DNA of 57,511 nucleotides from Gammaproteobacteria bacterium (GTDB lineage: Bacteria > Pseudomonadota > Gammaproteobacteria > Eutrophobiales > Eutrophobiaceae). The position numbers and the translations under genes are program-made. Under the pieces are notes generated by a model. It ran no database searches and was not told the DNA's origin. It saw nothing but the letters and a program-made list of their open reading frames with translations. This document shows positions 1 through 57,511 of this stretch, in pieces. The first letter of the stretch is position 1; every line of letters begins with the position of its first letter. Where the stretch lies: assembly GCA_016193395.1 (NCBI GenBank), contig JACPSH010000004.1, positions 70,549-128,059 of the forward strand, given 5' to 3'.

Positions 1-38
1 AAACCTGGAGGCGCGCCGCGCCGATCCTGCCTGCCCTC

Positions 39-207
39 AGCAGGCTGATGTAAAAATCCATCCATGGACCTTTGCATCTCGCGTCAAGCAAAGCACAGCT
101 TCGGCCTCGCTCCGCATATCAAACACCCAAGTGTTTGATATGCGATGCGTCCCATCCCTGGGGCGCCGCAGCGTGACGCAAAACGGGGTTTTGCATCACC
201 CTGTTAG
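39..207. repeat. Repeat family R, copy 1
   Basis: Intergenic structured repeat upstream of polA. It holds a 13-bp perfect stem at 114-143 (arm GCATATCAAACAC, loop CCAA) and a second, imperfect stem at 169-203 centred on GCAAAACGGGGTTTTGC with two mismatches. Related copies lie at 5790-5943 and 13793-14012, and a deleted remnant at 5299-5339. The stem arms differ between copies in a compensating way, so secondary structure rather than sequence is conserved. Bases 1-38 hold no gene I can support, only a short CCTGC/GCAGG dyad. Bases 208-323 lead into polA without a clear promoter. Confidence 0.85.
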
Positions 208-323
208 ACCATGATATCGGAAAATCCCGTTCGCCGTTTGTCCCGGCCGACGCGGATTGGCGATCAACGTCAATCGGCGCGTCCGCTGTGTGCGCATGCG
301 GCAATGGTTCATAATGCCCGAGC

Positions 324-3053
324 ATGCCGCGCAAGTCCCTGGTGTTGGTCGACGGTTCCTACTACCTGTTCCGCGCCTTCCACGCCATACGCGACCTCCG
401 CAATTCCGCGGGCGAGCCGACCAACGCCATTTTTGGCGTGCTCAACATGCTGCGCAAGCTGCTGGCTGAGCGGAAGCCCGACTATTTCGCGATCGTGTTC
501 GACACGCCCGGCAAGAATTTCCGCAACGACCTTTACCCCGAATACAAGGCGCACCGGCCGCCCACCCCGGAAGATCTGGTGCCGCAGATCGCCCCGCTCC
601 AGGAGATCATCCGCGCGCTCGGGCTGCCGTTGCTGGCGATCCAAGGAGTGGAGGCCGACGACGTTATCGCCACGCTGGCGCGCCAGGCGGAGGCACACGG
701 ACTGGATACGGTGATCTCGAGCGGCGACAAGGACCTGTGCCAGATCGTGAACGAGCACATCCGCGTCATCAACACCATGGACGGAACGGTCCTCGACCCC
801 GAGGGCGTGCGCAGAAAATTTGGCGTGGATCCCGGCCACATCATCGACTACCTCGCGCTCGTCGGGGACAGCGTAGACAACGTGCCGGGCGTCCCGAAGG
901 TGGGGCCAAAGACCGCCGCCAGCTGGCTTGCGGAATATGGCAGCCTCGATCAGATCGTCGCGCACGCCGGCGAATTCAAGGGCAAGGTCGGGGACAGCCT
1001 GCGCGCGAGCCTGGCCACCCTGCCGCTGTCACGCCTGCTGGTCACCCTGCGCCACGATCTGTCCCTGCCGGTGGGGCCGCAGGAACTGGTCCTCGGGCCC
1101 GCGGACACGCCCGCGCTGCGCGATATGTTCCACCGATTTGAATTCCGCACCTGGCTGGCGGAGTTGGACAACCAGATCCCGGGATCCGTGGCGCGGGAAC
1201 AAAAGCCGGGTGCGCCGGCCGCGGCCGATCCAGGGCCGACCGGCAACGGCGGTTACGAAACGGTATTCGGCGAAGAACAGTTCATGCGCTGGCTCGCGCG
1301 GCTGGAGCAGTCGGAACTGTTCGCCATCGATACCGAGACCACGAGCCTCGACTACATCAATGCGCGCATCGTGGGCGTCTCCTTCGCGGTGGAGCCCGGA
1401 TCGGCCGCCTACGTGCCGCTGGCGCATGACTACCCTGGCGCCCCCGACCAGCTCGACCGGCAATCCGCCCTCGAACGCCTGAAGCCCCTGCTCGAAGACG
1501 CCGGCCGGTCCAAGCTCGGGCACAACCTCAAGTACGACATGAGCGTGTTCGCCAACCACGGCATCGCGCTCTGCGGGATCCGGCATGATTCGATGCTCGA
1601 GTCCTACGTGCTGGACAGCACGGCCTCGCGGCACGATATGGACACGCTCGCGGAACGGCACCTCGGCATCACGACCATCCACTACGAAGACGTGGCGGGC
1701 AAGGGCGCGAAGCAACTCTCCTTCAACCAGGTGCCGGTCGAGCAGGCGTCGCAGTACGCCGCGGAGGACGCCGACGTGACCCTGCGGCTGCACCGGGCAT
1801 TCTGGCCGCGGCTGGCCGCCGAACCCGGGTTGAAGTCGCTCTACGAGAAAGTTGAAGTGCCGCTGATCCCGGTGCTGTCGCGCATGGAGCGGAACGGCGT
1901 GCGCATCGACGCCGCTCTGCTCAGGCAGCAGAGCCAGGAGCTCAGCCGGCGCATGATCGATCTCGAGCAACAGGCGGTCGCGGCCGCTGGCCAGCCGTTC
2001 AACATCGGCTCGCCGAAACAGATCCAGGCCATGCTCTACGAGAAAATGAACCTGCCGGTGCTTGCGCGCACGCCCACCGGCCAGCCCTCGACCGCAGAAT
2101 CGGTGCTCACGGAACTCGCGGGGTCGTTTGAACTGCCGCGCCTGATCCTCGAGCACCGGGGACTCGCCAAGCTCAAATCCACCTATACCGATCGACTGCC
2201 GGAGCAGGTCAACCCTGCGACCGGCCGCGTACATACCTCTTTCCACCAGGCGGTCGCGGCGACCGGCAGGCTGTCGTCTTCGGATCCCAATCTGCAGAAC
2301 ATTCCGATCCGCACGATGGAAGGCCGTCGCATCCGGCAGGCGTTTATTGCCTCCGAAGGCCACCTGCTGCTGGCAGCGGACTACTCGCAGATCGAGTTGC
2401 GCATCATGGCGCACCTGTCCGGAGATCGGGCGCTGCTGGAGGCGTTCGCGCGCGGCGAGGACATCCACCGCCAGACGGCTTCGGAGGTGTTCGACCTGCC
2501 GCCGGAAAAGGTCACCGACGATCAGCGCCGCGCCGCGAAGGCCATCAATTTCGGGCTGATCTACGGCATGTCGCCGTTCGGCCTGGCGAAGCAACTGGGG
2601 ATCGAGCGGGCGGCGGCGAAGCAGTATGTCGACCGCTACTTCGAACGCTACCCGGCGGTGAAGGAATTCATGGACCGCGTGCGCGCGGAGGCGAAGGATC
2701 GCGGCTACGTGGAAACGGTGTTCAGGCGCCGGCTCCACCTCCCGGACATCCGCTCGCGCAACGCGGCGACGCGCCAGTACGCGGAGCGCACCGCGATCAA
2801 CGCCCCGATGCAAGGCACCGCCGCGGACATCATCAAGCGCGCCATGATTGCCATCGACCGCGCACTCCCGGAACGTCACCCGCGCGCGCGCATGATCCTG
2901 CAAGTGCACGACGAACTCGTGTTCGAGGCACCGGCGGACGGAGTCGAGACCCTGCGCGCGGACGTCGTGCGGCTGATGGCCGGCGCGGCCGAGCTGCGCG
3001 TACCGCTCGGTGTCGACACGGGCGTCGGAAAGAACTGGGACGAAGCCCACTGA
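324..3053 (+). CDS. polA: DNA polymerase I
   Basis: Replication/repair polymerase that fills gaps and removes RNA primers. The 909-residue protein has the full three-domain layout. A 5'-3' exonuclease (about 1-290) opens with LVLVDGSYYLFRAFHA. A 3'-5' proofreading exonuclease (about 310-510) keeps the DxE pair in AIDTETTSLD. The polymerase domain (about 520-909) has motif A DYSQIELRIMAHLSGD, motif B RRAAKAINFGLIYG and motif C QVHDELVFE. Length is close to E. coli PolI (928). The ATG at 324 is forced because an in-frame TAA lies at 312-314. It stands directly upstream of the his genes but is separated from them by repeat S and about 310 bases, so co-transcription is doubtful. Confidence 0.98.
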   Translation: MPRKSLVLVDGSYYLFRAFHAIRDLRNSAGEPTNAIFGVLNMLRKLLAERKPDYFAIVFDTPGKNFRNDLYPEYKAHRPPTPEDLVPQIAPLQEIIRALGLPLLAIQGVEADDVIATLARQAEAHGLDTVISSGDKDLCQIVNEHIRVINTMDGTVLDPEGVRRKFGVDPGHIIDYLALVGDSVDNVPGVPKVGPKTAASWLAEYGSLDQIVAHAGEFKGKVGDSLRASLATLPLSRLLVTLRHDLSLPVGPQELVLGPADTPALRDMFHRFEFRTWLAELDNQIPGSVAREQKPGAPAAADPGPTGNGGYETVFGEEQFMRWLARLEQSELFAIDTETTSLDYINARIVGVSFAVEPGSAAYVPLAHDYPGAPDQLDRQSALERLKPLLEDAGRSKLGHNLKYDMSVFANHGIALCGIRHDSMLESYVLDSTASRHDMDTLAERHLGITTIHYEDVAGKGAKQLSFNQVPVEQASQYAAEDADVTLRLHRAFWPRLAAEPGLKSLYEKVEVPLIPVLSRMERNGVRIDAALLRQQSQELSRRMIDLEQQAVAAAGQPFNIGSPKQIQAMLYEKMNLPVLARTPTGQPSTAESVLTELAGSFELPRLILEHRGLAKLKSTYTDRLPEQVNPATGRVHTSFHQAVAATGRLSSSDPNLQNIPIRTMEGRRIRQAFIASEGHLLLAADYSQIELRIMAHLSGDRALLEAFARGEDIHRQTASEVFDLPPEKVTDDQRRAAKAINFGLIYGMSPFGLAKQLGIERAAAKQYVDRYFERYPAVKEFMDRVRAEAKDRGYVETVFRRRLHLPDIRSRNAATRQYAERTAINAPMQGTAADIIKRAMIAIDRALPERHPRARMILQVHDELVFEAPADGVETLRADVVRLMAGAAELRVPLGVDTGVGKNWDEAH

Positions 3054-3086
3054 CGCCTCCCGGCAGGATTTATTTAGGTCTGGTGC

Positions 3087-3181
3087 CGGACGGGTCCTGT
3101 CACCGGGCACCCCTTTTCCGTGCTCGCTCGGTCCCCTCGCTTGCGCGCGGAAGAAGGGGCGTGCCCGGTGCCACCCGTCCG
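3087..3181. repeat. Repeat family S, copy A (palindromic)
   Basis: Long interrupted inverted repeat between polA and hisA. Outer arms CGGACGGGT/ACCCGTCCG (3087-3095 and 3173-3181) enclose inner arms CACCGGGCAC/GTGCCCGGTG and CCCCTT/AAGGGG. The second copy at 18166-18296 has CACCGGGTACGGCC facing GGCCGTACCCGATG, so the C-G pair has become T-A. The rest of the 3054-3366 gap shows no gene. An in-frame upstream extension of hisA from 3190 would begin at the edge of this repeat and is not credible. Confidence 0.8.
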
Positions 3182-3366
3182 TTTAGCGCTTGCGTGTGAA
3201 TCCGGCCGGTCCGCGCTTCACTTGCTCCTGCGGATACCGGCCGCCCGTCCGGATGGAGTTGAACAGGCCCTGTGCTACCATTTGGGCCGGTTACCGTATC
3301 GGCGTCACGACCACTCCGCCCGTCCCCGCTCATCCCGAACCAGCGCATGGCAGGAAAATATTCCCG

Positions 3367-4110
3367 ATGCTGCTGATCCCGGCAATCGACATCAAGGACG
3401 GCAAGTGCGTGCGCCTGCGACAGGGGCGCATGGACGATGAGACGATCTACAGCGACAACCCGTCGGCGGTCGCCGAGCGCTGGGTCGCCGCGGGCGCGCG
3501 CCGGCTGCACATCGTCGATCTCGACGGCGCGGTGTCCGGCAAGCCGGGCAACGCCGATCTCATCCACGCCATCTCCATGGCCCACCCCGATATTCCCATC
3601 CAGGTTGGCGGCGGGATCCGCCACGAGGACACGATCCAGACCTACCTGGACGCCGGCGTGCGCTTCGTCATCATCGGCACGCGCGCAGTCACGACGCCGC
3701 ACTTCGTCGCGGACGTATGCCTGGAATTTCCCGGGCACATCATCGTCGGGCTCGACGCGAAGGACGGCAAGCTGGCCACCGAAGGCTGGTCAAAGCTGTC
3801 GCACCACAACGCAGTGGATATCGCCCGGCGATTCGAGGATGACGGCGTTGCCAGCATCATCTTCACCGACATCGGCCGCGACGGCACGCTTTCCTGCATC
3901 AACATCGAGGCGACCGTCAAGCTGTGCCAGCAGATCAGCATCCCCGTGATTGCCTCCGGCGGACTGCGCAACCTGGATGACATCCGCGCCCTCTGCGCGG
4001 CGGCGAAAGAGGGGATTGAAGGCGCGATCACCGGGCGGGCCATTTACGAAGGCACGCTGGACTTCACGGAGGCGCAGCGGCTGGCCGACCAGCTTTGCGG
4101 CAGCGGCTGA
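3367..4110 (+). CDS. hisA: HisA, ProFAR isomerase
   Basis: Phosphoribosylformimino-5-aminoimidazole carboxamide ribotide isomerase, the Amadori rearrangement step of histidine synthesis, in the cytoplasm. The 247-residue (beta/alpha)8 protein opens with [17 protein letters not shown], whose Asp is the catalytic general acid/base, and has phosphate-binding QVGGGIR and [10 protein letters not shown] loops. The ATG at 3367 is preceded by AGGAAA at 9-10 bases and matches the family start. A longer in-frame start at 3190 is rejected. hisF follows after 6 bases. The usual partners hisB and hisH are not upstream, where polA lies instead. Confidence 0.97.
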
Positions 4111-4116
4111 TTCGCC

Positions 4117-4890
4117 ATGGGCCTCGCCAAGCGCATCATTCCCTGCCTCGACGTAGATAACGGACGTGTCGTCAAGGGCGTGAAATTCGTCGATATCGCC
4201 GACGCCGGCGATCCAGTCGAGGCCGCGAGACGCTACGATGAACAAGGCGCCGATGAGTTGGCTTTTCTCGACATCACGGCCAGCAGCGAGGGGCGCGAGA
4301 CGCTGGTCGGGGTGGTGGAACGCGTGGCGGCGCAGGTGTTCATTCCGCTGACCGTCGGCGGCGGCGTGCGCACCGTCGAGGACTTCCTGCGGCTTCTGAA
4401 TGCCGGCGCCGACAAGATCAGCATCAACACGGCCGCAGTCGAACGGCCCGGCCTGGTCGCAGACGCGTCGCGGCAATTCGGCGCCCAGTGCATCGTTGTC
4501 GCCATTGACGCGCGCCGCGCGGACGGCGCTCCGGGCGCGCCGCGCTGGGAGGTCTTCACGCACGGCGGCCGCCGCTGCACCGGGCTCGACGCGGTGGAGT
4601 GGGCGCGGCGCATGGCGGATCAGGGCGCGGGCGAGATCCTGCTGACCAGCATGGATCGCGACGGGACCGGGGAAGGCTTCGATCTCGATTTGACCCGCGC
4701 CGTCAGCGATGCGGTGCCTGTTCCGATCATCGCTTCGGGCGGCGTCGGCACGCTGGACCACCTCGTGGAGGGCATTGTCGAGGGCCGCGCCGATGCCGTG
4801 CTCGCGGCGAGCATCTTCCATTTCGGCCGCCACACCGTGCTGGAAGCCAAGCAATTGATGGCCCGTCACAACATTGAAGTGCGGATGTAA
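4117..4890 (+). CDS. hisF: HisF, imidazole glycerol phosphate synthase cyclase subunit
   Basis: Cyclase subunit of the HisHF enzyme. It uses ammonia from the HisH glutaminase to convert PRFAR to imidazole glycerol phosphate and AICAR. The 257-residue TIM barrel is a paralogue of His[20 protein letters not shown] carries the first catalytic Asp, and [16 protein letters not shown] the second (Asp near 176). Phosphate loops TVGGGVR and [10 protein letters not shown] are present. It is tightly spaced between hisA and hisI, so a his operon is clear. The HisH partner must be encoded elsewhere, outside this window. Confidence 0.98.
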
Positions 4891-4893
4891 CCC

Positions 4894-5301
4894 GTGTCGA
4901 AGAAAGGAACAGGTGGCTGGCTGGATCAGGTGCGCTGGAACGGCGAAGGGCTGGTGCCGGTCGTCACCCAGGACGCATCGTCCGGCAGGCTGCTGACGCA
5001 GGCCTGGATGAACCGCGAGGCCCTCGCGCTGACCGCGGCCGAGGGAAGGGCAGTGTACTGGTCAAGGTCGCGCCGGCGCCTGTGGCGCAAGGGCGAGGAA
5101 TCCGGTTACGTCCAGCGCGTGGTCGAGATCCGCCTCGACTGCGATGGCGATTCGATATTGCTCAGGGTGAACCAGGACGGCGGCATTGCTTGCCACACCG
5201 GCCGCGAGAGTTGTTTCTATCTCCGTCTCGAGGGCGACCGCTGGCAGGCCGTCGACCCGGTGTTGAAGGATCCCGGCCGGATTTATGGCGAGGATGGTTA
5301 G
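4894..5301 (+). CDS. hisI: HisI, phosphoribosyl-AMP cyclohydrolase
   Basis: Zinc enzyme opening the adenine ring of PR-AMP, the third step of histidine synthesis. At 135 residues it is a stand-alone cyclohydrolase, not the HisIE fusion of enteric bacteria. Family signatures include [29 protein letters not shown] and the metal-binding DCDGDS and CHTGRESCF (Cys/Asp ligands). The start is GTG, three bases after the hisF stop. Its TAG stop at 5299-5301 lies in the left end of a repeat R remnant, the same junction seen at the end of the glycosyltransferase gene at 13795. Confidence 0.96.
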
Positions 5302-5339
5302 CAGGTGGAGGCAAAACGGGTTTTGCATCGCCCTGTTAG
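5299..5339. repeat. Repeat family R, internally deleted remnant
   Basis: TTAGCAGGT matches the left end of copy 3 (13792-13800). It runs straight into GCAAAACGGGTTTTGCATC and CCCTGTTAG, which match the right-hand hairpin of copy 1 (178-207). About 130 bases of the repeat interior are missing. The remaining hairpin GCAAAAC/GTTTTGC is intact and lies between hisI and hisE in the transcribed operon. Confidence 0.7.
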
Positions 5340-5379
5340 CGCGGGCGGTCCGGGTCCGGCGCCGGTAAACTATCCCGCC

Positions 5380-5712
5380 ATGAACGACATTCTGCGCGAA
5401 CTCGCCCGTATCCTCGCGGAACGCCGGCAGGCCAGCCCCGGTGAATCTTACGTCGCCTCGCTGTACGTGGGCGGCTTGGAAGCGATCTGCCGGAAAGTCG
5501 AGGAAGAGGCAAAAGAGGTGATCGAGGCCGCCGGATCCGGGGATCGCAAGGCCATCGTGCACGAAGTGGCGGACTTGTGGTTCCATACGCTGGTGCTGCT
5601 GTCGCATTCCGGCCTCGAACCGGAGGCGGTGCTTGCGGAGCTGGAACGGCGCTTCGGCCATTCGGGGCTGGAAGAAAAGGCCGCCCGTGCCCGGAAACCG
5701 CGCGCGGACTGA
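5380..5712 (+). CDS. hisE: HisE, phosphoribosyl-ATP pyrophosphatase
   Basis: Hydrolyses PR-ATP to PR-AMP and pyrophosphate, the second step of histidine synthesis. The 110-residue all-alpha MazG-like protein contains SYVASLYVGGLEAICRKVEE followed by the metal-binding EEEAKEVIEA helix and HEVADLWFHTLVLL. The ATG at 5380 matches the family start (MNDILREL). An in-frame upstream extension would run through repeat R and is discarded. It is the last his gene of the operon, and the 250 bases before tatA carry repeat R copy 2. Confidence 0.96.
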   Translation: MNDILRELARILAERRQASPGESYVASLYVGGLEAICRKVEEEAKEVIEAAGSGDRKAIVHEVADLWFHTLVLLSHSGLEPEAVLAELERRFGHSGLEEKAARARKPRAD

Positions 5713-5789
5713 GGCGGGCGGCGGGGAGACATGCCAAAGTTTGGGTATACGGCCCGCGCTGCGGTAAGGTATCCACTGCCGCACGGATG

Positions 5790-5943
5790 CGAAAGCCCAT
5801 CCATGAGCTTTTGCATCCCGCTTCGGCCGAAGCGGAGCTTCGGCCTCGCTCCGTATATCAAACACTCGACGTGTTTGATATACGATGCGTCCCGTCCCTG
5901 GGACGCGACAGGGTGAAGCAAATCCGTGTTTCGCTTCACCCTG
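5790..5943. repeat. Repeat family R, copy 2
   Basis: Fills most of the hisE-tatA gap. The first stem, 5853-5883, has 13 perfect pairs (arm GTATATCAAACAC, loop TCGAC). The second stem, 5909-5943, has 11 perfect pairs (arm CAGGGTGAAGC). Compared with copies 1 and 3, both stems carry paired substitutions that keep pairing. The tatA ribosome-binding site GGAGAAG starts about 8 bases after the second stem, so if transcribed from the his side this structure sits in the tatA leader. Bases 5713-5789 show no gene. Confidence 0.85.
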
Positions 5944-5962
5944 AAACGCACGGAGAAGATCC

Positions 5963-6157
5963 ATGAGTTTCGGCATCTGGGAACTGGTAGTCATCCTGCT
6001 CATCGTCGGCGTGCTGTTCGGGTTCGGAAAGCTGCGCAACCTCGGCCCCGATCTCGGTCACGCCATCAAGGGGTTACGCAACGCCCTGCGCGATGATCGG
6101 CCGCCCGAAAATGAGCAGGGGCAATCGACGCCGCCCCAGGACGAAAAGAAGCCCTGA
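5963..6157 (+). CDS. tatA: TatA, twin-arginine translocase subunit
   Basis: Pore-forming subunit of the Tat pathway, which exports folded proteins across the inner membrane. The 64-residue protein has the TatA plan: N-terminal membrane helix IWELVVILLIVGVLFGFGKL with the FG hinge, amphipathic helix NLGPDLGHAIKGLRNAL, and a charged, proline-rich tail. It starts at the ATG with GGAGAAG 5 bases upstream. First gene of tatABC, immediately after repeat R copy 2. The his-tat linkage is common in gammaproteobacteria. Confidence 0.95.
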   Translation: MSFGIWELVVILLIVGVLFGFGKLRNLGPDLGHAIKGLRNALRDDRPPENEQGQSTPPQDEKKP

Positions 6158-6214
6158 CCCGGCCGCGCCGGGTCGCCGGGACCGGCCGGCCCCGGCATGC
6201 ACGTCCGCCTCGCC

Positions 6215-6481
6215 ATGTTCGATATAGGATTCTGGGAACTGGTCGTCATCGCCGTCGTGGCCCTGCTGGTCGTCGGGCCGGAACGGCTGCCGCAGCTGGT
6301 GCGGGACGCGGGGCGCTGGCTCCGCGCCGCGCGCAGGATGGTCGCCGACACGCGGGCGCAGATCGAACGGGAGCTCGACCTGGAGGAAGGGCGGGGCCTC
6401 CAGCGCCGCATCTCGGACCTCGATGTACTCATGAAAAATGCGCCCGACCGGGACAACGGGGCCGGCGACAAAACCCCGTGA
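6215..6481 (+). CDS. tatB: TatB, twin-arginine translocase subunit
   Basis: Forms the substrate receptor with TatC. The 88-residue protein begins MFDIGFWELVVIAVVALLVV, the typical TatB membrane helix with its conserved Glu, then GPERLPQLVRDAGRW and a long charged amphipathic helix (about residues 30-70). I chose the ATG at 6215 because MFDIGF is the family start, although an in-frame ATG at 6197 would add six residues. Neither has a strong ribosome-binding site. It lies between tatA and tatC. Confidence 0.95.
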   Translation: MFDIGFWELVVIAVVALLVVGPERLPQLVRDAGRWLRAARRMVADTRAQIERELDLEEGRGLQRRISDLDVLMKNAPDRDNGAGDKTP

Positions 6482-6512
6482 ATGACCTGCCTAAGCTGGC
6501 TGAAACGCAGTC

Positions 6513-7292
6513 GTGAGCAACACCGAGCACGAACGGGACCGGGATCGCGAACAGCCCCTCATAGAGCATCTGATCGAATTGCGCACCCGGCTGTTGCGCG
6601 GCCTGTACTGCGTTGCCGTCGTGTTCCTGGCCCTGTTTCCCTTTGCCGGCGAAATCTACGGCCTGGTCGCCGGCCCGCTGATGTCCCAACTGCCGGCCGG
6701 GGCCACGATGATTGCCACGGAAGTCGCCTCGCCGTTCCTGGTGCCGTTCAAACTGTGCATCTACCTGGCGTTGTTCCTGTCGATGCCCTACGTGCTGTAC
6801 CAGGCGTGGGCCTTCATTGCGCCCGGCCTTTATGCCAGCGAACGGCGTTTCGCTGTGCCGCTGCTCGTGAGCAGCATCGCTCTTTTCTATGCCGGCGCGG
6901 CCTTCGCGTTCTTCATCGTGTTCCCGCTCGTGTTCGGCTTTTTCGCCTCCGTCGTGCCGCCCGAAGTCGCGCTGATGACCGACATCAATCACTACCTGGA
7001 TTTCGTGCTGACGATGTTCCTCGCGTTCGGGCTGGCATTCGAGGTGCCCATCGCCACGCTGCTGCTGATCTGGACGGGGCTTGTTACCGCCGAGTCGCTC
7101 GCGCGATCGCGCCCGTACATCATTGTCGGGGCATTCATCGTCGGCGCCCTGCTCTCGCCGCCGGACGTGCTCTCGCAGACGCTGCTCTCGGTGCCGATAT
7201 GGCTGCTTTTCGAGGCCGGCCTGTATTTCAGCCGCTTCTTGCCGCGCGCGGCCCGGGAAGCGGACGAAGGCGCGCACGAACAACCTCGCTGA
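6513..7292 (+). CDS. tatC: TatC, twin-arginine translocase subunit
   Basis: Six-helix inner-membrane protein that recognises the twin-arginine signal peptide. The 259-residue sequence has the N-terminal EQPLIEHLIELRTRLLR segment used in signal recognition, the FxKxxxxL-type region PFKLCIYLALFLSMPYVLYQ, and six hydrophobic stretches. The C-terminal part has SRPYIIVGAFIVGALLSPPD. The start is GTG at 6513. It is followed after only 6 bases by a gene for a protein with its own twin-arginine signal. Confidence 0.97.
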   Translation: MSNTEHERDRDREQPLIEHLIELRTRLLRGLYCVAVVFLALFPFAGEIYGLVAGPLMSQLPAGATMIATEVASPFLVPFKLCIYLALFLSMPYVLYQAWAFIAPGLYASERRFAVPLLVSSIALFYAGAAFAFFIVFPLVFGFFASVVPPEVALMTDINHYLDFVLTMFLAFGLAFEVPIATLLLIWTGLVTAESLARSRPYIIVGAFIVGALLSPPDVLSQTLLSVPIWLLFEAGLYFSRFLPRAAREADEGAHEQPR

Positions 7293-7298
7293 GCGTCC

Positions 7299-8525
7299 AT
7301 GCGGCGGCGACATTTGCTTCGGGGCGCCCTCGCATTTTCCGTCGCCGGCTGCCATACCTCGCGCGATACGGGGTTGGCCCGTTCGTGTCTGCCGCCATCG
7401 CCACCCGCGTGGCTGGCCGGGCACGGGGTCGTACAAGAGGCGCTCGATGGTTTGCGCGCGCATCGGCTGTGGGACAGCCATGTGCACCTGCTGGGTACCG
7501 GCGATGCGGCAAGCGGGATTTGGGTCAATCCCACCCTGCGAAGCCTGCTGCACCCGCTCGAGTTTGTCCGGTACCGGTACTTCCTGAATGCGTCCTGCGC
7601 CGAGCCCGGGCGCGTGGACGAGAGTTACGTTGCGAGGCTTTTGGATCTCGCCAATGGATTGCCGGCCGGAAGCCGGCTGATCCTGCTTGCCTTCGATTAC
7701 AGCCATGACCAGTACGGCCGCCGACGGCCTGAGTGGAGCGCCTTTCATGTCCCGGACCGCTATGCCGCCCTGACCGCGGCCACGCGGCCGGAAACCCTGG
7801 GCTGGGCCGCCTCCATCCATCCCCACCGCGAGGACTCACTGGAGGCGCTTGCCTGGGCGATCTCCCACGGCGCTCTCGCCGTCAAATGGCTGCCCTCGGC
7901 GATGGCCATCGATCCGGCTTCGAAGCTCTGCGATCGTTTCTATCACGCGCTCAGCAGCGCGGGCCTCCCCTTGCTCGTGCATAGCGGAGCCGAGCGCGCG
8001 GTGCATGGCGCAGGCGACGCGGAGTTCAACAACCCTCTGAGGCTCCGCCGCCCGCTCGAACAGGGAGTGCGGGTCATCGTCGCCCACTGCGCTTCCCTGG
8101 GCGAAAGCGCCGACATCGATGTCTCGCCGGACGGGCCGAAGAGAAAAAACATCGAATTCTTCGCCCGTCTCATGGACGAGCCTCGCTTCGAGGGTTTGTT
8201 GTTCGGCGAAATTTCCGCGATTACGCAGCGCAACCGTTTCGGACTTTCCCTGGAAACGGTCATCACGCGCCACGATTGGCACCACCGCCTGATCAACGGC
8301 TCGGACTACCCGATCCCTGCCGTCAAGCCGCTCTTCTCGATGGATTCCATGGTGGCGAGAAAGTATCTGCCGGAAACCGAGGCACGCGTGCTGGATCAAC
8401 TGCGCGTTTACAATCCGCTATTGTTCGACCTGGTGCTCAAACGTCGTATTCGCGTCGGAAATCACCAGTTCGATCGCGCCGTATTTGAGTCGCGCCGCCT
8501 TTTCGACCCGCGCAAACGCGCGTGA
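7299..8525 (+). CDS. Amidohydrolase-like Tat lipoprotein
   Basis: Probable exported metal-dependent hydrolase. The N-terminus MRRRHLLRGALAFSVAGC has a twin-arginine signal and a lipobox (VAGC, Cys18), so a Tat-exported lipoprotein is likely. The body resembles the amidohydrolase-2/TIM-barrel family: HxH at DSHVHLL (His61, His63), a central Lys in ALAVKWLPSAM, His in LLVHSGAE and VIVAHC, and a late Asp in NGSDYPI. The substrate cannot be told from sequence. It starts 6 bases after tatC, so it is probably co-transcribed with its own exporter. Its last 108 bases overlap the convergent C13 peptidase gene. Confidence 0.75.
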   Translation: MRRRHLLRGALAFSVAGCHTSRDTGLARSCLPPSPPAWLAGHGVVQEALDGLRAHRLWDSHVHLLGTGDAASGIWVNPTLRSLLHPLEFVRYRYFLNASCAEPGRVDESYVARLLDLANGLPAGSRLILLAFDYSHDQYGRRRPEWSAFHVPDRYAALTAATRPETLGWAASIHPHREDSLEALAWAISHGALAVKWLPSAMAIDPASKLCDRFYHALSSAGLPLLVHSGAERAVHGAGDAEFNNPLRLRRPLEQGVRVIVAHCASLGESADIDVSPDGPKRKNIEFFARLMDEPRFEGLLFGEISAITQRNRFGLSLETVITRHDWHHRLINGSDYPIPAVKPLFSMDSMVARKYLPETEARVLDQLRVYNPLLFDLVLKRRIRVGNHQFDRAVFESRRLFDPRKRA

Positions 8526-9944
8526 GTTCTCGGCGGGCGTTTCTAAGCGGCCGGCCTTCAGTTGTTCGACGAGCCGATCGAGCAGTGGCCCGATCTCGGC
8601 GCCCACGGATATCTGCGGTTCCGACGGAGTCAGGCCCTCCTGGCGCTCCCGATCCCGGATGCCGGCCCGCGCCCTTTCGAAGGCGGTAACAAACGACAGA
8701 TCGCTCCGCAGGCTCTCGCCGATGAAGGCCTGGCCGAAATAGGTGAAGTCGCCATCATGGCCGCAGCCGAAGGAATTCCGGTCGGCGCGCGAGGAGGTGA
8801 TGATCAGCGTCGAGGGATCGCGCAGCGCGCCGATGAAGCCGCCGGAATAGCATGAGGATACGATAATCACGCGCCACCTGACGCCGGCTTCCGACAGCAG
8901 GTCGCGCAGCGCCGCCGGCGTAAGCGAATCGAACTCGTAGAACCCGGCATCCAGCGAGAGCCCGGCGTCCTCGTCTCCATGCGAAGTCAGGAAAACCGCC
9001 AGCACGTCTTCCTGCGGATCCATGCGCCGCCCCACCAGGCTCAGCGCCGAGCGCAGGTTCCGGATGCTGGCCACCGGGACCGCCGCCAGCGTCTTCTCGT
9101 TGTTCACGAGCAGCATGGATCGGCCGCGCGTATCGAAGCGCTCGTCGAACAGGCGGCGGGCGGCCTGGGCCTCGTTCATGAACACGTCCTCGTCCCCATA
9201 GCCCGCCACCCCAATAAAGTACAAATCAATGGTTTCCGGCCGCTGCGACTGCACGGCCGTGGCGGCTGCATCCATCAGGCGCGGCTGGCGCAGGAACAGA
9301 TCCTCAAGGTCCGGCGCCCGGACCACGCGCGGGATGCCCTCCGTCGACACTTCGGCGATCCACAGCGGCGTATTCGGGAGCAGGAACCAGGGCACGATGT
9401 TGAACAGGATGTAGAAGGCGAATGCCGCCGCGCCGCCCCACAGGCGGGGGCGCAACACCTTGCGGAACACGCGAAGCACGATCGCGAGGTACCACGCCAG
9501 GTACGCGGCCAGCACCGCCTCGTACGCAATCTCCGGCGCAATCGCACCCTGCCATTGCAGGGCCCAGTGCACGGCAGAGTAGATAATGAAAGTGGTCGGC
9601 GTGATCGACAGGATCATGACCAGGAGGGCGACGATGCCTTGAAAGGCGCGGAAGGCCGCGGCGATCAGCACAATGCTGAGCAGGAACAGCAGGTAAAGGC
9701 TGGCTTGGTAGTTGAGTCCGTCCGTGTTAAAGGTGTGTTCGGGCCACGTCACCAGGAAGTCGTAGCTGAAATTGAAGCCGAACGACAAAATCCCGAGAAG
9801 CACGGCCTGGCTGATCGACAGGCGGAAGTGCCATTGCCCGACCGGCAGAAACAGCGCCAGCCGGAAGCCGGCGATGATGTTGCGGACCAGATCGACGGCC
9901 GGCCTGATCAGCGCCCGGCAGAGAGCTGCGGCATCGATGCGCAC
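8418..9944 (-). CDS. Membrane-anchored C13 (legumain-type) cysteine peptidase
   Basis: The 508-residue protein has about five membrane helices in residues 20-190, then a soluble domain. The core carries FLTSHGDEDAG (His322) and IIVSSCYSGGF (Cys365), the His-Cys dyad spacing and SCYSG motif of clan CD peptidase C13 (legumain/GPI-transamidase group). SSRADRNSFGCGHDGDFTYF and a C-terminal helix follow. The substrate is unknown, and most likely the catalytic domain faces the periplasm, though I cannot prove topology. The start is GTG at 9944, with AAAGGA about 16 bases away, so the start is uncertain. The 3' end overlaps the amidohydrolase gene by 108 bases in convergent orientation. Confidence 0.8.
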   Translation of the reverse strand: MRIDAAALCRALIRPAVDLVRNIIAGFRLALFLPVGQWHFRLSISQAVLLGILSFGFNFSYDFLVTWPEHTFNTDGLNYQASLYLLFLLSIVLIAAAFRAFQGIVALLVMILSITPTTFIIYSAVHWALQWQGAIAPEIAYEAVLAAYLAWYLAIVLRVFRKVLRPRLWGGAAAFAFYILFNIVPWFLLPNTPLWIAEVSTEGIPRVVRAPDLEDLFLRQPRLMDAAATAVQSQRPETIDLYFIGVAGYGDEDVFMNEAQAARRLFDERFDTRGRSMLLVNNEKTLAAVPVASIRNLRSALSLVGRRMDPQEDVLAVFLTSHGDEDAGLSLDAGFYEFDSLTPAALRDLLSEAGVRWRVIIVSSCYSGGFIGALRDPSTLIITSSRADRNSFGCGHDGDFTYFGQAFIGESLRSDLSFVTAFERARAGIRDRERQEGLTPSEPQISVGAEIGPLLDRLVEQLKAGRLETPAENSRAFARVEKAARLKYGAIELVISDANTTFEHQVEQ

Positions 9945-9982
9945 GGGAACCCGAATCGGAGTCCTTTCGCCACGCTGCCCGT

Positions 9983-10399
9983 TCAGGACTGCACCCAGGG
10001 CAGGCCGCGGAAGCGCCAGCCGTTCACGGTGCTGCGGTGTCCCTCCGCGTCACGTTGTCCCTCGAACCCTTCGGCAATATTGAAGACTTTCCTGAAACCG
10101 GCCTCTTCCAGGGCGCGACCAGCCGCCATCGATCGCTGGCCGCTCCGGCACATCGCCAGCACCGGGATGTCTTCCATGCCCGTTTCCGTGCCGCGCAGTT
10201 CACGCAGCCGCGCGCGCACCTTCTGGACGAAGTCCGGATCGACCTTCCACTCCGGCGGTTCCTGCCAGGCCACGTGGATCGCCATCGCAGGACGGCCGAC
10301 GTATTCATATTCCATGCGCGAACGCACATCCAGCAAAATGGCGCCGGGATCGGCCTGGAGCAGGGCCCAGGCTGCGGCGGGATTCACTTCATCGACCAT
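9983..10399 (-). CDS. Rhodanese-like sulfurtransferase
   Basis: Single-domain rhodanese, 138 residues. DPGAILLDVRSRMEYEYVG is the CH2A-like segment and LAMCRSGQRSMAAGRAL holds the active-site Cys loop (CRSGQR), followed by GFRKVFNIAEGFEG. It probably carries a persulfide or acts on thiosulfate, with no partner identifiable. I use the ATG at 10399 because GGAGAG lies 5 bases upstream. A longer in-frame reading to 10573 has no family support. The gene ends 38 bases before the C13 peptidase start, so the two may be co-transcribed, and it is divergent from ilvE. Confidence 0.88.
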   Translation of the reverse strand: MVDEVNPAAAWALLQADPGAILLDVRSRMEYEYVGRPAMAIHVAWQEPPEWKVDPDFVQKVRARLRELRGTETGMEDIPVLAMCRSGQRSMAAGRALEEAGFRKVFNIAEGFEGQRDAEGHRSTVNGWRFRGLPWVQS

Positions 10400-10512
10400 G
10401 GTCACTCTCCGGGGACGGCCCCTTCGCTGCGGGCCCGCCCTTCCCGACATTCTAGAAGATCGCCCGGGAATTCTCCCCTCCGCCCGCCCTCCCGCCTGCC
10501 TGCGACCCCGGT

Positions 10513-10542
10513 TTGTCACTGAAGCGGCTGATGTGTTGCAAT
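10513..10542 (+). promoter_or_regulatory. Probable sigma-70 promoter of ilvE
   Basis: TTGTCA (10513-10518, 5 of 6 to consensus) and TGCAAT (10537-10542, 4 of 6) are separated by 18 bases and lie about 40 bases upstream of the ilvE ATG, in the divergent gap with the rhodanese gene. Prediction from sequence only. The rest of 10400-10583 shows no gene. Confidence 0.45.
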
Positions 10543-10583
10543 ACGCCGGTGATTTCACGCCACAGCCACACATTTAAAGCGAG

Positions 10584-11552
10584 ATGAACAAGATGGGAAT
10601 GGATGACCGCGACGGTGTTATCTGGTTCGACGGCAAGCTGGTCCCCTGGCGCGACGCGCGCGTCCATGTGCTGACCCATACCCTGCATTACGGAATGGGC
10701 GTCTTCGAAGGTATCCGCGCTTACCGCGCCGCGCAGGGCCCGGCGATTTTCCGCCTGCGCGATCACACCGAGCGCCTGTTTCGCTCAGCGCACATCCTGC
10801 GCATGCCGATGCCCTTCGATCGTGACCGGATCAACCAGGCCTGCATCGACGTCGTGCGCGAAAACCGGCTCGAAGCGGCCTACATCCGCCCGCTCTGCTT
10901 CTATGGCTCGGAGGGTATGGGCATACGCGCCGACAACCTGAAGACCCACGTCGCCGTCGCAGCCTGGGAATGGGGCGCCTATCTCGGCGCAGAAGGTCTC
11001 GAGCGCGGGATCCGCATCCGCACCTCGTCGTTCACGCGCCACCACGTGAACATTTCGATGTGCAAGGCCAAGGCCGTCGGCCATTACATCAATTCCATGC
11101 TGGCGCTTCAGGAGGCCGTGGAATGCGGTTACGACGAAGCGCTGCTGCTGGACATCGAGGGTTACGTCGCCGAAGGCAGCGGCGAGAATTTTTTCATCGT
11201 GCGCGACGGCAGGCTGATCACGCCGGAGCTGACCTCCGCGCTCGAAGGAATCACCCGCGACACCGTGCTCTCGCTGGCCGCCGAGTGCGAGATCGCGATC
11301 GAGGAACGGCGGCTGACCCGCGACGAGGTATACATCGCCGACGAGGCTTTTTTCACCGGCACCGCCGCGGAGGTGACGCCGATCCGCGAGCTCGACGGAC
11401 GCGTCATCGGCAGCGGACGGCGCGGCCCCGTTACGGAGCGGTTGCAGGCGTTGTTTTTCGATTATGCCCACGGCCGACGGCCCGGACACGCCGAATGGCT
11501 GGTGCCCGTCCAGGCCGAGGAGGATGTCCATGACCGGCGCAAGGCACGGTGA
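10584..11552 (+). CDS. ilvE: Branched-chain amino acid aminotransferase
   Basis: PLP class IV transaminase for the last step of valine, leucine and isoleucine synthesis. The 322-residue protein has WFDGKLVPWRDARVHV, THTLHYGMGVFEGIRAY, the PLP-lysine region CKAKAVGHYINSMLA, EGSGENFFIV and the phosphate loop TGTAAEVTPI. Length is slightly above E. coli IlvE (309), with extra residues at the C-terminus. Three Met codons occur in the first six residues, so the exact start (10584, 10593 or 10599) is uncertain. The 3' end overlaps the CHCC zinc-finger gene by 23 bases, a linkage typical of gammaproteobacterial LPS loci. Confidence 0.95.
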   Translation: MNKMGMDDRDGVIWFDGKLVPWRDARVHVLTHTLHYGMGVFEGIRAYRAAQGPAIFRLRDHTERLFRSAHILRMPMPFDRDRINQACIDVVRENRLEAAYIRPLCFYGSEGMGIRADNLKTHVAVAAWEWGAYLGAEGLERGIRIRTSSFTRHHVNISMCKAKAVGHYINSMLALQEAVECGYDEALLLDIEGYVAEGSGENFFIVRDGRLITPELTSALEGITRDTVLSLAAECEIAIEERRLTRDEVYIADEAFFTGTAAEVTPIRELDGRVIGSGRRGPVTERLQALFFDYAHGRRPGHAEWLVPVQAEEDVHDRRKAR

Positions 11553-11727
11553 CCACGTCCCCAACGATCAGCGCGTCCGCGAGGTCACGCGCGGCGATCT
11601 GCCGCTGCATTGCCCCCTGCCAGACATGAGCCTGTGGAATTCCCATCCGCGTGTCTACCTGCCGATAGAGGACACGGGGGCAGCGAAATGTCCCTATTGC
11701 GGAACGGAATTCATGCTCAGGAACTGA
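11530..11727 (+). CDS. CHCC-type zinc-finger protein
   Basis: Small 65-residue protein ending in the CHCC zinc-binding pattern: LHCPLPD, then SHPRVYLPI, then KCPYCGTEF. This is the domain also found at the end of mitochondrial complex I subunit NDUFS6. Its bacterial role is not established. The ATG at 11530 lies inside the ilvE 3' end, which implies translational coupling. The ilvE-zinc finger-LPS glycosyltransferase order is a familiar gammaproteobacterial arrangement. Confidence 0.85.
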   Translation: MTGARHGDHVPNDQRVREVTRGDLPLHCPLPDMSLWNSHPRVYLPIEDTGAAKCPYCGTEFMLRN

Positions 11728-11753
11728 TCGCGCGCCTCGCGGGGCGCTGACCC

Positions 11754-12692
11754 ATGGACCCGGTGGCGCTCACGGTCTGGCGCTTCACCGACGGGCGCCG
11801 CGGACACGATACGCAGAGCCTCGGCCTGACGCAGGCGCTTGCGCGGCTCCACCCCTGCTCCCTTTTCGACCTGCCGATCCCGCCCCTGATCCATGCGCTG
11901 CTCGATCTGATCCTGCGCCGGTGCCCTGCCGGCGCGGCCCTGCCCGATCCCGATCTGCTTGTCGGGGCCGGGCATGCGACCCACCTGCCATTGATCAGCG
12001 CCCGCCGTGCCCGCGGCGGCCGCGCCGTGATCCTGATGACGCCCTCGCTGCCCATGGCCTGCTTCGACCTGTGCCTTATCCCGAGTCACGATGCGCCCCC
12101 TGACCGGCCCAACATCATACGCACGCAGGGGCCGCTCAATACGATCGTGTGCGACGACCGGCCTCGAACGGGCCCCGGCCTGATCCTGATCGGCGGCCCG
12201 TCGAAACATTACGACTGGCGCCATGATTGGCTGCTGGAGCGGCTCCGGGGACTGCTCGCCGCATCCGCGGAATCCTGGATCATCAGCGATTCTCCTCGCA
12301 CGCCCGCCGGGACGCGCTCCGCCCTGGCCGGCTTGGCGGGTGGCAATGTGAACTACTCTCCCTGGGATCGCGCCGGCCATGAATGGCTGGCACAGCGCTT
12401 ACCGAAAACCCCCGTCGCGTGGATCACCTGCGACAGCCTGTCCATGATCTACGAAGCGCTGACGGCAGGCTGTGTGGTCGGCGTCCTGGAACTGCCCGCG
12501 CGGCGAACATCGCACGTGACCCGGGCCATCGAAGAACTCATCTTTGATTCCATGGTGACCCCGGTCTCCGCGTGGCGCGCCGGCCAGCCGCTCAAAACAT
12601 CGCGCCGTAAACTGGACGAAGCGTCGCGCTGCGCGGCCATCGTTCTCGAGTGGTACGCGAAGGCGCCAGCCCGGGGAAGGACGACAACTTGA
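11754..12692 (+). CDS. ELM1-like (mitochondrial fission ELM1 family) protein
   Basis: 312-residue protein resembling the bacterial relatives of plant ELM1. Recognisable segments are WRFTDGRRGHDTQSLGL at the N-terminus, DLLVGAGHATHLPLI, GPLNTI, LILIGGPSKHYDW and VAWITCDSLSMIYEALTAG. The fold looks like a GT-B glycosyltransferase, and bacterial members cluster with LPS genes, but no enzymatic activity is established. The next gene starts on its last four bases (TTGA), so translation is coupled with that glycosyltransferase. Confidence 0.82.
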   Translation: MDPVALTVWRFTDGRRGHDTQSLGLTQALARLHPCSLFDLPIPPLIHALLDLILRRCPAGAALPDPDLLVGAGHATHLPLISARRARGGRAVILMTPSLPMACFDLCLIPSHDAPPDRPNIIRTQGPLNTIVCDDRPRTGPGLILIGGPSKHYDWRHDWLLERLRGLLAASAESWIISDSPRTPAGTRSALAGLAGGNVNYSPWDRAGHEWLAQRLPKTPVAWITCDSLSMIYEALTAGCVVGVLELPARRTSHVTRAIEELIFDSMVTPVSAWRAGQPLKTSRRKLDEASRCAAIVLEWYAKAPARGRTTT

Positions 12693-13795
12693 AACTCACC
12701 GTCATACAGACGCTGCCCGCACTGGAGTCAGGCGGCGTGGAACGCGGCACGGTGGAGGTCGCCGAAGATCTCGCGCGCAGGGGACACCGGGCCATCGTCG
12801 TGTCCGCAGGCGGGCGGCTTGTCGGCAGGCTGGAAGCGGCGGGGGTCGAGCACGTTTGCCTTCCGATCGGGCGGAAATCACCCCTCACCCTGCGCCTGGT
12901 CGGATCCCTGCGCCGGCTGATGATCGAGCGCGGCGCGGATATCCTGCACACACGTTCGCGCCTGCCGGGATGGATCAGTTTCCTCGCCTGGCGCGGCCTG
13001 CCGCAATCCTCGCGCGCGCACTTTGTCACGACGGTGCATGGACCTTACAAGCCGAACGCCTATAGCGGCGTCATGACCCGTGGCGAGCGTGTCATTGCCA
13101 TTTCGAATTTCATCCGCGACCACGTGCTGCGTCATTACCGCGTGGAGCCATCCCGCATCAAGCTCATTCCGCGCGGCGTAAGCCCGGAGGAGTTTCCGCA
13201 CGGCTACCGGCCGTCGGCCGAATGGCTGGATCGATGGCGCGCCGAACAGCCCCGACTGCGCAATCGGATCCTCCTCACGCTGCCGGCGCGCATCACGCGC
13301 TGGAAGGGACAGGAGGATTTCCTGGAACTGATACAGCTCCTCACGCTTCGCGGTCTCGACATCCATGGCCTGCTGGTCGGACCGGCCGAACGCCGCCGCG
13401 AGTCCTTCCTGCGGGAATTGAAACGGATGGCCGCCGCGCTTGGGCTGGAAGATCACCTGACCTTCACCGGGCAACGGGACGACATCCGCGAAATCATGTC
13501 CATCTCGACTGCCGTACTGTCGTTGGCCCGCGAGCCTGAAGCTTTCGGCCGCACCGCGCTGGAAGCCCTCAGCCTCGGCGTGCCGGTCGTCGCCTACGAC
13601 CACGGCGGCGCGGGCGAAGTTCTGGGCAGGGTGTTTCCGCAGGGACGGGTCACGCCGGGCGATGTGCGCGCGGCCGCGGCTCGGGTGGCGGAATTCTGCG
13701 CGACGCGGCCTGACGTGCCGGAGGAGCACCCGTTCACCTTGCGGCAAATGCTGGATGACACGCTCGCGCTTTACGCGGAGCTCGCTGAAGGTTAG
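12689..13795 (+). CDS. Glycosyltransferase family 4
   Basis: GT-B retaining glycosyltransferase, 368 residues, probably acting on LPS or surface glycan at the cytoplasmic face. The N-terminus LTVIQTLPALESGGVERGTVEVA is the usual acceptor-domain start. The donor domain has ITRWKGQEDFLELI and the EX7E pair in EPEAFGRTALEAL, then VVAYDHGGAGEVL. I choose TTG at 12689, overlapping the ELM1 stop as TTGA with GGAAGG upstream. A GTG at 12650 would add 13 residues with no family match. The TAG stop lies in the left end of repeat R copy 3. Donor and acceptor are unknown. Confidence 0.88.
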   Translation: MKLTVIQTLPALESGGVERGTVEVAEDLARRGHRAIVVSAGGRLVGRLEAAGVEHVCLPIGRKSPLTLRLVGSLRRLMIERGADILHTRSRLPGWISFLAWRGLPQSSRAHFVTTVHGPYKPNAYSGVMTRGERVIAISNFIRDHVLRHYRVEPSRIKLIPRGVSPEEFPHGYRPSAEWLDRWRAEQPRLRNRILLTLPARITRWKGQEDFLELIQLLTLRGLDIHGLLVGPAERRRESFLRELKRMAAALGLEDHLTFTGQRDDIREIMSISTAVLSLAREPEAFGRTALEALSLGVPVVAYDHGGAGEVLGRVFPQGRVTPGDVRAAAARVAEFCATRPDVPEEHPFTLRQMLDDTLALYAELAEG

Positions 13796-14012
13796 CAGGT
13801 TGATTCAAAAGCCCGTCCATGGACTTTTGCATCTCGCGTCAAGCAAAGCAGAGCTTCGGCCTCGCTCCGTCTATCAAGCACTGGCGTGCTTGATAGACGA
13901 TGCGACCCATCCGATCGCCAAGGATGGCGGAAGTGCAGATTTCGCAGGAGCAGGAAATCTGCCCTGGGGCGCCACACACTGACGCAAAACAGAGTTTTGC
14001 GTCAGTGTGTCA
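13793..14012. repeat. Repeat family R, copy 3 (with inserted hairpin)
   Basis: Longest copy, filling the whole gap between two convergent genes. Stem 1 is 13869-13898 (arm GTCTATCAAGCAC, loop TGGC, 13 pairs). Stem 2 is 13974-14010 (arm ACACACTGACGCAAAAC, loop AGA, 17 perfect pairs). Between them is an extra segment absent from copies 1 and 2 with its own stem GCAGATTTC/GAAATCTGC (13935-13962). The left end contains the stop of the upstream glycosyltransferase, and the right end (14010-14012) is the stop of the sulfotransferase. Stem 2 may act as a terminator in both directions. Confidence 0.87.
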
Positions 14013-14816
14013 GGCGTCGTAGTCGTATCCGAAGCGGTGCGTGAGGAAGCGGCCGCAGGTTTCGTGCACGAATGCCGCGTCCTGCGGCGCAAACCATTCT
14101 GAGAGATCCCGCGCGTCTTCACGCACGACGGCGAGGTCCGACGCCACCGGATCCCGCTTCCGCGCCATCTTCTCCTTCGTCGACTCGGCAACCCCCTCGA
14201 TCAGGCTGTCCCGCGTAAGCCCCAGCGCCCAGAATGCGTTGATCTGACCGAGGCCGCCGAGGGCGTTGCGACGCAGGTCCTCGTATTTCATCACCAGGGT
14301 TTCGTCCGGGAAGCGCGCGGCGATTGCGCCCCATGCATTGCAGAAACGCAGGCACCACCAGATGTCGCTGTTGAACCTCAGGCCGCTGACATCGCCGCGC
14401 AGAAACTCGCTGAAGCCGCAGTCATACCGGGCCTTCCATTTTTCGTAGTTCGCGACCAGCGTCGCGCGTATGTCACGCACCAGTACCACGTAGCGCGGAA
14501 ACCGGATCCATCGGCGCACCGCGGGCACGCCGACCAGCAGGTGCGGGATGGAATGCGTGCAGACGACATGCGGCACGCCCGGATGATCGAACGGATCCCG
14601 GATCCCGCCGATGATCTCGTTCGCGCTGCTGTAGCGCGGTGGAGAAAGGTTGTAGGTCCGCGCGATCGCGGTGGCCAGCATGTGCTTCAGCCAATGCGTA
14701 CCGGACTGGTGCATGGTGATCAAAAAGCCCGTATAGTCGCGGTGCTTCAGCAGCGAGAAATTCGATACGTCCCGCCTCAGGCAGTGATAGAGAAAGCGCA
14801 GTTTCAAGCCGTTCAT
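14010..14816 (-). CDS. Sulfotransferase family protein
   Basis: 268-residue protein with the PAPS-dependent sulfotransferase plan. TMHQSGTHWLKHML is the 5'-phosphosulfate loop (compare PKSGTxW) near residue 37. RYVVLVRDIRATLVANYEKW is the 3'-phosphate-binding RDxR segment, followed by LVMKYEDLRRNALGGL. It probably sulfates a carbohydrate of the surface polysaccharide made by the surrounding genes. The acceptor is unknown. It is convergent with the glycosyltransferase at 12689 and divergent from that at 14902. The last codons and stop overlap repeat R. Confidence 0.83.
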   Translation of the reverse strand: MNGLKLRFLYHCLRRDVSNFSLLKHRDYTGFLITMHQSGTHWLKHMLATAIARTYNLSPPRYSSANEIIGGIRDPFDHPGVPHVVCTHSIPHLLVGVPAVRRWIRFPRYVVLVRDIRATLVANYEKWKARYDCGFSEFLRGDVSGLRFNSDIWWCLRFCNAWGAIAARFPDETLVMKYEDLRRNALGGLGQINAFWALGLTRDSLIEGVAESTKEKMARKRDPVASDLAVVREDARDLSEWFAPQDAAFVHETCGRFLTHRFGYDYDA

Positions 14817-14820
14817 GTTC

Positions 14821-14858
14821 GGTCAATACACCGGTTCCGTCCGGATACTATATTGACC
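14821..14858. promoter_or_regulatory. Inverted repeat in divergent promoter region
   Basis: GGTCAATA (14821-14828) and TATTGACC (14851-14858) form an exact 8-bp inverted repeat with a 22-base spacer, in the 85-base gap between the divergent sulfotransferase and glycosyltransferase genes. It could be an operator controlling both. One arm is only 4 bases from the sulfotransferase start codon. No regulator gene is nearby, and chance is not excluded. Confidence 0.35.
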
Positions 14859-14901
14859 CCCACCGTGCAGCGCACGGCGGGTTGAGACGCGCAGGCGCCC
14901 C

Positions 14902-15831
14902 GTGTACTCCACCGCCGGCGAGCAGGGATCGACCGCGGGCCGCGTCGCGATCTGCATTCCTACCTTCCGGCGCAACGACAGGCTGAGCGACTGCCTGGCG
15001 TCGATCGCGCGGCTGCGGGCGCCGCGATCCCTGCAATGCGAGGTTATCGTCGCCGACAACGATGCCGGCGGCGGCGCGCGCACCGTGTGCGAGCGGCAGT
15101 GCGGCGCGCTCCCCTGCCCGTTGCACTATGTCGTCGAACCTCAGCGTGGCCTCGTCTACATCCGCAACCGGCTGCTGGACGAGGCGGCCACGCGCGGCGC
15201 CGGCTGGATCGCGTTCATCGACGACGACGAGATCGCCGAGACGCACTGGTTGGAACGGCACCTGGACGCGCTGCGCCGCTTCGCGGCGGACGTGGCCTCC
15301 GGACCGGTGATCCAGGACGAGCCAGGCGCGCCGGCGGACGGCCGCCTCCCCTCACGAGGACCGACCGGATCCACACCGCGCCACGTCGCCTGCAACAACG
15401 TCGTATTCAGCATGCGGCTCGCGCGGGAGCAGCGGCTGCGTTTCGATCCGCGCTTCAATTTCATGGGTGGGGAGGACTTCGAATTCTTCGAGCGCTCGCA
15501 GCGCCTCGGCAACCGGCACATCTGGGTCGCGGAAGCCATGGTGTTCGAACCGGTGCCGCCGGAACGCGCGACCTGGGGCTACCTGTTCAAACGGCACTTC
15601 AGCGGCGCCATCAACAGCGTCGTGCGCTTCCGCACGAGTCACGGGGCGATCCGTACCTGGCTGCACTTCACCGTCAAGGCCGCGGGAAAGGCCCTGGGGG
15701 CCGTCCTTGCCCTGCTGTGCGCCTGCCTCTACGGGCACCGCCGGAATCTGCAGGACGCGGTAAAACGCTGCGCGAACGCGCTGGGTTATGTCGGTGGCCT
15801 GTTCAACGTCATCGTGGAGCGCTACCGCTGA
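14902..15831 (+). CDS. Glycosyltransferase family 2
   Basis: GT-A inverting glycosyltransferase, 309 residues. The nucleotide-binding start is VAICIPTFRRNDRLSDCLASI and the metal-binding DxD lies in WIAFIDDDEIAE. RFNFMGGEDFEFFERSQR holds the catalytic-base ED pair typical of GT2. The C-terminal third has a hydrophobic stretch (AAGKALGAVLALLCACLYG) suggesting membrane association. The start is GTG at 14902 and no strong ribosome-binding site is visible. It converges on wecB. Role in surface glycan assembly is inferred from the neighbours, and the sugar is unknown. Confidence 0.9.
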   Translation: MYSTAGEQGSTAGRVAICIPTFRRNDRLSDCLASIARLRAPRSLQCEVIVADNDAGGGARTVCERQCGALPCPLHYVVEPQRGLVYIRNRLLDEAATRGAGWIAFIDDDEIAETHWLERHLDALRRFAADVASGPVIQDEPGAPADGRLPSRGPTGSTPRHVACNNVVFSMRLAREQRLRFDPRFNFMGGEDFEFFERSQRLGNRHIWVAEAMVFEPVPPERATWGYLFKRHFSGAINSVVRFRTSHGAIRTWLHFTVKAAGKALGAVLALLCACLYGHRRNLQDAVKRCANALGYVGGLFNVIVERYR

Positions 15832-15859
15832 TCTGCGCGGGGCGTGGCGGAAATTCGCG

Positions 15860-16993
15860 TCAGCGGATCCGGTCGAGGTGCTGCTCCAGGTGCGCGACGA
15901 TCCTCACCGCCGCCCGACCATCTCCATAGACATCGGTGGGCGCGGCCATCGAGGCGTAGAACTCCGCGTCACCCGCGAGTCGCCGGCCCATCGCCAGGAT
16001 GCGGTCCGGATCGATCCCGGCCAGCACCGCGACGCCAGCCGAGATCCCCTCGGATCGCTCCGTGCGTTCACGCAGCACCACCGCCGGCCGGCCGAGCGCG
16101 GCCGCCTCCTCCTGCACGCCGCCGGAATCCGTCAGGACGAACCGGCAGCGCTTGAGGAGGTGGATAAAATGGATGTAATCGAGCGGTTCCGTGAGCAGGA
16201 CGTTGGCGCGTCCGGCAAGGTGCTGCCGCGCGGGCTGCTGTACCTCCGGATTCAGATGCAAGGGAAAGATGAAGCCAAGCGCGGGGAGTTCGCCGGCAAT
16301 GCGGCCGATGGCTTCCATCACCCCCACCATGGAGGCACCGAAAATTTCGCGGCGGTGGCAGGTGATCAACACGAATTCTCCCGCGGCCATCTCCGCCAGG
16401 CGCTCTCCGTAGCGCGAACGGAAATCCGGCGCGTGCCGCGCCAGCACCCATTGCAAGGCGTCGATAATCGTATTGCCCGTCACCTGGATGGCATCGGCCG
16501 CCACGCCTTCGGCAAGCAGATTCCGGCGCGCCGCTTCCGTCGGTGCGAAATGCAGATCGGCGAGATCGGCCACCATGCGCCGGTTGGCTTCTTCCGGGTA
16601 CGGCGCGTACTTGTCCCCGGTGCGTAGCCCCGCCTCCACGTGCGCGACGATGGCCCTGCGGTAGTAGCCCGCTAGCGCGCCCATCAGAGTCGTCGTGGTA
16701 TCACCCTGAACGACGACGCACGCGGGCGCGAATTCATCCATCACCGGCCGGAGGCCGGAGAGGATGCGCGCAGAGACATCGAACAGATCCTGCGCCGGCT
16801 GCATCACGTCCAGATCGTAATCGGGGGTCAGCCCGAAATTCGCCAGCGCTTCATCGAGCATTTCCCGGTGTTGGCCGGTGACCAGCAGGCGCGGCTCGAA
16901 TACCGCCGGCCGCGACCGCAGCGCAAGATGCACCGGTGCGAGCTTGGTCGCCTCCGGGCGCGTGCCGGCAATGACGAGAATCCGGTGTGACAC
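15860..16993 (-). CDS. wecB: UDP-N-acetylglucosamine 2-epimerase (non-hydrolysing)
   Basis: Interconverts UDP-GlcNAc and UDP-ManNAc, supplying ManNAc for surface polysaccharides. The 377-residue protein shows ILVIAGTRPEATKLAPVHLA, VTGQHREMLDEAL, VVQGDTTTTLMGAL, HVEAGLRTG and PYPEEANRRMVADLA. These are followed by TGNTIIDAL and LTDSGGVQEEAAALGRPAVV. The GTG start at 16993 has AAGGAA upstream and gives the normal family length. A longer in-frame reading to 17578 lies antisense-frame over the next gene and is rejected. It is downstream of the glycosyltransferase at 17011 with a 17-base gap, hence likely the same transcript. Confidence 0.95.
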   Translation of the reverse strand: MSHRILVIAGTRPEATKLAPVHLALRSRPAVFEPRLLVTGQHREMLDEALANFGLTPDYDLDVMQPAQDLFDVSARILSGLRPVMDEFAPACVVVQGDTTTTLMGALAGYYRRAIVAHVEAGLRTGDKYAPYPEEANRRMVADLADLHFAPTEAARRNLLAEGVAADAIQVTGNTIIDALQWVLARHAPDFRSRYGERLAEMAAGEFVLITCHRREIFGASMVGVMEAIGRIAGELPALGFIFPLHLNPEVQQPARQHLAGRANVLLTEPLDYIHFIHLLKRCRFVLTDSGGVQEEAAALGRPAVVLRERTERSEGISAGVAVLAGIDPDRILAMGRRLAGDAEFYASMAAPTDVYGDGRAAVRIVAHLEQHLDRIR

Positions 16994-17010
16994 GCTTCGG
17001 TTCCTTCTTC

Positions 17011-18129
17011 TTACGCGGCGTGGCGCCGCGCCGTCTGTTCCAGGATTGCGGCGGTGCGCGCCGCGATGGTTTCCCATGCAAACTCCTGGACGGCACGCCA
17101 GCGCCCCGCGGCGCCCATCCGTTCGCGCAGGCCGGGATCCAGGACCAGGCGGCGGATCGCACCGGCCAGCGCGGCCGGATCGCCGGGCGCCACGAGCAGT
17201 CCAGTCGCGCCGTCCTCGATGATTGAGGGGATCCCGCCGACGCGTGTTCCGACCAGCGCCCGGCCGCTTGCCATCGCCTCGAGGCCGGCGAGGCTCGTTG
17301 CCTCCACCAGCGACGGTAGAACGCACAGGTCCGCAGCGCGATAGACGCCGGGCATGGCCTCGTGGGGGACGGCGCCGAGGAATACGGCGCGCCCGCCCAT
17401 TGACGCGCGTGCCAGCACAGACTCGACGCGCGCGCGTTCCGGACCGTCGCCCGCAAAGATGAACCGGCAGGCTGAATCGCGCAACTGGACCGCCGCTTCC
17501 GCCATCACCCGCACGCCGTTCTTCTCCACCAGCCGCCGCGCGGCGAGCACGGCGATCTCGTCCGCGGCCACGCCCCATTCACGGCGCAGGCCGCCCGCCT
17601 CTGCCGGCGCGAAGCGTTGCACGTCCACGCCGTTCGGGATGTACGCGCCCGGGCGCGTCAGTCCGGAACGCTGCGCAGCGCCCAGCAGTTCTTCGCTCGG
17701 GGCCAGCAGAAAATCCACCCGGTTCAGCAACGCCATCGTACGGCGCAGGCGCCTGCCCCCTGCGGCCGCGGTCATCAGAAACCCCGAGGTGTGATTCGTG
17801 AATACCACCGGCAACCGGAGTTCCAACGCCACGCGCAGCGGTCTCAACCCATGGACATGCACGACGTCGAATTCCTTCGCCGTCCGCAGCCGCGTCAAGA
17901 GACGGCGAAGCAGGAGATTGTAGAGCGGCTTTGCGCGCAGGAACGACTGGTGCCGGATCACGGTGTACTTGTCGCAAGCCGCGTCGAACGCCCCCGCGCC
18001 GGCTGCCGCCGGGGCGATCACGGTCACCTGATGACCCAGGGCAGCAAGACCCCTGGCAAGCTCTGCCACGTGGGTGGCGATGCCGCCCACGCGCGGCGGA
18101 AACTCGGAAGTCATCATCAGGATGCGCAT
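17011..18129 (-). CDS. Glycosyltransferase family 4
   Basis: GT-B glycosyltransferase of 372 residues. The N-terminus MRILMMTSEFPPRVGGIATH is the classic GT4 opening. The donor domain has VLAARRLVEKNGVRVMAEA, FIFAGDGPERARVE and the EX7E pair in SLVEATSLAGLEAM, then GTRVGGIPSIIEDG. I take the ATG at 18129. A TTG at 18147 would add six residues. wecB follows closely, suggesting the pair adds or prepares an amino sugar. Repeat S copy B lies immediately upstream and separates this gene from the GT9 gene. Confidence 0.9.
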   Translation of the reverse strand: MRILMMTSEFPPRVGGIATHVAELARGLAALGHQVTVIAPAAAGAGAFDAACDKYTVIRHQSFLRAKPLYNLLLRRLLTRLRTAKEFDVVHVHGLRPLRVALELRLPVVFTNHTSGFLMTAAAGGRRLRRTMALLNRVDFLLAPSEELLGAAQRSGLTRPGAYIPNGVDVQRFAPAEAGGLRREWGVAADEIAVLAARRLVEKNGVRVMAEAAVQLRDSACRFIFAGDGPERARVESVLARASMGGRAVFLGAVPHEAMPGVYRAADLCVLPSLVEATSLAGLEAMASGRALVGTRVGGIPSIIEDGATGLLVAPGDPAALAGAIRRLVLDPGLRERMGAAGRWRAVQEFAWETIAARTAAILEQTARRHAA

Positions 18130-18165
18130 CACTTTAACCCGGGTCAATTCTGGAGCGGCGTATCG

Positions 18166-18296
18166 ATGAGCAGCCGGGTCCTGTCACCGGGTACGGCCAT
18201 CCGTGCTCGCTCCACCCATCCCCCGGTGGGGCCCTTACGCTGCGCGCGGACGGCCGTACCCGATGCCACCCGTCCGCCCGTCGGCTTACTGCTCAT
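18166..18296. repeat. Repeat family S, copy B (palindromic)
   Basis: Interrupted palindrome filling the gap between two minus-strand glycosyltransferase genes. Outer arms are ATGAGCAG/CTGCTCAT (18166-18173 and 18289-18296). The inner CACCGGGTACGGCC faces GGCCGTACCCGATG with one mismatch. It shares GGGTCCTGTCACCGGG, CCGTGCTCGCT, GCGCGCGGA and GCCACCCGTCCG with copy A at 3087-3181. The arm difference (GGGTAC against GGGCAC) is compensated on the other side. Confidence 0.8.
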
Positions 18297-18305
18297 GAAT
18301 CCGAC

Positions 18306-19223
18306 CTAGAGGCCGCAAAGCGGTTTCGCGGCGGCCAGGACTTCGCCCGTGGCCAGTTCCGAAAGATTCGGACACCGCAGGAAGGTCGTGCGACCACCGC
18401 GCGGGCCGATGAATTCCGGATCGGAGGCGCTCGAGAACAGGACCAGGGTCGGACAGCCGACGAAGGCCGTGATGTGCATGGGGCCGGTATCGTTGCCGAT
18501 TGCGCCCTGCGCGGCGCGCGCCAGGCCGCCGATAGTGAATTCCGATGTCTGCCCGGTGAGATCGATCACGTCCGGGACGGCACGGCTGATCTCCGCGTTG
18601 ACCTCCGCATCCGCGGCGGTGCCAAGCAGTACCGAGGTCACGTTCTCCACGTTCAGGGCCCGCGCGAACTCGACATAGCGGGCTGCGGGCCACCTCTTCT
18701 CCGGCCGGTGCACCGAGGCACCGGCGGCCATCAATATGAAACGCGGCGGCAATTTGAACCGGCTGATATCTTCATCGAGCCATGCGCCGTTCGCCGTAAA
18801 GCCGGAGACGATCCCGAGCGCCGCAAGCTGCGCCCGGTACCACTGCGTGCGGTGCGCGCCCGGCGGCCGAGGGGGACGCGGATGCGAACAGCCGCGGACC
18901 GGCCCCGCCCACTGCGGCCGGCGCGGAAACAGCAGCCGCCAGTAGCGACCGGTCCGGGCGTTGCCCTGCAGGTCGTAGACCCTCTGGAAGGCCTCGCGCC
19001 TGAACCAGCGGCGCATGCGCCAATAGCCCAAGGGTCCCCGGGCGCGCGGATCAAGCGCGATGCGATCGAACAGGCCGCAACGTACCGCCATCTCCCGCAT
19101 CGGCGCGATGGTGAGCAGGCAGAGCTCGTCGTTGCGGTGATGTTCTCGCAGGGCGTTGAAGGCCGGCTGGGCCATGATGAAATCTCCAAGCGCGCCGAGC
19201 TTGATGACCAGGACCCTGCTCAT
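18306..19223 (-). CDS. Glycosyltransferase family 9 (heptosyltransferase-like)
   Basis: 305-residue GT9 protein. The N-terminus is SRVLVIKLGALGDFIMAQPAFNAL, then YDLQGNARTGRYWRLLF, and the nucleotide-sugar domain has LMAAGASVHRPEKRWPAARY, DLTGQTSEFTIGGLARA and GNDTGPMHITAFVGCPTLVLFSS. GT9 enzymes usually add ADP-heptose to LPS inner core, but the specific position cannot be told. It starts on the last four bases of the O-antigen ligase gene (ATGA), so translation is coupled. The stop abuts repeat S copy B. Confidence 0.92.
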   Translation of the reverse strand: MSRVLVIKLGALGDFIMAQPAFNALREHHRNDELCLLTIAPMREMAVRCGLFDRIALDPRARGPLGYWRMRRWFRREAFQRVYDLQGNARTGRYWRLLFPRRPQWAGPVRGCSHPRPPRPPGAHRTQWYRAQLAALGIVSGFTANGAWLDEDISRFKLPPRFILMAAGASVHRPEKRWPAARYVEFARALNVENVTSVLLGTAADAEVNAEISRAVPDVIDLTGQTSEFTIGGLARAAQGAIGNDTGPMHITAFVGCPTLVLFSSASDPEFIGPRGGRTTFLRCPNLSELATGEVLAAAKPLCGL

Positions 19224-20443
19224 CCCGGCGCGCCGGCGCGCGCAGCGGACGCGCGCTCACTCACCACAAAGGCCAACAGGCAGAACCCGAGCCAGGCGAG
19301 CCAGGCGCTCCGCCAGAGCGGGTAACCGATCATCCAGATGCTGGTCGCGGAGGTCAGCGCGGCAAAGGCATAGGGCCGCGTCAACGCCGAAAGCCGCGAG
19401 GCGGCGCGAAGCACCGCGGCAAAGAAGGCCCAGAAGCACAGCAGTCCCACGATCCCGAGCTCCAGCATGGTCTGCACCAGGACGTTGTGGGGATAAAGGG
19501 GAATGCTGCGCGGCTTGCCGGTGATCTTCGACAGTTCCTGCCGCGGCGGCATGAATTGCGAGGCGCCGGCGCCATACCCCGTCACCGGTTTCTGCCGAAT
19601 CCATTGCGCGGCATTGTCCCAGATATCCACACGGTATTTCGCCGAGGAATCCAGTCCGCGGAAGTCGTGGAACCCTTCGCTCTGGTAGAAACGCGACGGG
19701 ACGACAAGCAATGCGAGGGAAAGCGCGACGATACCCAGTCCGAGCGCGGCCGCCGTGGCCTTCGGCCAGAACCGGGCCGCGCCCCACGCCAGGGCGCCGA
19801 GCAGCAGTGCGACCTTCGGGGCGAGCCCGTTTCCGCCAAGCACGATGACGGCCACCGCCGCCAGGACGATCCCAGTCACCACAACCCGCACCCGCGTATT
19901 CGAAAATCGCCGTAACGGGATACCCAGTGCCGCCCAGATCACGATCGCCATCCCCGCGCTCGACACATTCAGTTTGATCGCGGCGATCCGCGCATCGTTC
20001 GGATTGCCGGTAACGATATCAGCGAGGAGAAATCTCCCGAAAATCTGGATGCCGACCAGCACGACTGCAGCGAGCGAAGCCCATTGGAGCACCACCGCCA
20101 GGCGCTCGACCGCCCCGGTGTCGAGGCGAGCGAGCGCGGGCGCCAGCCACGCTCCGGCGAACACCACCAGCAGGAATACTGCGGACTTCGATGTGGCCAA
20201 CGCGCCGTCCGGCGCCCAGACCGCGCTGATCAACCCGAGCAGGCCAATCAGTCCGGCGGCAATCGGCACCGGCGCAAGCAGTGCCGCGGCGCTCGCACGC
20301 GCGCAGCCTGAGCCGGCCGTGCCGAGCAGCGCCAACGGCACGAAAACAAAGCTGACTAGTGGGTGGCTTATCGCGAGCGTGACCGGCGCGAGCGCGAACA
20401 ACAATATAAGCGACCAGCGTCCGGCCTCAGAAACAATCCGCAT
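19220..20443 (-). CDS. O-antigen ligase family membrane protein
   Basis: 407-residue polytopic protein with about ten to twelve hydrophobic stretches and the Wzy_C/WaaL-type periplasmic loop. The loop holds RQKPVTGYGAGASQF and a His in IPLYPHNVLVQTMLELGIVG (the PHN...E-G motif of O-antigen ligases and polymerases). It probably joins O-antigen to lipid A-core or polymerises a surface glycan, and the two roles cannot be separated by sequence alone. It lies between two GT9 genes, with an 82-base gap upstream and an ATGA overlap downstream. Confidence 0.9.
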   Translation of the reverse strand: MRIVSEAGRWSLILLFALAPVTLAISHPLVSFVFVPLALLGTAGSGCARASAAALLAPVPIAAGLIGLLGLISAVWAPDGALATSKSAVFLLVVFAGAWLAPALARLDTGAVERLAVVLQWASLAAVVLVGIQIFGRFLLADIVTGNPNDARIAAIKLNVSSAGMAIVIWAALGIPLRRFSNTRVRVVVTGIVLAAVAVIVLGGNGLAPKVALLLGALAWGAARFWPKATAAALGLGIVALSLALLVVPSRFYQSEGFHDFRGLDSSAKYRVDIWDNAAQWIRQKPVTGYGAGASQFMPPRQELSKITGKPRSIPLYPHNVLVQTMLELGIVGLLCFWAFFAAVLRAASRLSALTRPYAFAALTSATSIWMIGYPLWRSAWLAWLGFCLLAFVVSERASAARAGAPG

Positions 20444-20525
20444 TGTCGAAACCTTCCACGAATCGTTGTCTCACGCCCGGATCATACTAACAGGCCGATG
20501 CAGAACGCCGTTCCGCGTGCGCCTG

Positions 20526-21452
20526 TCAACGGCTTTGCGCCATCTCCAGCGCGCGCAGATGAAAACGTAGCCGCTCCGCCGCCTGGCGCGGCGCGAGCGA
20601 TGCGAGTTCGCCGTCTGCCGCCGCGATCCAGTCGGCGCGCGCCCCCCACGGGCGGTAGCGAGCGGGATCGCCGGGGCCGAACAGAGTGAGCGAGACCGTC
20701 CCCGTCGCGCTCGCCAGGTGTCCGAGCCCGGAATCATTGCCGACGAAGGCCCGGGCCACGGAGAGAACCGAAGCGGCCTCCGGTATCGAAGTGCGCCCGC
20801 AGAGGTCGAGGCAGGGCAGCACCGAACCCGCGGCCACCGCCGCTGATTGGGATCGATCGGCCTCGTCTCCGAGCAAGGCCACCGCATCGAAGTCCTGTTG
20901 TAGCTCCGCGATCAGCTCGACAAAGTGCGGGGCGGGCCAGATCTTCGGCGGCGAGTTGGCTCCCGGCCCCAGGACCAGCAGGCGATCGGCCTTCAGTCCC
21001 GCCTTCACTTCGCGGCCGAAACTTTCGTCGCCCGGCCCGAGCCAGAGGGTGGTGGCGGGGATCGCCCGGTTTGCGTGCAGGGCGGCGATGACGCCCATGT
21101 GCCGCTCGACCGCATGTTCGCCGTAAGCACGGGCGCGCCACCGGAGCAGACGGCGCTTCGCGCGCAGCAGCACGGGAAGAAAGTCCGTCCGCAGGTCCAC
21201 CGCCCATTCGTATTCCGTGGCGCGCAGTTCGCGCACCAGCGCGGCGATGCCGCGCAGGGGCGCCTCCTTGTCCTTGTGCAGGATCCTGCCGCGATAGGGA
21301 CAACCTTCGAACACGATGCGGGAGCGCCGGTCCGCGACGATGTCGATACGCGCGTCCGGGCGCAGCGCGTGCATGGCTTCCAGCACCGGCGTGGTCATGA
21401 TCGCATCGCCGATGTTGCTCAGGCTGACCAGCAGCAGGGGCGCGCCGTTCAT
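20526..21452 (-). CDS. Glycosyltransferase family 9 (heptosyltransferase-like)
   Basis: 308-residue GT9 protein, a paralogue of the one at 18306. The N-terminus is LLLVSLSNIGDAIMTTPVLEAM, then AVDLRTDFLPVLL, and the donor domain has LVLGPGANSPPKIWPAPHF, LCGRTSIPEAASVLSVARAF and GNDSGLGHLASATGTVSLTLFG. An LPS core heptose or hexose transfer is likely. It starts inside the mnmE stop (ATGA, 21449-21452). This LPS gene is therefore translationally coupled to a tRNA-modification gene of the origin-proximal operon. Confidence 0.92.
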   Translation of the reverse strand: MNGAPLLLVSLSNIGDAIMTTPVLEAMHALRPDARIDIVADRRSRIVFEGCPYRGRILHKDKEAPLRGIAALVRELRATEYEWAVDLRTDFLPVLLRAKRRLLRWRARAYGEHAVERHMGVIAALHANRAIPATTLWLGPGDESFGREVKAGLKADRLLVLGPGANSPPKIWPAPHFVELIAELQQDFDAVALLGDEADRSQSAAVAAGSVLPCLDLCGRTSIPEAASVLSVARAFVGNDSGLGHLASATGTVSLTLFGPGDPARYRPWGARADWIAAADGELASLAPRQAAERLRFHLRALEMAQSR

Positions 21453-22801
21453 TTTCCGATACAGAAGCGCGAAAAGATCTCGCCGAGCAAATCGTCCGGC
21501 GTGAACTCGCCGGTGATTCTTCCCAGGGACGCCTGTGCCAGGCGAAGCTCCTCGGCGAGCAGCTCCCCCGCCTGGTTCGCGCGCCAGCCCTCCAGACCTG
21601 CCCCCACCGCCGCGCGTGCGGCAGCTAGTTCGGCTATATGACGGGCGCGCGCCAGCACAATATCTTCGCCCGACGCGCCCGGGCCGGCCGCCTCGCGGAG
21701 CGCATCAACCAGCAACCCGACCCCCGCGCCCGTCCGCGCAGACAGGTCGATGAGGAGGCCTGCTTCATCTTCTTTCCGGCCGGGCGCCGCGCCGGCGAGA
21801 TCGATCTTGTTGCGCACAAAAACCCGATTGATGCCCCGCGGCAGCGAACGGAGCGCGTCCGCGACAGACTCGTCTTCCGGCGTGCCGTACTCGCTGACTG
21901 CAATGACAATATCCGCGCCCTGCATCGCCCTGAGCGCGCGCCGCACGCCCTCTTCCTCCACCGGGTCCGCCGCGGCACGGATCCCGGCCGTGTCCACGAT
22001 CTGCATGCGGATCCCGCCGACGACGATGCCTTCCTCCAGCGTATCGCGCGTGGTGCCCGGCTCGGAGTGGACGATCGCGCGGTCGCTGTCCGTCAGCAGG
22101 TTGAGCAGGCTGGACTTGCCGACATTGGGGGGCCCGGCCACGACCACGCGCAGGCCTTCGCGCAGGACGCTGCCGGCGCGCGCTGCCGCAGCCACGCGGT
22201 CGAGTTCGGCCAGCCATGCTTCGAGCTGCTGTTCCACCGGCGGGCCGGGAAGCGCGCGCACGTCTTCCTCCGGAAAATCCAGAACCGCCTCCGCCAGCGC
22301 CCGGATCCTCACGAGCGTGTCGCGCAATCCGGCAATCCGCGCCGAGAAGGCACCGTCCAGCGATCGGAGCGCGCTGCGCGCTGCGCGCTCCGAAAGGCTG
22401 TCGATCAGATCGGCGACCGCCTCCGCCTGCAGCAGATCGATCTTGCCGTTCACAAACGCCCGCTCCGTGAATTCGCCGGGCCGCGCCGGGCGAGCCCCGA
22501 GCGCGAGCACGCGCCGCAGTAGCATGTGCATGACGACCTGTCCGCCGTGCCCGTGCAACTCGAGCACGTCCTCCCCGGTGTAGGAAGCCGGGCGGGGAAA
22601 GTAGAGCATGATGCCCCGATCGACGGCGGCGCCGTCGCCGTCCCGGAAGCAACAATATTCGGCGAGGCGAGGCCGCGGCACGCGGCCCGTAAGCTGCCGG
22701 CCGATTGCCGGTGCGTCCGGCCCCGAAACGCGCACGATCCCGATCCCGCCGCGCCCGCCCGGCGTGGCAATTGCGGCGATGGTCTGGCCGGCGCCGGTCA
22801 T
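21449..22801 (-). CDS. mnmE: MnmE, tRNA U34 modification GTPase
   Basis: With MnmG it makes the carboxymethylaminomethyl group on wobble uridine 34. The 450-residue protein has the N-terminal tetrahydrofolate-binding domain (IAAIATPGGRGGIGIVRVSG), a central helical domain, and a Ras-like G domain. The G domain has GPPNVGKSSLLNLL (G1), GTTRDTLEEG (G2), DTAGIR (G3) and NKID (G4). The C-terminus ends in FCIGK with the catalytic Cys. It follows yidC by 13 bases in the usual rpmH-rnpA-yidD-yidC-mnmE order. mnmG, its partner, is not in the window. Confidence 0.98.
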   Translation of the reverse strand: MTGAGQTIAAIATPGGRGGIGIVRVSGPDAPAIGRQLTGRVPRPRLAEYCCFRDGDGAAVDRGIMLYFPRPASYTGEDVLELHGHGGQVVMHMLLRRVLALGARPARPGEFTERAFVNGKIDLLQAEAVADLIDSLSERAARSALRSLDGAFSARIAGLRDTLVRIRALAEAVLDFPEEDVRALPGPPVEQQLEAWLAELDRVAAAARAGSVLREGLRVVVAGPPNVGKSSLLNLLTDSDRAIVHSEPGTTRDTLEEGIVVGGIRMQIVDTAGIRAAADPVEEEGVRRALRAMQGADIVIAVSEYGTPEDESVADALRSLPRGINRVFVRNKIDLAGAAPGRKEDEAGLLIDLSARTGAGVGLLVDALREAAGPGASGEDIVLARARHIAELAAARAAVGAGLEGWRANQAGELLAEELRLAQASLGRITGEFTPDDLLGEIFSRFCIGK

Positions 22802-22814
22802 GCGCAGTCCGGCC

Positions 22815-24485
22815 TTAGGGCTTCCCCTCCGCGCCGGCCGCAGCGCGTTCGATGCTGCGCGTGATCAGCCACTGCTGGCCGATCGACAGCATGTTGTTCA
22901 CCAGCCAGTACAGCACGAGGCCGGAGGGGAAAAAACCGAAGAAAATGGTGAACGCGAACGGCATGATCTGCATGACCTTCTGCTGAACCGGATCCATGGG
23001 CGCCGGGTTCAGCCTCTGCTGCACGAACATCGTGATGCCCATGAGGATCGGCAACACCCAGTAGGGATCGGGCGTGGAAAGATCGTGCAGCCAAAGGATG
23101 AATCCCGACTGCCGCAGCTCCACGCTTTCGAGCAGCACCCAGTAGAGGGCAATGAATACCGGGATCTGGATCACGATGGGCAGGCATCCGCCGAAGGGGT
23201 TAATCTTCTCCTCCTTGTATATCTGCATCATCGCCTGATTCAGCCGCGCGCGATCGTTCTTGTAGCGGTCGCGGATGGCCAGCAGTCGCGGCTGCACGCG
23301 TCGCATGTTGGCCATCGACCGGTAGCCCGCCGCCGACAGGTGGTAGAACGCCAGCTTGAGCATCACCGTCACCAACACAATCGCCCAGCCCCAGTTGCCC
23401 GTGATATTGCGCAGTTGCTCGAGGCACCAAAACAGGGGTTTGGCGATGAACCACAGCGCGCCGTAGTCGACCGTCAGGTCGAGGCCTTCGGCGGTTTCCC
23501 TGAGCACGTGCTGCAATTTCGGGCCGACGTAGACCCGATCCGCCATCCGGCCGCTCGCCCCGGGCGCCACCGTGATCGCCGGCCCCACCGCGCCGACCAC
23601 GAAGCGTTCGTCCGGAAGCGCGATGGTGTAGTAGCGATACGCCGCCGCGGCGTCGCCGGGGATGAGCGCCGTGACAAAATAGTGCTGCAGCATCGCCGCC
23701 CAGCCATCCGTGATTTCCTGATCGAGCTTCTGCTTGCGCATCTGGTCGAAGTCGATCTTCTGGTAGCGCTCCTCCGGGCTGGAGAGCACCGCGCCGACGT
23801 AGGTGTACACCACGCGCCGCCCCGCCCGGCCAGGATCGACGCGCTGGATCTGCGAGTAGCTGTTCCCCTGCCAGGTCTCCGCGCTGCCGTTGTCAATCTC
23901 GTAGCGCACGCCGATCTCGTAACTGCCGCGGCGCAACTCGTAAATCTTGCGGACGGCGATGCCCCCTTCCGACCAGGTGAACGGCACCTCGAGACGGTCC
24001 GTCTTTTCCGGGAGGCGATGCAATTTCTCGCCGTTCTGAAACTCCACCGCGTCCGTGGGCGCGGGCTGCCGGCTCAACAGGCCTCCTTGGGTCACGTAGA
24101 AATCCGGCCCCGAATCGTTCAGCAGCACGAAGGGCTCGTCCGGATGCTCCAGCGAAACCGGGTAGTGCAGCAACTCCGCGCGGCGGATCCCCGCGCCCCG
24201 CGAACCGATCTCTAGGCGCAACACGTCCGTCTCGATCGTGATGCGCGGCGCCGCGCTTTCCGCCACTGGCGATGCCTCCGGCAGGGACGGCGCGATTTCC
24301 GCGCCCGGCCCGGCCGGTGGCGTTTCCGGGACCACCGGCGCGGCGAGTTCCGGCACGGCCCCGGCCTCCGGGGCGGATGTGGTGGGCGGTGAGGCGCGCT
24401 GCCCGTAGTCCCGTTCCCACGCCTGCCAAAGCATCATGCCGACTACGGCCAGGGAAAGGATCACAATGAGCCGGGTGGTTTCCAT
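22815..24485 (-). CDS. yidC: YidC, membrane protein insertase
   Basis: Inserts and folds inner-membrane proteins alone or with SecYEG. The 556-residue protein starts METTRLIVILSLAVVGMML (first membrane helix) and has a large periplasmic domain (about 60-340). The conserved five-helix core follows, including NWGWAIVLVTVMLKLAFYHL and EEKINPFGGCLPIVIQIPVF. The ATG at 24485 fits the family. A reading extended to 24605 overlaps yidD and is rejected. It lies 2 bases after the yidD stop. Confidence 0.98.
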   Translation of the reverse strand: METTRLIVILSLAVVGMMLWQAWERDYGQRASPPTTSAPEAGAVPELAAPVVPETPPAGPGAEIAPSLPEASPVAESAAPRITIETDVLRLEIGSRGAGIRRAELLHYPVSLEHPDEPFVLLNDSGPDFYVTQGGLLSRQPAPTDAVEFQNGEKLHRLPEKTDRLEVPFTWSEGGIAVRKIYELRRGSYEIGVRYEIDNGSAETWQGNSYSQIQRVDPGRAGRRVVYTYVGAVLSSPEERYQKIDFDQMRKQKLDQEITDGWAAMLQHYFVTALIPGDAAAAYRYYTIALPDERFVVGAVGPAITVAPGASGRMADRVYVGPKLQHVLRETAEGLDLTVDYGALWFIAKPLFWCLEQLRNITGNWGWAIVLVTVMLKLAFYHLSAAGYRSMANMRRVQPRLLAIRDRYKNDRARLNQAMMQIYKEEKINPFGGCLPIVIQIPVFIALYWVLLESVELRQSGFILWLHDLSTPDPYWVLPILMGITMFVQQRLNPAPMDPVQQKVMQIMPFAFTIFFGFFPSGLVLYWLVNNMLSIGQQWLITRSIERAAAGAEGKP

Positions 24486-24487
24486 AC

Positions 24488-24697
24488 TCACGGCACCGGA
24501 TCCACGCCGCCGGCGCAGAATGGCTGGCAGCGGGCGAGCCGGCCCAGGGTCAGCACCAAGCCACGCAGGGCGCCGTGGCGTGCAATCGCCTCCCGTGCAT
24601 AGCACGAACAGCTCGGCTCAAAACGGCAGTGTCCGCCCACAAGCGGGCTCAACAGCAGCCGGTAAAGTTCGATTACTTCGATGAGGACGTCGCGCAT
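24488..24697 (-). CDS. yidD: YidD, membrane protein insertion efficiency factor
   Basis: Small 69-residue membrane-associated protein that helps YidC-dependent insertion. Family features: ELYRLLLSPLVGGHCRFEPSCSCYAREAI with the conserved cysteines, then RHGALRGLVLTLGRLARCQPF and GGVDPVP. It overlaps the rnpA 3' end by 25 bases and abuts yidC, so the operon order is canonical. Confidence 0.96.
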   Translation of the reverse strand: MRDVLIEVIELYRLLLSPLVGGHCRFEPSCSCYAREAIARHGALRGLVLTLGRLARCQPFCAGGVDPVP

Positions 24698-25044
24698 GCG
24701 GCGATCTTTTTCCAGTGACGGCCCAGTGAAGTTCTCAACTCGGCATTGCCGATCGAGCTGAGATCCCGTTGCGCCGCGACAACCACATCAAGCCCTCTCA
24801 GTTCCTGATAGTGCTCGCGGAAGCTCTCGCGTACCAGGCGCTTCAACCGGTTACGTGCAACGGCTCTGGCAAGCCAGCGTTTCGAGAAGGCACAGCCCAG
24901 ACGCGCCCGGTCCAGGCTGTTGCGCCGGGCAAGGACGAGGAACACGCCGTCCGCGGAACGCTCCCGCGACTTGAAGGCGAGCTGGAACTCGGATGGCTTC
25001 GTTAACTTACTGTTTGCCGGGAAGCGGCCTGCCCGATCAATCAC
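24673..25044 (-). CDS. rnpA: RnpA, protein component of RNase P
   Basis: Binds RNase P RNA and helps it remove 5' leaders from pre-tRNAs. The 123-residue basic protein has KPSEFQLAFKSRERSADGVFL and the signature ARNRLKRLVRESFREH, then GLDVVVAAQRDL. The start is GTG at 25044, six bases after the rpmH stop. The 3' end overlaps yidD. Confidence 0.96.
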   Translation of the reverse strand: MIDRAGRFPANSKLTKPSEFQLAFKSRERSADGVFLVLARRNSLDRARLGCAFSKRWLARAVARNRLKRLVRESFREHYQELRGLDVVVAAQRDLSSIGNAELRTSLGRHWKKIAACATSSSK

Positions 25045-25050
25045 TTCGGC

Positions 25051-25185
25051 TCAGGCGCTGAGCCTTTTTCTTCCCTTGGCCCTGCGGGACTTGAGCACCC
25101 GTCTGCCCCCCTTCGTGCTCATTCGCTTCCGAAAACCGTGGTCGCGCTTCCGTTTGACTTTGCTCGGCTGAAAGGTGCGCTTCAT
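25051..25185 (-). CDS. rpmH: 50S ribosomal protein L34
   Basis: 44-residue, very basic ribosomal protein, translated by hand from the minus strand. It begins [18 protein letters not shown], has the [19 protein letters not shown] region and ends KRLSA, matching the universal L34 pattern and length. It is the first gene of the rpmH-rnpA-yidD-yidC-mnmE operon, preceded by a consensus promoter at 25239-25268 and divergent from dnaA. Confidence 0.97.
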
Positions 25186-25238
25186 GACTGGGCCTATGTG
25201 TGTTAACTGCGTGAAACTGCGGTAAAAAACAGCGCGCT

Positions 25239-25268
25239 AGTTTACTTACGCGGTGTTTCGAATGTCAA
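25239..25268 (-). promoter_or_regulatory. Sigma-70 promoter of rpmH-rnpA operon
   Basis: On the minus strand, a perfect -35 TTGACA (25263-25268) is followed after 18 bases by TAAACT (25239-25244, 4 of 6 to TATAAT), about 54 bases upstream of the rpmH ATG. This is the best promoter match in the window and fits strong ribosomal-protein expression. On the plus strand the same gap shows a TATACA (25325-25330) and a one-mismatch DnaA box TGTGGATCA (25302-25310) before dnaA, a weaker case for a dnaA promoter. Confidence 0.7.
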
Positions 25269-25388
25269 TTTCAGGACGTGCTTTTCACACGGGTTCCGCA
25301 GTGTGGATCATGCCTCTCTTCGGGTATACACTCTCGCTCGACCCTCTTCCTGATCGCTCATTACTCTCTCTATTGGGGGATTCCTCTC

Positions 25389-26726
25389 TTGGGGCTGTCC
25401 GTATGGCAATCGTGCCTTGAGCATCTGGAGGGAGAGCTTTCCCCGCAGCAATTCAATACCTGGATCCGCCCGCTGCACGCGGTTGAAAATCAGGATTCGA
25501 TCCGCCTGCTTGCCCCGAACCGCTTCGTGCAGGACTGGATCAAGGAGCAGTACTTCGAACGCATTGAACAATTGCTGCGCAGCCTGTTTGCGGATCGCGA
25601 GTGGGGACTGACGCTCGAAGTCGGCAGTCACTCACCGGAACGGGCTGTGCCGACGGCCCGGAAACCCGCGCCGGATGGGCCTCGCAGCCCGGCCGGGCGT
25701 AACTATTCCAGTAACCTGAACCCGACCTTTCTTTTCGACACCTTCGTCGAGGGGAAATCGAACCAACTTGCCCGCGCCGCCTCCGTCCAGGCCGCGGAAA
25801 ATCCCGGCGTCGCATACAACCCGCTCTTCATCTACGGAGGCGTGGGACTCGGCAAGACTCATCTCATGCAGGCCATTGGCCACGGCATCCTGCACAACAA
25901 GCCTGCCGCGAACGTCGCCTACCTGCACTCCGAACGCTTCGTCGCGGACATGGTGCGCGCGCTGCAGCACAACGTGATCAATGATTTCAAACGCTATTAC
26001 CGATCGCTTGACGCCCTGCTCATCGACGACATTCAATTTTTCGCCAACAAGGAACGTTCGCAGGAAGAGTTCTTCCACACCTTCAACGCTCTGCTCGAGG
26101 GGCAACACCAGATCGTCCTCACCTGTGATCGTTACCCCAAGGAAGTCAACGGGCTTGAGGAAAGACTCCAGTCGCGCTTCGGCTGGGGGTTGACCGTTGC
26201 CATCGAGCCCCCCGAACTGGAAACACGCGTTGCCATCATCAAAAAAAAGGCCGAGCAGGCGGCGGTTTCCGTACCCGACGAAGTCTCCTTTTTCATCGCC
26301 AAGCGGTTCCGCTCGAACGTACGCGAGTTGGAAGGCGCCTTGAACCGCGTCATCGCCAACGCGAACTTGACCGGGCACCCCATCAGCCTCGAGTTCTCGC
26401 AGTCTGCCCTGCGCGATCTGATCTTGCTGCAGGATCGCCAGGTGACGTTGGACAACATTCAGCGGACAGTGGCCGAATACTACAAAATCCGCCTGTCCGA
26501 TCTATTGTCGAAGCGTCGAAATCGATCTATTGCCCGCCCACGCCAGATCGCCATGGCACTTGCAAAGGAGCTGACCAATCATAGCCTCCCGGAAATTGGC
26601 GACGCCTTCGGCGGCCGCGATCACACTACGGTCTTGCATGCCTGCCGCAAGATTGCTGAACTGCGCCAGCAGGAACAGCGTATCCAGGAAGATCACAAGA
26701 ACCTGACGAACATGCTCAGTGCATGA
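25389..26726 (+). CDS. dnaA: DnaA, replication initiator
   Basis: AAA+ ATPase that binds DnaA boxes and melts oriC. The domain I start [22 protein letters not shown] matches E. coli DnaA. Then come a short linker, [17 protein letters not shown], Walker [11 protein letters not shown], Walker B LLIDDIQF, and the domain IV signature [15 protein letters not shown] choose TTG at 25389, with GGGGGA 8 bases upstream, giving 445 residues and aligning with the family start. A GTG at 25278 would add 37 unrelated residues and overlap the opposing promoter. The start is therefore a non-ATG codon. Confidence 0.96.
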
Positions 26727-26922
26727 TGACTAAACGTTAGGGATAATTTCTGTATAAGAAATGAGCGCGTCCCGGAGTCTCTATGATGTTTACAGGACAG
26801 CGAGCCTGTTATCCACAAGTAATCGTTAATTATAATAAATTAGTAAGCTATTGAATTATAAATTAATTATATACTTATCAACAGATGCGCTTTGACTCAG
26901 AATAAGCTATAAGGATTTAGAT
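26727..26922. other. Putative oriC (dnaA-dnaN intergenic region)
   Basis: 196 bases between dnaA and dnaN. An exact DnaA box TTATCCACA lies at 26809-26817 and a one-mismatch box TTATCAACA at 26875-26883. Between them is a block in which 52 of the 60 bases at 26821-26880 are A or T, remarkable in so GC-rich a chromosome and suitable as a DNA-unwinding element. The dnaN ribosome-binding site AAGGA lies near the right end. Few boxes are visible, so part of the origin may lie elsewhere, for example near the box-like TGTGGATCA upstream of dnaA. Confidence 0.65.
26809..26817 (+). promoter_or_regulatory. DnaA box (exact consensus)
   Basis: TTATCCACA, identical to the high-affinity DnaA box consensus, directly left of the AT-rich block between dnaA and dnaN. 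Confidence 0.8.
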
Positions 26923-28023
26923 ATGAAACTGATTATTAAGCGCGAAGAACTACTGCCTGCCCTTCAGATGGTGAATGGGGTGGTAGAACGTCGGCAAACG
27001 CTGCCGATACTTTCCAATCTTCTGATCAGTACCGGGCCCGATAGCATGCAGTTGACGGCGACGGACATGGAAGTCGAGTTGGTGGCCAGTATCAAGAAGT
27101 CGATAAAGGGCGCGAATGATGTGACGCTGCCGGCGCGCAAACTATTGGATATCTGCCGCGCCCTTCCGGATGGCTCGACCTTGAATCTCAATGTGGAGGG
27201 TGATCGGGCTACCGTCACTTCCGGTCGCAGCCGGTTCACACTCTCTACACTGCCGGCCCGCGAATATCCCTTAATCGAGATGGCGGAGAGGATCGCTGAA
27301 TTCTCGATCGAACAAAATGGATTGAAGGCATTGCTTGAGCGCACGGCATTCGCAATGGCCCAGCAGGATGTGCGTTATTACCTGAATGGACTCCTGCTCG
27401 AACTGAGTAAAGGCTTACTGCGCGCTGTTGCTACGGATGGGCACCGCTTGGCGCTGTGTGAGATGGATGTGGATCTCAATGTGCCGCAGCCGATCCAGGT
27501 CATCGTGCCACGCAAGGGGGTGCTGGAACTCATTCGTTTGCTCAAGGATATCGATGAAAGTCTGCGGCTGCAGTTAAGCCGCAATCACATACGCGTCGAT
27601 CTCGGGGAAATGCGCTTCACGAGCAAACTGGTCGACGGCAAGTTTCCGGATTACGAGAAGGTCATCCCGAAGGAAGGGCCCTCTCCCATCATTGCCGGCC
27701 GTGAGATGCTGCGTCAGAGCCTGACCCGCGCATCCATACTTTCCAACGAAAAATACCGTGGGGTCCGGATCACGCTGGGCAAGAATATGCTGAAAGCACT
27801 TGCGCATAACCCAGATCAGGAAGAAGCCGAGGAAGAGATTGAAGTGAAGTATGGCGGCGAGGATATGGAGGTGGGATTCAACGTCTCATACCTGCTGGAA
27901 GCCCTTTCCATCATCCGTTCCGACAATGTCCGGATCACCGTGACGGATCCGAATGCAAGCGCCCTGATCCTCCCGGAAGCCAGCAGCAGGTGTAAGTACG
28001 TCGTGATGCCTATGCGCCTGTAG
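26923..28023 (+). CDS. dnaN: DNA polymerase III beta sliding clamp
   Basis: Ring-shaped processivity factor that tethers replicative polymerases to DNA. The 366-residue protein matches E. coli DnaN in length and organisation of three repeated clamp domains. It opens MKLIIKREELLPALQMVNGVV, has VERRQTLPILSNLLI, RYYLNGLLLEL and ATDGHRLAL, and ends with the conserved YVVMPMRL. AAGGA stands 7 bases before the ATG. It follows the putative oriC and precedes recF by 7 bases. Confidence 0.98.
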   Translation: MKLIIKREELLPALQMVNGVVERRQTLPILSNLLISTGPDSMQLTATDMEVELVASIKKSIKGANDVTLPARKLLDICRALPDGSTLNLNVEGDRATVTSGRSRFTLSTLPAREYPLIEMAERIAEFSIEQNGLKALLERTAFAMAQQDVRYYLNGLLLELSKGLLRAVATDGHRLALCEMDVDLNVPQPIQVIVPRKGVLELIRLLKDIDESLRLQLSRNHIRVDLGEMRFTSKLVDGKFPDYEKVIPKEGPSPIIAGREMLRQSLTRASILSNEKYRGVRITLGKNMLKALAHNPDQEEAEEEIEVKYGGEDMEVGFNVSYLLEALSIIRSDNVRITVTDPNASALILPEASSRCKYVVMPMRL

Positions 28024-28030
28024 TCGATCG

Positions 28031-31541
<3,511 letters not shown>

Positions 31542-31560
31542 CGCCTGCGCAGCCTGCAAA

Positions 31561-32244
31561 TCAGGGTCTCGCGGCGCGCGCCAGGGCCCACACGGAAATC
31601 TCGGCGGCGCCGGCTCGTTTGAGCATGCGGGCCAGTTCTTCCACTGTCGCGCCGGTCGTCACCACGTCATCCACAATCGCCGCCTTCAGCCCCGGACAGC
31701 ACGACGTTGCAAGTCTGAAGGCGCGCCGCACGTTACGGGCGCGCTCGGCCGCGCCCAGGCTGGCCTGGCTTTGGGCGAGCCGGGCGCGTGTAAGCAAAAC
31801 ATCGTTCATCGGGATGCCCAGCTTCCTGCCGACCAGGCGGGCGATCTCCAGAGCCTGATTGAATCCGCGTGCACAGCGACGGCGCCAATGCTGTGGCACG
31901 GGCAGAAGACAATCGGGCGCCCGGGCGCCCCTCGCCCTCACTGTATCTGCCAATTGATCCGCCAGCGGACGCAGCCAGAGCAATTCGCCGCGGTATTTCA
32001 GGCCCTGAATCATGGCATCGATCGGATACCGGTATGGAAAGGCGGCGATGATGCGGTCAAAAGCCGGGCGCGAGCGACCACACGGACCACAAAGCCCGGG
32101 GGCCGGAAGGGGTAGGCAGCAGCAGTCACAACAGGGCCCAAGGCGCGGGAGATCGCAGTAACACCCCGGGCAGAGCGGGGTCCCCAGGGTGTCCGCACGG
32201 CATAGCATGCAGCGGGATAGTCCTTTGAGCGCTATATTGAGCAT
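31561..32244 (-). CDS. comF: ComF family phosphoribosyltransferase-like protein
   Basis: 227 residues. The N-terminal zinc-ribbon-like part is cysteine rich (CMLC, CPGC, CCDCCC, CGPCG). The C-terminal type I phosphoribosyltransferase fold has LKYRGELLWLRPLADQLA, LLPVPQHWRRRCARGFNQA and the PRPP loop AIVDDVVTTGATVEELA. ComF/GntX proteins support DNA uptake or processing of imported DNA, with molecular activity unsettled. Divergent from bioB, a common gammaproteobacterial arrangement. Confidence 0.92.
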   Translation of the reverse strand: MLNIALKGLSRCMLCRADTLGTPLCPGCYCDLPRLGPCCDCCCLPLPAPGLCGPCGRSRPAFDRIIAAFPYRYPIDAMIQGLKYRGELLWLRPLADQLADTVRARGARAPDCLLPVPQHWRRRCARGFNQALEIARLVGRKLGIPMNDVLLTRARLAQSQASLGAAERARNVRRAFRLATSCCPGLKAAIVDDVVTTGATVEELARMLKRAGAAEISVWALARAARP

Positions 32245-32281
32245 TCCATGCCCACTTGTTAACCTTTATCCGCCGGCAGAA

Positions 32282-32311
32282 TTGACAGCGGCGGGCGAGA
32301 TTCCGAATGAT
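32282..32311 (+). promoter_or_regulatory. Probable promoter of the bio operon
   Basis: Perfect -35 TTGACA (32282-32287) and AATGAT (32306-32311, 4 of 6) spaced by 18 bases, 35 bases upstream of the chosen bioB ATG. TTGTTAACC at 32258-32266 resembles one half of a BirA operator, but no matching second half is visible, so I do not call a BirA site. Confidence 0.5.
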
Positions 32312-32346
32312 GCAGTGCTAAATCCTTGAGAGGCTCTGTTACCCGC

Positions 32347-33336
32347 ATGCTGACACACGCCGAAACTCGATCCCAGCCGCGTAATCTACCTGGCGCCATC
32401 CGGCACGATTGGACCCAGGCGGAAGTACTGGCGCTGTTTGCGCTGCCGTTCAATGACCTGCTATTCGAAGCGCAGTTGATTCACCGGCGGCATTTCGACC
32501 CGAACGTCGTTCAGCTCAGCACGCTGCTCAACATCAAATCCGGCGGTTGCCCGGAGGACTGCGCGTACTGTCCACAAAGCGCGCGCTACCACACGGACGT
32601 GGAGGCCTCGCCGCTGTTGTCGCTGGATGAGGTTGTTGCGGCGGCGCGTGATGCGCAAAGTCGCGGCGCGACGCGTTTCTGCATGGGAGCGGCGTGGCGC
32701 AGTCCCCGCGGCCGCGATTTCGAGTCGGTGCTAGGACTGGTGAGCGCGGTGAAATCGCTCGGCCTGGAGACCTGCGCGACGCTCGGCATGTTGACGGCGG
32801 AGCAGACCGAGCGACTGCGGGACGCCGGGCTCGATTACTACAATCACAATCTCGACACATCCCCCGATTATTATCGGGACATCATCAGCACGCGTACTTA
32901 TCAGGATCGATTGAACACCTTGCAGCATGTGCGTGATGCGGGCATCCACGTCTGTTGCGGCGGCATCATCGGCATGGGCGAGACGCGCACGGATCGCGCC
33001 GGCCTTCTATTGACGCTCGCCAATCTTCCGCGTCACCCGGAGAGCGTGCCCATCAACATGCTCGTACGTGTCGAAGGCACGCCGCTGGCGCAATCTCCGG
33101 ACCTCGATCCTTTTGAATTCGTCCGCACGATCGCCGTCGCGCGCATTGTCATGCCCGCTTCCTATGTGCGCCTCTCAGCGGGGAGGACATCGATGCCCGA
33201 GTCGATGCAGGCGCTGTGTCTGCTGGCCGGGGCTAATTCCATTTTCTACGGCGAACGTCTGCTCACGACCCGCAATCCGGATCAGGAACGCGACCGCGAG
33301 ATGTTGCGGCGGCTGGGGATCGTCGCGGAAACCTGA
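32347..33336 (+). CDS. bioB: Biotin synthase
   Basis: Radical-SAM enzyme inserting sulfur into dethiobiotin, the last step of biotin synthesis. The 329-residue protein carries the CxxxCxxC cluster motif in [16 protein letters not shown], then [39 protein letters not shown] and the second-cluster region SYVRLSAGR. The ATG at 32347 (GAGAGG upstream, spacing long) is preferred. A TTG at 32326 would add seven residues. First gene of bioB-F-C-D. Confidence 0.97.
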
Positions 33337-33339
33337 GCC

Positions 33340-34560
33340 GTGTCCGGGATCATTCCCGCTCGCGCGGTGCCGGAGTTCGAAGCAGCCTTCGAGCTCCAGG
33401 GGCAATTGCGGTCATTGCGCGAGAACGGACTTTTGCGCGAACCGATCTGCCTCGATTCGGCACAAGGGGCGAGGGTGCACATCGGCGGCCGCGAGTTCCT
33501 CAACTTCTGCAGCAACGACTATCTCGGTCTCGCCGCGGATCCGCGCGTCGCGGAAGCGTTGTGCCGCGGCGCGCGGGAATTCGGAACGGGCAGCGGCGCC
33601 TCTGCGCTCGTGTGTGGACGTAGCCGCCCGCATCTCGATCTGGAACGGGGGCTTTCAGACTTCGTCGGCCGCGAACGCGTGCTCCTTTTTTCCAGCGGTT
33701 ACCTCGCGAACCTTGCCGCCGTGTCGTCACTGATGCGGTCGGGCGCCGGCCTCGTGCTCGAAGATCGACTGAACCATGCCTCGCTGCTTGACGCGGCGGT
33801 CCTCGCCCGGGCGCGCTTCAAGCGCTATGCCCATGCCGACCCGGTATCTTTGCAAACGGCCTTGATCTCCGCGCCACAGCGAAAGCTAGTCCTTACTGAC
33901 ACCGTATTCAGCATGGACGGCGATATTTGTCCGCTGCGAGAAATCGCAGGGGTTTGCGCAGAGGCCGGCGCGCTGTTCATGGTGGACGATGCCCATGGCT
34001 TCGGCGTGCTGGGGGACAACGGCCGAGGCGCGTTGGAACAGGCCGGTTTGAACCAGAAAGAAGTGCCATTGCTCGTAGGCACATTCGGTAAGGCCTTGGG
34101 CACGGGCGGCGCATTCATCGCCGGGCCCGCGATCCTGATCGAAACGCTGATCCAGTTTGCGCGGCCTTACATTTACACGACGGCGCCGTCCCCCGCACTC
34201 GCCTACGCGACCTCCGCGGCGTTGCAGATCCTGATCGAGGAGGGCTGGCGGCGCGAGAAGCTGCGCGATCTCGTCGCTTACTTTCGCGCGCACGCCCGCG
34301 AACTGGGGATCGATGTGCAGGATTCACACACCGCGATCCAGCCGCTGATCATCGGCGAGCCCGAGGCCGCGGTCGCTGTGAGCGGGCGCCTTCGCGAGCG
34401 CGGGATTCTCATCACCGCGATCCGACCGCCCACCGTGCCGCGTGGCAGCGCGCGCCTGCGCATCACCCTGAGCGCGGCGCATGAAAAGGGCGACATCGAT
34501 CAGTTGTTGCGGGCGCTCGTGGAGAGCCTTGCGAAACGCAAGCCGGATGCGTGCGCATGA
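33340..34560 (+). CDS. bioF: 8-amino-7-oxononanoate synthase
   Basis: PLP enzyme condensing pimeloyl-ACP/CoA with alanine. The 406-residue protein has FCSNDYLGLAADPRV, GTGSGASALVCGRSRPHLDLE, VDDAHGFGVLG and the PLP-lysine motif GTFGKALGTGGAF, then RPYIYTTAPSPALA. The start is GTG, three bases after the bioB stop, and the stop overlaps bioC (ATGA). Translation of the operon looks coupled throughout. Confidence 0.97.
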   Translation: MSGIIPARAVPEFEAAFELQGQLRSLRENGLLREPICLDSAQGARVHIGGREFLNFCSNDYLGLAADPRVAEALCRGAREFGTGSGASALVCGRSRPHLDLERGLSDFVGRERVLLFSSGYLANLAAVSSLMRSGAGLVLEDRLNHASLLDAAVLARARFKRYAHADPVSLQTALISAPQRKLVLTDTVFSMDGDICPLREIAGVCAEAGALFMVDDAHGFGVLGDNGRGALEQAGLNQKEVPLLVGTFGKALGTGGAFIAGPAILIETLIQFARPYIYTTAPSPALAYATSAALQILIEEGWRREKLRDLVAYFRAHARELGIDVQDSHTAIQPLIIGEPEAAVAVSGRLRERGILITAIRPPTVPRGSARLRITLSAAHEKGDIDQLLRALVESLAKRKPDACA

Positions 34561-35474
34561 ACAACCGTGCCGGACAGGAAGGATTCCACACCGACGCCAG
34601 GCGCGTCGCCCGGCAATTCGATCGCGCCGCCGCGGGTTATGAACGCGAGGCGGTGATGCAACAGACCGTCGCCGCGCGCCTGATCGAGCGTCTCCAGTAC
34701 ATGAACTTATCGCCCGCGCTCATCCTCGAACTCGGTTCGGGCACGGGACGCTCGGCGCGCGCATTGTGCGACCGTTTCCGATCCGCGCTCATCCTCGAAC
34801 TCGATCTCGCGCCGGAAATGCTGCGCCAGGCCCGGCCGGGGTGGTGGCGGCGCCGGTTCACGCGCCGCCTTTGGATGTGCGCGGACGCGCAACGGATCCC
34901 CCTGGGGGCGGCGGGCATCGACCTCATTTTCTCGAGCCTCATGCTTCAATGGTGCAACGAGCCCGATGCCGTATTCGCCGAAGCGGCGCGCGTGCTTCGG
35001 CCGGGCGGCCTCTTGCTGTTCGCGACGCTCGGTCCGGACACGCTGCGGGAACTGCGGGAAAGCTGGGGCAACGCGGATGACGCCGCGCACGTCAACGCCT
35101 TCGCAGACATGCATGACCTGGGGGATGCGCTCATGCGCGCCGGGCTGCGTGATCCGGTCATGGAAGTGGAGCAATTCACGCTGACCTATGCCGATGTATT
35201 CGCGCTGATGCGCGATCTCAAGCAGCTCGGCGCGCAGAACGCCAACGCCGGAAGGCGGCGCACGCTGACGGGCAAGGAACGCATGGGGCGCATGCTGCAG
35301 GCCTACGAACGGCACCGCCGGGACGGCCTGCTGCCGGCGAACTACGAAGTCGTGTATGGACATGCGTGGGGTGGCGGACACGCGCGGAGACTGGACCCGC
35401 ACACCGTTGCCTTCCCGGTATCCGCGTTGCGGCGGCACGGCGGCGCAAGAAATGGCAGCAATTCCCCGGCCTGA
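34557..35474 (+). CDS. bioC: Malonyl-ACP O-methyltransferase
   Basis: SAM methyltransferase that caps malonyl-ACP so fatty acid synthesis can build the pimeloyl chain. 305 residues. The N-terminus RVARQFDRAAAGYEREAVMQ and the SAM loop ILELGSGTGRSARAL fit BioC, as do the later DLIFSSLMLQWCNEPDAVFA and GLLLFATLGPDTLRELR. The ATG at 34557 overlaps the bioF stop. A GTG at 34551 adds two residues. BioH, the esterase that removes the methyl group, is not in this cluster. Confidence 0.95.
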   Translation: MNNRAGQEGFHTDARRVARQFDRAAAGYEREAVMQQTVAARLIERLQYMNLSPALILELGSGTGRSARALCDRFRSALILELDLAPEMLRQARPGWWRRRFTRRLWMCADAQRIPLGAAGIDLIFSSLMLQWCNEPDAVFAEAARVLRPGGLLLFATLGPDTLRELRESWGNADDAAHVNAFADMHDLGDALMRAGLRDPVMEVEQFTLTYADVFALMRDLKQLGAQNANAGRRRTLTGKERMGRMLQAYERHRRDGLLPANYEVVYGHAWGGGHARRLDPHTVAFPVSALRRHGGARNGSNSPA

Positions 35475-36153
35475 TTTCGGCTGTCTGGTCACCGGCACCG
35501 ATACCGGTGTAGGCAAGACCTGGATCAGCGTCGGGTTGCTGCACGCCCTGTCCGTGCGCGGCCGCAGGGTGGCCGGCATGAAGCCGGTGGCGAGCGGCGC
35601 CGAAGCACACGCCGAGGGCCTGCGCAACGCGGACGCGCTGTTGTTGCAGTCTCACTGCACCTCGGCGATCGATTATGACGACGTCAATCCGTACCTGTTT
35701 ACCCCGCCCATCGCACCGCATATTGCGGCGGCGAGGGCCGGAACCAGGGTACGAATGGATCGCATCCGCGCCGCCTATGCGCGCCTGTGCGCGCAGTCCG
35801 AGGCAGTCGTTGTCGAAGGGATCGGCGGCTGGCGCGTCCCGCTTGGGCCGAGACTGCAGACCGCCGACCTCGTGCGCGCGCTGGATCTGCCGGTCGTGAT
35901 GGTCGTCGGTCTCAAGCTCGGGTGCATCAATCACGCATTGCTCACGGCGGAAGCTATCGCCACCGATGGCGTGTGTCTGGCGGGGTGGGTCGCCAACGCC
36001 ATCGACGCGGACTATGAGCCGGCGCACGAGACCGTGGACTACTTGCAGGTGAACATCTCGGCGCCGCTGTTGGGGACGGTAGCGCACCTGCCGCAGTTCG
36101 AGCCGCAGCGTATTGCCGCCGCGCTCGATCTGAAGCTCTTTTCCATGGTGTAA
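35452..36153 (+). CDS. bioD: Dethiobiotin synthetase
   Basis: ATP-dependent carboxylase closing the ureido ring of dethiobiotin. 233 residues with P-loop CLVTGTDTGVGKTWISVGLL, AGMKPVASGA, PIAPHIAA, VEGIGGWRVPLG and VGLKLGCINHALLTAE. I choose ATG 35452, which overlaps the bioC end by 23 bases. A longer in-frame start at 35356 adds 32 residues without similarity. Last gene of the bio operon. The 36154-36286 gap holds no gene and no convincing terminator. Confidence 0.95.
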   Translation: MAAIPRPDFGCLVTGTDTGVGKTWISVGLLHALSVRGRRVAGMKPVASGAEAHAEGLRNADALLLQSHCTSAIDYDDVNPYLFTPPIAPHIAAARAGTRVRMDRIRAAYARLCAQSEAVVVEGIGGWRVPLGPRLQTADLVRALDLPVVMVVGLKLGCINHALLTAEAIATDGVCLAGWVANAIDADYEPAHETVDYLQVNISAPLLGTVAHLPQFEPQRIAAALDLKLFSMV

Positions 36154-36286
36154 CGGTCCTCGCCGCCGCCGTTTTTGGCGCGCGGCTCTCTTGATTAGCG
36201 GCACTCATCTGGGGCATATTGTCGCACCGGTTTGGAGGGCTACAGGGCTGCGTTTGTCGCGGCGCAGTGAGTCGACGAGGGCAGAG

Positions 36287-36778
36287 ATGATCTACCAGTT
36301 GGCTGCCGCGGAGAGCCCGCTGCAAACGTTTGTGGTCCGGCCGAACCAGTCGATGTCGTGGCAGGGGCTGCTGTTCGCGTTCAGCGGGATGGCGACCGTG
36401 ATCATCGGCATCGGCGTGACATGCTTTGCAATCGGCCTGCCTCTCGTTTTGCCGTTCTCGGGCGCGGAGTTGATCGTGCTGGGCGCGGCGTTTTACCTGA
36501 CGGCACGGCGCGGCGACGTCCGGGAAGTCATCACCATCAGCGCGAACGGCGTGGCCGTCGAGACGGGGCGCCGCGGTCCGGAGACGCGGGCGGAATTCCA
36601 GCGGCACTGGGCGCGCGTGGTTCTGGAGCGGCCGCGGCACAGCTGGTATCCGGGCCGGCTGCTGATCCGTTCCCACGGGCGCGAGATCGAAGTGGGAAGG
36701 TTTTTGAACGAGCAGGAACGCCGCGGCCTGGCGCTCGAACTACGGGCAGCGCTGCGGCGCGAAGAGGGTCCGGCCTGA
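36287..36778 (+). CDS. DUF2244 membrane protein
   Basis: 163-residue protein with two adjacent membrane helices (about residues 24-44 and 47-64), then a soluble C-terminal domain (EVITISANGVAVETGRRG, RHSWYPGRLLIRSHGREIEV). It matches the DUF2244 family, often found at the head of aa3 oxidase operons. Function unknown. ATG at 36287 has GAGGG upstream. A reading from 36191 is rejected. It lies 49 bases before coxB and is probably co-transcribed. Confidence 0.85.
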   Translation: MIYQLAAAESPLQTFVVRPNQSMSWQGLLFAFSGMATVIIGIGVTCFAIGLPLVLPFSGAELIVLGAAFYLTARRGDVREVITISANGVAVETGRRGPETRAEFQRHWARVVLERPRHSWYPGRLLIRSHGREIEVGRFLNEQERRGLALELRAALRREEGPA

Positions 36779-36827
36779 TGGGGGCCGGAACGTTGACGGC
36801 GTTTCAGCAAAGTCGAGGGATCCAAGC

Positions 36828-37985
36828 ATGCTGCTGACGAGAATAATGAAACGGGTGCTGGCTGGCGCGGCACTGTCGCTGTTCATGGGGGAGACCCGTG
36901 CCGACTACGCGCTCAACATGCCGCGCGGGGTCACGCCGCTGAGCCAGGACATCTACGACCTGCACATGCTGATCTTCTGGATCTGTTGTGTCATCGGCGT
37001 GATCGTCTTCGGCGCGATGTTCTGGTCGATCCTCCAGCACCGGAAATCGACAGGCGCGGTGGCCGCGAAGTTTCACCACAGCACCAAGGCCGAGATCGTC
37101 TGGACCATCATCCCGGTGCTGATTCTCGTGGCAATGGCTGTCCCGGCGACCAGGACGCTGGTCAGGATCGAGCAGGCGGGGGACGCGGACATCACCATCA
37201 AGGTCACCGGCAACCAGTGGAAATGGCGCTACGACTACGTCAACCCCGGATTCGGGCTCGATGGCGGTTTCGGATTCTTCAGCGTTCTCAAGGACGACAG
37301 CAATCAGGCCCGTCAGGTCCGCTCGGGCATCGACCCGCGCACCGTCGAACATTATCTCCTGGATGTCGACAAGCCACTCGTCGTCCCCGTCAACACCAAG
37401 ATCCGCTTTCTGACGACCGCCAGCGACGTGGTCCACGCATGGTGGGTCCCCGCCCTCGGCTGGAAGCGCGACTCCATTCCCGGCTACATCAATGAATCAT
37501 GGGCTATCATCCAGGAACCCGGCACTTACCGCGGCCAGTGCGCAGAATTGTGCGGCAAGGATCACGCCTACATGCCGATCGTAGTCAAGGCCGTTACGCA
37601 GGATGAGTATTTCGATTTCATCGGCGAGCAGATGGTCGCAGCGGCGAGCGAATCCGCCGGCGCGGACCGCGAGTGGAACAAAGATGAGCTGATGGAGAAG
37701 GGCGGCCAGGTGTACAACACCTTCTGCGTGGCCTGCCACCAGGCGAACGGCCAGGGCCTGCCGCCCGCCTTCCCGCCGCTCGCGGGCGGCGCGATTTCCA
37801 CGGGCCCGGTGGACGGCCACATCGAACGCGTGATGAACGGCAAGGCCGGCACGACCATGGCCGCATTCGGTCCGCAGCTCGGCGACGTCGATCTCGCCGC
37901 GGTGATCACTTACGAGCGGAATTCCTTCGGCAATAGCACGGGCGACATCGTCCAGCCGGCTGCCATCAGGGCGGTGAGGAAATAA
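36828..37985 (+). CDS. coxB: Cytochrome c oxidase subunit II with C-terminal cytochrome c domain
   Basis: Electron-entry subunit of the aa3 oxidase. The 385-residue precursor has a signal-like N-terminus, two membrane helices (about 46-68 and 88-108), and a cupredoxin domain binding CuA through His203, Cys238, Cys242, His246 and Met249 (GQCAELCGKDHAYM). A fused class I cytochrome c follows, with haem site CVACH (Cys300, Cys303, His304) and a distal Met in KAGTTMAAFG. The aromatic electron-transfer patch is at NQWKWRYDY. ATG 36828 has GAGGGA upstream. An alternative ATG is at 36846. Confidence 0.97.
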   Translation: MLLTRIMKRVLAGAALSLFMGETRADYALNMPRGVTPLSQDIYDLHMLIFWICCVIGVIVFGAMFWSILQHRKSTGAVAAKFHHSTKAEIVWTIIPVLILVAMAVPATRTLVRIEQAGDADITIKVTGNQWKWRYDYVNPGFGLDGGFGFFSVLKDDSNQARQVRSGIDPRTVEHYLLDVDKPLVVPVNTKIRFLTTASDVVHAWWVPALGWKRDSIPGYINESWAIIQEPGTYRGQCAELCGKDHAYMPIVVKAVTQDEYFDFIGEQMVAAASESAGADREWNKDELMEKGGQVYNTFCVACHQANGQGLPPAFPPLAGGAISTGPVDGHIERVMNGKAGTTMAAFGPQLGDVDLAAVITYERNSFGNSTGDIVQPAAIRAVRK

Positions 37986-38028
37986 CGGCCAGGCAAGGCC
38001 CACCAGAGCATCAGACGAGGATACCGAT

Positions 38029-39624
38029 ATGAGTCAAGCTGTAGCGCACGGCCACGACGATCACAGCCACCTCCCCGCGGGCTGGAAGCGGTGGTTGTTC
38101 ACGACCAATCACAAGGACATCGGCACCCTGTACCTGAGCTTCGCGCTGATCATGTTCTTCATCGGCGGGGCGATGGCCATGATCATCCGCCTGGAGCTGC
38201 TCGAGCCGGGCGTGCAGTACGTGGATCCGACCTTCTTCAATTCCATGACGACCATGCATGCGCTGGTGATGATCTTCGGCGTGGTCATGCCGGGGACGGT
38301 CGGATTCGCCAACTGGCTCATCCCCATGATGATCGGCTCCCCGGACATGGCGCTGCCGCGCATGAACAACTGGAGCTTCTGGATCCTGCCGTTCGCCTTC
38401 ACTCTGCTGCTCGGCTCGCTGTTCCTGCCTGGCGGCGGGCCCGCCGGCGGCTGGACCATGTACCCTCCGCTCATGCTGCAGACGGGGTTTGCGCTGCCGT
38501 TCGTGATCTTCGCGGTGCATTTCCTGGGCGCCTCATCGATCATGGGCTCGATCAACATCATCGCGACCATCTTCAACATGCGCGCGCCCGGCATGACCTT
38601 CATGCGTTTGCCGCTGTTCGTGTGGACCTGGCTCATCACCTCGTTCCTGCTGATCGCCACCATTCCCGTGCTGGCGGGCGCGGTGACGATGCTGCTGACG
38701 GACAAGTACTTCGGGACCAGCTTCTTCAATGCCGCGGGCGGCGGCGACCCGGTGCTGTTCCAGCACGTGTTCTGGTTCTTCGGACATCCCGAGGTGTACA
38801 TCCTGATCCTTCCCTCGTTCGGCATCGTTTCGCAGATCCTGCCGACCTTCTCGCGCAAGCCGCTGTTCGGCTATGAGTCGATGGTGTATGCGACCGCATC
38901 GATTGCGTTCCTGTCGTTCTTCGTCTGGGCGCACCACATGTTCACGGTGGGCATGCCGCTGGCCGGCGAGTTGTTCTTCATGTACGCGACGATGTCGATC
39001 GCGGTGCCGACCGGCGTCAAGGTATTCAACTGGGTGGCGACCATGTGGCGGGGTTCGATGACCTTCGAGACGCCGATGCTGTGGGCAATCTCGTTCGTGG
39101 TGCTGTTCACCATCGGCGGCTTCTCGGGGCTGATGCTCGGCATCACGCCTGCCGACTTCCAGTACCACGACACCTATTTCGTCGTCGCGCACTTCCACTA
39201 TGTGCTCGTCACCGGCGCCGTCTTTGGCATGATCGGCGGGGTTTATTACTGGCTGCCGAAGTGGACCGGCCACATGTACGACGAGACGCTGGGCAAGATC
39301 CACTTCTGGGTGTCCGTGATTTCGGTGAACCTGCTGTTCTTCCCGCAACACTTCCTCGGGCTGGCCGGCATGCCGCGCCGCATCCCCGACTACGCGGTGC
39401 AGTTCACCGAGTGGAACCAGATCTCCAGCATCGGCGGCTTCGTGTTCGGCGCAAGCCAGTTGATATTCCTGTACCTCATCATCAGGTGCATACGCGGTGG
39501 CGCAAAGGCGACCGACCAGGTCTGGGAAGGCGCGCACGGGCTCGAATGGACGCTGCCCTCGCCGCCGCCCTATCACAGCTTCACCACGCCGCCGCAGGTG
39601 ACGGATGCCGTCGCCCATTCCTGA
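38029..39624 (+). CDS. coxA: Cytochrome c oxidase subunit I
   Basis: Catalytic subunit of the haem-copper oxidase, reducing O2 at haem a3-CuB and pumping protons. The 531-residue, 12-helix protein starts with a His-rich tail, then WKRWLFTTNHKDIGTLYL. FFGHPEVYILILPSFGIVS carries the CuB His and cross-linked Tyr and the K/D-channel Glu, WAHHMFTVGM the paired CuB His, and HDTYFVVAHFHYVL the haem a and a3 ligands. It is an A-type oxidase by these motifs. The ATG at 38029 follows coxB by 43 bases. Confidence 0.98.
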   Translation: MSQAVAHGHDDHSHLPAGWKRWLFTTNHKDIGTLYLSFALIMFFIGGAMAMIIRLELLEPGVQYVDPTFFNSMTTMHALVMIFGVVMPGTVGFANWLIPMMIGSPDMALPRMNNWSFWILPFAFTLLLGSLFLPGGGPAGGWTMYPPLMLQTGFALPFVIFAVHFLGASSIMGSINIIATIFNMRAPGMTFMRLPLFVWTWLITSFLLIATIPVLAGAVTMLLTDKYFGTSFFNAAGGGDPVLFQHVFWFFGHPEVYILILPSFGIVSQILPTFSRKPLFGYESMVYATASIAFLSFFVWAHHMFTVGMPLAGELFFMYATMSIAVPTGVKVFNWVATMWRGSMTFETPMLWAISFVVLFTIGGFSGLMLGITPADFQYHDTYFVVAHFHYVLVTGAVFGMIGGVYYWLPKWTGHMYDETLGKIHFWVSVISVNLLFFPQHFLGLAGMPRRIPDYAVQFTEWNQISSIGGFVFGASQLIFLYLIIRCIRGGAKATDQVWEGAHGLEWTLPSPPPYHSFTTPPQVTDAVAHS

Positions 39625-39636
39625 TCGCGCGACTCG

Positions 39637-39762
39637 ATGCAGAATGAGGAGGAGCGGAAACGCATGCAGGCGGAACTGGCGGCCAGGAACCGGCGTCTCG
39701 CCATCGTGCTGGCGCTTGTCGCGGCGGCCATCTATGTGGGTTTCATGATCGGCTACTCGTGA
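39637..39762 (+). CDS. Small cytochrome oxidase assembly-type membrane protein
   Basis: 41-residue protein translated by hand: a charged N-terminus MQNEEERKRMQAELAARNRR and a single membrane helix LAIVLALVAAAIYVGFMIG. Tiny single-helix proteins occupy this exact place between coxA and ctaG in many proteobacteria and are called oxidase small assembly proteins, but the role is not proven. Its TGA stop (39760-39762) shares a base with the ctaG ATG. Confidence 0.8.
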   Translation: MQNEEERKRMQAELAARNRRLAIVLALVAAAIYVGFMIGYS

Positions 39763-40331
39763 TGAATCTGGATGCGAACAGGAAGACGGCGCTGAAGCTC
39801 GCGGGTTGCGCGCTGGCCATGTTCGGCTTTGGTTATGCGCTGGTGCCGATCTACGACGCGTTTTGCGACATCACCGGGCTGAACGGCAGGACCGGCGAGC
39901 TGAGCGCTGCGGAAGCGGCGGCGATCAAGCCCGACCCCGGCCGCACGGTGACGGTCGAGTTCGATACCAACGTGAACGGGCAGTTGCCATGGGCGTTCCG
40001 GCCGTTGCAGCGCAGCGTGCAGGTGAACCCGGGCGAGGTGACCTTGGTCTTGTTCGTCGCGCAAAACGACTCCGGCCGCATGGTGGTCGGCCAGGCGGTC
40101 CCCAGCGTGGCGCCGGCCAAGGCCTCTCCCTATTTCAACAAGACCGAATGTTTCTGTTTCACGCAGCAGACGTTGGCGCCGGGCGAGCGTCGCGAGATGC
40201 CGGTGCGGTTCGTGGTCGATCCGCAGATCCCGCGCGACGTGAGCACGCTCACCCTGTCGTACACGTTTTTCGAGGTGCCGGAGAACCTGCGCGACAGTGT
40301 CCCGGCTGGCAACAACAAGCAAAGTTCCTGA
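39762..40331 (+). CDS. ctaG: CtaG/Cox11 copper chaperone
   Basis: Delivers copper to the CuB site of subunit I. The 189-residue protein has one N-terminal membrane helix (LKLAGCALAMFGFGYALVPIYDAFC) and a periplasmic immunoglobulin-like domain with the copper-binding CFCF motif in FNKTECFCFTQQTL. A third conserved Cys (FCDITGLNGR) follows the helix, and MPVRFVVDPQIP is present. ATG 39762 or the adjacent GTG 39759 may be used. The gene overlaps the small upstream gene. Confidence 0.96.
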   Translation: MNLDANRKTALKLAGCALAMFGFGYALVPIYDAFCDITGLNGRTGELSAAEAAAIKPDPGRTVTVEFDTNVNGQLPWAFRPLQRSVQVNPGEVTLVLFVAQNDSGRMVVGQAVPSVAPAKASPYFNKTECFCFTQQTLAPGERREMPVRFVVDPQIPRDVSTLTLSYTFFEVPENLRDSVPAGNNKQSS

Positions 40332-40355
40332 GCGAACATAACCGGGGAATCACTC

Positions 40356-41231
40356 ATGTCGGCACCGCACGGCGGCTACTATCTGCCCGATCCCAGTCAT
40401 TGGCCCATCCTGGGGTCCATCGGCCTGTTCTCGATTTTTCTGGGCTCGGCCACCTGGCTGAACGGCGCCAGCGCCGGCGGCCTCATCATCGGTTTCGGCA
40501 TTGCCGTGTTCCTGTTCATGCTGTTTGGCTGGTTCGGGACGGTCATCCGCGAGAGCGTCACCGGCACGTACAACCATCAGGTGGACGTCAGTTTCCGTTG
40601 GGGCATGTTCTGGTTCATCGTCTCGGAGGTGATGTTCTTCGGCGGTTTCTTCGGCGCGCTGTTCTACTCGCGCATCCTGTCCGTACAGTGGCTGGGCGGC
40701 GCGGGAGACGGTTTCGCGACGCACCAGTTCCTTTGGCCGGACTTCGTCCCCGACTGGCCGATGACTGTCATGCCGGATCCGAGCAAGTGGACCGTCTACA
40801 GGGAAGTCATCCCAGCCATCGGCGTGCCGCTGCTCAACACCATCATCCTGGTCAGCAGCAGTTTCACCGTGACCTTCGGCCATTGGGCGCTCAAGAAGGG
40901 CAATCGCCGCGCGCAGTCCTGGTGGCTGTTCGTCACGCTCGCGCTGGGATTCACCTTCGTCGGCATACAGGCCACGGAGTATGTGCACGCCTACCATGAG
41001 CTGGGCCTGACGCTGCATTCGGGGATATACGGCACCACTTTCTTCATGCTGACCGGCTTTCACGGCCTGCACGTGACCATCGGCGCGACCATGCTGACGG
41101 TGATCTGGCTGCGCTCGCTCTCGGGACATTTCACGCCGGAAAACCACTTCGGCTTCGAGGCCGTGGCCTGGTACTGGCACTTCGTCGATGTGGTGTGGCT
41201 GTTCCTGTTCACCTTCGTGTACTGGCTGTAG
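40356..41231 (+). CDS. coxC: Cytochrome c oxidase subunit III
   Basis: Seven-helix subunit stabilising the oxidase core. 291 residues starting GYYLPDPSHWPILGSIGLF, with SFRWGMFWFIVSEVMFFGGFF, GVPLLNTIILVSSS, FHGLHVTIGATML and the closing VAWYWHFVDVVWLFLFTFVY. It is last of the structural genes coxB-A-x-G-C. Downstream it meets a degenerate T repeat and the opposing DUF2909 gene. Confidence 0.97.
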   Translation: MSAPHGGYYLPDPSHWPILGSIGLFSIFLGSATWLNGASAGGLIIGFGIAVFLFMLFGWFGTVIRESVTGTYNHQVDVSFRWGMFWFIVSEVMFFGGFFGALFYSRILSVQWLGGAGDGFATHQFLWPDFVPDWPMTVMPDPSKWTVYREVIPAIGVPLLNTIILVSSSFTVTFGHWALKKGNRRAQSWWLFVTLALGFTFVGIQATEYVHAYHELGLTLHSGIYGTTFFMLTGFHGLHVTIGATMLTVIWLRSLSGHFTPENHFGFEAVAWYWHFVDVVWLFLFTFVYWL

Positions 41232-41238
41232 TTTCCTC

Positions 41239-41413
41239 GTCATTCCGGGCAAGGCTGCGGCGCAGCCGCATTGCACATGGACGTGCAGGTGCCGCGGAGG
41301 TCATGGATGGCCGGGAGCGGCCGACCCGAAATCCACGGTGTAGAACCAGGCCATGGATCCCGGCTAAGGCCGCAGCCTGTCCCCGCTCAGGCGGGGAGGG
41401 TTTCCGGGATGAC
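41239..41413. repeat. Repeat family T, degenerate composite
   Basis: Opens GTCATTCCGGG (41239) and closes TTCCGGGATGAC (41402-41413), the inverted arrangement of the T family seen at 50-56 kb. The internal dyads GGCTGCGGCGCAGCC and CCCCGC/GCGGGG are also present. It sits between the convergent coxC and DUF2909 genes and may act as a terminator. No gene in it. Confidence 0.6.
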
Positions 41414-41424
41414 GGGTTGTGAGG

Positions 41425-41658
41425 TCAGGGCGCGCGCGGCAGACCGTGCGGCTGAATCAGGCCCAGGGCGAATCCCACGACGAGCAATATGATCAGAGCG
41501 AGGGAAAGAACGACCCGCACGGTGAGCGATTTGACGGTGCGCTCGGTTTTCCCCTGGTCGCGTACGAGGAAGGCGAGCCCGCTGGTCAGCGATATGAAGA
41601 CCGCGATTAGCAGCAGGACAATGATGCCTTTGAAAATCAGTTGCGCGGTCATCGGCAT
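41425..41658 (-). CDS. DUF2909 twin-helix membrane protein
   Basis: 77-residue protein with two membrane helices (LIFKGIIVLLLIAVFISL and VVLSLALIILLVVGFALGL) flanking a conserved FLVRDQGKTERTVKSLTVRV loop. Matches the DUF2909 family, encoded within or beside cytochrome oxidase operons. Function unknown. It is transcribed against the operon and divergent from the SURF1 gene. Start could be ATG 41658 or ATG 41652. A longer in-frame reading to 42336 is antisense to SURF1 and is rejected. Confidence 0.85.
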   Translation of the reverse strand: MPMTAQLIFKGIIVLLLIAVFISLTSGLAFLVRDQGKTERTVKSLTVRVVLSLALIILLVVGFALGLIQPHGLPRAP

Positions 41659-41688
41659 TCCGGGCTGGACGCAGGTACATTCTAGCTG

Positions 41689-42426
41689 ATGGCCGAGTCG
41701 CGCTGGGAATTCCGCCCGGGGGTGGCCGGCACAGTAGCCGCGCTGATCGCGGCACCGCTGCTCGCCGCGCTGGGATTCTGGCAGCTCGATCGGGCCGCGC
41801 AGAAAGAGGACATGCACCGCGAATTTCTCGCCCTCAGCAAGGCCGAGCCGGTCGATCTGAATAGGGCTTCCCCGTCGCGCGCCGACGCGCAGGCCCTGCG
41901 ATTCCGCCGCGTAAGGCTGCGCGGGCAATTTCTGCCGGCCACGTTCCTGCTGGACAACCAGGTTCACGAGGGCAGTGCCGGGTATGATGTCTACACGGCG
42001 TTCCGCCTTGAGGGTGACGAGACGGTCGTGTTGGTGAACCGCGGCTGGATCCCGATCGGATCGGACCGCGCCCAGGCGCCCATGATCGCCACGCCGGCGG
42101 AAACGCTCGATCTCGAGGGCCTGGCGCGGATCCCCTCGGCGCCGCCGCTGGCGCTCGGGAATGCTTCTCCCGAACAGCTCGCGCCGGGGTTGATGCGCGT
42201 GCAACGGATCGAAGCGCCTGCGATCGCTGCGGAGCACCGCTGGCGACTGCTGCCGTATGAGATCCGGCTGGATCCGCAGGCGCCGGCCGGCTTCCTGCGA
42301 GACTGGCCGATCCCGGGAAGCGGGCGCGAGCGGCACGTGGGATATGCCCTCCAGTGGTTTGCCATGGCCGGCGTGGTCGTGATCCTGTTCGTGTATTTCA
42401 ATCTGCGCCGGAAGAAAGCGGCATGA
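41689..42426 (+). CDS. SURF1 family oxidase assembly protein
   Basis: 245-residue assembly factor, thought to help haem A reach subunit I. It has the SURF1 plan of two membrane helices at the ends (about 14-33 and 218-238) enclosing a periplasmic domain. Conserved pieces are LGFWQLDRAAQKE, RFRRVRLRGQFLP, FLLDNQVHEGSAGYDVYT, VLVNRGWIPIG and HVGYALQWFAMA. Its stop overlaps the next gene (ATGA). Confidence 0.95.
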   Translation: MAESRWEFRPGVAGTVAALIAAPLLAALGFWQLDRAAQKEDMHREFLALSKAEPVDLNRASPSRADAQALRFRRVRLRGQFLPATFLLDNQVHEGSAGYDVYTAFRLEGDETVVLVNRGWIPIGSDRAQAPMIATPAETLDLEGLARIPSAPPLALGNASPEQLAPGLMRVQRIEAPAIAAEHRWRLLPYEIRLDPQAPAGFLRDWPIPGSGRERHVGYALQWFAMAGVVVILFVYFNLRRKKAA

Positions 42427-43040
42427 ACGAAGCGCGCAAGGGCGGCCTCACGCCGCGGCTGACGCTGCTCGCCATCGTGCTGGTCTTCATCGCGCCGCTG
42501 CTCGGGGCGTGGATCCTCTATGAGTTCACGGACTACGGCCGCGGCGGCAAGGTCGCGAGCCATGGCCAGTTGCTGCAACCGGCGCGGGCGCTGCCGGACC
42601 TTGCGCTGTATAGCCCGGTGGCCGGCGGCCCCAGGGAGCGCCTGCACGGGAAATGGACCCTCCTCATGCTGAACGGCCCGGAATGCGCGGGCCATTGCAT
42701 GGATCATCTCTACCGCATGCGCCAGATCCGGCTGGCCATGGGCGAGAACGTGCACCGCGTGCAGCGCCTGCTCGTGGTGTATGGCGCGGAGGTCGGGCCG
42801 TTCAGCGAACGGCTCCGCGACACTTACATGGGGCAGTTATACCTATCCGGCGAGGCGCTCGACCCGGGTGACCCGGGCGCGAGCGTGCGCCTCTCGCCGG
42901 GCGAGGACCCCATCGCCGCCGGGCGCCTGTACCTGGTCGACCCGCTGGGCAACTTGATGATGAGCTACGGATCGGACGCACAGCCCGAAGGCATCATCAA
43001 GGACCTGAGGCGGCTGCTCCGGTATTCGCGGATCGGTTGA
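42423..43040 (+). CDS. SCO/thioredoxin-like membrane protein of the oxidase operon
   Basis: 205-residue protein with one N-terminal membrane helix (LTLLAIVLVFIAPLLGAWIL) and a thioredoxin-like domain. WTLLMLNGPECAGHC contains a CxxxC as in SCO1/SenC copper chaperones, but the conserved C-terminal His of SCO (DH before YLxDP) is replaced by EDP before GRLYLVDPLGNL. It is probably an oxidase assembly factor, perhaps a thiol reductase rather than a Cu-binding chaperone. ATG 42423 overlaps the SURF1 stop. Confidence 0.8.
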   Translation: MNEARKGGLTPRLTLLAIVLVFIAPLLGAWILYEFTDYGRGGKVASHGQLLQPARALPDLALYSPVAGGPRERLHGKWTLLMLNGPECAGHCMDHLYRMRQIRLAMGENVHRVQRLLVVYGAEVGPFSERLRDTYMGQLYLSGEALDPGDPGASVRLSPGEDPIAAGRLYLVDPLGNLMMSYGSDAQPEGIIKDLRRLLRYSRIG

Positions 43041-43051
43041 GGGCGCCCGGC

Positions 43052-44047
43052 ATGTTCCGGTCGATGACCATCGCGGCCCTTGTGCTCGCTTACGGCGTCG
43101 TCGTCCTCGGCGCCTACACGCGGCTCTCCGATGCCGGTCTCGGTTGTCCGGACTGGCCTGGGTGCTACGGTAAGATCGTCGTGCCGGAGGCGGATCAGGC
43201 CGCGGACGCGAATGCGATCTATCCGGAGCGGCCGTTGCACACAGGCAAGGCGTGGAAGGAGATGATCCATCGCTACGCCGCCGGCGCGCTCGGCCTGCTG
43301 ATCCTCGGTCTCGCCCTCCTGGGGTGGCGAAACCGCAGGCTGCCGGATCGTCCCCTCCTCCTTCCGTTGCTGTTGCTGGGGCTGGTGCTCTTCCAGGCCG
43401 CGCTCGGCATGTGGACCGTGACCTGGCTGCTCAAACCCATCGTGGTGGCCGCGCACCTGCTCGGCGGATTCGCCGTTCTGTCGTTGTTGTTCTGGCTGCT
43501 GCTCGATCAGACCGGCTTCGAGCCCGCGCGGCTGCCGGGAAGGCTCGCGGCATGGGGCGCCGCGGGCATCGCGGTGCTGATATTGCAGATATTTCTGGGC
43601 GGCTGGACGAGCGCGAATTACGCGGCGCTCGTCTGCCCGGAATTTCCGGCCTGCCGCGGCGGCGCGTGGTGGCCGGAAACGGATTTCGCGGAGGCGTTCA
43701 CTTTCTGGCGCGGGATCGGAACGAATTATGAATACGGAGTCCTCGATCCCGCGGCGCGCACGGCGATTCATCTTGCGCACCGGCTCGGCGCGCTCGTCGC
43801 GGCGGTCGTGATCGCCGTGGTGGCGCTGCGCGCGATCCGGTCGGCGGATCGGACGGTGGTGTGCATCGGCATCGCCATCCTGTGCCTGCTCGGCGCGCAG
43901 CTCGCCCTCGGCATCGGCAACGTCCTGCTCGTCCTGCCGTTGGCCGTAGCGGTGGCACATAACGGAACCGCCGCGTTATTATTGCTCGCGCTCGTGGCGC
44001 TGCTGCACCGCGCCTCCCGTTCCCGAAGTCGAGGATTAGCCGTTTGA
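43052..44047 (+). CDS. ctaA: Haem A synthase (CtaA/COX15)
   Basis: Oxidises the C8 methyl of haem O to make haem A. 331 residues, eight membrane helices in two four-helix halves. YTRLSDAGLGCPDWPGCYG contains the conserved Cys pair, HRYAAGALGLLIL and HLLGGFAVLS the haem-ligand His, and LGGWTSANYAALVCPEFPAC the second-half Cys pair. HRLGALVA and HNGTAALLLL give the remaining His. ATG 43052 has GAGGG 8 bases upstream. A TTG at 43037, overlapping the previous stop, is an alternative. Confidence 0.95.
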   Translation: MFRSMTIAALVLAYGVVVLGAYTRLSDAGLGCPDWPGCYGKIVVPEADQAADANAIYPERPLHTGKAWKEMIHRYAAGALGLLILGLALLGWRNRRLPDRPLLLPLLLLGLVLFQAALGMWTVTWLLKPIVVAAHLLGGFAVLSLLFWLLLDQTGFEPARLPGRLAAWGAAGIAVLILQIFLGGWTSANYAALVCPEFPACRGGAWWPETDFAEAFTFWRGIGTNYEYGVLDPAARTAIHLAHRLGALVAAVVIAVVALRAIRSADRTVVCIGIAILCLLGAQLALGIGNVLLVLPLAVAVAHNGTAALLLLALVALLHRASRSRSRGLAV

Positions 44048-44955
44048 CCAACTCCGCCGCCTCCCTGTCCAGCGCCGCGCGCTGGCGCGATTACCTTGCG
44101 CTCTGCAAGCCGAAGATCGTCGCGACCATCGTTTTCACGGCCGTGGTCGGCATGTTCCTCGCCACGCCCGGCATGGTGCCCTGGGACATTCTCTTGTTTG
44201 GATCGCTGGGCATCGGGCTCGCCGCCTCCTCCGCCGCGGCCGTCAACCACGTCGTCGACCGGCGCATCGATTCCATCATGAGCCGCACCCGCCACCGGCC
44301 GCTGCCGCGCGGCCAGATCGCCCCGGGCGCAGCGGTACTGTTTGCCTTCCTGCTTGGGGCGGCGTCGATGTTAGTGCTTACCTACAGGGTAAACCTTCTG
44401 ACTGCGTTGCTCACGCTCGTATCGCTGATCGGCTACGGATTTGTCTATTCCATGTTCCTCAAGCGCGCCACGCCGCAGAACATCGTCATCGGCGGGGCGG
44501 CCGGCGCCGCGCCGCCGGTGCTGGGCTGGACGGCGGTCGCCAACCAGCTCGACCCGAATGCCCTGCTGCTGTTCCTGATCATCTTTGCCTGGACGCCGCC
44601 GCACTTCTGGGCGCTCGCCATCTGCCGGAGAACGGACTACGCGAATGCCGGGATCCCGATGTTGCCGGTGACGCACGGCGTCGAATTCACGCGCCGCCAT
44701 ATTCTTCTCTACACCGTGATCCTGGTCGTGATGAGCGTGCTGCCGTTCACGACCTACATGAGCGGCCCGGTGTACCTCGCCGGGGCGCTGGCGCTCGGGG
44801 TCGGATTTCTCTGGTACGCGATCCGCATGCAGCGCGAACATGACGACGCCCTTGCGCTGCGCACCTTCTCCTATTCGATTTTCTATCTCGTGGCGCTGTT
44901 CATGTTTCTGCTCGCCGACCACTACATGCCGTTGCTGTTGCGGACCATCTCCTAA
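44044..44955 (+). CDS. ctaB: Haem O synthase (protohaem IX farnesyltransferase)
   Basis: UbiA-family prenyltransferase attaching farnesyl to haem B, the substrate for CtaA. 303 residues, about eight or nine membrane helices. The prenyl-diphosphate motif is in AAVNHVVDRRIDSIMSRTRH and the second Asp-rich region is RRTDYANAGIPMLP. The start is TTG at 44044, overlapping the ctaA stop as TTGA. Last gene of the oxidase operon, ended by a strong hairpin at 44959-45012. Confidence 0.96.
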   Translation: MTNSAASLSSAARWRDYLALCKPKIVATIVFTAVVGMFLATPGMVPWDILLFGSLGIGLAASSAAAVNHVVDRRIDSIMSRTRHRPLPRGQIAPGAAVLFAFLLGAASMLVLTYRVNLLTALLTLVSLIGYGFVYSMFLKRATPQNIVIGGAAGAAPPVLGWTAVANQLDPNALLLFLIIFAWTPPHFWALAICRRTDYANAGIPMLPVTHGVEFTRRHILLYTVILVVMSVLPFTTYMSGPVYLAGALALGVGFLWYAIRMQREHDDALALRTFSYSIFYLVALFMFLLADHYMPLLLRTIS

Positions 44956-44958
44956 CAA

Positions 44959-45012
44959 AAAAGGGGACAGATTTATTTTCCGGAAAATCGGAAAATAAAT
45001 CTGTCCCCTTTT
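44959..45012. terminator. 24-bp perfect inverted repeat, likely bidirectional terminator
   Basis: Arm AAAAGGGGACAGATTTATTT with four further bases (44959-44982) is mirrored exactly at 44989-45012, with a 6-base loop. It lies between the stops of the convergent ctaB and rpoH genes and ends in a T run on either strand, so it should terminate both transcripts. The GGGGACAGATTTATTT arm is AT-rich compared with its surroundings and looks like a mobile palindromic repeat. From memory, such arms occur widely in proteobacterial genomes. No transposase is present here. Confidence 0.8.
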
Positions 45013-45047
45013 GTCGGGGGGCGTTTCCGGAATAACGGAAGAGGGAG

Positions 45048-45902
45048 CTACGCCGCCGCGATCGCGCCGCGCATCTTGTTGAAGGCGTTCTGTTCCAGTT
45101 GCCGGATACGTTCCGCGGACACGCCGAACTCGTCCGCGAGATCCTGCAACGTCGATTTCTTCTCCACCAGCCAGCGGCGATGGATAATCGTCCTGCTGCG
45201 TTCGTCGAGCAACTCGAGCGCGCTGTGCAGCTTGCCCTGCTTCACGCCCTCGTCCTGATCGTTCTGGATCAGCTCCTCGGGTCCCGCCCCCGAATGTTCG
45301 AGATAGGCAGCCGGCGCAAAGGATTCCTCGTCCGCATCGGCATCCACCGGCGGATCGAAGGAGGTGTCGGTCGCGGTCAGGCGCTGTTCCATGTCGAGCA
45401 CGTCGCGCGCGCTCACGCCGAGGTCCTTCGCCATGGTCTCGACTTCCGCGTGGTTCATCCAGCCGAGGCGCTTCTTCGCCGAACGCAGGTTGAAGAACAG
45501 TTTGCGCTGCGCTTTCGTGGTCGCCACCTTGACGATGCGCCAGTTGCGCAGGACGAATTCGTGGATCTCCGCGCGGATCCAGTGCACGGCGAAGGAGACG
45601 AGCCGCACGCCGATATCGGGGTCGAAGCGCTTCACGGCCTTCATGAGGCCGATGTTTCCTTCCTGGATGAGATCGCCCTGGGCCAGCCCATAGCCGCTGT
45701 AGCCGCGCGCGACCCGTACCACGAAACGCAGGTGCGAAAGCACGAGCTGCCGCGCGGCATCGAGGTCGCCGTGCTGGCGGTAGCGCAAGGCCAGCTCGCG
45801 TTCCTGCTCGGCGCTCAACAACGGCAAGCGATGCACCGCCTGGATGTAGCGGTCGATCGATCCCACCGGCAGGTTCATGGCCAGGGTCAGGTCATTGCTC
45901 AT
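45048..45902 (-). CDS. rpoH: Heat-shock sigma factor RpoH (sigma-32)
   Basis: Directs RNA polymerase to heat-shock promoters. 284 residues, the same length as E. coli RpoH. Region 2 has [40 protein letters not shown] and [20 protein letters not shown]. The RpoH box QRKLFFNLR distinguishes it from RpoD, and region 4.2 has [27 protein letters not shown] lies upstream of the ATG. A CIRCE operator (45936-45962) stands 33 bases before the start, implying HrcA control in addition to post-transcriptional regulation. It is next to the ftsYEX genes as in many gammaproteobacteria. Confidence 0.97.
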
Positions 45903-45935
45903 TCGGATACCCCCTTACGTTCTTGGCTGCCAAGT

Positions 45936-45962
45936 CTAGCACTCTTGCCATTCGAGTGCTAA
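45936..45962 (-). promoter_or_regulatory. CIRCE operator (HrcA site) upstream of rpoH
   Basis: Read on the minus strand: TTAGCACTC, nine bases, GAGTGCTAG. This matches the CIRCE consensus (TTAGCACTC-N9-GAGTGCTAA) at 17 of 18 positions with the exact spacer. It overlaps a possible extended -10 (TGCTAGACT), so HrcA binding would occlude the promoter. hrcA itself is not in this window. Confidence 0.88.
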
Positions 45963-46003
45963 GAACGGGAGAAGTTACGCCAAAACAACGGGTTAGCAAG
46001 GAG

Positions 46004-46966
46004 TCACACCAACCCGCTGTCGCGCAGGTGGCGTTGGACCGCGATCCAGGAGCCGGCCAGGCCAAGCAGCCCGCCGATGCCGATCAGGTACCCGGCGGCG
46101 CCGAAATCCAGCCCAGCCAGGGCAAAGCGGCTGGAATAGAGCTCGGAAAGGCGGAACACCGGCCCGGAGAGGAGGCGGATGGAACCGTTGATCAGCAGCC
46201 AGGCGAGCAGGGCGCCCGCCGCGCCGTGGATGAAGCCGCTATAGAGGAACGGCCGGCGGACGAAAGCGTGGGTCGCGCCGAACAGCAGGTTGATCTCGAT
46301 CTCCGCGCGGCGATTGAAGATGGCGAGCCGGATGGTATTGCCGATAATGAGCAGCACGGCAAGCGCAAGCAGGATCGCCATGATGACGGCTGCGCGTTTG
46401 AGGATCTCCATGATCGCGAACAGGCGCTGCACCCACTGGCGGTCGAACTGGGCCGTGTCCACCTCCGGGATCGCGCGCAGGGCCGCGAGCAGCCGATCGC
46501 CCTGCCCGCCCGACAGCGCTTCCAGATTCGGCTGCACCAGGATCACGGCGGGCAGGGGATTCTCCTCGAGGGTATCGAGCGCATCGCCGAAGCCGGACAT
46601 CTCCCGGTACTCGGCGAGACCCTGCGCGCGGCTCACGTAGCTCACCGCGTCGATCTGCGGATGATCCCGTAGCCGATCGGCAACGGCCTGGGCCTGGAAA
46701 TCATCCAGCTCGAGTTTCAGGAACAGGGTGATCTGCGCGCTGCCGCCCCAGCCGCTCGTGACCCGCTGCGCATTGACGAGCAGCAGGTAGAAACCGGCCG
46801 GCAGCGCGAGCGAGATGCCGATCACGGCGATGGTGAGCAGGCTGCCAATCGGGTTCCGGACCAACTGGCCGACGCTGAAGACGCACGCCTGCGCGTGCTG
46901 GAGGAACCACGCGCGGACCGCGCGGCGCCACTCAATCGGCGAGCGGCGTCTCGTCGGCTGGCCCAT
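46004..46966 (-). CDS. ftsX: FtsX, cell-division ABC transporter permease
   Basis: Four-helix inner-membrane partner of FtsE that relays ATPase cycles to periplasmic cell-wall hydrolase activators. 320 residues. The first helix is NPIGSLLTIAVIGISLALPAGFYLL, followed by a periplasmic domain (about 70-185) and three more helices. The segment RLAIFNRRAEIEINLLFGAT is the cytoplasmic coupling region. It overlaps ftsE by 35 bases at its start. Order ftsY-ftsE-ftsX-rpoH is classical, though the CIRCE site gives rpoH its own control. Confidence 0.95.
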   Translation of the reverse strand: MGQPTRRRSPIEWRRAVRAWFLQHAQACVFSVGQLVRNPIGSLLTIAVIGISLALPAGFYLLLVNAQRVTSGWGGSAQITLFLKLELDDFQAQAVADRLRDHPQIDAVSYVSRAQGLAEYREMSGFGDALDTLEENPLPAVILVQPNLEALSGGQGDRLLAALRAIPEVDTAQFDRQWVQRLFAIMEILKRAAVIMAILLALAVLLIIGNTIRLAIFNRRAEIEINLLFGATHAFVRRPFLYSGFIHGAAGALLAWLLINGSIRLLSGPVFRLSELYSSRFALAGLDFGAAGYLIGIGGLLGLAGSWIAVQRHLRDSGLV

Positions 46967-47633
46967 CGTCTGTTTCCGTGCCGGTGACTATCCTGCCGTC
47001 GCGCAGGGTGATGATCGGTTTCTTCAGGCGCCGGATCATCTCCAGGCTGTGGCTCGCGATGAGCACGGTGACGCCCACCTGATTGAAGCGCTCGAAGAGC
47101 ATCATCGTCTCCCAGGACAGGATCGGGTCGAGATTGCCGGTCGGCTCGTCCGCCAGCAGCACGGCGGGCCGGTGCACCACGGCACGCGCGATGCCGACGC
47201 GCTGCTGTTCGCCGCCGGAGAGCGCCATCGGCAGGCTCTTCTGCTTCGGCAGCAGCCCGACCCTGTCGAGCGCGGCCTGCACGCGTTTGCGGATCTCCTG
47301 GTAGCGGTAGCCCGCCACCACCAGCGGCAGGGCTACGTTGTCGAATACGGTACGGTCGCCGAGCAGCCGGTGTTCCTGGAAAGTGAAGCCGATGTTGCGG
47401 CGGAACAGCGCGATGCGGCGGCCGGTCACGCGCTCGAGGTTCTGGCCGTTGACGATGATCTGGCCGCGCGAATGGCGCTCGATGAGCGCGATCAGGCGCA
47501 GCAGGGTGCTCTTACCGGCGCCGGAGCGCCCGGTGACGAAGGCCATCGCGCCCTGCTCGATGTGCAAATCGATGCGCCGCAGCGCCTCGTTGCCTCCGGG
47601 ATAGCGCATGTGCACGTCGGCAAAGCGGATCAC
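46932..47633 (-). CDS. ftsE: FtsE, cell-division ABC ATPase
   Basis: Cytoplasmic ATPase of the FtsEX complex. 233 residues with Walker [16 protein letters not shown]-loop TFQEHRLL, signature [14 protein letters not shown], Walker [13 protein letters not shown] and switch His in IASHSLEMI. The start is GTG and overlaps the ftsY stop (GTGA, 47630-47633), so translation is coupled. Confidence 0.97.
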
Positions 47634-48592
47634 GGTTCAACCCCCAGCAGCGCGTCCACGAAATCCTCCGCGACAAAGGGCTTCAGATCGTCCACCGCCT
47701 CGCCCACGCCGATGTAGCGGATCGGGATCGCAAGCTGGCGCGCGATTGCGAGCAGCACGCCGCCCTTCGCGGTGCCGTCGAGCTTGGTCACGGCGATCCC
47801 GGTCACGCCGATCGCCTCGTGGAAGTCGCGGGCCTGGGCAATCGCGTTCTGGCCGGTGCCGCCGTCGAGCACCAGCAGGCTCTCGACCGGCAGGCGCGCG
47901 TCGAACTTGGCGATCGTGCGGCGGATCTTCTTCAACTCCTCCATGAGGTTGCGCTTGTTGTGGAGCCGTCCCGCGGTGTCGGCAATGACCATGTCGAGAT
48001 CGCGCGCGCGCGCCGAGGCGAGCGCATCGAAAATGACCGCGGCCGAATCGGCGCCGGTCTTCTGCGCGATCACCGGCGCGCCCACGCGTTCGCCCCAGAC
48101 CGCGAGCTGTTCGATGGCCGCGGCGCGGAAGGTGTCGCCGGCGGCGAGCAGCAGGCGGTGACCATCCCGTTGCAGCCGCTCCGCGAGCTTGCCGATGGTG
48201 GTGGTCTTGCCGGCGCCGTTCACGCCGATGACGAGGATTACGAAGGGCCGCGGTGCTGCAGGGATTTCGAGCGGCAATTGCACGGGCGCCAGCACGGCGA
48301 CCATCTGCGCGCGCAGGGCCCGCAACACCGCGGGAAGATCGCCGAGCTCGTTGCGTTTCAGCGCGGCGGCCAGCGAATCGGTGATGGCGCGCGTAACGTC
48401 GACGCCCACGTCGGCAAGCAGCAGGCGCGTTTCGATTTCGTCGAGGATCGAGGCGTCGATCTGTTTGCCGCCGAGGAACAGATCCGCGAGTCCCCCGGTC
48501 AAACCGTCACGCGTACGCCACAGGCCCTGGCGCAGGCGCTGCCACACCCCGGCCGGGGCAGTGGCTGTGGCTTGGGGAGCGGCGCTGGACAC
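47630..48592 (-). CDS. ftsY: FtsY, signal recognition particle receptor
   Basis: SRP GTPase that docks ribosome-SRP complexes at the membrane. 320 residues with the NG domain complete: GVNGAGKTTTIGKLAERL (G1), GDTFRAAAIEQL (insertion box), DTAGRLHNK (G3) and TKLDGTAKGG (G4). The long acidic N-terminal A domain of E. coli FtsY (497 residues) is nearly absent, so this is a short FtsY. The start is GTG. It is divergent from the M16 peptidase gene. Confidence 0.97.
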   Translation of the reverse strand: MSSAAPQATATAPAGVWQRLRQGLWRTRDGLTGGLADLFLGGKQIDASILDEIETRLLLADVGVDVTRAITDSLAAALKRNELGDLPAVLRALRAQMVAVLAPVQLPLEIPAAPRPFVILVIGVNGAGKTTTIGKLAERLQRDGHRLLLAAGDTFRAAAIEQLAVWGERVGAPVIAQKTGADSAAVIFDALASARARDLDMVIADTAGRLHNKRNLMEELKKIRRTIAKFDARLPVESLLVLDGGTGQNAIAQARDFHEAIGVTGIAVTKLDGTAKGGVLLAIARQLAIPIRYIGVGEAVDDLKPFVAEDFVDALLGVEP

Positions 48593-48670
48593 TATCTTGC
48601 GGGATGCAGGACTGGCAATGCCCAGATCGTATCATTAACATTGCGCGCACCCTATTTCCTTCCGCTCCGC

Positions 48671-50053
48671 TTGAAACCACGACACCTCTTATTGCTGTTC
48701 GCGTTCATCGCGCCCGGCGCGCCGGCGGCGGTCAGCGAATTCACGCTCGGCAACGGACTCAAGGTCCTGGTGAAGGAAGATCGCCGCGCGCCCGTGGTGG
48801 TCACGCAGGTCTGGTACAAGGTGGGGTCGAGCTACGAGCACGATGGCATCACCGGGATCTCGCACGCCCTCGAGCACATGATGTTCAAGGGCACCGAGAA
48901 GCATCCCGCCGGCCAGTTCTCGCGCATCATTTCGGCGAACGGCGGCAGTGAGAACGCCTTCACCGGCGCCGACTACACGGCCTATTTCCAGACGCTCGAG
49001 AAATCGCGTCTCGAGGTGAGCATGGAACTCGAGGCGGATCGCATGCGCCACCTGACGCTGCGGCCGGAGGAATTCGAAAAGGAGATCAAGGTCGTTCAGG
49101 AAGAGCGGCGCTGGCGCACGGATGACGAGCCGGAGTCCTACGCCCAGGAAGTGGCGATGGCGACCGCGTTCCAGACCAGTCCCTATCGTCACCCGGTGAT
49201 CGGCTGGATGGCGGACCTCGAGCAGATGAAGGTCGAGGAATTGCGCAAGTGGTACCGGCGCTGGTATGCCCCGAACAATGCCGTGCTGGTCGTGGTCGGC
49301 GATGTCCGGCCCGAGGCGGTGCGCGTACTGGCCGAGCGGCATTTCGGGGCGCTCGAGCGGGAGGAGGTGGCGCCGCCGCAGCCGCGTCCGGAAATCGAAC
49401 AGGCCGGGCTGAAACGGGTCACGGTCAGACGCCCGGCGGAATTGCCGTACCTGATCATGGGTTGGAAGGTGCCGGCGCTGAACGATGCGCGCGCCCCGGG
49501 AAGCGGCGTGCAGGAATGGGAGCCCTATGCGCTGGATGTGCTCGGCGGGATCCTGGGCGGCGGATCGAGCGCGCGCTTTGCGGCGCGGCTCGTGCGCGGC
49601 AGCGAAGTGGCGGCCGCGATCAGCGCGGACTATTCGCTCAACTCACGTCTGACCACGCTTTTCACGGTCGACGGCACGCCCGCGCAGGGACACGATGTCG
49701 GCGCTCTGGAAGCCGCGGTGCGTGAGCAGATCGAGGAGTTGAAGCAAAACCTGGTGGAGAACTCCGAGCTCGAGCGCGTGAAGGCGCAGGTCGTCTCGCA
49801 AGACGTGTATCAGCGCGATTCCGTGTTCTACCAGGCGATGATCCTCGGGATATTCGAGACCGTCGACCTGCCGTGGCAGCTGACCGAGGAATACGTGGAG
49901 CGCATCCGGGCGGTGACCCCCGAGCAGGTGCGCGCAGTGGCGCGGCGCTATTTCAACGACGATCGCCTGACGGTCGCGGTGCTCGATCCGCTGCCGATCG
50001 ATCCCAACCGGCCGCCCCGCGCGGCCCCGGCGGACATGGGCCATGTGCGCTGA
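48671..50053 (+). CDS. M16 zinc peptidase (active subunit)
   Basis: Exported insulinase/pitrilysin-family protease, 460 residues. A signal peptide (KPRHLLLLFAFIAPGAPAA) precedes the M16 core. The inverted zinc motif HALEH (His65, Glu68, His69) is intact and the third ligand Glu lies in the LELEADRMRHL-type helix region that follows. KVVQEERRWRTDDEPES and YRHPVIGWMADLE are typical. The start is ambiguous: TTG 48671 (used) or TTG 48641, neither with a good ribosome-binding site. With the next gene it forms the usual active/inactive M16 pair, probably a periplasmic heterodimer. Confidence 0.92.
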   Translation: MKPRHLLLLFAFIAPGAPAAVSEFTLGNGLKVLVKEDRRAPVVVTQVWYKVGSSYEHDGITGISHALEHMMFKGTEKHPAGQFSRIISANGGSENAFTGADYTAYFQTLEKSRLEVSMELEADRMRHLTLRPEEFEKEIKVVQEERRWRTDDEPESYAQEVAMATAFQTSPYRHPVIGWMADLEQMKVEELRKWYRRWYAPNNAVLVVVGDVRPEAVRVLAERHFGALEREEVAPPQPRPEIEQAGLKRVTVRRPAELPYLIMGWKVPALNDARAPGSGVQEWEPYALDVLGGILGGGSSARFAARLVRGSEVAAAISADYSLNSRLTTLFTVDGTPAQGHDVGALEAAVREQIEELKQNLVENSELERVKAQVVSQDVYQRDSVFYQAMILGIFETVDLPWQLTEEYVERIRAVTPEQVRAVARRYFNDDRLTVAVLDPLPIDPNRPPRAAPADMGHVR

Positions 50054-50062
50054 GCGCTTACT

Positions 50063-50192
50063 GTCATTCCGGACCGAGGCCGGCGAATGCCGGTCGAGCG
50101 TCCGGAATCCAGAAGCGAACCAGGCGATGACGCGGCAATCGCCGCACGAGGGCTGGATTCCGGGAGCGGCCTGCGGCCGTCCCGGAATGACG
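50063..50192. repeat. Repeat family T, inverted pair
   Basis: A forward unit GTCATTCCGG...TCCGGAATCCAG (50063-50112) is followed by an inverted unit CTGGATTCCGGG...CCGGAATGAC (50152-50192). Each unit is itself a dyad and the pair is head to head, resembling bacterial interspersed mosaic elements. The end of the inverted unit contains the start codon of the following peptidase gene. Confidence 0.85.
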
Positions 50193-51542
50193 AGCTTGCA
50201 TGGCTTGGCCATCGCGGCAATCCTGCTCTTAAGTCTTCCCGCCCTCGCCACCCCCAACATCGAGCGCTGGAAGACTCGGAACGGCGCCGAGGTGTACTTC
50301 GTGGCCGCGCACGAACTGCCGATGGTCGACATCGAAGTCATGTTCGACGCCGGCAGCGCGCGCGATCCCGCGGGCCGCGAAGGACTCACACTGCTCGCCA
50401 GCAGCCTGCTGGACGAGGGCGCCGGCGGCATGGAGGCGAACGCGATCAGCTACGAATTCGAGCGGCTGGGCGCGGTCTACGGCGCGCAATCCGACGAGGA
50501 TTCCACATCCGTCATGCTGCGCAGCCTGGCGGAGAAGGACAAGCTCGACCCCGCGCTCGCCAATTTCGAGCGCGTGCTCGCCAAACCGGACTTTCCCGAG
50601 GATGCCATCGAACGTCAGCGCCGGCGGTTCCTGATTGCGATCCAGCAGAAGCAGCAGTCGCCCGGCGCGCTGGCGGGCGATGCGTTCACGGCCGCGCTGT
50701 ATGGCGATCACCCTTACGCGCATCCGGTTGAAGGCACGGTGGAATCGATTGAGGCCGTCACGCGCACGGACGTGATTGAATTCCACAAGCGCTATTACCA
50801 GGCGCGCAACGCCGTATTCGCCATCGTCGGCGACCTCAGCAGGTCCGCGGCGCGCTCGCTCTCGGAGAAGCTGAGCCGCTCGCTGCCCGCGGGCACGGCT
50901 GCCCTTCCGATTGCGGCCGTCGCGCCGCTCGCCAGCGCCGAGACGATCCGGATCCACCACCCTTCCACCCAGGTACACGTGCTCATCGGCCAGCCGGCGA
51001 TAAAGTACAACGATCCGGATTACTTTCCGCTCCTGGTCGGCAACCACGTGCTCGGCGGCGGGGGGCTCGTGTCGCGCCTGTTCGCGGAAGTGCGCGAGAA
51101 ACGCGGGCTCTCCTATGCGGCCTCCAGCCGCTTCTCGCCGCTGCGCGAAGGCGGGCCGTTCAGCGCCGGGTTGCAGACGCGCGCCGACCAGGTCGATGAG
51201 GCGCTCGCCGTGCTCAAGGAAACCGTGCGTGGCTTCATCGCAGCCGGGCCGACGGAGGAGGAACTGCAGGCGTCCAAACAGAACATCACCGGTGGTTTCC
51301 CGCTGCGCATCGACAGCAACCGCGACATCCTGAACTACGTCGCCGTGATCGGTTTCTACAAGCTGCCGCTGGACTTTCTCGACACCTATATCAGCCGGGT
51401 CGACGCGGTCACCGCGGAGCAGATCCGCGATGCCTTCCACCGCCGGCTCAATCCCGACATCATGGCGACTGTCCTGGTCGGCCCGCTGGACCCGCCGCAT
51501 CCGGAGCCGGCGACGGATGCGCCGCAGGGGAGCGTGAACTGA
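50187..51542 (+). CDS. M16 peptidase-like protein, inactive partner
   Basis: 451-residue M16-fold protein with signal peptide (LHGLAIAAILLLSLPALA). At the position of the zinc motif it has LLASSLLDEGAGG, so HxxEH is missing and it cannot be a zinc protease. The C-terminal M16 domain VLGGGGLVSRLFAEVREKRG with its Arg/Tyr-type substrate segment is kept. Likely the non-catalytic partner of the preceding protein. The ATG at 50187 is the ATG of GGAATGAC in repeat T. It is the only ATG that gives a signal peptide without translating the repeat interior. Stop overlaps rsmD as CTGA. Confidence 0.9.
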   Translation: MTSLHGLAIAAILLLSLPALATPNIERWKTRNGAEVYFVAAHELPMVDIEVMFDAGSARDPAGREGLTLLASSLLDEGAGGMEANAISYEFERLGAVYGAQSDEDSTSVMLRSLAEKDKLDPALANFERVLAKPDFPEDAIERQRRRFLIAIQQKQQSPGALAGDAFTAALYGDHPYAHPVEGTVESIEAVTRTDVIEFHKRYYQARNAVFAIVGDLSRSAARSLSEKLSRSLPAGTAALPIAAVAPLASAETIRIHHPSTQVHVLIGQPAIKYNDPDYFPLLVGNHVLGGGGLVSRLFAEVREKRGLSYAASSRFSPLREGGPFSAGLQTRADQVDEALAVLKETVRGFIAAGPTEEELQASKQNITGGFPLRIDSNRDILNYVAVIGFYKLPLDFLDTYISRVDAVTAEQIRDAFHRRLNPDIMATVLVGPLDPPHPEPATDAPQGSVN

Positions 51543-52111
51543 AAGGCCGGGGCGCACGGTCGGGCAAGGTCCGCATCATCGGCGGCCGCTGGCGCGGCCG
51601 TAAACTCGCAGTCCAGGCCGCGTCGGAACTCCGCCCCACGCCGGACCGCGTGCGCGAAACGCTCTTCAACTGGCTCGCCCCGATGATCCAGGGCGCCGCC
51701 TGCCTCGACTGCTTCGCCGGCACGGGCGCGCTCGGGTTCGAGGCGCTCTCCCGCGGCGCCGGCAGCGTCGTCATGCTGGAATCGGATCGCTCGCTCGCGC
51801 AGGCGTTGCGGGAACAGTCCGCGGTCCTCGAAGCCGGCAATGCGCGCATCGTCCACACGGACGCCCTCTCGTGGCTGGATGCCAAGCGCGAGCGCTTCGA
51901 CATCATCTTCCTCGACCCGCCGTTCGCGAGCGACCTGGCGCGGCAGGCTTGTACGCGGATACTAAATTGGGGACACTTGGCGCCCGGCGGGGTGGTCTAC
52001 GTGGAGTCGGGGCGCGGCTGGGAACCGCCGCTGGGCCTCGCGATCCGGAAGCAGGGCAAGGCCGGACAGGTGCAATTCACGCTGCTCGCGGAGGACAAGG
52101 GGGGAGGATGA
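51539..52111 (+). CDS. rsmD: RsmD, 16S rRNA m2G966 methyltransferase
   Basis: SAM-dependent methyltransferase of the 30S subunit. Hand translation from CTG 51539 restores the conserved N-terminus GKVRIIGGRWRGRKL, then LRPTPDRVRETLFNWL, the SAM loop CLDCFAGTGALGFEALSRGA and catalytic IIFLDPPF. It is 190 residues, against 198 in E. coli. No ATG, GTG or TTG occurs in frame between 51539 and 51650, and the GTG at 51650 would delete the N-terminal domain. GGGGAG lies 6 bases before the CTG, which overlaps the previous stop as CTGA. Start by CTG is therefore likely. Confidence 0.93.
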   Translation: MKGRGARSGKVRIIGGRWRGRKLAVQAASELRPTPDRVRETLFNWLAPMIQGAACLDCFAGTGALGFEALSRGAGSVVMLESDRSLAQALREQSAVLEAGNARIVHTDALSWLDAKRERFDIIFLDPPFASDLARQACTRILNWGHLAPGGVVYVESGRGWEPPLGLAIRKQGKAGQVQFTLLAEDKGGG

Positions 52112-52590
52112 AAGTCACAGCGATCTATCCGGGGACGTTCGACCCGATCACGAACGGTCACACGGACATCGTGGCGCGCGCTGCGAGCCTGTTCGACCGG
52201 ATCATCGTCGCCATCGCGCGCAGCACCACCAAGACCACCGCGTTCACCACCGAGGAACGCGTCGAGATGGCGCGGCGCGCGCTCACCGACATCAGGAAGG
52301 CGGAGGTCAGGAGCTTCGACGGGCTGATGATCAGCTTCGCCGAGCAGCAGGGCGCGCGCGTCGTCATCCGCGGTTTGCGCGCCGTTTCTGACTTCGACTA
52401 CGAATTCCAGATGGCCGGCATGAACCGCCAGTTGAATAACGCCATCGAGACCGTATTCCTCACCCCCGCCGAGCACCTGGGTTACATCTCCTCCAGCCTG
52501 GTGCGCGAGATCGCGGCGCTCGGCGGTGACGTCAGCCAGTTCGTGCACCCCGAAGTCAAAAAGGCGCTCAAGCACAGACTGTCGTCATGA
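52108..52590 (+). CDS. coaD: Phosphopantetheine adenylyltransferase
   Basis: Fourth step of coenzyme A synthesis, joining ATP and 4'-phosphopantetheine. 160 residues with nucleotidyltransferase motif YPGTFDPITNGHTDI (TxxH...GH), RGLRAVSDFDYEFQMAGMNR and the second motif YISSSLVREIA. The ATG is preceded by GGGGAGG and overlaps the rsmD stop (ATGA), the usual rsmD-coaD pair. It is followed by 440 bases of T repeats, not by a ferredoxin gene as often seen. Confidence 0.98.
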   Translation: MKVTAIYPGTFDPITNGHTDIVARAASLFDRIIVAIARSTTKTTAFTTEERVEMARRALTDIRKAEVRSFDGLMISFAEQQGARVVIRGLRAVSDFDYEFQMAGMNRQLNNAIETVFLTPAEHLGYISSSLVREIAALGGDVSQFVHPEVKKALKHRLSS

Positions 52591-52600
52591 CGCTCACTCT

Positions 52601-52992
52601 GTCATTCCGGGTCGAGACTGCCGCGAGGCAGTCGAGCGCCCGGAATCCAGGGGCCGCGTGGAACAGCGCCCGGGGTTCGTGATGCTTCTGGATAACTCTA
52701 ACAAAGTCAGGGTTCACGCGGCACGCGGACTGGATTCCGGACTCGGCCTGCGGCCGTTCCGGAATGACGGGGTCGGGAAGGTCATTCCGGACCGAGGGCG
52801 GCGCAGCCGGTCGAGTGTCCGGAATCCAGCCCTCATGTGGTATCCGCCGCAACGAGGTTGGCTTTCTGCGTAATGGCGTGAAAATCTGACATGGAAGGGC
52901 TCGGGGCTCTCTTGGACAAAGCAGGCATGGTTGCGACTGATGTGACACTGGGGCTGGATTCCGGACGCTCGCTGCGTTCGGTCCGGAATGAC
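52601..52992. repeat. Repeat family T, cluster of four units
   Basis: Forward unit 52601-52650, inverted 52730-52768, forward 52781-52829 and inverted 52954-52992, all bounded by GTCATTCCGG or its complement and by CGGAATCCAG or its complement. Occupies most of the coaD-ggt gap. Between units, 52651-52729 and 52830-52953 hold no gene. The reading frame of ggt stays open through the last unit from 52891, but the peptide there is only translated repeat. Confidence 0.85.
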
Positions 52993-53031
52993 GGAGTTGC
53001 GGGCCCGAGGGCGCGCCGGAATTCAGGCGCG

Positions 53032-54702
53032 ATGGCCCGTCTTCTTGCGATTGCGTTTCTATTCGTCGGCTTTCCATCTTTCGCCGACGACACGCCCCCC
53101 GCTTCCGCCGTGGCGAGCGCGCACCCACTCGCCACCGAGGCCGGCATCGAAATACTGAAGCGCGGCGGCAATGCCTTCGATGCCGCTGTCGCGGTGAGCG
53201 CCGCGCTCGCCGTGGTCGAACCCTACAGCTCCGGCATCGGCGGCGGAGGGTTCTGGCTCCTGCACCGCGCGAGCGACGGCCGCCAGACCATGATCGACGG
53301 CCGCGAGAAGGCGCCGGCCGCGGCGTTCCGGCGCATGTACCTCGACAGGGACGACAACGTCGTCCCGGGCGCCTCCATCAACGGCCCGCTGTCCGCCGGG
53401 ATCCCGGGCCTCGTTGCCGGTCTTGCCTGGCTCACGGATCAGTACGGGCAGATGCCGCTGAAGGAAACGCTCAAGCCCGCGATCCGCTACGCGAGCGAGG
53501 GCTTCGAGGTGACCCAGGGCTACCTGGACGTCGCCGGTTTCCGCGCGGAGGCGCTGAACAAGTACCCGGACACCGCGAAGATCTTCCTCAAGGATGGGCA
53601 ACCTCCGCCGATCGGCGATCGCATCGTGCAGAAGGATCTCGGCCGGCTGCTGCAGAACATCGCCGACCAGGGTCCCGGTTATTTCTACCGCGGGAAGTTT
53701 GCCGAGGACATGGTAGTCGGCGTGCGCGCCGCCGGCGGGATCTGGAGCGTGGAGGACCTCGCCAACTACCGCATCACCGAGCGCGCGCCGATCATTGCGA
53801 ACTACCACGACATGCGTATCGTGACCTCGCCGCCGCCCTCATCCGGCGGCGTCGTGCTGGCGCAGGCATTCGCGATCCTGAGCCAATTCGACCTCATGAC
53901 AATGGATCACATCCAGCGCATGCACGTCATCATCGAATCCATGCGCCGCGCCTACCGCGATCGAGCCGTGTATCTCGGCGATCCGGACTTCGTGCGCATC
54001 CGCACCGACCGCCTGCTCGACCCGGACTATCTCGCCGGGCTCGCGATCAGCATCGACCCGGAGCGCGCGACGCCGAGCGCGGAGCTTTCCGACACGCCGG
54101 GCTACGACCCCGCCGGCACGCAGACCACGCATTTCTCCGTGATCGACAGGGAGGGCAACCGCGTCGCCGGCACGCTCAGCATCAACCTGCCGTTCGGCGC
54201 CTGCTTCGCGCCGCCGGGCACGGGCGTGCTGTTGAACGACGAGATGGACGACTTCGCGATCAAGGCCAACACGGCGAACGCCTACGGCCTGGTCGGCGAC
54301 GAGGCGAACGCCATCCAGCCGGACAAGCGGCCGTTGTCCAGCATGTCGCCGACCTTCATCGAGACCGCGGACCGCATCGGCATCCTCGGCACGCCGGGCG
54401 GCAGCCGCATCATCAGCATGGTGCTGATCGGCATCCTCGATTTCGAGCGTGGCCACCTGCCGGATTCCTGGGTGAGCCAGCGCCGTTTCCACCACCAGTA
54501 TCTGCCCGACGAAGTGCAGTTCGAAAAGTACGCACTCACCGAGTATGAAAAGCAGCGGCTCGAAGCCCTCGGCCACAAGGTCACGGAGGCCCGCTGGCGC
54601 TACGGCGACATGCACGCGGTGATGTGGGACAAGGCCGGCAGGCGCGTGTATGCCGCCAGCGATCCGCGCGGCGAGGGCAAGGCCGAGGTGCTCGAAGAGT
54701 AA
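53032..54702 (+). CDS. ggt: Gamma-glutamyltransferase
   Basis: Periplasmic glutathione-degrading enzyme of the Ntn hydrolase superfamily. The 556-residue precursor has a signal peptide (MARLLAIAFLFVGFPSFA). The large subunit has GGNAFDAAVAVSAALAVVEP and SSGIGGGGFWLLH, with Arg in DGREKAP. The autocleavage/catalytic Thr is Thr365 in GTQTTHFSVID, then GVLLNDEMDDF, PLSSMSPTFI and GTPGGSRIISMVL. I take ATG 53032 because it gives a clean signal peptide. Upstream is repeat T. It should mature to a heterodimer cleaved before Thr365. Confidence 0.96.
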   Translation: MARLLAIAFLFVGFPSFADDTPPASAVASAHPLATEAGIEILKRGGNAFDAAVAVSAALAVVEPYSSGIGGGGFWLLHRASDGRQTMIDGREKAPAAAFRRMYLDRDDNVVPGASINGPLSAGIPGLVAGLAWLTDQYGQMPLKETLKPAIRYASEGFEVTQGYLDVAGFRAEALNKYPDTAKIFLKDGQPPPIGDRIVQKDLGRLLQNIADQGPGYFYRGKFAEDMVVGVRAAGGIWSVEDLANYRITERAPIIANYHDMRIVTSPPPSSGGVVLAQAFAILSQFDLMTMDHIQRMHVIIESMRRAYRDRAVYLGDPDFVRIRTDRLLDPDYLAGLAISIDPERATPSAELSDTPGYDPAGTQTTHFSVIDREGNRVAGTLSINLPFGACFAPPGTGVLLNDEMDDFAIKANTANAYGLVGDEANAIQPDKRPLSSMSPTFIETADRIGILGTPGGSRIISMVLIGILDFERGHLPDSWVSQRRFHHQYLPDEVQFEKYALTEYEKQRLEALGHKVTEARWRYGDMHAVMWDKAGRRVYAASDPRGEGKAEVLEE

Positions 54703-54707
54703 GCGTC

Positions 54708-54793
54708 GTCATTCTGGACCGCAGTCGGTTGGGCGCCCGGCATTTCTACACGTCGTCATTCCGGGCCGAACGAAGTGAGCGTCCGGAATCCAG
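54708..54793. repeat. Repeat family T, two units
   Basis: A decayed unit (GTCATTCTGGACC, 54708 onward) is followed by a good forward unit GTCATTCCGG...TCCGGAATCCAG at 54755-54793. Both lie between ggt and the GIY-YIG gene. Confidence 0.75.
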
Positions 54794-54817
54794 GTACATT
54801 GAGGCCAGGGAGAGGCC

Positions 54818-55114
54818 ATGCGCACGAAGCAGCCCGCAGTCTATATCCTCGCCAGCAAGCGCAACGGCACGCTCTACGTCGGCGTGACGTCCAACCTGCC
54901 CAAACGGATCTGGGAACACAGAAACAACGTTGTGAGGGGATTCACTAATCGCTACCACGTGCACAGGCTGGTGCATTTCGAGATGTGCGAGTGGATGGAA
55001 GGCGCAATTGCACGCGAGAAACAGATCAAGAACTGGCCGCGAAAGCGCAAATTGCAGTTGATTGAATCCCTGAACCCCCGCTGGCTGGATCTGTGGGAGG
55101 AAATTATTTGCTGA
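54818..55114 (+). CDS. GIY-YIG nuclease superfamily protein
   Basis: 98-residue protein consisting only of a GIY-YIG domain. AVYILASKRNGTLYVGVTSNL holds the two-stranded signature (VYI...YVG), then the conserved Arg/His of LPKRIWEHRNN and Glu/Lys region EGAIAREKQIKNWPRKRK. It is like the small stand-alone YhbQ-type group, whose biological role is unsettled. It is bracketed by T repeats on both sides, so involvement in their mobility or maintenance is conceivable, but I have no direct evidence. Confidence 0.88.
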   Translation: MRTKQPAVYILASKRNGTLYVGVTSNLPKRIWEHRNNVVRGFTNRYHVHRLVHFEMCEWMEGAIAREKQIKNWPRKRKLQLIESLNPRWLDLWEEIIC

Positions 55115-55149
55115 GTGCGCGTATTGGCGCGGCTGATGCGTCCCCAGGA

Positions 55150-55382
55150 CTGGATTCCGGAAGCGGCCTGCGGCCGTTCCGGAATGACGCTGTTGAGGGG
55201 CGTCATTCCGGACCGAATCCGGCGCAGCCGGATGCATGGCGGGAACGCCTCCTCGCCGTCGTTCCGGACTTTGCGGAGCAAACGTCCGGAATCCAGGGAC
55301 GTTGCGCAAGAGCGGGGCCATGGTGCTGCAAAGTACCTCAGGACTGGATTCCGGAAGCGGCCTGCGGCCGTTCCGGAATGAC
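55150..55382. repeat. Repeat family T, three units
   Basis: Inverted unit 55150-55188, a longer forward composite 55202-55296 and inverted unit 55344-55382. The first and third are identical over about 43 bases (AGGACTGGATTCCGGAAGCG and the following CGGCCTGCGGCCGTTCCGGA to ATGACG), suggesting recent duplication or gene conversion. No gene in 55115-55413. Confidence 0.85.
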
Positions 55383-55413
55383 GATTTACCATCCCCTGCG
55401 GTAAAATCATCCC

Positions 55414-55668
55414 ATGCCTACCTACGACTACCGCTGTGACGACAACGGCCGCACCCTCGAAGTGCGTCATTCCATGAGCACCCGGCTGCGGACCTGGGGC
55501 GAGCTGTGCGAGCGGCTCGACATCACGCCCGGCGAAACGCCGAAGCATGCGCCGGTACGGAAGATCATCACCGGCAGCAGCGTGATGAAGAGCGAGAACC
55601 TCGGCTCTGGCGAAGCGCCGCCCTGTCAGTCCGGTCCGTGCTGTGGCGGCGGCATGTGCGAGATGTAG
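55414..55668 (+). CDS. FmdB-like zinc ribbon protein, degenerate
   Basis: 84-residue protein beginning MPTYDYRCDDNGRTLEVRHSM, which matches the FmdB regulatory-protein start (MPxYEYRCxxCG). The second Cys of the first pair is Asn and the second CxxC knuckle is absent. The C-terminus has a different Cys cluster, PCQSGPCCGGGMCEM. Metal binding may persist through these. Function unknown. It has no obvious ribosome-binding site and lies between T repeats. Confidence 0.75.
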   Translation: MPTYDYRCDDNGRTLEVRHSMSTRLRTWGELCERLDITPGETPKHAPVRKIITGSSVMKSENLGSGEAPPCQSGPCCGGGMCEM

Positions 55669-55732
55669 GCGCAAGGAATCGCCAGACCCGTCACTCCGGC
55701 CGGCCCGGGATCGATACCAAGCGAACACAAGG

Positions 55733-55794
55733 CTGGATTCCAGACAAGGGCGCAGCCTGCCCCGGACTCGATCCGGCGGCGCTTCCGGAATGAC
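55733..55794 (-). repeat. Repeat family T, single inverted unit
   Basis: CTGGATTCC... to CCGGAATGAC (55785-55794). The ATG in its terminal GGAATGAC is the start codon of the following gene. Remains of another decayed unit (GTCACTCCGGCC) are seen near 55690. Confidence 0.75.
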
Positions 55795-57058
55795 GTACGT
55801 GAGGCATGTGTTCCTGTTCAGTCTCCTGCCGGTTCTGTTAGTCCCGCTCAGCGCCGAACCCGACACGAAATCGCCCGACGCCCCGCCGCCCGAGTCCGCG
55901 CCTGCCACCGGCCCGTACACCGAACTCTCGAACTCCATCGCCGCGTATGAACGCGTAGTGGGGCGCATCCAGTCCGAAAGCGGCGCATTCGATGCGCGGC
56001 TGGTCGAGCCGCTGACCAGCATCGGCATGACGCAGATGGTCGCCGGCGATCACGCCGCCGCCGCGCGGTCCTTCGAGCGCGCCCAGCACATCACGCGGGT
56101 GACCGAGGGCCTGTACAGCATGTCGCAGGTGCCGCTCATCGAACTCCAGATCGAAAACAACACCGCCTGGGACAAGACCGAAGAGCTGGATCGCAACTAC
56201 CAGCAGCTCTATTGGGTATTCCGCCGCAACCACGGGCCGGAGGACCTGGCCCTGGTCGGGATCATCGAGAAGATCGCGAGCCGTCGCCTGAGCGCCTTCC
56301 ATGCCGCCCCAGTCTCCCGCTACCTCGGCCAGGCGCTGCACGCGGACATCCTCTACGACAGCGCGATCGGGATCCTGCAAAAGCATCCGGAGGAGCGCGC
56401 AACGCTCAGCCGCGCGTTCTACCGCCAGGCGCTCGCGAATTACTTTATCGCGAGCACGGCGGACGACACATCGCAATCGCTCTACGACCTGCGCAGGGCC
56501 ATGGCGGAAGCCGGACGCGGCCCTTACGACGTCGATGGCTTCGAGGCCAGGGGCGAGATGTTTCGCGACAGCTATTTCAAGGGCACGGTGACCCTGGATC
56601 GGCTGGTCAATCTTGCCGCGGAGGACCCGCGGAACTACGTCGCGCGCGCCGAGGCGCTGCTGTTTGCCGGCGACTATTTTTTCACCTTCCGCCGCAACTG
56701 GGACGCGATGCGGCGTTACGAGGAAGCCTGGAAATTATTGCAGGAGAACAATGCGCGTCCGGAAGAAGTGCAGCGACTGTTCGGTGAGCCACGGCGCATC
56801 GAGCCAATCGAAATCCCCGGGGAAGAACAGCCGCCGCCGAATGAACGCAAACATTGGGTCGATGCGAGCTTCGATGTCTCCGACAGCGGCTGGCCGGAGA
56901 ACATCCGCATCATCGCCACTCACCCGGAAAACGACGAAGCACTCGCCACTCAGGGCCGGCTCGCCGTGGCCGGCGTCCGCCACCGCCCACGCTTCGAGAA
57001 CGGTCGGCCGGTGGTAGCGCGCGATGTTTCGATACGGTACGTATTCAAGAATTACTGA
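55790..57058 (+). CDS. Secreted TPR protein with TonB-like C-terminus
   Basis: 422 residues. A signal peptide (VRHVFLFSLLPVLLVPLSA) is followed by a Pro-rich linker and a mostly helical region with TPR-like repeats, for example GDHAAAARSFERAQHITRV and NWDAMRRYEEAWKLLQEN. The C-terminal 80 residues (WVDASFDVSDSGWPENIRI, RHRPRFENGRPVVARD) resemble the TonB C-terminal domain, lacking a membrane anchor other than the signal. Function not known. The start at 55790 is the ATG of repeat T. No other nearby ATG in frame gives a signal peptide. Confidence 0.75.
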   Translation: MTYVRHVFLFSLLPVLLVPLSAEPDTKSPDAPPPESAPATGPYTELSNSIAAYERVVGRIQSESGAFDARLVEPLTSIGMTQMVAGDHAAAARSFERAQHITRVTEGLYSMSQVPLIELQIENNTAWDKTEELDRNYQQLYWVFRRNHGPEDLALVGIIEKIASRRLSAFHAAPVSRYLGQALHADILYDSAIGILQKHPEERATLSRAFYRQALANYFIASTADDTSQSLYDLRRAMAEAGRGPYDVDGFEARGEMFRDSYFKGTVTLDRLVNLAAEDPRNYVARAEALLFAGDYFFTFRRNWDAMRRYEEAWKLLQENNARPEEVQRLFGEPRRIEPIEIPGEEQPPPNERKHWVDASFDVSDSGWPENIRIIATHPENDEALATQGRLAVAGVRHRPRFENGRPVVARDVSIRYVFKNY

Positions 57059-57100
57059 CTGTCTTCGTCACCCCGGAAGCAGCGAAGGCCTTCCACACTC

Positions 57101-57139
57101 GTCACGCCGGACAACGCCATTCACCGTGTCCGGCATGAC
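57101..57139. terminator. Hairpin between convergent genes
   Basis: GTCACGCCGGACA (57101-57113) and TGTCCGGCATGAC (57127-57139) pair over 13 positions with one mismatch, followed by GGAAAAA. Located between the convergent TPR-protein and MazF genes. It is probably a decayed T unit that could terminate transcription. Confidence 0.5.
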
Positions 57140-57166
57140 GGAAAAACATAATCGTCCACCGGGGAA

Positions 57167-57508
57167 TCACAACAAGCCCATGACCGCCAGCAGCGATTGC
57201 TCGACGGCAGCCATTTCGGCCGCAGTCAGGCGAGTGAGCGGGCCCTCACTTAAGCGGGCGCGATCCAACGCCCGCGGCTGATCCACGAGGACCTGCGAGT
57301 CCTTCAGCAAACGGTCGCGCGCCGGGACCGTGATCCGCCACTTCGTCAGGCGACTGTGGAGCTGGCTGCTCAGCGGCAGCACGATCACCATCGGTGTACC
57401 CGCGGCGAGCAGTTCATCCGCCTGGATGACCAGCACGGGCCGGATCTTGCCGATTTCATTGCCCCGCGGCGGATTGAGGTTCGCAACCCAGACCTCGCCG
57501 CGCCGCAT
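57167..57508 (-). CDS. MazF/PemK-type toxin
   Basis: 113-residue protein of the PemK/MazF endoribonuclease family. MRRGEVWVANLNPPRGNEIG and KIRPVLVIQADELL contain the conserved Gly-Glu-x-Trp and Arg-Pro-x-Leu/Val motifs. Later come VIVLPLSSQLHSR and the DQPRALDRARL segment typical of the family. It would cleave mRNA or rRNA when free of antitoxin. The coding region reaches the window edge, and an adjacent GTG (57509-57511) could also start it. The antitoxin gene, expected upstream, is outside the window. Confidence 0.88.
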   Translation of the reverse strand: MRRGEVWVANLNPPRGNEIGKIRPVLVIQADELLAAGTPMVIVLPLSSQLHSRLTKWRITVPARDRLLKDSQVLVDQPRALDRARLSEGPLTRLTAAEMAAVEQSLLAVMGLL

Positions 57509-57511
57509 CAC

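Follow-up and report, generated by a model that had tools for sequence, protein, structure and literature searches.

A predicted HrcA operator overlaps a sigma-E-type promoter in front of rpoH in Gammaproteobacteria

A CIRCE operator of HrcA is found in front of rpoH, the gene of the heat-shock sigma factor sigma-32, in the window, i.e., the whole stretch of 57,511 nt that was analysed, and it overlaps a sigma-E-type promoter. The site probably functions as an HrcA operator and represses rpoH from atop the promoter, with occlusion of sigma-E polymerase as part of the same arrangement. As the sequences are read here, HrcA most likely blocks sigma-E-driven transcription of rpoH until GroEL becomes scarce.

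The rpoH gene (positions 45048..45902, minus strand) has a product of 284 aa that scores 407.6 bits against TIGR02392, whose cut-off is 323.1. Its upstream neighbour is ftsX (46004..46966, minus strand; TIGR00439, 352.8 bits), followed by ftsE and then ftsY, and the intergenic region of 101 bases between rpoH and ftsX contains the operator, at 45936..45962 on the minus strand. The letters at these positions are CTAGCACTCTTGCCATTCGAGTGCTAA. Read in the direction of rpoH, the operator is TTAGCACTC-GAATGGCAA-GAGTGCTAG, which corresponds to TTAGCACTC-N9-GAGTGCTAA at 17 of 18 bases, with a single mismatch and a spacer of exactly 9 bases, as stated in the original prediction. The distance of 33 bases to the sigma-32 start given there is also right, positions 45903-45935 being exactly 33 bases. 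Read-through from ftsYEX could be a source of rpoH mRNA that is independent of the promoter overlapping the operator.

Because the intergenic site has the form of an inverted repeat, it might be taken for a chance palindrome, or for a terminator or RNA element unrelated to HrcA. This is extremely improbable. The operator is the only match to the CIRCE pattern at up to 3 mismatches in the whole window, and no such match appeared in 100 dinucleotide shuffles. In addition, the exact CIRCE letters, beyond what pairing requires, are kept before rpoH in relatives, no T run follows the operator on the rpoH strand, and no Rfam family matches in the window. A chance origin is rejected on the shuffles together with the conservation.

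The hrcA gene is present in the genome as a single copy on another contig (PF01628, 213 bits), where it is the first gene of an operon; the frames that follow are GrpE- and DnaK-like, as read from the translations. A scan of the 2.7-Mb genome with the full pattern at up to 3 mismatches gave only three strong CIRCE sites, all before heat-shock genes: rpoH (17/18), hrcA-grpE-dnaK (17/18) and groESL (16/18; the genes flanking this site were identified from open frames). The reversed pattern, used as a control, had no match in the whole 2.7-Mb genome. Thus an hrcA gene and further CIRCE sites, both of which the original prediction proposed to look for, are present. Two matches to a shorter core, C11:12204, which adjoins a TsaB-like frame, and C16:4508, which overlaps a glnA-like frame (names from translations), are under the full-pattern threshold and were dropped. 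As predicted from its sites, the HrcA regulon of this genome is compact, with rpoH added. The assignment of the rpoH site to CIRCE is based on its pattern, on the presence of hrcA in the genome and on a conserved position at a heat-shock promoter.

To place the operator in a wider context, 80 rpoH loci were gathered by protein similarity, with the operator disregarded; their upstream sequences were scanned and each genome was searched for HrcA. Operator and hrcA are found together in 51 of the 80 loci, and neither is found in 24. Operator-less loci include those of Pseudomonas, Legionella, Shewanella, Aeromonas, Glaciecola, Salinimonas and Methylophaga. Four loci have the operator with no HrcA found, two of them from small assemblies (1.5 and 1.7 Mb) that may be incomplete, and a single locus, that of Nitrococcus mobilis, has hrcA in the genome and no operator at rpoH. 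The association between hrcA and operator gives a Fisher's exact p of ~3e-15 over the 80 loci, a value that treats related genomes as independent and indicates strength only. A second set consisted of 26 rpoH loci from genomes with hrcA in which a stricter motif search had given no match; the operator is present in 23 of them at up to 3 mismatches. The operator upstream of rpoH, whose presence in relatives had been proposed as a check, is therefore found in near and distant relatives, and on this sampling it is, as far as sequence can tell, the usual state of hrcA-bearing Gammaproteobacteria. Neither of the two conditions that the original prediction named as refuting it, a genome devoid of hrcA or an operator missing from all close relatives, applies. 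The hierarchy suggested in the original prediction, with HrcA placed above sigma-32, is well supported by these sequences, but it is not peculiar to the source organism.

Several single loci should also be mentioned. The Nitrococcus mobilis rpoH (L049), without the operator, has GGAACTT-N16-TCGAA and represents a natural control for the gate. A Thiotrichaceae genome (G029) has two rpoH genes (L055 and L040), one with a good operator (1 mismatch) and the other with a decayed one (5 mismatches). At locus L197, the CIRCE-like repeats in front of rpoH seem to be doubled.

The retention of the operator across many genera, and its near-constant absence where hrcA is absent, suggest a selected function. 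This weighs against the view that the operator, though genuine, has almost no effect in practice, with rpoH governed mainly by translation and sigma-32 stability and with HrcA only trimming the basal level. Such a view matches what is generally known of sigma-32 control in E. coli, where mRNA thermosensing, degradation and inhibition by chaperones largely determine the level of the protein. For the genomes considered here it appears quite unlikely, and repression of rpoH by HrcA at the promoter is the preferred reading.

An alignment of the relatives that took the operator as its anchor, instead of the gene, revealed a second conserved element that was absent from the original prediction. In the relatives' rpoH loci this is GGAACTT, at -16 to -10 relative to the operator. 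With at least 5 of its 7 bases it is found at offset -16 in 37 of 54 rpoH operators, compared with a mean of 0.6 at other offsets, and as a -35 box it is found at that offset in none of 20 hrcA operators. Sixteen bases after GGAACTT, the relatives have a -10 partner, TC(T/C/A)AA, made up of the end of the left arm and the start of the spacer. Spacer positions 2 and 3 are A in 36/54 and 43/54 of the rpoH operators, and in 5/20 and 6/20 of the hrcA operators. Over both sets of loci, 49 of 77 rpoH operators have a sigma-E -10 that starts exactly at position +7 of the operator (spacer 15, 16 or 17), against a mean of 1.56 and a maximum of 6 when the upstream 75 bases are shuffled, where these statistics of promoter phase count related genomes as independent. 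The interlock is not universal, since 16 of the 77 operator-bearing loci are without a sigma-E promoter and 12 have one elsewhere. Five further loci have a -10 that stops immediately short of the operator, which would then lie over the start point.

In the window, the sigma-E-type -35 box, at offset -16 relative to the operator, is GTAACTT (45972..45978, minus strand; consensus GGAACTT), and was assigned by alignment and positional conservation. The -10 box is TCGAA (45951..45955, minus strand), 16 bases from the -35, assigned by its positional conservation in relatives; it takes two bases from the end of the operator's left arm and the other three from the beginning of the spacer. Each box is one base off the best consensus. 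Taken alone the match is unremarkable, and the promoter is thus identified by its position relative to the operator, not by its own score. Its assignment to the sigma-E class also draws on the -35/N16/-10 form and on an RpoE equivalog in the source genome (TIGR02939, 299.7 bits, above the cut-off), both of which were found. The rpoH transcript would be expected to start at about 45942-45948, near the centre of the operator, in which case no more than roughly one arm of the palindrome would be part of the mRNA. The original prediction described two circuits joined at this site. The link between HrcA and sigma-32 is supported by sequence; however, a third circuit, that of envelope stress, would enter by way of the overlapping sigma-E-type promoter.

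The operator arms may also provide an overlapping sigma-70-like promoter, which would be weaker and secondary and is less certain. Its possible -35 is TTAGCA, in the left arm (45957-45962, minus strand), and its possible extended -10 box is TGCTAGACT, in the right arm (45933..45941, minus strand; TGCTAAAAT in relatives). If this were the promoter proper, HrcA would still control rpoH, but through an ordinary sigma-70 promoter made of arm boxes (TTAGCA/TTGGCA and TGCTAAAAT), and the sigma-E match would be incidental, with no envelope-stress input. The base preferences at rpoH sites fit this: of 54 sites, 49 have T at operator position 29 and 35 have A at position 28, which give TAAAAT or TAAACT after TGC. 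The 16 operator sites devoid of a sigma-E promoter fit it as well. However, GGAACTT keeps sharply to one offset and is missing from the hrcA operators, and the box remains in some genomes that have no operator. A sigma-70 promoter as the only one is accordingly judged unlikely, though it retains some weight, and the sigma-E promoter overlapped by the operator is the reading followed below.

In an even sample of the class, comprising 369 genomes, 151 genomes (115 of 272 genera) have a joint motif of operator and sigma-E promoter. The reversed joint pattern, used as a control, had no match in the 369. In all 30 loci inspected, rpoH is directly downstream of the motif. HrcA is present in 146 of the 151 genomes with the joint motif; among the remaining class genomes, 122 have HrcA without the strict motif and 96 have neither. 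All three other sampled genomes of the source's own family carry the motif. In one genome (G379, contig C4, 2949-3007), joint-motif matches overlap on both strands. A sample of 398 genomes from the phylum gave 13 matches, all within the class, and none in genomes of other classes.

The Xanthomonadaceae-type rpoH operators (L220-L225, L227-L229 and L237; locus position 1501) have the form TTAGCAGTC-N9-GACTGCTAA, with both arms changed in most. Their left arm has CAGTC, whereas the groESL operators of the same genomes are mixed, with CACTC or CAGTC, and a wholesale change of HrcA specificity in the family is therefore unsupported. The C-to-G change in the left arm makes the -10 read GTCCAA, which is closer to GTCTAA, the sigma-E -10 consensus. 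No CIRCE was found within the fetched flanks of Xanthomonadaceae-type hrcA genes (L127, L132, L133, L134, L136, L137 and L139). To judge from these flanks, HrcA of this type may leave its own operon unrepressed, even though operators are retained at rpoH and groESL.

The proposed mechanism is one in which we infer HrcA binding, sigma-E dependence, occlusion, GroEL titration and an AND-like output. Polymerase with sigma-E (RpoE) would recognise two boxes: GTAACTT, which lies 10-16 bases before the operator, and the -10, which lies within it. HrcA would be active as long as GroEL is abundant, and the bound dimer would cover the -10 and the start point of rpoH. Unfolded protein would tie up GroEL, and HrcA would then lose DNA binding; such titration of HrcA by GroEL is known for Bacillus subtilis. 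Release of HrcA would free groESL, hrcA-grpE-dnaK and rpoH together. Transcription of rpoH would then be strong provided that envelope stress has likewise set sigma-E free; a basal start from sigma-70 is possible. HrcA would thus gate entry into the sigma-32 regulon.

The textbook heat-shock circuit is that of E. coli, which is without HrcA; in our search E. coli served as a control genome, and hrcA was not found in it. If the reading given here is true, the usual circuit of hrcA-bearing Gammaproteobacteria has, above sigma-32, a repressor that senses chaperones and that is physically interlocked with the envelope-stress sigma factor at rpoH, such that full transcription of rpoH needs a cytoplasmic chaperone shortage and envelope stress together. 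The model is a testable prediction of how three stress circuits combine.

In E. coli, sigma-E drives the P3 promoter of rpoH, and RpoE has GGAACTT as its -35 box (PMC8103513). In E. coli K-12, TGAACTT-N16-TCTGA is found between ftsX and rpoH, without CIRCE. P3 thus has the same N16 spacing and the same ftsX-rpoH location as the promoter of the window, but no operator lies over it. GGAACTT-N16-TCNNA also precedes rpoH in several genomes devoid of both operator and hrcA, e.g., Pseudomonas, Methylophaga and Aliidiomarina. On the simplest reading of these comparisons, the sigma-E promoter persists as the stable component, and the overlaid operator disappears when hrcA is lost. There is about an even chance that the wider scheme is right, in which Gammaproteobacteria that keep hrcA have a single stretch of DNA serving as sigma-E promoter and HrcA operator, a two-input gate for rpoH, and in which loss of hrcA, e.g., in Pseudomonas and the enterics, took the gate with it and left E. 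coli with P3. P3 would then be a remnant of the gate after the operator vanished along with hrcA.

The operator and the repressor family are the same as those of the Bacillus subtilis-type HrcA/CIRCE system. The targets there are chaperone genes (groESL and hrcA-dnaK), whereas here they also include a master sigma factor, and the rpoH operator differs from a classical CIRCE in carrying part of a sigma-E-type promoter. For Geobacter sulfurreducens, Rodionov et al. (2004; PMC545781) predicted a CIRCE at rpoH; in that genome a perfect CIRCE lies 51 bases before rpoH, other sites are at groESL and hrcA-grpE-dnaK-dnaJ, and the profiles derive from Permina and Gelfand 2003. The three HrcA targets reported there are the same as in the source genome. 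The work of Permina and Gelfand 2003 on the beta-, gamma- and epsilon-proteobacteria may already include CIRCE-rpoH cases from the gamma group. Geobacter sulfurreducens differs in being a delta-proteobacterium, and the passages of the 2004 paper on this CIRCE describe no sigma-E promoter with it (PMC545781). Since the phylum sample had no joint motif outside the class, the Geobacter CIRCE would be either an independent case or one with a different architecture. That paper was the only report of a CIRCE at rpoH found in a full-text literature search, and no description of an interlock between CIRCE and a sigma-E promoter at rpoH was found in searchable papers. Thus the HrcA-rpoH circuit had already been predicted, and the overlap with the sigma-E promoter appears to be the new part.
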